Part shown: positions 1-64,000 of the stretch, one piece after another
How positions within the stretch are numbered: the stretch's first letter is position 1
How the letters are laid out: the number at the start of each line of letters is the position of its first letter
Assembly: GCA_009746045.1 (NCBI GenBank)
Contig: RPFO01000103.1
Coordinates: 844,143-908,142 of the forward strand
Source: Mesostigma viride
Taxonomy: Eukaryota; Streptophyta; Mesostigmatophyceae; Mesostigmatales; Mesostigmataceae
DNA: 64,000 nucleotides
Direction of reading: 5' to 3'
Program-made: the position numbers and the translations under genes
Notes under the pieces: model-generated
What the model was told of the DNA's origin: nothing
Database searches by the model: none
What the model saw: only the letters and a program-made list of their open reading frames with translations

Positions 1-185
1 TGTGTGGCTGCGTGGCTGCGTGGCTGCGCTGCTGCGTGGCTGCGTGGCTGGCTGGCTGGCTGGCTGGGGGGGGTGCCGGGTGCGTGGATGCGTGGATGTG
101 TGGCTGGGTGGGTGCGTCACTGCGTGGCTGGCTGGCTTTGTGGCTGCGTGGGCGGCTGGATGGCCGGGTCAGCGTGGCTGCGTGT
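1..185. repeat. GTGGCTGC-type degenerate minisatellite
   Basis: The left edge is a run of GTGGCTGC/TGGCTGGC-like units with G-rich interruptions. All three forward frames stay open with Trp/Leu/Cys/Gly-rich low-complexity translations, so these open frames are repeat artefacts and not genes. It probably lies in the intron before the exon at 254. Confidence 0.75.
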
Positions 186-253
186 TCAATGGGATGCTAA
201 TATGTTGTTGCCTTTGGATGCCACAATTCATGGATTCTTTTGTTCACATGCAG

Positions 254-333
254 GTGCTGCCGTCTTCCCCATCGACGTCGTCAAGACCGATGTCGCCAAG
301 AAGGATGATGCAATCACTCTCGGCCATGTTTAA
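254..333 (+). CDS. Terminal exon of an unidentified gene
   Basis: A pyrimidine-rich stretch ending TTCACATGCAG precedes an open stretch that begins in codon phase 1 and encodes about 26 residues ending KKDDAITLGHV, followed by TAA at 331-333. The acceptor, clean reading frame and normal amino-acid composition support a last exon whose upstream exons lie outside the window. A TGTAA, the usual polyadenylation signal in green algae, occurs about 200 nt downstream near 534. I do not recognise the protein family from this short C-terminus. Confidence 0.5.
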
Positions 334-658
334 CTCATGTGGGCCTTCATGGCCACGGGGGAAATATGATTGAATCAGTTCTTTGACACTGAGTTGGCAC
401 TAGACGCAACACCTTTGATGCACATGAGTGCAGGGCGCATGTGTTGAAACCATGCAACCATGGCGATCCCTCAAAAAGTTTGGTTATGTAATAAGTGAGA
501 CAATTATTCCGGACGTATGATGGCCCAACGTCCTGTAAGGTTGAGTTGTCTTATTCAATTGGCATAAGTTGTCTTATTGATGTTGTCTCATTGCCTTAAT
601 GGGTCAATTGTCTTAGTTTATATCATGTATATCTTGGGAAACTCATTGCTTCAATAAA
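334..658. other. 3' flank and intergenic DNA
   Basis: No gene seen. It probably holds the 3' UTR of the exon ending at 333. The stretch 495-540 (AAGTGAGACAA... with GGCCCAACGTCCTG) resembles 47268-47310 (AAGTGAGACAA... with CGATCCAACGTCGTG), which points to a degraded dispersed repeat. Confidence 0.4.
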
Positions 659-778
659 ATGCATGTTAGGCGCAATCAACCCCCTCAAACACATCTGAAA
701 ACTGCACAGTGCATCAAATGTATCCTAAACAAAAAAATGTATCCTAATCCGGTAAAACCACCCGGCGCGGATCTGAAT

Positions 779-1714
779 GCGAGGATGCCACCGTCTGTAG
801 TCCAAGGTTGTACAAGTGCTGCCGTCTGGGGCTTGAGCGGAAGTGCACGTTTTTTCCGTCCGAGAGCTGTGATCGGAAAAATTACGTTTGGTGGGCACGT
901 GGACCCGAGGACTCCTGGTCTGCCCGCAATTGTGCTTTCCAGTCCGAGCGGGCGCTTGGATCTCGTGGGATGCCTCCTGGGTGCAAAGGGCCTGGACGTT
1001 AATGCCTCCGGAGAATGTTTCCATATGGCCGTGTATTTGCTGGCATGAGCAGCAGCAGCCATGCACAATGAGACCGATACGTGGATGGGACGGCTCTACT
1101 TCTGTCACTCCAGGGGGGTCACTGGGACGTCGTGACGCCCTCCTTGAGGCTGGTACGTGCAGACCCCAGCATCAAGGTGGTGTGGAGGGGGTAAAGGCCT
1201 TAGTCAGCAAGGATGCCGTGCAGATGTTTCAACGTTTGCTGAAGCATGGGCTGAATGTTGCGAACTTGGGCCCATCCCTCCATTAGCAGCAGAGCAAGGG
1301 TCCCTCGCTTTTGTCAATGCACTCTTAGATGCATGCATGGACGTCAATGGCTGCAAGATAGTGAGGGATGGCTATATTGACTACATTGAGTCGGCACTTT
1401 ATGCTGCCATTAAGGCGCAGCATCTCGTCGTTGTGCAGCGACTGGTGCAAGCAGGTGCTGATGTCAACATCATCCGTACTGGTGCTAGGATAAGCCAATC
1501 AGGCATCCCTCATTCTTCAAGGGAGTCAGCTCTTTATGCAGCCGTCTCAACTCAACGGCTAGACATTGTGAAGTGCCTTGTGGATGCGGGAGTGCATGTG
1601 GATAGTCGATGGAATGGTTACACCATAATGGGGGCTCAGTGGGGCAGTAGCAAGGACCAAACAATCCTTCAACTGGCATCCCCACAGCCTGGCAATGAAT
1701 CAAGGCAAGTGCTG
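779..1714 (+). pseudogene. Ankyrin-repeat gene, frame-broken or partial
   Basis: Ankyrin-type units are readable in three frames. They include SGRLDLVGCLLGAKGLDVNA near 945-1010, AVQMFQRLLKHGLNVANLG near 1216-1272, ESALYAAIKAQHLVVVQRL near 1390-1445 and RESALYAAVSTQRLDIVKCL near 1520-1580. The last block (about 1283-1714) is a continuous frame ending at a good donor, GTAAGT at 1715, so part of the locus may still be spliced. The earlier units require frame changes near 1050-1150 and 1275, and stop codons interrupt them. Ankyrin repeats are protein-interaction modules, and no enzymatic domain is visible. It is either a decaying member of an ankyrin family or a gene with small introns I could not resolve. 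Confidence 0.5.
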
Positions 1715-2178
1715 GTAAGTGCAGTTGACAATCGATATAGATCATGCATGGCGCGGACTTGCCTGATCATGGCTAGCTGTAGCATGTACGTGCTGCTGTG
1801 GCTTTCATCCAGCCAATCTCTGCATGGCTGCATTGCGTGGGCCTATCTGACTCGTGATTATTTATCTCTTATGGGTTCACGTGTCTATTAATTAATTAAT
1901 TATGGGTTCATCCATTACTGTGACAACTTTAATTTCACGGATGGCATATGGGCATGAAAGTATGGCATTGGCGTGGGGCTGTCAGCCGGCCATCATCAGC
2001 TGCTACTGCAGTAGCGGGAAAACAACGGGTCGTTTGCCTCCATTGTCTCTCCAGCAGTAAACCAGTGCCCGAGACAACCAGTATCGCATGGGCGCGGCAT
2101 GCTAAATCCACTTCCCTCGCACGACATAGACTGTTGTCAGAGTACATCTAAAGTGCAAAGCCGCTCTGGGATCATGGC
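1715..2178. other. Gap with a TTAA microsatellite
   Basis: No gene seen. A (TTAA)4-like tract sits at about 1888-1903, the same tract that borders repeat copies near 30.7, 31.7, 33.0, 43.8 and 48.0 kb. The rest is the putative intron or 3' flank of the ankyrin locus and the 3' flank of the minus-strand gene ending at 2179. Confidence 0.4.
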
Positions 2179-5100
2179 TCAGCATAGGTACGACCCGAGG
2201 GCCAACCACAGGCCGAACTGGGTGTACAGACCGCACGCGTCCCGCTCCAAGTGGGGCAGCTCGGATTCGGGTGTATCCAGAAACTGCTTGCCCAGCCGCC
2301 AGAGCCGCGGGCCGGTTGCGAGCGGCAGCAGCACCCACATGGTGGACACGTGGTTCCACGTGAGGTGCAGCAGGGAGGCCACGGCGCCCACAAGTAGCGC
2401 GCACAGCCAGACCTGGGCGGGGATGGGTTGCATATGTGGTTGGGGTTGGAGGTTGGCATTGGGTTTGGGGTTGGGGGTTGGGATTGGGGGTGGCGTTGGG
2501 GTTGGGAGCAGGCAGAAGGTGACAGCAACAGGCGTTCAACGGAAGTGAGGACGGCAGGCAAAACCGCCGCGCGACAAAGGGAAAAAGTCCATGATGAAGG
2601 AGAGATACAACCGATGGAAAAAATACCAATGAGCACAACCACAACGGTGCAGGATATGCCAGTAAGACAATGAGCACTACGACTGGGCACATACCCGGCT
2701 GTTCCAGGGGTGCAAGCGCGAGATATCCTATTACATGTGTCTGAGTCAACCCTATCCATTTAGTACAACAGTAGTATGTTAATGCTGTACCGTGCCACCC
2801 ACCCGACTATTCCCACACGTTACAAGCCTTCCCCTACCTTACCCTCTTCCACCCGATATCGATGAGACAACCGGCGCAGGCCAGAAATAGGGAGAACAAG
2901 AACAAGCGATATGCTGGTTGAAAATGACAAAATTAATACAGCATCAACAACAAGGAGGATGTGTTGTAAGCTGTCACCTACATGCCCGGCTAGTTACCGT
3001 ACCGTAGGGCATTCCTCATACCCTTATTATCCTATACCGCCCTGTCGCCCGTCACGCTTAAGATCCTATAATCCCACTACACCAAACTGACTTGTCTACC
3101 ACGTCCCGTACCCGGCTGTTCCATCATGGGTGCACCCGCGCGCTACGCTACTACACACGCATAAGTCCACCCATACTGAATCTATCTACAACATACTCTA
3201 TCTACGTGCTGAATCTATCTACTACATACTAAATCTATCTACATACTCTATCTACATACTGAATCTATGTACTACATACTAAATCTATCTACATACTCTA
3301 TCTACATGCTGAATCTATCTACTACATACTCTATCTACACACTACTACTAAATCTATCTACATGTTTACATAGTGCTACCCCACGACACCTACCCGGCTG
3401 TTCCAGGGGTGCACCCGGGAAGCCACCGTCGCATGCCCATTCCGCTGGTCATCCGCCAGGTGGCACGCATTGCCGGCGTGTTTGGCCGCGACGGCGAGCA
3501 GGCCGAGGGGCAGGCCCAGCAGCAGCAGGCTGTGCCAGTAGACGGCGGCCGACTGTGGGTATCATAGATAGGATGTGCAAAGTGAGCAGGATGTGGGCAT
3601 AGTAAATAGGGTGTGCATAGTGAATAGGGTATGGGCATAGTGAGTAGGGTGTGGGCATAGTAAATAGGGTACGTGTGCATAGTGATTAGGGTGTGGGCAT
3701 AGTGAGTAGGGTGTGGGCATAGTAAATAGGGTGTGCATAGTGAATAGGGTGTGGGCATAGTGAGTAGGGCGTGGGCATAGTGAATAGGGTGGATAGAGCA
3801 GACTGTGCCAGTAGGCGGCCAACGACTATGGAAACGGGCAGGGCAGGATTGACGATACACTCGGGCCTTGTGAGGTGAGCATGGTGGGTGGTGTGGCCAT
3901 GGTGTGGCTTGGGCATGGATCGTAGGGTGGGCACTGTCAGTGGGGCGGGCAGAGTGGATTGGGTGGGCAAAGTCGATCGGTTAAGTATCCCAGCCCCCAG
4001 GTAGGGGTGGGTGTAGTGGATAGTTTGCGCCTATTGACTCGGAGCGATTCTAGCGACCGTCCCAAAGTGGCGATGAGTGGTGGCCCGTTCATCCATGACG
4101 ACATGGCAAGGGTGCATCCGTGAGTTACACGCACGCCACCCCTGTGCACTACAGATAAGAATTCACTTCCCCCCGATTGATAGCCATGACTGGCAAGGGT
4201 GAATCCGTGCGTAGTTCACATACAACCCCTGCGCACTATAAGCACACACTCCCCAACTTGCCAGCGTTGACCGAGGAAAGGTGCGACATTCCCGTAGATT
4301 AGCGCGAGAACATGAGCGTACTCACCGCCACTACCATACCTGCATGTAGTCAAAGAGCAGAAACTGTTCACGAGAGACAACTGGAGTGCAGCTGCTCGTG
4401 GTAGCTAAGCCCCCCCCCCCCCCCCGCCCCCCCCCCCCCCCCGCCCCCCGCATCCATCCCCCCCGCCCCCCCTCCCCCCTGCCCCCCGCCCCCCCGCCCC
4501 CCCGCCCCCCCGCCCCCCCCCCCCCCCCTTGCCCACACAATTATACCACGCCCGACGAAAGACAACACGGTCGTACCTGCGCGTAATAGATGAGCGCCAC
4601 GGGCAGAACTCCGCAGTCCATCACGCGCGCACACTCCCACAGGAGCACCGGCAGCAGGCCACCTGGCAGCCGCAGGGGCACCCACGAGTTTGCGGCCAGG
4701 AAGAGGGTCGAGAGCACGCACAGCATGGCCGTCTGTGTGTGTGTGTGTGTGTGTGGAAGCGATAGGTGGACAGAAAAGATTCATATAGATGGTAAAGACA
4801 TAGAGGGGGTGGCAGCAGCACAGGGATGAGCACGCAATGCATGGCAGTTTGGAGGCAGAGACTGCGACGGGGATGTGGCACGCGGACGAAAGTAATGAGA
4901 ACCAAACGGTGGGGGTGTCAGACAATAGTAATCACGGGTGGGAGCATGATCACATGCGTGGGCAAGGACGAGGACGGAGACGGGGCCGTGGCATGTGGGC
5001 AAGGACGGAGACAGAGACGGGGATGTGCCACGTGAATCATGACCAGGACGCAGGACAACGGCCACTGGACCCTGATCCTTAGACCTTGATCCTTAGACCT

Positions 5101-8100
5101 TGATCCTTAGACCTTGATCCTTAGACCTTGATCCTTAGACCTTGATCCTTAGACCCTGATCCTTAGACCCTGATCCTTAGACCTTGATCCTTGTACCCTG
5201 ATCCTTAGACCTTGATCCTTGGACCTTGATCCTTAGACCTTGATCCTTAGACCTTGATCCTTAGACCTTGATCCTTAGACCTTGATCCTTAGACCTTGAT
5301 CCTTAGACCCTGATCCTTAGACCTTGATCCTTGTACCCTGATCCTTAGACCTTGATCCTTAGACCTTGATCCTTAGACCTTGATCCTTAGACCTTGATCC
5401 TTGTACCCTGATCCTTAGACCTTGATCCTTAGACCTTGATCCTTAGACCTTGATCCTTAGACCTTGATCCTTAGACCCTGATCCTTAGACCTTGATCCTT
5501 GTACCCTGATCCTTAGACCTTGATCCTTAGACCTTGATCCTTAGACCTTGATCCTTAGACCTTGATCCTTAGACCTTGATCCTTAGACCTTGATCCTTAG
5601 ACCTTGATCCTTGTACCCTGATCCTTAGACCTTGATCCTTAGACCTTGATCCTTAGACCTTGATCCTTAGACCTTGATCCTTAGACCTTGATCCTTGTAC
5701 CCTGATCCTTAGACCTTGATCCTTAGACCCTGATCCTTAGACCTTGATCCTTGTACCTTGATCCTTAGACCTTGATCCTTAGACCTTGATCCGTAGACCT
5801 TGATCCTTGTACCCTGATCCTTAGACCTTGATCCTTAGACCTTGATCCTTAGACCCTGATCCTTAGACCCTGATCCTTGACCAAGGAGACAAGACACAGG
5901 GATGTGCTGTCAAAGGTGTGCTAAATTATTTCTTTTCGGTCATCATTTCTTTTCGGTCATGCCAAACTAGAAGGGATCAGGACCCATGTCTGGTTTTCAT
6001 TGGTCACATGAACAACGATGCCCGTGGCCATGACTGGCAGCACCCAACGGAAACCGCCATACCCTCGATGATGCCCACGATGAGCAGCATAGGTGTTTTG
6101 CACCCCGTGCCGACCACTTGCAAAAAGTAATAATAGCGAGAGTAATGATGCTAATAATAACAACGATAAAAATAGCATCAGAAGAAATTAAGAAGATAAA
6201 ATAATGATTTGAAAAATATTAAAAGGCTTAAGGGCCGAGCGTACCTTCTTCCCCGTCACCAGCAGCACCAGCACCGTCGCGGAGAAGTACAGCAGCACGC
6301 CAGTCGCTCCCATGAGAGGGAACCATGTACCGCTGCCAGCCGCCCCGCTTCCACTGCCCCCCTTGGCCCCCCCAATGCCACCACTGTTCCCATACCAGGA
6401 GCCGTACGGGGTCCGGTCCTCGCCCTGGGAGGACCCAGGCCCCTGCAGGGGGGAGGCGGCCTTGTGGGGGACCTTCCACGAACGGCTCGCGGCCTGGTCG
6501 GCGGGGCTCTCGGACACACGTGGGGAGGGGGAGGGGGGTTGGGCGGCGGGCTTTCGGGACAGGAGCGTCCATCGGTCCTCTCCGATCAGCAGCAACGATA
6601 TCTGCACCGCCAGGGACGTAGGGGCAGTGAAGGCAGCGGGGCTGATAGAGCAGGTTAACGGGCAGTGTAGGCAGGGGGGCTTATAGAGCCGGTTAAAGGG
6701 AACCAGCAATAACAGCAACAGCTCCGCGGTCTTCCACGGCAAGCAGCGACAGTATCGGAATACTATTACAGTGAATAATTGGGATATAAGAAAACGGTTT
6801 ATTACAGTGAATAATTGGGATATAAGAAAACGGTTGATTACAGTGAATCATTGGGATATAAGAAAACGGTTGATTACAGTGAATCATTGGGATATAAGAA
6901 AGCGGTTGATTACAGTGAATAATTGGGATATGAGAAAACGGTTGATTACAGTGAATAATTGGGATAGAAGAAAACGGTTGATTACAGTGAATAATTGGGA
7001 TATAAGAAAACGGTTAATTACAGTGAATAATTGGGATATAAGAAAACGGTTGATTACAGTGAATAATTGGGATATAAGAAAACGGTTGATTACAGTGAAT
7101 AATTGGGATATAAGAAAACGGTTGATTACAGTGAATAATTGGGATATAAGAAAACGGTTGATTACAGTGAATAATTGGGATATAAGAAAACGGTCGGCAA
7201 GGGTCAGGAAACGACAGGCAAGGGGCGTTGTAGACAGGGAGGGATGACACAACAGTAGTTTAGATTTAAGGCATCGGTCGGTAGTCTTCCTCGATCAACA
7301 GCGATGACATCTGAAATTAGGGGAAATAGGGGCAGGGTTGAGTTGAGTTGAGTTGAGTCCCGCGCCGGTGGTTCGACAGGGCTATTAATAGGGGGAGGGT
7401 AGGCAAGGAGATATGGCAAAAGCAGCAGCAAGGGTCTTAATTGGGTGGTCTTCCGAAATGAATAGAGATGTAAGGGAACCAGGGGCATTACAGGCCGCGC
7501 AACAAGGGGAAGTGCCGGCAGGACCGTGTAATTCATGCAGGTTTGCGTGTGCGTGTGTGTGCGTGTGTGTGTCTTCTGGGGGGGAAAGGGCTAAAACGAT
7601 GGGAGACCAAACCACAAAACTCCTCCCAAGCGACTACAGAATGTGCTCCGCAAGACAACGATACCACTTGCTCCACAAATTGCCTTTTGTGCACATCAAA
7701 ATGGCCAACAAGTGCAAAGGCATGGTCAAGCTTCCTACCTTCCCACTTCCATCATCATCGTCACCACCGCCACTAACGATAAGACAAACAAGAAAAACAC
7801 TAGATGCTTGCACACCAGGAAAAACAGGTGGGCCAGGACACAAAGTGAGGCCCCGGGCACGACACCAACGAATCTGGACCCTCCTCCACCGCCACCAAAA
7901 AGTAAAGAAACAATTATGATGATGATTAAAGAAACAATCATGATAATAACAATAATATAAAATAACCACCTGAGTGCACAGTAGGAAGCAGACGATGGCC
8001 AGGAACCGCAGCGGCGCAATCTCGACGTCCCTGGCTGCCAGCGCGAGTCCCAGGAGAGAAGGGACCAGCACCGACGTGAGCGGCTCCAGCCCCCGCTGTG

Positions 8101-8896
8101 ACGGGTGCGGAGGAGGACGAGGAGGGTGAGGCGGTTGGCCCTCGCCTTGCTGCTGCTGGCTGTCACTCCCACCACTCGCCCCGCCACTGCCGAGGCTCCT
8201 GGCGGCAGCCGCCTGCCAAGCGGGCCCCTTGGCAGCTCCCGATCCTGCTCTCGCTCCTACTTGTCCTCCGGGCATGGCGTCGAGGTCTCCTGCACGCTGG
8301 CGGCTCTCAAAGGCTGAGTAGCCCCCGTAGGCAGGGGACGAGGAGGGGGGAGTATACTTGATGCCGCTCTGCGAGGGGTTGACCCCAGGGGGTGCTCCCT
8401 CACGCGGGGGCCACCGGCGGCGCCTCCCCGCCCAAAAACTCCATGACGATGATGACAACGGAGAAGAATCCTGCCTGTCATCTAGGCTGTCATAGCTGTT
8501 GTTGTTGCTACTACTGCTGGAACTGGCAGCGGACGCCGTGGCACGCGCTGGGCCCACCCCCGCCTTCCTGCCCAGTAAAATCACCCTAGTGCCAGTTAAA
8601 CCTGCCTTACGGCCCAGTACAATTGCCCGACTGCCCAGTAATCTTGCCCGACTGCCTGGACAAAGCGCCCGACTGCCCGGTAGGCAGCTGCCGGGCCTGG
8701 CCACGTGGCTGCATCGCCCCAAGCCAGCTGGTGGTGACAGTTTATGGGCGTTTCCACTCCAGGACTGCCCGCCCTTGCGCAGCGGTTGGCAACTTTTTCT
8801 GCCCACAGCGGGGAGCTCCAAGTCCAAATCTGTCCCACTGCTCTGCAATGCGGGGGCTCTGAGGGGACGTGAGCTGGTGCCCCAAATAGACTGCAT
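2179..8896 (-). CDS. menA: MenA/ABC4-like prenyltransferase (UbiA family), 5 exons
   Basis: Exons, all in phase 0: 8896-7970, 6601-6245, 4732-4577, 3552-3394 and 2412-2179 (about 610 aa), each bounded by AG and GT. The family attaches phytyl or polyprenyl chains to 1,4-dihydroxy-2-naphthoate in plastid membranes (phylloquinone pathway). Support: exon 1 ends with a first membrane helix of LTSVLVPSLLGLALA type; exon 3 ends LPVALIYYAQ, like the YYAQ of cyanobacterial MenA; exon 4 has the second Asp motif region NACHLADDQRNGHATVASRV, at the site of HFHQVDGD..GK; exon 5 ends with paired helices and LYTQFGLWLALGSYL. The first 270 or so residues are Ser/Arg/Gly-rich, partly a plastid transit region plus low complexity. 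I do not see the first NxxxD motif, so activity is uncertain. The start ATG at 8896 is the first in frame and is tentative. Confidence 0.6.
2428..2515. repeat. GGTTGG-rich tract in the last menA-like intron
   Basis: Irregular GGGTTGGGG units on the plus strand. On the transcribed minus strand this reads as CCCAACCCC and lies just upstream of the acceptor of the final exon at 2412, so it contributes pyrimidines to that splice site. It resembles a telomeric repeat but is short and irregular. Confidence 0.6.
3160..3365. repeat. CTACATACTGAATCTAT minisatellite
   Basis: Degenerate tandem units of CTACATACT(G)AATCTATCTA within the menA-like intron between 2413 and 3393. Confidence 0.7.
3598..3792. 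repeat. GGGCATAGTGAATAGGGTGT minisatellite
   Basis: About ten alternating units of GTGGGCATAGT(G/A)A(A/G)TAGG in the menA-like intron upstream of the exon at 3552. Directly beyond it (3797-3835) is a degenerate copy of that exon's acceptor region. Confidence 0.75.
4410..4528. repeat. Poly-C tract
   Basis: About 120 nt of almost pure C runs interrupted by single G, A or T. On the transcribed strand this is a G tract downstream of the donor at 4576. It generates spurious Pro-rich or Gly-rich open frames on both strands and may be mis-sized in assembly. Confidence 0.8.
5074..5880. repeat. 14-bp minisatellite, about 57 copies
   Basis: Tandem CTTGATCCTTAGAC units with two recurrent variants, CCCTGATCC and CTTGTACC. 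The TTGTACCC variants recur at intervals of several units, giving a higher-order pattern. It fills part of a menA-like intron and has no unique spacers. Confidence 0.9.
6765..7195. repeat. 36-bp minisatellite, 12 copies
   Basis: Twelve near-identical copies of a 36-bp unit containing GTGAATAATTGGGATATAAG and AAAACGGTTGATTACA. As 36 is a multiple of 3, reading frames stay open on both strands, but there is no coding signal. It lies in the menA-like intron upstream of the exon at 6601. Confidence 0.92.
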
Positions 8897-11201
8897 CGAG
8901 CTGCCGCTGGTTCTGGCGGACGTCACGCGGTCACTGTAGCAGCATGGGTCACTGTGATCGTGGCTCCTGGGCTGACGTGGAGACCTGCCGGTACAAGCAC
9001 GGTACAACGTTCCTAGCTTGCCATGTCAAAACAGGCAGGTGAATAAGGGCATCCATCGTGAACAGGGAGGACGTAGGCAAGCAGTGTAGCGAGCAGTATT
9101 CTGATGGGCGGCTGATAAAGGCAGCTCCCTCAGACAAGGAGGGGTGATGAGGAGGGTGGTGAGGAGGGTGGTGAGGAGGGTGGTGAGGAGAGGTGATGAG
9201 GAGGGCGAGGAGGGGTGATGGGGATGATGATGACTAGGGTGACGAGGACAGGAGCCCAAGAGAGCATGATGGAGGAAACGAAACGTAATGCGCCCTGCGT
9301 GGTTTGATGGCATCATGGACACCTGCCTGGTAATGTGCTCCTGCCAGTACTTCTTGCATCCGCTCCGTGCAGGTTTCCTGACCTGACTCTCTCAACACGA
9401 ATGAATGAATGACTTTATGAATGGATGGATGGATGGGTGGATGGGTGGGCGGGCGGGCGGGTGGGTGGGCGGGTGGGGTGTGGTGTGGTGTGGTGTGTGT
9501 GTGTGTGTGTGTGTGCGTGTGTATGGGTGGGTATGTACAAACCAGTAAAAGAAAGGGTTGCCCTTACCAGCTCAAGCATCCGTTCAGCCCGTTCATAAGT
9601 GTCTGTCGCTCTACTGCCCCCCGCCAGTTACTAGCATGACGGTGGCTGCGAGATGCATGCGGTGATGCACTTGGTCTGATGATTCCGCCAAACAACTGCG
9701 ACTGGCAGGTAGGTAGAACTGGTATAGCATGGGGAGACGGAGCAGCAAAACAACAGAACGGCAGCGCGAGGTCAGCGGATTATGTTGATATGGAAACCCC
9801 GTACGCATCACGATCTAAAATCGTCTAAAAATCATATTTCATTCCAGGAAGGCACAACGCCTACACTCTTACAATAATTTGGAAGGCAGAAAAGACGGCA
9901 CCGAGACGGACAAGAAGCAAACTAGTAACAGCCTGACGCGTGGCGGTCACGCACCAGCAGACAAAGCCATTCAGGCCTTCACCAAGAGTAGACGCCAGAA
10001 AGGCCGTGCACGATTAGCTTGCACCCAGTGGAGTGTCCGTTGGTTGATAAAAAATCCCTGCGGTCAATCATTCCTGAGCTGCAGATAATGAGCCAATATA
10101 ACCGAAACTGTAGTCTACGTATTGGCTCCAATTTAAGATTCTCCTTGGAACCATAGAGAATCCATCACCGTGGTACCACAGGTTTGGTGCTAACATTGTA
10201 TATAGCTGCATCCCGGGTTTCCCACGCGTGGAACACCTGCCAGGGCCACCATCACATCAAGCCCGTGAAGCTTAGTCGATTTCGTTCAATCTCACGGGCA
10301 ATGAGACCGGCATCAGACCGGCGGCCAGCAGGTTCCATGGATTTCAAATGTAGGACCTCATCCACATGCATGTGCAATGGGACGCACACTACGATACAAG
10401 TTTCCGTCAGGCATTCCGAAGAAGCTCCAAAGGTAGTGAGAATGAATGTTGGGGAGCAATAGAAAGGGGCGAAGGAACGCCAAACAGGAAGGCGGATTTT
10501 AATATGTCGCTGTCGTAAAACCAAATATGTTACGGGCGACTACGAGCGTGCGACCGGCAGTTTGAGCGCATGCAAATGCGCGGCTAACTGCCAAAATGCA
10601 AACGTAAAAAATTCCTGCCCGCTAGTATACCGTACGAGAAGTATGGTAGTTGATAGTTTATGCGTATTAAAAGCGTCTCCTTTCATCACGCAAGTGATTA
10701 GAAACTACGAAATCTATTTAGTAGTAAGATACTAGTAGTAAAAGCCTGTATCATTATCCGGGTAATCACGACCAGGGTCCAGCATTAAACATCGGTCAGC
10801 AAAAGCCAAAACTCGGTGTCTCGGTCCATAATCTTAATTTGTCACCGGCTATGGAGACAGGATAACCAGAAAACAATATTATTTAAACGACGCCCTTACA
10901 GGAAACAGTTGAAATGTAACTTGCTGCACATTTACTCCAAGGGAGAAATACGTCAGGGTCTCGAAAGGCAGACGGGCTTGGCCAGTGCGTGCTAGTACTT
11001 ACGTAGGCCTCTGACTCGTGTCGTAGGCTAGGAATGTTAGAGCTTGATGCCATGCGTACTAGGTGGCCTCTTTTCTTAACTCTTGTTAAATGGTATAGCT
11101 ATCCAAAAGCGTCTTATGCGCCCGGTATCTGAAAATTTGGGCGCTTGTAATTCGTGCTTGAAGTTTGTGAGAATTTCATAGTCACACAAAGGGTTTCCGA
11201 A
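8897..11201. other. Divergent intergenic region
   Basis: This 2.3 kb separates the minus-strand menA-like gene from the plus-strand katanin-like gene, so it should hold both promoters and 5' UTRs. I saw no convincing exon. It contains a GAGGAGGGTGGT repeat (9140-9215) and a GGAT/GGGT/GTGT microsatellite (9410-9520). A 90-codon minus-strand open frame at 10252-10524 has ordinary composition but no recognisable domain and no clear splice context, so I do not call it. Confidence 0.5.
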
Positions 11202-30640
<19,439 letters not shown>

Positions 30641-30736
30641 GCAGGGCACGCAGCTGCAGGATGCTTTAAGTCGACCTACCGAATCGACGTACACCCTGCA
30701 TTAATTAATTAATTAAGAACATACCTTCGTGGGGAG

Positions 30737-30742
30737 GATATG
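30737..30742 (+). terminator. Candidate TGTAA polyadenylation signal
   Basis: TGTAA lies about 100 nt after the katanin-like stop codon, at a typical distance for green algal 3' ends. Confidence 0.4.
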
Positions 30743-31651
30743 TAACACATATCCCTGAGAACCTGGGGCATATGGTTTTTAATACATTCTAGGCGACAAC
30801 CTGCAGGTGGTGGGTGTAAACTGCCACCAACTCGGGGTGCACAACTGAGGTGCACCTGCACCGCCATGTATTCCAGCATCTATGCTAAGTTGCGGACATG
30901 GGGTGGAGGATGATCATGGCGGCTAAGCAAAGGCTAGGGCATGATGGCGTCTCAGCAGAGAGTGGCTCTCTGCATGGGCAAAGACACCCTGCATGCATGA
31001 CTACATCAAATTGTGCCGCGTAAATCGTCATCCGATGGTGGATGATGATAGCCCTTTCACGGTGCGCAGGCATCAAGGCCGCTTCTGACTTCAGATGCTT
31101 GCTGGAAAACACAGTTGTATTGTGAGGCTCAGCCAGCAGCAGCCACATGCCTCGATGAAAACGATATGGTCATGCAGCAGAGCAATGTCATTGTATCCGT
31201 GTGTGCCCCCCAATGATTAAGCACTCGCATGATGTCCTTTGTAAGGCAAAAATGTACCAGTTCACCCTAGCCATCAATAACATCTTCAAGCCGCATTTCA
31301 GCAGCCCATTCCTGATTCTTACTCAGTTCAGACTGCCTCATAAATTGCCGCTTGATCAATGTCAATGCATAGATGCAGAGAATTGCAGTCACTCATGTAC
31401 CCGTCATGGCAAATCAGTAACTTACAAGTGCGTGAACATGCACTGAAGGTATGCCACGGAGTACCCGACGAGGCCGTACTTTTCTACGTGGATACTTCAC
31501 CCGCGAAGGCAAGTGACGCGCGACTCACTCGCCCAGGTCTGGAGTCACAGATAGCAACTCCGCATCATCCGGACTACCCAAGACAACTGTACGCTCTGCC
31601 ATGATTACGGGTGTGGGGGTAGGTTGCATGCTAACCCCCGATAGCCCAGGA

Positions 31652-32095
31652 GAATTAATTAATTAATTAATCAGACTCGTGTTCCCGTTGGGGAGTCACG
31701 GAGCATTAACCCCGATGGATGGATTAATTAATTAATTAATAGACACGTGACTGCGTCACGTGAGTAAGTCCTCAGTGGGAGGGGAACATGGGATGGAATG
31801 GATGGTATAAGCTATCTAGGTCCTAGTTACAGGGGTGTGGGCACCGCGGCCCGAATCGCTATGAATGCCATACTTGGTCACACGCGGAGCCCCCACAGGC
31901 TTGGGGGTGGTCTCCTTCATCACTACTTGCCATATATCCTTGCGCACCATCTGCCTCCATCTCAGGGGGATGGATGGATGGATGGGTGCAAACAGTCCTA
32001 CTGGTCTAATCTATCTACATCAGCTACCTACAACATCTATCTAAACAGCATCACTAACTACAAACATCTATCTAAACAGCATCACGCCCAGGAGA
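31652..32095 (+). mobile_element. Truncated 5' copy of the Penelope-like element, interrupted
   Basis: 31654-31722 matches the 5' end of the element at 48046 (TTAA tract, CAGACTCGTG, CACGGAGCATTAACCCCGAT). The match resumes at about 31972 (GGATGGGTGCAAACAGTCCT and ATCTACATCAGCTACCTAC). Between them sits the TTAA-bordered repeat, flanked on both sides by GATGGATGG, consistent with insertion into an older copy with target duplication. Confidence 0.6.
31723..31971. repeat. TTAA-bordered interspersed repeat, copy 1
   Basis: Starts with (ATTA)n, then a perfect 8-bp hairpin CACGTGAC-TGC-GTCACGTG at 31744-31762, then about 150 nt shared almost exactly with 33124-33278. No open frame or known transposase is visible. 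Confidence 0.65.
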
Positions 32096-33005
32096 ATATC
32101 AAGGCTTATCCCGGATCCATCATGGAATATGTGCTACATGACCTCCCCAGCCTAGGGGAATACAGCAGTAGTGTAGAATAGTTAGACAGTGGCCTTGTAC
32201 ATGCCCGCCTACTACAGGCACTATACCAGCTTCGGCCTAGCCTTTTTAGTCATGTACATGTGTGCCTATGATGAGCCACCCTCCAGATGATACCTAGCTT
32301 TATTTAATTATGCCGTGCCCATGCAGGGGGTCAATCCCTGCTGAAAAGCCATGCCCTAGCTTTTGTATAGCTGTGCTGATCTTCCCCACCTATGACAGGC
32401 TCCCCTTAGCTGGGTGTTGCCTGAAACTCTGGGTGGTGCAGGTGCCCTAGTGCACCTAGAGCAAGTGTTGTTTACATTCCCACCCTTGCAGGAAGTAGCT
32501 TAGAATGTATGATAGGCCATATGCCCCTTCTCTGGGCTATGTGCTACATATACTCCCAACGGAGTTATGTTACAATTCAATTCAATTCAATTCAATGACC
32601 TCCCCACGGAGGCATGTTATAATTTTTTTTTTTTTAAATCCCGGATCGACTGGAGCCTGAGGGGTTTTAGGGGCATTAAAAAAAATAAATTAATTAAATT
32701 TAGGGGCATACCCAGGGTTCACCCACAAAAACCAAAGATCGATCACATGCATGTGCACCCAGCATATGGTCTGTGAATGCTGCATGTGTGCATGGATTAA
32801 ATTTAAGCATGTACGTAACCGCTTTCACGTGCATGCATGGTCAATACTAGCACAGAGCCGATCGACTAGCCCAGTACAGCGCAATGTACTAGCTTGCATG
32901 GGCCTTCCTTTGGACCTCATCGGGTACTCCGTGGCATGCCTTCAGTGCATGTTCACACACTTACTTTACTAGGCTTTCCCAGGCGGTGTATGCAGCTTCA
33001 CATTA

Positions 33006-33375
33006 ACGAATTAATTAATTAATTAATATACGCGTCACTGCGTCACATGAGCATAAGTGGACTCAGTGGGAGGAGGACTTGGGATTAATTAATTAATTAA
33101 TAGACACGTGACTGCGTCACGTGAGCATAAGTCCTCAGTGGGAGGGGAACATGGGATGGAATGGATGGTATAAGCTATCTAGGTCCTAGTTACAGGGGTG
33201 TGGGCACCGCGGCCCGAATTGCTATGAATGCCATACTTGGTCACACGCGGAGCCCCCACAGGCTTGGGGGTGGTCTCCAGGACATGGGATGGAATGGATG
33301 ATGTTAGCTATCTAGGTCCTAGTTACAGGGTTGTGGGCACGTACCCGTACGGCCCGAATCGCTATGAATGCAGCT
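33006..33375. repeat. TTAA-bordered interspersed repeat, copies 2 and 3
   Basis: A short copy at 33010-33083, with a decayed hairpin, is followed directly by a fuller one at 33084 with the perfect hairpin at 33105-33123. The part with GGGATGGAATGGATG and CTATCTAGGTCCTAGTTACA occurs twice in tandem (33150 and 33285). Confidence 0.65.
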
Positions 33376-33814
33376 CCACACATGCTGATTGGCACCCCTG
33401 GGATCGACTGGCAGCTGGCGCGCATGCATGTGTGCAATCGTGCGAATAGTAACTTTTTAATTGGGGCATCTTCTGTGAGGCTACATAATGTGCTGCATGA
33501 TGAAGTACTCGAATTCTGTAGTTTTCTACCTCGCTGGCCATATAGAGCTTTGCCATATCTGTGGGTACGCATTACCAAGGAAAAAGCCAGAAAATAGGTT
33601 TCTTTCAGTCAATTTTTCGCGTACGCCACCCGTTGATATCGCTCTCCAGTGCTCACTATATACAGCAACATATCACCCGACTGCCAATTGAATGTAATCA
33701 TCCGCCCGACCAACTCCTGAGTGTAGTGAAAAAGATCCTTAATAAACACTTGACACGGTATAAGACGGTCAGTTCGAGCGCTATACTAGGGTGGTTCTAC
33801 TAGCAGGGCAAACA

Positions 33815-36800
33815 TCATCCTACGTGCTCTGCCTCCCCCTCCTCCCCCTCCCCCCCCTCCTCGCCCTCCCCCTCCTCCCCGTACTCCTCCTGCCCAGCCA
33901 CCGAGGCCACTGCGGCCCCATTCTGGCCCCCGGCACGCCCCCGGCCCCCCCCAGCCGCCAGCTTCTCCCTAACCGCCGCGCGGATCTCCCCCAACACCCC
34001 CTGGTTCTCGATCAGGTACGCCCGGGCCTTATCCTTGCCCTGTGCGATATTATTTCCCTGGTAGCTGTACCAGCTGCCCGATTTATCCATCACACCCTCG
34101 CGGACTGCTAAGTCTATCAGTTCGGACTCCTTGGAGATGCCGCGCCCGAACTCGATGTCAAACTCGACAGTGCGAAAGGGGGGGGACAGCTTGTTCTTGG
34201 CGACCTTGACGCGCACGGTGTGGCCGTACACCTGGAAAGAGGTGTGGACGGGTGTGGGTGTGGGTGTGGATGGGTGTGGAGAGGGGGGGGGACACAAGCG
34301 GGGTGAGGTGTTTGTATCAAAGGATTTGAAATGCATTTCTGAACAGTTCTACACGTATGGCAGAATAACCATCTACCATCTACTGGAAGCACGGGTAACC
34401 TTGACGTGAATGGTGTGGCCATGCACCTGGCAAAGAGGGACTTGTGGGTCAGGGAGTGGGGGTTTGGGACATTAGGGGGGGCTAGAGATGACATACCATA
34501 GTGGCTTAAAGCAATTTCGAAGAAGCAGTTTTCGAGCCAAATCTTGGCCACTATGGTACAGCAACTACAAACATGCAGTGGTACAGTGACGAGCAGACTG
34601 TATCACTGTTATGAACTTCCCCATGCGCAACTAGGTAAGGTTCCAGTGGGTCATCGTCGATGGGATGCGGGCATGAGGCATTCGCTGCCAAGCCTGCAAC
34701 CACGCCAACGCCTCGCGAGGCTGACGCTGATGATTTCGGTTCACTTTTCAAAGGAAAAATTGTTCATATAAACGTTGTTCATTTTGTCTTTTTAAAATTG
34801 TAAACCACGTGCATGTGTGCCTGTATCATGTGCGTTGCGTAATGCATACCTCCTTGGTGTAGTCGATCCTATTGTAGTGCTGCAGTAGTAGAATATGATC
34901 GACTGTTACTACAGTGACACTACTGTGGTATTACATGTAATCGAATGTCTCACATCATAGAGCAGCAAGCCTTTGCTGCCACGGGAAAAACAATGCTATA
35001 CAAGCAGCCATTGCAAGAGCAGCCCCGATCGACTAATAAATTTGTGGCCACTTTGCCGAAAAAAAAAATGCAGCGATGAGCGAGAGGTGACCCTGGGATT
35101 CGAGGCCCCCCTCGCGAAAAGAAAGCAGCAACAGGCGAGCGGCAGCTAAACAACCCCCCCCCCCCCAAAAAAAAAAAACCAACAACGATACAATAGCCGC
35201 CCACGTGGCATGCGATACAAGTCTTCACAAGAGAGCCCGGGGGGCTTCGGCAAACATGGTGTACATTCAGGGTGACATTGGTACGTATTATAGGAGAAGA
35301 AAGGAGTAATACGAAAAGGATAGGGCGATGAGCTCCCCTGCTGCCCCTGGAGTGAGGAGAGCTTGAGCTGTTGATAGGGGCATCAATAAACACGGATGTG
35401 GGAAGGAAAAGGGCGATCCGCTCCCCTCCCCCTGCGGTGAGGAGAGCTTGAGCTGTTGATAGGGGCATCAATGAACACGGATGTGGGAAGGAAAAGGGCG
35501 ATCCGCTCCCCTCCCCCTGCGGTAAGGAGAGCTTGAGCTGTTGATAGGGGCATCAATGAACACGGATGTGGGAAGGATAGGGCCATCCACTCACCTCCTC
35601 CCCCTGCGGGGTGGAGCGCTTCAGCTGGCTGATCTTGCGGATGTCCAGGCGCACGCTGGCGTAAAACTTGAGCGCGTTGCCGCCCGACGTCACCTCGGCG
35701 GGGCCAAAGCTGCCGAAGGACGCGATCTTCGAGCGCACCTGCCGTCACAAGTACGCAATGGTGGCCGTTGTTTGTTCCCATGTCTATTTGTTAGTGAGTC
35801 TGTTTGTCGTGAGCCGCCAAAGGACGCGATCTTGGATCGCACATGCTGTTCGAAGCACATAATGGGGCGGTTGTTCCCTATTCTATTTGTCAGTTAGTCC
35901 GTCAGAAGTTCATAAAGGGGCGGATGTTCGCGCTTCTATTTGTTAGGTAGCCGGTCAGAAGTTCATAAAGGGGCGGTTGTTTGGTCCCATTCCTAGAACC
36001 TATTGAGTCCGTATGTAGTACGAATTGGGGCAGGAGTTTCCATACCTTTGTGTCAGTAAGTCCATTTGTAGTGAGCTGCTGAAAGAGGCGCCCTGGGAGC
36101 GCATCTCCAGAGAGGGCAGTAGCTATAGAACACTAATATGACTTGGCTCTCATCGCAGACAACTGTGGTGACTACCCAGTTACAATGGTGGCTGCCCCAT
36201 GGTGCCGTACTGCACGATGACCTTATCAGTTACCGGTTGTCAGGTTGCGCTCCGAAGGCATGTCCTTCGGCAGCCCATTTTGGGGCTCGTGGACAGATGT
36301 ATAGCTGGATTCCACTGCCCCATTTTCCCGGTGCACTTGAAGGCCGCCTTATTGGACGTGGCTCCTGGGGCGTCGGGGTAGTATGAACCTATGCCCTATG
36401 ACGCATTCCTGAGCTGGGATGCTTCTACTTGTCCAGTGCAGTGGCTGGTTGATAAGCACATCCCCAGGGGTTGATTTAAGTACCTGTTGTCATCACTACA
36501 CCACCCCAACACACTTAGTGTAGAGGGGGGGGAACATATCCCCCTATATCATTAGCTGGGCGCGTGAGAAGCAAAAGAGCTAGGTTTCCCAACTTCCTGT
36601 CATTACCACACAACCCTACCTGCTTGACGGACCCCTTTCTTGAACCTCAACAGGGGGATGTACCTGCTTGACAGACACCAGCGTCGTCAGTGTCCTGGAC
36701 AGCGCGCGTGACCTCTTGCCGCAACTCATGCACCACGTATAGATTCACAGCTGTCAGTGCAGTGCCTACGTTACACTTCACAACCCACCAGATGGATGAA

Positions 36801-39800
36801 CACCAGCATCATCGCCGCCTTGGCGAGCGGCCGAGCGTGCGCACCCCCTTGCCGCAACCCGTGCGCCATTAACCGTCACAGATATCAGTACAGCATGTAC
36901 ACGCTATATAAACCAGCATAGTGCTCACTAATAGTAGTATCAGTACAGTATGTACACGCTATATAAACCAGCATAGTGCTCACTAATAGTAGTATCAGTA
37001 CAGTATGTACATGCTATATAAACCAGCATAGTGCTCACTAAAAGTAGTATCAGTACAGTATGTACACGCTACATAAACCAGCATAGTACTCACTAATAGT
37101 AGTATCAGTACAGCGAGCACACTGTTACCACAGAGCGACTACGTCACGGTTCATGGCCCACCTGGTTGATGAACACGAGCGTCGTCTGCGTCTTGGCCAG
37201 CGCGTGCGTCAGCTTGCGAAGGGCCTGGCTCATCAGCCGTGCCTGCACTGCCATGTGGGCATCCCCCATCTCGCCCTCCAGCTCTGCTTTAGGGACTAAT
37301 GCCGCCACCTGTCACAACCGGGAGTCCGGGACACAGCAGACACGCCGCGATGGACGCAGCGTGCATGCAAGCAAGTCATATGTTAAGTCACATTAAGTAT
37401 GTTATGTCAAGGAAGGGAGCAGCTGCCTGTTTAAAGTAGGGCGCTGGTGCCGCCATCTCTTCGCCACGACCCATTTGAGTCAGCACCCCCTGTCCCAGCG
37501 GACCAACCAACACCCTGTCCTAGTATGCAGAACATCCACTTCATTAGGGATGCATGCACAGCCCATCTGGCCTTGGCCGCAGCACCAGCCCACGTGTGCC
37601 GAAAATTCCCACAAGCAACAACGGGAATTACCATTTAATGCGACAAAGACACGCGTGTGCACCACCCTCCCATCCACAGGGTCATCTCCACCTGTGTTGC
37701 ATCCACCCTCGCGCCCACGTGCTCCTGACCTCCCCATGCGTGTGTGCTGCACCCTCCCATGCACAGCGTACGTTGAGAATTTGTGTGTGTGTGTGTTGCG
37801 TCCACCCTCACATCCACACGTTGCACCTCTCTTTTTTGAGGGGGGTATTTATCAACTTGTTCCCTTTATGCACTAACTTCCTGAAATGCAAACTTGTTCT
37901 ACTACTATTAGTGGTATATATACTGGAGCTATGAGCTAGCTACATCACACGAGCCCACTCACGCTGTCTACCACGATGACCGACACGGCGCCGCTCTTGA
38001 CCAGCGTGTCGACCAGCTCGAGAGCCTGCTCCCCGCTGTCCGGCTGCGCCACATACAGGTCGCGCGTGGCCACGCCCAGCGCCTGCGCGTACGAGTAGTC
38101 CAGCGCGTGCTCCGCGTCGATGAACACGCAGTGGCCTGGGAGGCGGGGAACGGGAAGGGGCAGTGTGTATAGGGAGATTGAAGAAAAGTTAGGCTATGAA
38201 TGGCAGCGGTTGATGCTCCGCGTTGATGAAGACATAGTGGCCTGGGGGGACAAGCAGAGCAGAGGAGTGACAGGGGGGGAGGGGGGGGGGGCAAAGACAC
38301 GATGTAAGCAACAAGCACGCGCGCGTATGTCGTCCAGCGCGTGCTGCGCGTCGATGAACGCGCAGTGGCCTGTGCCGGGTCGTGGGTATTATATCGTGTC
38401 GTACAGTAGTATAGTAGCATAATAGTATACATACAACAGGTTACAGGTGGTGTATATGTAGTGCCAATCTCACCTCCGTAATTCATAATTATCCATGAAT
38501 ATGTATAGTGTTTATACTACTATCATGTTCTTATTTAGTGGCATGTACAGCAGAGGTTTTGCAGGAGTTGGTATCACAATATGGAGTCTTTTATTATAGT
38601 GGTGTTTATAGTGAGTACTTGAATGCAGGAGTTCGTATCACAATATGGAGTCTTTTATAGTGGTGTTTACAGTGAGTACTTGAATGCAGGAGTTCGTATC
38701 ACAATATGGAGTTTCTTATAGTGGCATTTATAGTGAGTACTTGTATGCAGCAGCTCGTATCATAATATGGAGTTTTTTATAGTGGCATTTATAGTGAGTA
38801 CTTGTATGCAAGAGTTCGTATCATAATATGGAGTTTTTTATAGTGGTATGTGAGTACTTGTATGGGGGTGCTAGGCAAGCCAAGGCAGCGGGGGGGAACA
38901 CAAAAAGATGGATGAGCGAGCACGATTGCAGTCATCAAGCGTGTGCTCATAGCGATGAACCCAGCAGTGGCCTGGGAGGGGGGAAAAGGGAAGGGGCAGT
39001 ATCTGTTTAGTGGTAGGGAAAATTGCGCTCTAATTCTGGCGCCTGTCTCATTCCCGTCATTCATCATTTTCTATGAATATATATATATATAAGGTGATAG
39101 AAGACGTGTCCGGGCACGCATAGCAGCAATACTTTGCGTTGATGAAGACGCAGTGGCCTAGGGGAAGATGCAGGGCAAAGGCTTGACAGGGACAAGCAGA
39201 GCGAAGGCGTGACAGGGGCAAGCAAAGCATAGGCGGGGAAGAAGCAGGGCAAGAGATTGGCAAGGGGGAGAGACCGCGCCAGCAATTATGGCACGGGGGA
39301 TGAAATGAAGGAAGCGAAAGGGGGAGGGTTGGGTCAGCACCAGCTGTCACCGTGGCCTATCGCGTGCTCTGCATCCAGTATCAGGCAGCCAGCACCTTAC
39401 CCCCGTCTGCTGGGATTTGGCGATACCACGCTGTAGCCCGTCACTTTCTCGGATCGAGCTCGATCAACGAACAGAAGGGGAGAAAAGAACAAGGGGCAGA
39501 GCACGTACCCCCCATCTGCTGCGCTTCTGCGATCACGTGAAGCGCCAGCGTGGTCTTGCCGGACGCTTCGGGGCCGTAGATCTCGATCACACGACCCTGG
39601 CACGCGACAGACCAGGGACCAGGGACCAGCACTAATTAATTGATGTGATGTGTGTGGACCACGGACGACCTCTTGAGCCTTGTTGATCGCACGCGACGTA
39701 CGGCGTCACGCAATGGATGGGTGGAATTGGAAGGGAGCGCCTTCCCTAACCTCGATCAAGGAGTTCAGTAGGAGCGTGTCAAGGAATGCAGGTACCAGTG

Positions 39801-41823
39801 GGACCGGGCATGGCATCCGTGGGTTGGGCGCATCCACTGTCACGGCCACGGTGTGGGGCCAGGATGGCATCCATGGGTTGGGCGCATCCACTGTCACGGC
39901 CACGGCATGTGTGGAAAGAAAAGGGAAGCAGCAACATTGACTCGACTCCATGCCTGTGGATGACAACAAGGTGCCCCGCAGGGGACGTTGCGGCGACAGC
40001 ATACCCTTGATAGCTTGCCAAACTAGTGAGTAGAATACTTCAAACACTAAAACTAAAAAATAAAATAAAATAATAAATAAATAAAAATACTAACAACACC
40101 AGTACCTACAAAACTAGTCAGTACTTTGCCACACAAAGAGATGAATTCATCATTTCCTTACCTGCGGAACCTTCCCCCATTCCAGGCGTAAACAACCCTC
40201 ACCAAAAACGCAGTAGCGTGCAGAGACGCACATAGAGGCAGCTGGTACAATCAGATAGGAGATGAGAGATAGGAGATAGGAGGTAGGAGGTAGGAGGTAG
40301 GAGGTAGGAGGTAGGAGGTAGGAGATAGGAGATGGGAGATGGGAGATGGGAGATGGGAGATAGGAGATGGGAGATGGGAGATGGGAGATGGGAGATGGGA
40401 GATGGGAGATGGGAGATGGGAGATGGGAGATGGGAGATGGGAGATGGGAGATGGGAGATGGGAGATGGGAGATGGGAGATGGGGCATGGGGGATGGGAGA
40501 TGGGAGATGGGAGATGGGAGATGGGAGATGGGAGATGGGAGATGGGAGATGGGAGATGGGAGATGGGAGATGGGAGATGGGAGATGGGAGAGAGCGGAGA
40601 TAGGAGAGAGAGCGGAGAGTGGAGAGCAAAGAGCGGAAAGCGAATAGCAAATGGCGAATAGCGGATTGCGATTAATACAAGCAGCACCCCTCCGAAACCC
40701 AACACAGCATCCTAACAAATAACACGGTAGCATGATCAAAAGAAGATACACTACGGTACAATAGAAAGCAAAACTACAAGTAGAAAGCAACACTACAGAT
40801 AGAAAGCAACACTACAGTACAATAGAAAGCAAAACTTACCTTTGGCACCCCTAAAATGCCCAGCGTGCGATTCCTAACAAAAACATGAGACCGTGACTCA
40901 ACCAAACTCATGACTAAACCTAAAACATGACCAGACCAAAACCATGACCAGACCAAAACCATGTCGAGACCAAAATCATGACGAGACCAAAACCATGGCG
41001 AGGCCAAAACCATGACGATACCAAAACCACTACTATAGCGAGACCAAAACCATGACTAGGCCAAAACCATGACGATACCAAAACCACTACTATAGCTGCC
41101 ATCACAAATGACGAAACTCACCAGGGGCATATCCCCAGCGTGCATACTCTAACAGGCAACACGGCATTGCTACAGTATCATGATGTGAAAACGGCACACA
41201 GCGATGTTAAAAAGGAAAGCATGAATGTATCACCTGCGGCACCCCCCCGATGCCCAGCGCGACATCCAACGCGAGAGACCCCGTGGGAATCGCCGGCACG
41301 GCCGCATGCCCCGTCCCCCCCTCCTCCCCCAGCCGCATGATCGTCCCCGCGCCATAGATAGAGTCGATCTGGTCCAGCGTGGCCTTGAGGGTGGCAGCTC
41401 GCTGCTGGCGCTCGCGTTCCCTTGCTTGCTCGGGGGTCGGTGTCCCGCTGCTGCCGCCGCCACCGGCACCTTTGGTCTTGGAGGCTCGGCTCTTGACTTG
41501 GGGTGGGGGAGAAGGGAGGGGTTAAAGGAAGACAAAGAAGGTGATTAAATAAAAACAAAAGAAGAAGAAAAAAGTAGGTGGTCAGGGACGGGGGAGATAT
41601 TGGGGGCATGGGGTGGGAAATTGGGATGGGGGAGGGGGTGGAAGGTATTTGGGTGGGCAGGGAATGGGGGGAGGAGGCGGAATACGAGGGATGGGGCATC
41701 CAGGGAAAGGAAGCGAAGATTTATCAAATCGCGGTTCTGGAAAAGAGGTGGGTGGGCGGAAGGCAGGTTTATGAGAGCGGAAGGCAGGAGTTCAAGGTAT
41801 AGCAGACATAAGTCTTGGGGGCA

Positions 41824-41862
<39 letters not shown>

Positions 41863-44800
41863 GGAGGGAGGGAGGGAGGGAGGGAGGGGGAGGGAGGGAG
41901 GGAGGGAGGGAGGGAGGGAGGGAGGGAGGGAGAGGAGGGAGGGAGGGAGGGAGGGAGGGAGGAGGGAGGGAGGGAGGGAGGGAGGGAGGGAGGGAGGGAG
42001 GGAGGGAGGGAGGGAGGGAGGAGGGAGGGAGGGAGGGAGGGAGGGAGGGAGGGAGGGAGGGAGGGAGGGAGGGAGGAGGGAGGGAGGGAGGGAGGGAGGA
42101 GGGAGGGAGGGAGGGAGGGAGGGAGAGGGAGGGAGGGAGGAGGAGGGAGGGAGGGAGGGAGGGAGGGAGGGAGGGAGGGAGGGAGGGAGGCAGGCAGGCA
42201 GGCAGGGAAGGGCGGGAGTAAGCTGTTGAGAGGACAAAGGAGGGGGCGGCAATATATAGGGGGGAGGGACCGCGCCGAAGGTAGAAGTCATGATGAGGAT
42301 AGCGCTCATAGGGCACCCTAGACTGCAGCAACAAACTAACCAGGAATTGATTATTAGGTTGTACAAGATACCTGAATAAGCTTCATCACGGAGTGTAGCA
42401 GCAATCTAATCAAACTATTGATATGATTGGAGCTTGTCAACCCATCATGCGATTAACCCGATTCCAGTATGTGCAGTAAGCCATGGTTCATAGATGGTAT
42501 CATTAAGTGATTAGTTAGGTATAAGAGGTAAGAGTCAGGTATGAGAGGTAAGAGTTAGGTATAAGAGGTAAGAGTCAGGTGTACGAGGTAGGTATAAGAG
42601 GTAAGAGTCAGGTATGAGAGGTAAGAGCTAGGTATAAGAGGTAAGAGTCAGATATAAGAGGTAAGAGTCAGGTGTAAGAGTTAGGTATAAGAGGTGCGAA
42701 TCAGATATAAAAGGCAAGAGCTAGGTTTGAGAACACCAGGCAACAGGAGGTAAAAACTACCAACACACAGGGTGACCCGAAGGTAGACACACTCTGTGTG
42801 CAGCATTATTGAAGCCGTAGTGTGTGTGTATGTGCGTGTGCGTGCGTGTGTGTGTGTGTGTGCGTGCGTGTGTTCAATAAGGTACTATAATTATCAGTGT
42901 GTCAGTCGGGAGTCAGTGTGTGCGTGTATATACGTGCTTGCACGGTGCTAAAACGGAACCTTGCTATGGCTAGGATCCGAGCGATGCAGGAGGGCTGTTA
43001 CCTGACCAGCCGTGGATGTTGTTAACAGCTACGTAAATTAATTAAGCCAGCTGTGGATGCTGTTAAAGGCTACTATCAATGAAAGGACTTCGACCTTGGG
43101 GGGGACAACAAAGCTGCATAACCCCAGGACGTCCACCCCAAACACGGCAAGGGGAAAACATCGGGACCAGTTTGTGACGCTGTGCGAGCGCAGCCTCATC
43201 GCCCAACCCACGCACGCTTGCCCGCCCCCAACTTCACACCGTTGCAACCCTGCATGGCACACTTGCCTACCTCTCAACAAGGCAACGTTGCTAGGCACCA
43301 TGGCGAAGGGCATGCTAACATAGGTCGCAACTCGTCCTCACCTTTCACAGTCGCAAACTCGCGCCGTGGTGGCTCCTGGGACCACCCGCTACTGGCACCA
43401 CCCTGCGGAGTGATGGCCCAGGGTAGAACAAGAGCACATGGGAGTGGAGCATGCCCATCAACATACAGCACGGACGTATCCACCAATATATAACATGTAC
43501 ATGTCCATCAATAAATAGCACGTACATATCCACCGATAAATAGCACGTACATATCCACCGACAAATAGCACGTACATATCCAGTAATAAATAGCAGGTGC
43601 ATATCCAGTAATGAATAGTACGTACATATCCACCGATAAATAGCACGTACATATCCAGTAATAAATAGCAGGTGCATATCCAGTAATGAATAGTACGTAC
43701 ATATCCACCGATAAATAGCACGTACATATCCAGTAATAAATAGCACGTGCATATCCAGTAATGAATAATACGTACATTAATTAATTAATTAATAGACACG
43801 TGACTGCGTCACGTGAGCATAAGTCCTCAGTGGATAAGTACGTATACATCCACCGATAAATAGCACGTACACACAAATATCGTATCAGAATGCGGCACAA
43901 CATATCCCATGTATGGGTGGGGCACATTCCGCGCAGCAGAACATACATAACCGTGGCTCTATCCGTAGCACCTTCTCTTATTACTGTATCAGCATGCAGC
44001 ACAGGGGGGTCTAGCGGGGACACAGGGGGGAACCAGGGGGGGGCGCAAAGGTTCACGAGGGCGACCCCTCCCGGAAGGGGTTGTGTTCCACAGATCTAGA
44101 AAAGTGACCCATTACCGTGCCCATGCTAGAGACCACGACCGTAACATATTCTATCCAGATTCTCGAGGGTGTCCCCACTGGTGAGAAGACCCCATCCCCA
44201 TCCATGCAGCAAGCCCCTAGTAATGATCATGGGTGGTAAGAAGAGGGGGGGTTGAGGGTTGGGGGGCTAATGGCGGTAAGGAGGGGAAGGGGGCAGGGGG
44301 CTAATTACACTCTTCTACATAGGCGCAAGCAACGTAAGCCAGCAACGTTTCCAGTGATGTAGTGACTTCACCAAAACACTTGGAAGCCGGCCACTTATAA
44401 GGGTTGCATTGAGCGAAGCGGTAGATTAGCTGCTCGGCTGGCGATGGGCACACGATCCAGCAACGAACGCGGTTTACACAGCTATTATTATGCACGGAGG
44501 GGTCTAAGTAAGAAAACGAAATTCACTTGCGACACACGTATGTTATGGCTAACAGCAGAAAGAAAAGGCCTTGAAGCAGGGACGGGGGGGGCGGGGTGGG
44601 GGACCGGGGTAAAAAGTGGGATTTAAAACACTAAAAAAGCGAGTCCAGGGTTCACCTATGACTTCCCAAAATGAAAACAGGATGGCACGTAGCCATATGC
44701 ATCGCTAGACCGTGTCGTAGTCAAACAATAAATAGTAAACTACATGCTGCATCGTTGTGCGTTGTGTGCACAGCTCGAGAGATTTGCGACACAGGAAGGT

Positions 44801-45093
44801 CAAGGCACCAGGTTGGCAATCGTCGGGCATAGCTGATAGGGATGACAGCAAATAAGGCTCTACATCAAAACTATTCTACAGGGGTGTTTTAATTGTCGAG
44901 ATTTCCGGGGCAAACTTTATTTTTCCCCAACAGCACTTCTGGGAGTGCCATTACGTACCTGCTGCAACCATGGAAGAGCAATTGGCGAAGGCGCTAACAA
45001 GTTTGTTGATTGTGACCATCTTCCGCCACGCCCTGGCTCTAGTAATCTTCGCCGCAACAAGCAACACGCGCTTCTACCGGCGCGGGCAGCCAT
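33815..45093 (-). CDS. recA: Organelle-targeted bacterial-type RecA, 8 exons
   Basis: RecA recombinase, forming ATP-dependent filaments on single-stranded DNA for strand exchange and repair in plastid or mitochondrion. Exons: 45093-44959, 43402-43342, 41496-41234, 39596-39509, 38135-37963, 37308-37162, 35738-35595 and 34231-33815. Phases agree and give about 475 aa. Exon 1 encodes an Arg/Ser-rich, acid-poor leader ([16 protein letters not shown]...) with a CAG|GTACGT donor, typical of organelle targeting. Core motifs: [16 protein letters not shown], Walker [39 protein letters not shown], Walker B region [58 protein letters not shown] and [20 protein letters not shown]. It ends in a Gly/Glu-rich acidic tail. 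The short second exon is the least certain, but its phase fits both neighbours. Confidence 0.94.
35317..35594 (-). repeat. About 87-bp tandem copies of the exon 35595 donor region
   Basis: Three units containing GGGCGATCCGCTCCCCTCC, GAGAGCTTGAGCTGTTGATA and AACACGGATGTGGGAAGG stand directly downstream (minus sense) of the recA exon ending at 35595 and resemble its donor segment. Confidence 0.75.
36883..37110. repeat. 55-bp minisatellite, 4 copies
   Basis: Units of TATCAGTACAGYATGTACAC, GCTATATAAACCAGCATAGT and GCTCACTAATAGTAG in a recA intron. Confidence 0.88.
38570..38850. repeat. About 60-bp minisatellite, 5 copies
   Basis: Units containing GTATCACAATATGGAGT, TTTTATAGTGG and GTGAGTACTTG in the recA intron upstream of exon 38135-37963. 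Confidence 0.85.
40255..40615. repeat. 7-bp GGGAGAT microsatellite
   Basis: About 45 GGGAGAT or related GGAGGTA units in a recA intron. Repeated open frames over it on both strands are artefacts. Confidence 0.95.
40915..41095. repeat. GACCAAAACCATGACGA minisatellite
   Basis: Irregular units of GACCAAAACCATG(A/G)CGA in the recA intron upstream of exon 39596. Confidence 0.8.
41825..42204. repeat. Poly-G plus (GGGA)n microsatellite
   Basis: About 37 G residues followed by GGGA/GGA units and a short GGCA run, in the recA intron upstream of exon 41496. On the transcribed strand it is a long pyrimidine tract. Confidence 0.95.
42505..42730. repeat. GTAAGAGTCAGGTATAAGAG minisatellite
   Basis: Around ten imperfect units of AGAGGTAAGAGYYAGGTATA in the same recA intron. 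Confidence 0.85.
43490..43775. repeat. ACGTACATATCCACCGATAA minisatellite
   Basis: About 22-nt units alternating TAGCACGTACATATCC with ACCGATAAA or AGTAATAAA. A TTAA-bordered repeat copy sits inside the array's right end (43776). Confidence 0.85.
43776..43835. repeat. TTAA-bordered interspersed repeat, short copy 4
   Basis: (ATTA)n then the hairpin CACGTGACTGCGTCACGTG at 43797-43815 and GAGCATAAGTCCTCAGTGG, after which similarity stops. It interrupts the surrounding minisatellite, which resumes as CATCCACCGATAAATAGCAC. Confidence 0.7.
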
Positions 45094-45937
45094 TCCACGA
45101 GCGCGGACAATTTGCTACGCTCGCCCAGAAATATATAAACGAAACCACGACTAAAAAAAATTAAACCACGACTTCGTAACTGGCAAGTGCCATAGCATTC
45201 CCTAAGCTGCAGAGCCTCGTCTACCGCACCTCAATGTTTCCGGAGGGATCCGTAGTAAGACGTAAACCGCCATGGCAATCATAGCCAGCTACACCCAACT
45301 ACGATATTTTACAAATTAAATCGCGCACTCGATAACACGATATCTCACGATAACACGATTCCCGATAAGGCGATAACACAATATCTCTGCGGCATGTTGA
45401 CGCTAGCCAAAACCAATGCTGCCATCTTAACCTGCTGCCACTTGGGTGTTGCTGCCATTTGTCACGTCGTCTTCTTGTCAGGACGCCGGTGTACGTCAGG
45501 GGCTCAGGCCTCAGGGCCATGACGACTGCTGTACTGTGATAATAAATTTGGGCCCATCGGCCGACGACGGTTTGAAGCTTCTACATCTTGCCACAAAGGT
45601 AGTCCGTTTGAGCGATACGGATCTGATCAAGGTAGTACCAACTAGTTGTATCTTCGTATTAACAGTAATATTTCAAAAGTTAAAACTAAGTACAGACTAC
45701 AGACATGTCATTTCAAACAATGACCGTACACCCTTCCATGCAGGCATGCAGCCATGAGTCATGGGGTGCATAATGGGGAAGACGACCGTGACGCCTCGAA
45801 ACGAGCGTGGATGATATTTTACTGTCAGAGCCAGCAGCAGCTTCGTCGGCCATAACCGCGCTGCTTTGTGCCTAGACCGCAAGCACAAAGTTTCTCGCGA
45901 AGGCTCGATCGCTTTTTGCATAAACAGCTAGGATACT
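45094..45937. promoter_or_regulatory. Divergent promoter region of recA and the ATPase-inhibitor-like gene
   Basis: 845 bp between two head-to-head starts. At 45327-45388 there are four CGATAA(C/G) units, three of them CGATAACAC and two followed by ATATCTC (CGATAACACGATATCTC, then CGATAACACAATATCTC). The positions suggest shared regulation, but no known factor site is claimed. Confidence 0.4.
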
Positions 45938-46817
45938 ATGGCTGCTAACGCGTCACTGCGTGGGGCGAATTCCCTTTTTAGGGCGGCCCGCACCCGGCTG
46001 TCTTCTCATGCCAAGAGGAACTTTTCCGTGGAGAACACATTTAGGGACAAGGAAAAGGCGGTCGAGGATATGTGGATTAGGCAGCATGAACATGATGCGA
46101 TCGTTGCGAGTCTGAAGAGGGAAGCGGAGAAGGTCAGTTTTTTGTCCTGGCGAGCTGGTTAACCTTTGATTGGTCATGTTGGTCAGCATATCGTGGGATG
46201 CACACCTCTTTGATTTTATGATGCAGGGCATTGACCCCCCCAGAAAATTGCCACGTTGTTTCGTTAACAACCTTGCAGGCCAAGGCTGCCCAGGAGGCAG
46301 CGCACAAGGTCGCTGCTGAGGTCCACAAGGCAGCTGCTACTGCGGCTCACCACGATGGGCACGGCAAGTCCGTCCAAGTTGGGCTGGTCTTCGCGGTTGG
46401 AGCCATTGGTATGTCTAGAAAGTAGAAGCCCTTCAATCATGAACTTGTAGAATGAAGCTCATTTGCTTTTCCCATGCTGTATCCGCGGAAGTTGACGTGC
46501 AAGCCTGAAGCATGTGATGTTAGTTTCTTTTCACGCTACATCTGGTGGAGCAAGGGGGAAATGGTGCCCCTTGCGGTAGGCGAGGAGTACGAGAAGCAGC
46601 GTTTGGATCTCAGTTTAATGTATCTCAGGCGTACATCTCAATATGTCTTATTAGATTCGATGTCTGGCATGACTGTAATATTGTATGGCAAGGCTTCATT
46701 CCTTGCATATCATGGCTCTGATACTTCCTCCCCTCACTTCTCTTTTCTTGGTTGACAACTGCTTATCGAAATATCTGCGTGGCAGGCGGCTACCTGATCG
46801 GATCGACGGGGAAGTAA
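45938..46817 (+). CDS. Mitochondrial ATPase-inhibitor (IF1)-like small protein, 3 exons
   Basis: Exons 45938-46132, 46279-46408 and 46786-46817 give about 118 aa with consistent phases (0, then 1). The N-terminus (ANASLRGANSLFRAARTRLS) is basic and acid-free, as in mitochondrial presequences. The middle, NTFRDKEKAVEDMWIRQHEH then DAIVASLKREAEK, has the charged helical pattern of IF1, which blocks reverse ATP hydrolysis by F1Fo. An Ala/His/Lys-rich helix follows. Unlike usual IF1, the last exons add a hydrophobic segment (VGLVFAVGAIGGYLIGS) that could anchor the protein in a membrane. It could instead be an unrelated small inner-membrane protein with a similar charged helix. The donor GTCAGT at 46133 is less standard than the others. 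Confidence 0.55.
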
Positions 46818-48045
46818 AGGCTTGCGGTACCTCGTAACCAACTCCAAGTTTTTGACAGCGGAGAATGGTCATCAGAGGAGGACGATCTACGAAGTGCCTT
46901 GGGCTGTTTGTATCAAGTGAAACAACAGCCTTTCGTGTGTGTATATTGGCCAGCACATCCTGTATGATTGAACCATAGTCTGTTCCAATGTGCATCAGGT
47001 GGGACCTCGGCCGAAGAATGTGGTTCAGGTCAGGCCGCCCCTGTTCACTCGCAGTCTTCGCTGTCATGGCTGATGTTTCATAGTGGCGATTAATCATGGC
47101 ACACAGGGAGAGGTTGCAGCCATGCCCGCAGCGGCCTCTTTTTTTATGATTATTGATATGATATAATGGACTTCTACGGCTATGCTCGACCTCGAAAGGT
47201 TCCGGGCAGAGTGGCCCCCTTGCCCCTATACATGAATGAACTGCGACTTGTCCTTGGATTTTATTAAGTGAGACAACAATGCCTGGACGCGTGGCGATCC
47301 AACGTCGTGGAAAGACTAGGGTAGTTGTCTGAGAGGAAAGACGCGAAGACCGCGGTGGCTATCTGTAGGAAGACCTGCAAGGAGGGAGACAGATGGTAAC
47401 AAACAAAAAAGTTTATAGAAAAACCAAAACTAGAGAGGAAAAAGAGCACACACACACAAAGGGATGTTTGCATGTGGTCACAACTCAGACCACATTATAT
47501 CATAAAAGTAAATTAAGTAATATGTGAAAATTCTGTGAGGTACACATCACTATGTGACATTGGCCATTTGTGTGCCCGAAATACACGCGATGTGGTTGCA
47601 AATGGTTATAATGGACCGAGCTTTGCTCTTTGAATGAATGCATGGTATTTGCATGAAGTTGGCTGGTATCCACCACGTACGATGACCAGTTCGGACTTCG
47701 CTCGCAAGCTAGAGTTCGAGCAAGTATATGGGTAACACTGTTTGGCCGGCCGGATGGATCGATCGCTTGGCCATGTTACCAACATTGACATTACCACGTA
47801 CATATCGATCGAGACGTCGTACCAGCGCAGGCTGGCCGGTCTGCAATCGGCATGCTCATCCAGCTAGCTAGGGAAATATTGGAAGGAGAAAATTGACACA
47901 CTCAGGGAATCGGCCCATTCCCGCTGGGGGCAGCCGGACCGTGCTGGTAGCACGTCGAACGGCACCGGCCTTGCCTGCATGCGAGGTGCCACATATACAG
48001 CGAGCTTGCCGAGATTCTGGCGGGTGTGGCTGCATGTCTTGCCGG
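46818..48045. other. Intergenic region
   Basis: No gene seen. Contains the 3' flank of the preceding gene, a degraded repeat at 47268-47310 that resembles 495-540, and ordinary sequence up to the retroelement. Confidence 0.45.
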
Positions 48046-49873
48046 GATTAATTAATTAATTAATTAGACTCGTGCTCCCGTTGGGTCCGACTCACGGAGC
48101 ATTAACCCCGATGGATGGATGGGTGGGTGCAAACAGTCCTACCGGTCTATGCTATCTACATCAGCTACCTACGACATCTATCTAACAGCATTACTAACAA
48201 CAACATCTATCTCCACATCACTGCGCAAATTCTGCAATGCCATGTGCACGGACCTACAGCTTGCTCCCCTTGCCATGGAACCGTGGTTTCGCGCCGTCAT
48301 TCACGAATGCAATGCACGTCTCACCAGGCTTGATTACCGTCTCCAGCAGGTCCACCGCACCACCTGGCTCAACACCACAGATAAAGCACTTCTTGACCAA
48401 GTGCTTCAAGCAGGACTTTATCATCACGTGTGTTGACAAGAGTGCCAACAACTTTGCTTTTATATGCAAGAAGCACTACCTTGCTACTTTGCAACACGAG
48501 TTGGCGTCCAGCCCTACCTATGTTCAGCGTGCACAGTCCACCGCCAGTATCACTGCTGCTCATCGGGCTTTTCTGCACAGCCAAAACATTTTTGCTCGGG
48601 CATTCCTTAAGCGGCAGCGACGCGCCACCACCACTACGTTCCCATATCTGTATCTCACTCTTAAGCTGCACAAAACTCCTGTTGCTTTGCGCACCATTGC
48701 TGCGTCGCATTCAGCCCCACTGATGCCTCTCTCGAAACTCATCTGCCATGCTTTGAATGCTCTTCTCCCCGAAGCCAATGCATTATGGGTGGAGGTGCTT
48801 TCGAATGCCGGGTATCAGAATGCGCTGGTAGTTGGATCGTCATAGACTCAGCCCAAGTACGCCTACGCCTTGCCGCCCTTAGCCGTTCTAAGACAGCAGC
48901 AGAGAAACGTATACCTATGCCCATAGCCACCTATGATTTCACCACTCTATATACCACACTAGATTTGCACGATTTGAAAGCTCGTTTAGATAGCCTCCTT
49001 ACTCGTCTGTATGCACGTAGGCCTCACGGGCGCAACCACCTGCACGTGCGTGTTTCTCAGACCAAGCCCACGGCAACGTGGCTCTCAGGGATCGCGGCAG
49101 GTGCTATCGTGCGGGATGGTTATAATTATATTATCACGAAGGCTGACCTTGTTCATTGGATCTCTTATCTTGTTGATAACACCTTCATCTGTTTTGCGGG
49201 CAATGTATACCAACAAGCTATCGGCATCCCTATGGGCACTAACTGTGCCGGGCTCCTTGCAAACCTCTATCTATACACTTATGAGCTTGCATTCATGGAG
49301 AATCTCATTGCCTCAAACGATGATGTTCTCATCAGGCGTTTTATCCATACATGTCGATACATTGATGATGTCATCGCTTTCGACAACCCTGATTTCGCAA
49401 CCCATTTGTATATCACCGCTGGTCTGCCTGGCATCTACCCGCAAGCGTCCCTCACATTAAAGCTCACGTCGGAGGATACTCATTGCAATTACCTCGATCT
49501 TAACATTACCCATAACAAGAAGGGCTGGCGTACGGCTGTCTATGATAAGCGCAAGGATCCTAAATACCAGCAAATTCCTTTTATTCGTTACCCCGATATT
49601 CACAGTCTCCTTTCCCACACAGCAAAATATGGTGTTGTTCTTTCTCAGTTACATCGTTTTTCCCGTCTTTGTTCTTATCGTGTTGATTTCATCACGACTC
49701 TTGTTGAACTCTTGCAGCGTTTATTGGTCAAAGACTATGACCGAGCCATTATGCTCCGTCAAGTCCGATGTTTTTTGCAACGTCACCCACATCTGTTCGG
49801 TGCTGCCCCTTGGCACAAGCTCTACAAACAGGTCGTGGACCGGCTGGATCGCATAGTATCTCCGCACATCTGA
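48046..49873 (+). mobile_element. Penelope-like retroelement copy
   Basis: Begins at a (TTAA)n tract with ACTCGTGCTCCCGTTGG and CACGGAGCATTAACCCCGAT, a 5' end also present at 31652. It carries a reverse-transcriptase coding region. I find no GIY-YIG endonuclease downstream, no clear 3' terminus and no hammerhead-ribozyme core. The right boundary given is simply the end of coding similarity. Confidence 0.65.
48119..49873 (+). pseudogene. Reverse transcriptase (Penelope-like), two frameshifts
   Basis: The coding frame runs from about 48119, shifts near 48400 (into DFIITCVDKSANNFAFICKK) and shifts back near 48830 (into GSWIVIDSAQVRLRL), then stays open to the stop at 49873. Polymerase motifs are intact in the last part: ATYDFTTLYTTLD (motif A aspartate), IGIPMGTNCAGLLANLYLYT (motif B), CRYIDDVIAF (catalytic DD), YLDLNI and YDKRKDP. 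This set, particularly IPMGTNCA and the NNFAFICKK block, is typical of a reverse-transcriptase group related to Penelope elements that is common in algae and invertebrates. Neither shift lies in a long homopolymer, so real decay is more likely than sequencing error. Downstream of 49873 I see no further domain. Confidence 0.75.
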
Positions 49874-50884
49874 ACCCTGTGATGCCAGATCTCCTTTGCG
49901 GCCGTTCCGAGCTTGGCAGTGGATTCGTTGTCCACATCGTCGCGTCGCTGCCGCAACACGATGTTTTCTGGCATCCGCGGGCTTTTGGTTCCCGCCGCAC
50001 ATTTGAAAGTGCTGTCCTCCGGCTTTTTGCCTTTGCACCGTGTGCAGTTCTTGGACGTTTGGAATCATGGCATGGCTAACGTGATGACTGACTAGCTAGA
50101 CCTTTTCAGTGGTTTTCCATTTGCGGGTATTTCCTCGTAAATGGTGGGAGAGCGATCGCAGCAATGGTGCTCACCACTAGACACTCCCGGCCAGTTAGGC
50201 TCGAAACACATGCCCTGATCAAGCATGCTGTTTCCGGCCCCACCGTCTAGGTCATCTAGTCGCTCCACACGTAAGCCAGCCATAATTTCAATGCACAAGG
50301 ATACACATTTCCATCACCATTCGGGCGTCCCCAACATCTACTGCTCCAACCTAGGGCCATTGCTGGTACTTTTGACGTCATGAAAGCAGCGTTTTGGACT
50401 AGTGGAATATGATTTTACAGCATAAAAAGTCCATTTTATCATGAATGAACATGGCCAACAACCCCAAGTGCCCCTAAATTTCTCAATATTTGTAGATAAA
50501 TGCTACTTCTCATAAGCTAAACCTGCACAAATGCACAATTTGGGGCATGCATGTGAAAGTTTGAAGTACAAATTCGCAATAAGGTTTTACATTTTTCAAT
50601 TAATAATGGTATCTCATTCTTCAATCAATCAATTTGCAATCGTCCAAACAATTTATTCATTTCATACATGTCCGAATATGTTTAAAGAACACATGCAAGT
50701 GCTCAATCAGCGTGGATCCCCTTCGACGCGCCGCACCATATATACATTCGACACGTCAACCCTTCTACTAAACTGCCACTTCCAGAAGTCGCGGTCACTG
50801 ATCGAACTACTATGTACATCTGCATTTCTGAATGTTGCGGTGGGCAAACGTGCAAAACGCGACTTCGTGCAAAGTCCTTGCCCA
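49874..50884. other. AT-richer boundary region
   Basis: No gene seen. Composition drops to AT-rich from about 50380. It separates the retroelement from the compact minus-strand gene island. Confidence 0.5.
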
Positions 50885-53800
50885 TCATCGCTTGCCAGGT
50901 CGATGTGAAGGAATGTTGTCCCAGCTGGCGCCTTCCTTCAGGAGAGTAACATGTTCGCTGGCGAACTTCAGGGGGAAACGAAACCTTCTCTCGCTCTCAT
51001 CACTCCGACCGAGTTCGTACCCTTCATCAAACCATCTGATCACCACCTTCTCCTTCTCGCGGCCCAGGAGGGTGCCAAAGAGCAGAAAATCTTCCTTTTT
51101 GGGGTACTTGTGCTGCCAGTTTAGCCACATGTCCTCTACCCATTTCGAAGTCCAACCTCCGCGACCCAGTTTCGCGCCATCCATAAAGCGCATCCGGACG
51201 TCTGGCTCAACGTCCCTGATTGGGTCGACCGCTGTGCAAACCGCCCCCTTTTCCGCAACTGGCAGCCCCCCACCATCTCTGCCCTGACCACCACCCTTCT
51301 GCGGCTGTGAAGGTTCGTCGGCACCCTCCGTCTCCTGCCCCGCCCCTCGCCTGCCCCCTCCCCGACGTTTTGCCTTCTGCCCCTGCGCAGCCGCCGCCTC
51401 TGCCATCAACTCTTCGTACGTTTTTTCTGGCTGACCGCACGGTAAGGGTGGTGCGTGGGGTGCGTTGGGTGGGAGGGAGGCCCCTCCCGCCCCCGGTTGT
51501 GCAACTGGTGCGCCGACCGCGGCCTGGCCAACAACACGGCCGGCCTCTCCGGACACAGTCCCAAACGCGGATCCACGGGGAAACCGAACTGGAGTTTCTT
51601 CTTCGCCTTTCCCTGCACGTAAGCACATGCCAATTAACATGAATACGGAAGGGTCGTGTGAGAAATCAATGAAGCCATGGACTGATGCAAAAAAACTTAT
51701 GTAGAAATATATTAAGGTACTTATTAAACTCGTTTATTGAAAATGAAATTTACCGGCCGAATGTACCGTTGGAGCGTGGAAGGGCATCCTTGTTCGATCG
51801 AAGATATCCGTCAATGCGGTCAACGGTGCGTTCGATGTCCCTGGCGGCGCCTCAACATCGACCACCTCAGTCGGGCGCATCAATCCGGCAAACGCCGGCC
51901 CTCCACCTGAGACTGTCGGCGGACCCTCCACGTTACGAGCCTCCAATACCCTCTTCTGCAGTGGGGTGCTCGCAACAAAATCCGTGTCAGCCGACGGGAC
52001 CGGATCGTCATCCTCATTCAGCAGTATCGTGTCCGGGCATTGCTCCATCCCCGTCGGGCGGGGGGGCAAAGTCATCACAACCGTCCTTCCTGACGACGGT
52101 ACGGGATCGTCATCCATACCCAAAGAAACCGAGGCGAGGGCGGGGGTCCCCTCAACCGGGGGTCCCCATGAATCCTGACGAGGCCTCATTCCCATCTGTC
52201 GGACACGACCGCCTCCCGTAAATCGGGAACGCCCGCCGGCGCTACCAGTAACAGGCCGCGAGCCTGCTTCCTGCTGGCGATCCCCATCCTCATCACAGAT
52301 ACGCCCGCCGGCGTTACCAGTAACAGGCTGCGAGCCTCCTTCCTGCTGGCGATCCCCCTCCTCATCACAGATACGCCCGCCGGCGTTTCCAGTAACAGGC
52401 CGCGAGCCTCCTTCCTGCTGGCGATCCCCCTCCTCATCACAGATACGCCCGCCGGCGTTTCCAGTAACAGGCCGCGAGCCTCCCTCCCGCTGGCGATCCC
52501 CCTCCTCATCACAGATACGCCCGCCGGCGTTTCCAACGACAGGCCTCGAGTCTCCTTCACCAGCACGCTGGCGCTTACCTCCCCCCCTGTTGTCTTCATC
52601 CCCCCCCATTGTCTCATCACGCGAGCCTCCATCATCCCGACTGCGCTTTTTCCCTCCCCTTCCATCTCCTCCCCCGTCCCTCTCCCCCCTCCCCCTCCTC
52701 CTCCTCCCCATCCCCTTTCTCCCCCTCCGCCTGCCCCCACCCACCCGGGCGGGTGCCCCTCAGCAATATCCTCCTCCTCCTCCTCCTCTCCTCCTCCTCT
52801 CCTCCTCGTCCTCCTCGTCCTCCTCGTCCTCCTCATCCTCCTCCTCATCCTCATCCTCATCCACCTCCCCCACTTCCTCCTCCCCCTCTTCCCCCTTCTC
52901 CGAATCATCATCCTCATCAGACGAAGAATCGTCGTCGGCAAAGTAGGCGAGGTCTTCCCACCCATCTTCAACAAGCCAATATTTGATAAGGCGGACCAGG
53001 CGCTTCCACCGGCGGATATGGGCGGGCTCCCCGAACACCAGCAGAACTCTGCAGGGTCCCCTAAAAAGGGCGTTGGTCATCTTGTCAACCACATCCCACA
53101 CGACCGGGCTCAAATGCGAGGAGGGTTTGGGAATGTGGCGCTCCTCCGGAATGCAGTCTGGGTCCCACTTGCGCAGGTTCCTCCACTTCTCGTTGCTGTC
53201 AGCTGCCAGGTCCAGCACAGCAAACGCCTGGTCCTTCAGCGACCGAGGAATTTTGTCAGACCCCGTGCACAACTCGTCCACCACCTTCGTCACCACCAGA
53301 TCCTTTCTTTTTTCGTTTTCCTTCCATGTCATTGTCCTGTATGCGATCCAGTCGGATCCCATCCTCACCCCCTTCCAATCGCTGTAGGCTTCCAACCTGT
53401 CCCGCCACCCCTTCTTGGCCTTGGTAGTCCCCTCCTCCGCCGCCTCCTCGACCTCCTTCTCGACCTCCGCCGCCGCCTCCTTTGGCACACCCAGCAGATG
53501 TTTGGTCTTCACCCCCAAATCGTCATACAAATGACGGGGGTGGGAAGCGAGCAGCCCTCTCGGGAACTTCCAGTCCTTCTGGTCGACCACTTTCCTTTTA
53601 GCCGGCGGAAGGTCCCTCAGCGTGAGAATGATCGCCCTCGTGGCCGTGACGACCACCCGCCAAAAGTCTCTGGTCAGGCGGCAGTCGGCGATGAACTTGT
53701 CGAGGTCCGTGGCGAAGGTGCCCTTCAGCTTCACGCCAAACACGTGCTCCCTCACCAATACGGGGTTGAAGGTCCCGTCTAGTTGTTTGCAAGCGGCCAT

Positions 53801-56800
53801 CAGGGGGGGTTCTCCAGGAACTTGATGTGGGCGAATTGCACGGCCGCCTCTTTCAAATTCTTGGCGACTTCCATTATTTTTATCAGGTTGCTGGGAGGGG
53901 CCTCACAGGACATGATCGGCGCTTGGATCAGGCTGTCGAAGTACTGGAAACTCGCAAGTTCCCGATGCGCGGTGAAAATGGACAGTTCGTGCGCCTTGTC
54001 TTTAGGGCGCGCGTCAAGGAAGTCTTGCCGAGCCGCGATATCCTGTGCGATCGCCGGCTTGCCGTCGACAACGGGCTTCAAAGGGTCCTCACACCAGAAC
54101 AGCCAGCGCTGCATGAAGTTCTTCTGGTCCGGCCCCCACTTGTCGGTCTCTTCAGCCCCCCTGCCTTGTCGCCGGCGCCGTCCCCTTCGGCCTTGGCTTG
54201 CTCTCCTTTCTGCCAAAAGGGCTTCACAATCGCCCAGATCTTGCCGTACAGAGGAGTTGGGAGAGACACGCCCTTCCCTCTCTTGACGGGTCCATATGCC
54301 TGGTAGGCCCGGTGCACATCCCCCAGCGCTGAGCCCCACGTTGCCTTGGCTTGGGCTGTGTCCTCCGCGTTCATGGCGTTCCCGAGCTGCCTGACAATGC
54401 CGATCATCTCGCCGACTCGTTCGGAAACCTGCATCGCCGTATGGCAAAAACGCGCAGAGACACATCGACAGTCCTCCCAAATAAGCACAACTCAACTGAG
54501 AACAATAAAGCGACTCACAGAAACGCCGGCGGTCGCATCTTGACCAAAATATGGTGGAACATGAAAACCCCTTATAGAAACGCCGGCGGTCGCATCTTGA
54601 CCGAACTAATGGCATACTGAAATTAACACAAGAAAACCACTTATAGAAACGCCGGCGGTCGCAACCTGGCTTACCTTCTGTTCACGGATCTGCCACCAGG
54701 TCGGCAGGATGGTCTCACCCTTGAGCATCTGCACGTCCACCCCCCCGAAATTCGTCCAATCAGTTGCCCACTCCTCCAGCTTCGCCGCGGCCACGGTCTT
54801 CGTGACCTCCTGCTCCTTCCCTCCCCGCGCAACGACCCTGAGCTTTTCCGCCTTCATGAAACCATTCAGCATTGCCTTGTACCACACAGATCTTTGGTCC
54901 ACGGTCATATTTGGGGTGACCAGTTCGAATTTCACCGATTTGATGAGTGTGGTAAAGTGGTTCCCGTCCAGCACGAGAAAGCCGCAAATGGCTGGCGGCA
55001 ACGGTGGCTTTCTCTCGAGTGGAGCCATCTCCCAGGCGGACTTGCACAAACTGTCCAAAAGCGCGGCCTTTCTCACGTCCACGGGCTTAAGATCGTCCAG
55101 AATATCGGCCGGTCCTGTCAGAACCGCGGTGGAAGCAGCTTCGGCCATCTCCTTGGCCGAGCTCGTTCGCAGGTAGATATCAATCTCTTTGTCAGTCATT
55201 GCGCGAGCGTAGCCAGCCTTCATTGTCCGTGCCCCCCCCATCTCCCCGAAGAGTTGCGCGAGCTGACGCTGGGTACCTTCCTTTTTCGTCCATTCATGAA
55301 AACTGTTCGGGCACCGGTCAGCCAAAAACTGGAACGAGTACCGCCACACAGGAATCACCAGCTTGTCGTGGCCGTAGTCGGACTCCGAGTTTGCAAAAAT
55401 GGTGGCGTTCTGCTCGGCTCTAGACAGATGCAAGTCTCGTGCGAGGAGCTTCTGAGGCCCAACGAACAGGTTCCTTGTCCACACCCGATTTCGATGCACC
55501 AAGGCCTTGGACATGTCATCGAGGTCCCGAGGCTGAACGGCAAGCTGCTTCCGCAACCGTTTGCCCTTCGCGATCTCATCGTTCACATCCAGAATGTCAT
55601 CATCATCCTGCGACACCGGGGCCTTCTCCCATTTCTCAAGCAGAGACACGGGAGCATCCGCAACCTCCACCTCCTTTCCTTTCCCCTTTCCCTTCAGCGC
55701 CTTCCCCTTGTGGGTCGCAAGTGCTTCGGAGAGTCCCTTCTGGAATTCGTCGACGGCAGCAGTCCACGTACTCGCTACTTCCACATCCGAGCTGCGCGCG
55801 TGCTGGTCGAGGCTGATTGAGTACAGGATGGCCGCGTGGGTCGCCCTCTCGGCCTGCACGTACTGCAGTGATGCGAAACAATCAGGAAAGCATAACCAAA
55901 AGGAAAAAGTAAATGTCACACTTGAGAAACGCCGGCCGTCGCAACCTACATGAAACCTGAACCTCAACATCAAAGCCCCCCTCACAACAGAGGTACACTT
56001 GGCTCATTTCCCTCAACCGTGATGCGAAAAAATCAGGAAAACATAGTCAAAAGGAAGTGTCACACTTAAGAAACGCCGGCCGTCGCAACCTACATGAAAC
56101 CTGGATCTCAAGAAGCCCCCTCACAACAGAGGTACACTTACCTCATTCCCCTTAACAATGATAGGAAAAAATCAGGAAAGCATAACCAAAAGGAATAAAG
56201 TAAATGTCACACTTGAGAAACGCCGGCCGTCGCAACCTACATGAAACGTGGACCTCAAGAACAAAGACCCCCTCACAACAGAGGTAGACTTACCTCATTC
56301 CCCTCAACCGCTGCTGCTTCAGCCGCTTTCTTCGACCCCTTCGCGGTCTTCGGAGACTTGTCCCGGCGGGCATCGTGTTCCTTCAACATCTTGATCAGAG
56401 TCTTGGCGTCCGCCATCGTCACCGTCAACAGTTTACACTTCCTCTCCTTCGCTTTGCCCTCGAACAGGTTCTCCTGCATCCACTTTATCAAGGCCTTGGC
56501 GCTCGGGATCTCCTCAGGCTGTGTGGCGCCATCGGGCGCGCACGCATTCTTCACGATCAACTCAGCGACTTGATGGAGAGTCATCATCTGGTTCCGTACC
56601 TCAGGTGGGGCTGTTTCCGTTCTCACCTCGGCCACAACCCGCTTTGCCAACGTCCTCAGTTTATAAGCATCCGCTTGCTCCTTAAAGCGTGTCATTTTCG
56701 CAGTATCGCCGTCGCTTCCACCCACGCCCTCTGACACAGGCTCACCGACAGCGATAGCCCCCTCTCCCTGGAGATTTGCCCCACCCTGACGACCGGCTTC

Positions 56801-57985
56801 CTGCAAGAACATTATCAACGGAAGATCAAATAATGTAAGAAAAGTGTAAAGAAACGCCGGCCGTCGTAACTCTGTCCATTGAGGACGAACCTAAACTTTC
56901 GATTTAAGTCAACGGTAACTTACCCTTCCCCCCTCTGCAGTGGAACCACCGTAAGATCCACTTCCCCTCCTCTCACCGCCCTCCTGCTGCTCGAACGGAC
57001 TTCCCTGTAAAAATAGCAAACGCGATTGTCCATTCACAAGAAAAAAATTACTACAAAAATAAACAAGGATATACGCACGCAAACCATTTCATTACAAGTA
57101 AACTGCGGAGAGGAATCTGACGCACTCATGTACCTGGGTGCTTCCCGCCATTGAGCGGGCTTCTCTTGCACCCACATCCTCTTGCCGGCCCTGCGAACAT
57201 TTCAACGGAAAGTAAAAATCCGCTTAGTTGTCGGAAATGACATGTCTGGCGAATATTGCAAAAAAATGCTTATTGTATTTCACGACATCAATTAAATGGG
57301 CAGAGACTTACGAAGATCGGCCCGCCACCTTCCAAATTGCCCGGCGTCATTCGAAAACATCGAGGTCTTCCCCTCCATCGACCCCCTTCCCCCTTCCCCT
57401 TGGCCGCGGCGGGGGCATATCGCCCGTCGCGACCGGCTTGGAAGTCGCGGGGGGATCCCTTGCGGTTGAGGGCACTGCGGCCGACTCGTGCACACTCTCC
57501 CCCCTCTTTTGGGCTACTGCGGCAGGCGCGGCATGGGAGGGCGCGGCGGCTAGTGTCTCTGGCGCATTCTGAGCCAACCGACGCAACCTTAGCTCCTGCT
57601 GGAGCAGGGTTTCGAAACGAGGCATGAATGTGCGCTTGGAGGTATAAGGCACCTTGGCGACTTCAGGTTTGTCATTAAGGATGTCTTGGTACAGCGCGAA
57701 TTGCTGTTCACGAGTGCCATTCGCGAGTCGCTCAAACCGCTCAATCTGAATCCGCTTAACCGGATCGTCCACCATCTCAAGACCACCGTGGTACTCATCC
57801 TTCCCAGTGACCGCGGCAAAGCTGACACCAGATTCCACCATTGGGGGCGGCGTCCCCTCCCTTGCACGCTTGTGAGGAGGCTGTTGTGAGGAGGCGCCTT
57901 GGGCCTGAACTGCTTGCCCTTCAGACGCTTCCCCCCTAGGGGGAGAGTCGCCGACCACCTGCGATGTAGGGCCGCCCTTTTCCAT
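50885..57985 (-). CDS. Large unrecognised island protein, 7 exons, about 1,970 aa if frames are joined
   Basis: Exons: 57985-57312, 57190-57134, 57004-56924, 56800-56294, 55862-54675, 54428-51754 and 51612-50885, with GTAAG-type donors and CAG acceptors. Intron phases agree throughout, which argues for one gene. Three single-base frame breaks lie in homopolymers: T4 near 57355, G6 near 54158 and C7 at 53803-53809. One extra base at each would join the frames, except for one TGA at 52760-52762 after an acidic GAG/GAC microsatellite. As sequenced, successive frames meet as ATGA (57347-57350) and TGATG (53798-53802). Features, N to C: Pro/Ala-rich head, KKAAEAAAVEG helix, Lys-rich patch, LDGNHFTTLI reminiscent of the ParB/sulfiredoxin GNH turn (weak), Trp-rich segments, acidic tract, five 24-aa repeats (GNAGGRICDEEGDRQ), then WRKWxxGY-like basic C-terminus. 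The start ATG directly follows a TTGTTGCAG acceptor. No family recognised. Confidence 0.7.
52258..52570 (-). repeat. 72-bp coding repeat, about 4.5 copies
   Basis: Tandem units encode SRPVTGNAGGRICDEEGDRQ plus QEGG, in frame with the large protein. Copies differ by a few bases, mostly silent or conservative, and lie next to other homopolymer-rich coding sequence. Confidence 0.85.
54429..54674 (-). repeat. Intron with three 58-69 bp hairpin-bearing units
   Basis: This whole intron of the large island gene holds three spaced copies of the hairpin motif at 54519, 54576 and 54645, each followed (minus sense) by TTTCTRTRAG and a T-rich stretch. Confidence 0.8.
55863..56293 (-). repeat. Intron made of three about 146-bp copies that include the exon end and donor
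   Basis: On the minus strand each unit reads GGGGAATGAG, then the donor, CCTCTGTTGTGAGGGGG, ATGTAGGTTGCGACGGCCGG and CCTTTTGGTTATGCTTTCC. The true donor is GTAAGTCTACC at 56293. The second copy keeps a usable-looking GTAAGTGTACC near 56146. The third has lost the GT (CCAAGTGTACC, near 56000). Confidence 0.85.
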
Positions 57986-58208
57986 CTGCAACAACAAAAC
58001 ACAAAAATTGGAAAAATCATACGAGTCAGCAGGAAGATGCGCCCCACGTCGCAACTCAATACAAAGAATGCATCATTATGTCAAGGTACAAACAACGTTA
58101 TAATTCAGAAAGAACAGAGATTCATAACAAGAGAACGACGCACTAAAAGATGCGACCGCCGTCGCAACTTTCGTCAATTCACTCACTATACAAACAACTC
58201 TATGTCCC

Positions 58209-58943
58209 TCATAAAGAATCATTTGGCAAGGAAATGCAAAAAATTTCGGTTACCAACTCCGTCGACCGATCGGTGGTTCGCGAATGGGAAATCGCTGCTG
58301 ATTTTCGGTCGGGCCCTTCATGGTATTTTCGAAATCTCGAGGCAAGGTTGCGCGGAAGAGGGCCCTCCTTAATCATGCGTGCGATCGGACTGGCCATGGA
58401 AAGGGATACCTGGTTCCTGGACTGCCTTGCAAGGTCAACCATCTTGAAACTTCCCCTAAGAAGGAAATCAGACGTCAGACGGTTGAATATGCGTACGTCA
58501 AGATTTGACCAACCCATCATCCATTCAACCACCTTCTCCGCTGCATCATGGAAGACCTGGCTCTCATCCGCCATTCCTCCAGACCCAAACAAACAATCGG
58601 CCGTGTTGTCGTCGTGCCTCCTAAGGCGAATGTTCACGTCCTCTTTGTCATCATCCATTTCCGACAGCCGAATTACAGCCCTTTTGGCTCCGTCCACTCC
58701 ATCCTCAAGAAGGACGTCCATCTGCGCCCCTCCCACACAATTGTTGTCAACGTATTGTTGCAGATGACGGGAAATCATGTCCTTTCCGAAAGCTACGATG
58801 TGTTCCCCACACAGACCCATGTCGGTAATTGACAGCTTTTTACATTTCCTATCCCGGCACTTCTTTTCGGGATCCTTCTCAAAAATCCGGAAAACAGCGT
58901 CCTGATATGGACGTCCCCTTATGTCGACCGTCAGACTGGACAT
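58209..58943 (-). CDS. Island protein with one C-x4-C-x10-C-x2-H zinc finger, 244 aa
   Basis: Uninterrupted frame from ATG at 58943, which directly follows TTTCGCAG, to a stop at 58209. Residues about 29-45 read CRDRKCKKLSITDMGLCGEH, a single short zinc finger of the type repeated in WRKY19-like proteins. The rest is acidic to neutral with no recognised domain. The segment from about residue 105 on (DCLFGSGGMADESQVF, then VVEWMMGWSNLDVRIFNRL) looks globular. The neighbour at 59224-60099 has a similar finger and a similar leader, GGCCGGTATGTT...CGCAG|ATGTCC, so the two are probably relatives. Function unknown. Confidence 0.7.
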   Translation of the reverse strand: MSSLTVDIRGRPYQDAVFRIFEKDPEKKCRDRKCKKLSITDMGLCGEHIVAFGKDMISRHLQQYVDNNCVGGAQMDVLLEDGVDGAKRAVIRLSEMDDDKEDVNIRLRRHDDNTADCLFGSGGMADESQVFHDAAEKVVEWMMGWSNLDVRIFNRLTSDFLLRGSFKMVDLARQSRNQVSLSMASPIARMIKEGPLPRNLASRFRKYHEGPDRKSAAISHSRTTDRSTELVTEIFCISLPNDSL

Positions 58944-59223
58944 CTGCGAAACCAGAACATACCGGCCGCGAGTAGTTTATATTATTAAAAAAAACTGGCA
59001 TTTATTAAGTCATTTTCATCTATTTATGCGAGCTAAAATTTGAAGAAAATGCAACAAAGAAACGCCCTGGGGCGCAACTTCCTCAACAACCACTTTCTAC
59101 GTACAAACGAATGGCAATCATATCGACTACGATTGTCACTACATACGAATGTCCAGACAATATAATGTGTATGTAGAGGGGGGGCATTCAAAACCAGAGA
59201 AACGCCGGCGGGCGCAACTCATA

Positions 59224-60099
59224 TCAATATAGACTGTCCCGCGACTCGTTCCACTCTCTGCAGGTTTTGCAACAACCGATCGAGCGAACTCTCGGAACCT
59301 CTTTCGCCGCCATTTCATCGACACGAGCGAACATCTCTTCTTTGGCGGCCACCAACTTTGCCTCCTTGTTGCCGGTGTCAGGATAGATTTCGGACCTCCT
59401 AGTCTTCATCGGGGCCACTCTCTCCAAATACTCTGCACACAGAGAATCCTGCTCCTCCTCCACAATCGCCTTCACGCCGGATACAATCGCTTTGGCTTTT
59501 GTTTCCACGCGAAAATCGAACTCTCGTTGAGTTATCAGCGGAATGTCGGCGAGTGCAAAACACATACGCCGATAAAGTTCGCTTACATCCGTGTCACGCG
59601 AGTCGGCAAAAGGTGTCGTCATCAAAAAGCATCTCAAGCTACTCCAACCATTTTCTTGGGCGCCGGCAACGTAGCCTCCCTTTGCCAAGTCCGCACCTGT
59701 CGCGGAGTCTTTGACTATCCAATCTTCAAGGAAATACTCGTCTCCCCTGGTGAAATCAAAATTTACACCCAAGACCTCTCCGACAGTCATGTCCAGGCGA
59801 AGTCGCAAGGCCCCCCCCGCCAATCCAGGTCCGAGGGCGCCCGCCATTCCAAGTCCGCGACTGAGGGCATTTTCGATGTGACGAGAATGTTCTTCGTGCT
59901 TTCGGCAATACAAGTCAAATCCGAGAGCGGTTTTCTTGCAAGTGGACACATCACACTTGCGCGGCGCCCCTATTGAGCGAGCAACACTCTGAATGACAGT
60001 GGCAACCGCTTGGTGTTGTTGAAGTCGTTGCCAATCCTCCATCAGGAGGTGACTAGACGAATCGGACGAATCTTCCGTCGAACCGGACATCTGCGACAA
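59224..60099 (-). CDS. Island protein with one C-x4-C-x10-C-x2-H zinc finger, 291 aa
   Basis: Uninterrupted frame starting at ATG 60099, immediately after TTGTCGCAG. Ser/Asp-rich N-terminus, then CDVSTCKKTALGFDLYCRKH at about residues 50-69, the same finger spacing as the protein at 58209-58943. A Gly-rich segment follows (GLGMAGALGPGLAGGALRLR), then an acidic globular region, a helical part with EEEQDSLCAEYLERV, and a C-terminal CCKTC. A hairpin motif starts 5-8 nt past the TGA stop. The region upstream was invaded by a TIR element that ends about 75 nt before the start codon. Function unknown. Confidence 0.7.
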   Translation of the reverse strand: MSQMSGSTEDSSDSSSHLLMEDWQRLQQHQAVATVIQSVARSIGAPRKCDVSTCKKTALGFDLYCRKHEEHSRHIENALSRGLGMAGALGPGLAGGALRLRLDMTVGEVLGVNFDFTRGDEYFLEDWIVKDSATGADLAKGGYVAGAQENGWSSLRCFLMTTPFADSRDTDVSELYRRMCFALADIPLITQREFDFRVETKAKAIVSGVKAIVEEEQDSLCAEYLERVAPMKTRRSEIYPDTGNKEAKLVAAKEEMFARVDEMAAKEVPRVRSIGCCKTCREWNESRDSLY

Positions 60100-60172
60100 G
60101 TTACGATAACATACCGGCCCCGGAAAATAAAATTCAAAAAACGTTTTGAAATTTTTTTATTGTACTTGTTTA

Positions 60173-61894
60173 TTAACTCGTCGTCTGTCCCAACTCAGTC
60201 CTCACAGGAGGACTGAGTTGACAATTTTCAACCGCGTGTAGCGACTAGGTGGGGGGTCCATCCCAAATGTTTTGATGTGGATCTGGGGTGTACTAGATAT
60301 CATTTTGTTGGCAAAAAATACTGCATATGTGAAAACTTGACCCGAACACCTGAAAATTACACGGACGTTGGGCGCCCCTCGCGAATTTGCATTTTTCGGG
60401 ATGAGAACGAGTGGGAAAATTTCAATCAAATCCTGGTGCATGAAGAAAAATATAGGCATGTAAACAACATAGTTCTTGAAGCGTGGCAAAAAACTGGGCT
60501 CCATTTGGCCACTGCAACTGCCTGAAACAATTAAAAAACTCTCAGTCCTCAGGAGAGGAATGGGGCTTTTGCTAACTTTGCTAGCATGTAAGTGCGGTCA
60601 TACTACATCACCGTGGCCACCAACCATCCCAATCAACTCATTTCCCTTCAAGCATTACAGGACAACACACTTGCATCATCATACTTCAGGTATATCATAC
60701 CTTATCATGTAGTGAGAGCCTATGCATGCATGTAGGGAATGGGCTTGGATACCTACCAACAAAAGGGTTATGTTATAAGTGCCAACCACCAATATAATGG
60801 GTAGGTTAAGCATATTTCCATTGTTTCAAACAACAATAGATATGGCTATAACTGTGTTGCTTTGCCATGATGTGGCCAACATAGTTGCTGGCACATGATG
60901 GCAGTGGTTTGTCACCAAGACTTTTCACTCACCCGTAAAAGCTTGAATGCACCCTTGACGCAGCCCGTGGCCACACAATCATGCAGTATGAACGTAGCAA
61001 AAGAATAACTAACATCTATGAAGGTGTTTAAACCTGCACAGCTCCTAAAACCCTGCACAACTACACTGGGTTAAGGCAAATGCCTGCTAACATCATCTGA
61101 AAAGGGGGTTTTAGAGAGGGGCAGGCAACGGTCAAGAAAGAGCATCAAGACTTGAACCTGACAACGCCTCGCAAGCTTAAACTCATGTACGAACATCAAG
61201 GAACGAAGAGGCAACGATTATCCGGCTTTACCTGGCACGGCTGGCGTTACCTTGGCCCAGGCGGTGCCCGCAAAAGTGGCACTTTGCGGCACATAGACCA
61301 TGACGTGACAGAATGGTCGAGATCATCAAATCTATACTGTCACTCAATATATTCTAATACAATTCATGTTAAAATGTAGAAAGAAACCTATCAGCCATTG
61401 AAATTGCGCCGGAAAGCAAGCGCAGTAATCAATTCCGTCGACCTGCCTTATCGCAGTTTTTTCCAGCAAGAACAGTGCCGACACCGGGTAAATCGCATCC
61501 CCGCGAGCTAAAAATTGATTTATATCATCTTTAGGGCATGTTAAATCTATTTACTGAGTTTGGACGGCTAAATCGTCCGCAAACGTAAACTGCATGCATG
61601 GGCGCGAGCCGCCATGGCTAGGTCGTGCATTTCCGGAACTCGCGTTTCACGTGGAAAAGTACCCTTACCACCTGTACTTTGACCGTACATTTAGCCGCTC
61701 ATACCAAATCCAAAAAATCCCAAAAATATGTCCAAGAAAGATCTTTTCACGTAGTATTTGAATCAATTTTGAGAGAAATTTTTTGTCAAACATTCTGACC
61801 GGGGCGAATTTTCTACGAAACCCAAAAACTCGGTCCTCTAGAGAGGACTGAGTTCAACTCAGTCCTCCAGGACCAGGGACAGACGACGAGTTAA
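60173..61894. mobile_element. TIR-flanked non-autonomous DNA element, 1.7 kb
   Basis: Perfect 19-bp inverted ends: TTAACTCGTCGTCTGTCCC at 60173-60191 and its complement at 61876-61894. They are flanked by TA on both sides; alternatively the TTAA itself is the duplicated target. Inside each end are palindromic AACTCAGTCCTC / GAGGACTGAGTT blocks. The interior has only short open frames (60277-60525 and 61152-61379) with no transposase motif. Confidence 0.8.
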
Positions 61895-61972
61895 TACGAA
61901 GGTTTAAATTTGGCGCAAAGAAACGCCCCAAGGCGCAACTTGTCGAACAGCAATATGGCGATAAAACATTAT

Positions 61973-62173
61973 CTATTCAATGTGCGATTGATGTGCTGAA
62001 ACCTTCCAGACTTTGACACTGTCCGGTATCACCGGACTCGGACGAGGAGTCGAATCGGAAGCGAGCCAGTAATCCTCGACTATTTTTTTGATGTACAATG
62101 GAAGACTCCTTCCATTATGTCGAAGTGTGTCGGTCCTTTGCCTTTTGGCCAAACTCTCCTTAACCTCCACCAT
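61973..62173 (-). CDS. Small basic island protein, 66 aa
   Basis: ATG at 62173 lies 3 nt after a CTACGCGCAG acceptor. The product (MVEVKESLAKRQRTDTLRHN...) is basic with a DYWLASDSTPRPSPVIPDS segment. The stop of the MYND gene is only about 93 nt upstream. A hairpin motif follows the stop at 61919-61940. It could be a separate gene or the last exon of something larger. Confidence 0.5.
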   Translation of the reverse strand: MVEVKESLAKRQRTDTLRHNGRSLPLYIKKIVEDYWLASDSTPRPSPVIPDSVKVWKVSAHQSHIE

Positions 62174-62269
62174 TTCCTGCGCGTAGGAGGAAAATGATAC
62201 GTTATAACATTAATTTATTAAAAATAACATCATATATAACAAGTTATTACTCTACATTTCAAGTTTTTT

Positions 62270-63025
62270 CTAAGAGGCAGAGCCGTCGTGGAAGTTGAAG
62301 GAGAAGTCGACATCAGACCCCATAGTTTTATCCAGTATCGTCGTCACGTTAACCCCCCACTTCACCCCTGCCAGCACCTCCCTCGCTTGCCTCAGACGTT
62401 CGCATCTATCCTTATGCCTACTCCAGTCCGCACGCTGGCACTCCTCACTGCAATATCTGGCATCCCTACATCCTCTACACCACTTGATATGAGGTCCTGT
62501 TTCGCACCCACACCCCTCCTTGGAGCACTTTCGCGTACTACGCATGCGATCCCCATCCCTCACGATCGGGTCAGAGAGCAAGAAAAAGTTCATGTTGAGG
62601 GGTACTGCCCCTACACATGCATCAGCCCTCACGCGCAGAGAATGCGTAACATTCGGGTAAAATGCGCGCCCGTAGGTGCACCCAAGCTGAGCCCCTTCCT
62701 CTTCCCCCAACTCTATCTTTGGCCCCTTTGTAATGAACGACACCAAAAGGCGGAACTCCGTCCTTGGGTCTATGGGCACTCTTAGATCCATCTGTGGTCT
62801 GAAAAAACCCTCTTGAATACAGAAGTTCATATCAGCTAGCTGGGCGTACATAATTCTCTCCATTTGGCTGAACGAATCAAACGCCAATAAAACGGCCAAG
62901 TGGCGGCCTGTCCTCTCCTGCGCGACTCGAACTTCCTCGAATATGACACGCGACAGGAAGCGAACTTGTTTGAAAACGTTTTGAAGGACGCTTCCGTAGA
63001 CTTCATTCACGATCTCGGACTCCAT
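62270..63025 (-). CDS. Island protein with MYND-type zinc finger, 251 aa
   Basis: ATG at 63025 directly follows TTTTTTCCCTGAAAAAG. The N-terminal 140 residues include ERTGRHLAVLLAFDSFSQME and an acidic region with no recognised fold. At about residues 176-214 lies a MYND-like finger: CSKEGC, then WCRGC, RYCSEECQRADW and RHKDRC, with all Cys/His ligands present. MYND fingers bind proline-rich partners in chromatin and signalling proteins and are frequent in some large DNA viruses and protists. The TAG stop is followed by AATAAATTAATGTTAT, a possible AATAAA polyadenylation signal also present before this gene. Confidence 0.75.
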   Translation of the reverse strand: MESEIVNEVYGSVLQNVFKQVRFLSRVIFEEVRVAQERTGRHLAVLLAFDSFSQMERIMYAQLADMNFCIQEGFFRPQMDLRVPIDPRTEFRLLVSFITKGPKIELGEEEGAQLGCTYGRAFYPNVTHSLRVRADACVGAVPLNMNFFLLSDPIVRDGDRMRSTRKCSKEGCGCETGPHIKWCRGCRDARYCSEECQRADWSRHKDRCERLRQAREVLAGVKWGVNVTTILDKTMGSDVDFSFNFHDGSAS

Positions 63026-63140
63026 CTTTTTCAGGGAAAAAACGAACAAAAAAATTCATAAACATTAATTTATTATTTTATAATAACAAGTTACTATTCC
63101 TCGGAATAGTTTTTTTTTATCCATTCCACAAACGCGTTTG

Positions 63141-63332
63141 TCACAAACACCTTCCATGCTTTCTCAAGAACTTGTCCCCCTGATGTTTTGAGTATTCAAA
63201 CTCGTCATCCGAAGAAACCAACTCCGGCACATCCTCCGAGAGGGTCTCTAAATTGTCATCGGCTTTCCTTTTGCGCTTGTGGTTTCCGAAGCATTTTTTT
63301 GGTTCTTCTTCTGACATTTGTTCTGCAACCAT
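63141..63332 (-). CDS. Small acidic island protein with basic patch
   Basis: Frame from ATG 63332, or from the second ATG (MSEEEPKKCF) 5 nt after a GGTTGCAG acceptor; the latter fits the pattern of the other island genes. A nuclear-localisation-like HKRKRKADD is followed by an acidic stretch (ETLSEDVPELVSSDDEFE). The 3' flank has a small perfect hairpin CTATTCC-TC-GGAATAG near 63091. No homologue recognised, and it may be only part of a gene. Confidence 0.45.
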   Translation of the reverse strand: MVAEQMSEEEPKKCFGNHKRKRKADDNLETLSEDVPELVSSDDEFEYSKHQGDKFLRKHGRCL

Positions 63333-63439
63333 GGAGTCATTTCGAGGGGGTGTGGTTTAACGGGTGCAGATTTAAAGTAATTTGTTTTAGGTGAACGATG
63401 GTAAAACTTCATTAGATATTTTAAACGAACGAGAAGCAA

Positions 63440-63842
63440 CAGAAACGACGGCGGGCGTAACTATCATGGGAAACTTTGATATCACAAGATCACAATGGAC
63501 ACGAACGCGCTGCAACTTTCACGACATATTCTTCGACATCGAAAATAAAAAGAAACGACGGCGGGCGTAACTATCATGAAACATTGATCTTACAAGAAGC
63601 TGACGGGGATGCAACTTTCACGACAAACACTTCGACATCGAAGATGCAAAAGAAACGACGGCGGCGTAACTATCATGGAAAGATTGAGCTTACAAGATGA
63701 CAAGTTAACTGACGGGGTGCATCTTTCACGAGATATATTTCGACATCGAAAAGGCAAAAGAAACGACGGCGGGCGTAACTAGCACAACCAATGTTGGTCA
63801 TGTGCTCTTCCAGTAAGACAAGAAACGACGGCGGGCGTAACT
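63440..63842. repeat. About 105-bp tandem array carrying hairpin motifs
   Basis: Five hairpin motifs (63443, 63551, 63651, 63759, 63821) in this subarray share the variant AAACGACGGCGGGCGTAACT. The units also share GCAACTTTCACGACA and TTCGACATCGAAAA blocks. It lies upstream of the 63141-63332 gene. Confidence 0.8.
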
Positions 63843-63889
63843 ATCACACGGTCCAGGAAGAGTGACGTTGGCAGAATTATGGTGTTTGT

Positions 63890-64000
63890 AAAAGGGGGGG
63901 GGGGTGAGAGAGAGAGAAGAGAGGAGAGAGGAGAGGGAGGGAGATTGAGAGATAGAAAATAGGAGAGAGAAGGGGTGAGGAGAGAGGAGGAGAGAGAGAG
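63890..64000. repeat. G-run and GA-rich microsatellite at window end
   Basis: A poly-G run at about 63893-63904 followed by irregular GAGA/GGAGAG units to the end. Confidence 0.85.

Follow-up and report, generated by a model that had tools for sequence, protein, structure and literature searches.

Elements of the En/Spm (CACTA) type carry subterminal TnpA-binding motifs which cluster near their ends, and Mutator-like elements such as VANDAL make target-site duplications of about 9 bp. In Arabidopsis VANDAL21, VANC21 occupies the introns, the intergenic parts and the terminal non-coding parts of the element, where methylation is lost, and its sites are short motifs forming tandem repeats, according to parts of two published accounts (PMC5735166, PMC10398659). 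For Sola2, PMC3627910 describes composite elements in which foreign genes accompany the transposase. Teratorn, as part of PMC6431247 describes it, is a giant transposon of 41-182 kb with 18-bp TIRs, in which piggyBac and a herpesvirus are fused. Here we describe a giant transposon of Mesostigma viride with short element-specific motifs. It came to light in a stretch of 64,000 nucleotides, here called the window (C1480:844143-908142), of an assembly of 439.9 Mb in 2,243 contigs.

Two arms of a giant TIR transposon

The gene island of the window makes up arm 1 of a giant DNA transposon with terminal inverted repeats (TIRs), and a second sequence of the same assembly is its arm 2. A common 27-bp end, facing pairs of ends and 4-bp duplications identify the two as arms of one transposon. 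The features of arm 1 are collected in Table 1. Five further copies of arm 1 were found, two on contig C1, two on C2 and one on C5, and the flanks look unrelated in all six copies. On their opposite side the arm-1 copies have a purine-rich tract, often with gaps, and the 10 kb beyond the window are all N in the assembly. Arm 2 was recognized in nine loci which had been chosen for a dyad variant away from islands. What it shares with the island is the 27-base beginning of the end, together with the dyads described below; besides these there are short matches at chance level and, further in, a weaker match to the end region of the island (77% over 181 bases).

With up to 2 mismatches, the 27-bp end is present at 554 places in the assembly (control, 0). 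Thirty end loci were read; half of them (15) start like the island and the other 15 like arm 2. Facing ends on single contigs make at least 15 pairs among the places listed, 12 at 24-41 kb and 3 at 63-110 kb, and each of the six pairs that were read joins an island end to a second-sequence end. A perfect 4-bp target duplication was found in five of these six pairs (AGAT, CGAT, TGGC, AACA and ATTC) and none in the sixth, as compared to 0 of 3 wrong pairings. The element thus has two features of TIR DNA transposons, inverted repeats at its two termini and a target-site duplication of fixed length.

Table 1. Arm 1 of the transposon in the window: genes, repeats and dyads (window positions)
Feature	Position	Strand	Remark
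Arm 1 of giant TIR transposon, part inside window	50323..64000		Alignment of the five other copies starts at exactly 50323
27-bp terminal repeat GGGCGTCCCCAACATCTACTGCTCCAA	50323..50349	+	Present in both arms
Large gene g6	50885..57985	-	Seven exons by hand, six introns
72-bp coding tandem repeat	52225..52558	-	Strict dyads 52297, 52369, 52441, 52513, opposite orientation; weaker fifth 52225
Three dyads, intron I5 of g6	54519..54666	-	54519, 54576, 54645
Three dyads, intron I4	55925..56237	-	55925, 56069, 56216; inside triplicated ~147-bp unit
One dyad, intron I3	56850..56871	-	
Two dyads between g5 and g6	58035..58169	-	58035, 58148
Gene g5	58209..58943	-	Cys/His-rich stretch near N-terminus (by eye)
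Two dyads between g4 and g5	59058..59219	-	59058, 59198
Gene g4	59224..60090	-	Cys/His-rich stretch (by eye)
One dyad between g3 and g4	61919..61940	-	
Small ORF g3	61973..62173	-	Frame reading
Gene g2, MYND zinc finger	62270..63025	-	PF01753 E 2.5e-7, 31.1 bits, cut-off 22.7; PDB sequence matches
Small ORF g1	63141..63332	-	Frame reading
Upstream array, five dyads	63441..63842	-	63441, 63551, 63651 (3-base spacer), 63759, 63821

In a Pfam scan of ten window proteins only the MYND domain was above the cut-off. The large gene g6 gave no family match, its reading frame is shifted at several points in the window copy, and two parts of it used as queries found 59 and 39 proteins. Island proteins match Mesostigma viride gene models with identities up to 100% (P0018), and existing annotation treats parts of the transposon as dozens of Mesostigma genes. 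One island protein match came from a Prorocentrum lima data set (97%, P0001).

Arm 2 carries a long ORF which reads toward its end, like the island genes. By eye, its D-D-D/E-like blocks look like those of a DDE transposase, and the product is a putative transposase on these grounds. It has no Pfam match and no PDB sequence match; its predicted structure is of low confidence (pLDDT 42) and has no clear structural match.

The dyad and its distribution

The motif which drew attention to the island is real and is better defined than in the earlier note. It is a 22-bp dyad, RGWWRCGMC-N4-GKCGYWWCY, which is matched strictly at 20 sites of the window, the first at 52297; 16 were among the copies first noticed and 4 lie in the coding 72-bp repeat. 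The earlier count of seventeen copies in 9.3 kb was confirmed. The pattern used then, with up to 3 mismatches, has 19 matches against a chance expectation of 0.08; 16 fall within 54519-63842, all on the minus (sense) strand, with the copy at 63651 in addition, and the remaining 3 are in the coding repeat (52369-52534). The left and right half-sites follow one consensus when read toward the centre, and each varies independently of the other. When spacers of 0-3 and 5-8 bases were tried on the dyad in the window, one match was found in total, the copy at 63651. Its 3-base spacer reflects a one-base deletion private to the window copy, and the spacer is normal in all five other copies.

The 17 non-coding dyads stand at nine separate places, and those of I5 (3), I4 (3) and the upstream array (5) were multiplied by local tandem duplication. 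The earlier note had correctly placed dyads in three introns and a short way behind three stop codons. Dyads had also been claimed for nearly every intron and gene boundary, which goes too far: three of the six g6 introns and two of the five gene boundaries have none. Nor are the dyads always outside coding sequence as claimed, since 4 strict dyads and a weaker fifth lie in the coding repeat at 52225-52558. Because the consensus was built from non-coding copies, the dyads of the coding repeat are an independent hit. When tandem copies are counted once, 9 of 10 dyad places are non-coding as compared to 27% of the arm (p 5e-5), the exon limits of g6 being drawn by hand and those of two small ORFs and some exons being approximate in these counts.

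Arm 2 resembles arm 1 in its dyads. They are present in stretches read as introns (2904, 3804 and 3876 of locus L022) and in an upstream array, where three strict and three near copies were read; no dyad lies in the outermost 1.4 kb of this arm or the outermost 1.9 kb of arm 1. All 17 non-coding window dyads and the nine strict or near arm-2 copies that were read have one sense relative to the genes, and the coding-repeat dyads are reversed relative to them. The uniform orientation of the non-coding copies stands against a plain palindrome, as a symmetric site would not need it. The genes point toward the end in both arms, so the direction of transcription and that of the end cannot be separated.

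The 440-Mb assembly has 6,844 strict dyads, compared with 5 matches to the pattern read backwards. With a five-base spacer there are 12 occurrences, several of which resemble dyads that have gained a base. Among the 6,844, the places listed are 57 distinct ones, all in the first 2.93 Mb of C1, and 57 of 57 fall in element copies, which bears out the tie to the gene set suggested in the earlier note; hits unrelated to this gene set, named there as refuting, were absent among the places listed. Facing ends enclose 51 of the 57, and the other 6 belong to an isolated arm 2 beside an end; among the places listed, C1 has no dyads up to 1.33 Mb, at 1.367-2.256 Mb and at 2.261-2.822 Mb. The element at C1:1332767-1366939 has 29 dyads, with 0 in its middle 17 kb, and the average is about 25 per end pair (6,844 / 277 pairs).

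Conservation and possible function of the dyads

Among the six arm-1 copies, variable columns number 0/374 in the 17 dyads (half-sites 0/306, spacers 0/68) and 104/2,777 in other non-coding DNA, the copies having been selected through AACT-type dyads with a bias toward intact sites of this type; the 8 of 17 dyads of non-AACT types are invariant too. The 50-base flanks have 52/1,303 variable columns, the remaining non-coding DNA 52/1,474 and coding DNA 406/8,582, and the half-site invariance has p values of 2e-5 and 3e-5. Single-base gaps in dyads were seen at 63651 in the window copy and at 63821 in copy D. Among the four coding dyads, one is variable across copies and one is missing from three copies. 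In a divergent, gap-flanked stretch of locus L015 most dyads are lost and the dyad arms differ by 21.6%, as compared to 17.5% in other non-coding columns; this stretch looks like read error.

Tandem-duplicated units have 344/352 identical cells in dyads vs. 733/1,321 in flanks. Part of the copies arose by such local duplication, as would be the case for passive, functionless repeats spread in this way. This explanation is highly improbable, however, because no flanking repeat common to dyads of different places was found and the dyads stay constant while their flanks change.

The earlier note had described paired variation of the stem, as expected of an RNA hairpin or a paired protein site. 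In ten distinct copies with a nine-pair stem, 74.4% of the cells are paired, vs. 74.3% in shuffles. The covariation score is equalled by 238 of 500 shuffles, and the single stem pair with a double change is reached by 421 of 500, so that compensatory change of the kind seen in structured RNA was not detected beyond the level of shuffles. Columns 8/15 hold A-G 5, C-G 3, A-T 1 and C-T 1, the mix expected of two half-sites each allowing A or C. Paired substitutions are thus in no excess over shuffles, the outcome which the earlier note had itself named as refuting the hairpin. An RNA-level signal on the sense strand, for splicing, nuclear export or RNA stability, would agree with the single orientation relative to transcription of all non-coding copies read, and 4 of the 10 distinct copies give a better fold than the majority of shuffles. 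We nevertheless regard it as improbable, since 6 of the 10 fold no better than shuffles, covariation is lacking, no Rfam match was found in the window, the distance to splice sites or stops is not fixed and the coding copies are reversed. Of the shared processing, silencing or transposition signal proposed earlier, the tie to the gene set stands and the RNA-hairpin version is not supported. The paired protein site, the other version named at the outset, fits best with the sequences.

If proteins bind the dyads, they might act in transposition, with a transposase or accessory protein folding the two arms together as at the subterminal TnpA sites of En/Spm. Dyads are restricted to the transposon among the places listed, are present in both arms and, within an arm, point one way with respect to its end, all of which would suit such a role; but the end-proximal 1.9 kb (arm 1) and 1.4 kb (arm 2) are free of them and deep introns and gaps are favoured, which makes this role improbable too. 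The dyads are many in introns, gaps and upstream arrays and none are near the ends; in this they are unlike transposase end sites and look like sites through which a factor would cover the element.

Ordinary transcription-factor sites, for a host or an element factor, are a further explanation. The dyads would then be promoter or intronic enhancer elements with no anti-silencing role. The arrays which precede g1 and the arm-2 ORF, the copies before gene starts and in introns and the invariance of dyads between copies are in agreement with it. We consider it unlikely, though still a serious alternative: three introns and two gene boundaries lack dyads, and four dyads are coding. A host factor is further disfavoured because its sites should then be found elsewhere too, and no dyad lies outside the element among the places listed.

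We put forward, with a probability of roughly 0.4, that the dyads may be DNA sites for an element-specific factor which, in the manner of VANC proteins on VANDAL, keeps the element genes expressed or unsilenced. Each dyad would be bound by a sequence-specific factor acting as a dimer, probably a product of the element itself, for which the MYND gene g2, the Cys/His-rich g4 or g5 and a gene in the middle of the element are candidates. By covering introns, gaps and upstream arrays, this factor might keep the element genes expressed or unsilenced, and local tandem duplication would have raised the number of its sites. The CpG observed/expected ratio is 1.28 in arm-1 non-coding DNA (1.05 without dyads), 0.93 in coding DNA and 0.68 in window 1-50322, and CpG transitions between copies are little raised per site (0.0063 vs. 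0.0054 in arm 1; 0.0101 vs. 0.0074 in arm 2). This pattern is compatible with low methylation, but also with youth of the element. The single orientation of the non-coding dyads, the four coding dyads and the loss of dyads in the L015 stretch speak against the proposal. It is a more tentative, somewhat doubtful proposal that a giant transposon, mostly 24-41 kb long, independently evolved a VANC-like system, in which an element protein on some 25-29 dyads in introns, gaps, one coding repeat and upstream arrays would shield its genes and spare the rest of the genome.

Comparison with known systems

An odd observation in 9 kb has led to a defined mobile element, of which the assembly contains 554 ends and 6,844 dyads resembling binding sites. 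En/Spm likewise has many short element-specific sites, there bound by an element protein, but the ends of the present element are dyad-free. Sola2, as described in PMC3627910, and the present element both have TIRs and 4-bp target duplications; those of Sola2 are AT-rich, whereas those here are not, and the present element is several times larger. With Teratorn, as presented in part of PMC6431247, it shares a length of tens of kilobases, many genes and short TIRs. No viral gene, as in a Teratorn-like fusion, was found in the parts of the two arms that were read.

The 4-bp target duplication differs from the ~9 bp of Mutator-like elements, including VANDAL. In the parts of PMC5735166 and PMC10398659 that bear on it, VANC motifs have about 8-9 bases, vs. 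a 22-bp dyad with a strict spacer here. The likeness to the VANDAL/VANC system, taken from the same parts (PMC5735166, PMC10398659), is in element-specific short motifs, partly tandem, in the non-coding parts of a multi-gene DNA transposon. If the dyads do recruit a protecting factor, sequence-specific anti-silencing, described for Arabidopsis VANDALs in these accounts (PMC5735166, PMC10398659), would also occur in a giant transposon whose host is an early-branching streptophyte alga, close to the base of this group.

Element ends, flank and other copies

On contigs C156, C160, C190 and C366, facing ends of the giant transposon are spaced 31-37 kb, and the left end of each facing pair lies less than 1 kb from the contig start. 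A reverse-transcriptase-like reading frame, which may be Penelope-like, adjoins the element in the window (about 48200-50050). One copy of the second arm carries a 6.3-kb insertion, in which PHD-like and reverse-transcriptase-like frames were recognized by eye. In locus L015, the part at about 4.7-10 kb, which lies beside a gap, shares about 84% identity with the arm and has numerous single-base indels, a pattern like that of uncorrected long reads.

Genes g4 and g5

The Cys/His-rich gene g5 (window 58212-58943) is 97% identical to P0001, a protein listed under Prorocentrum lima; this match may reflect either contamination of the P. lima data set or transfer. A short leader immediately 5' of the ATG is common to g5 and g4; it may represent a very small 5' intron or a start signal used by both genes.

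Locations of the leader and of the two insertions
Feature	Location	Remarks
g4/g5 leader GGTATGTT...CGCAG	window 58943-58970 and 60090-60122	before ATG
6.3-kb insertion in one arm-2 copy	L027 plus L030, about 6.83-13.15 kb of joined stretch	
1.7-kb insertion	window 60174-61893	TTAA target duplication; inverted ends CTCGTCGTCTGTCCC

Insertion inside the first arm

The 1.7-kb insertion is missing from all five other arm copies. It is piggyBac-like in its TTAA target duplication and inverted ends.
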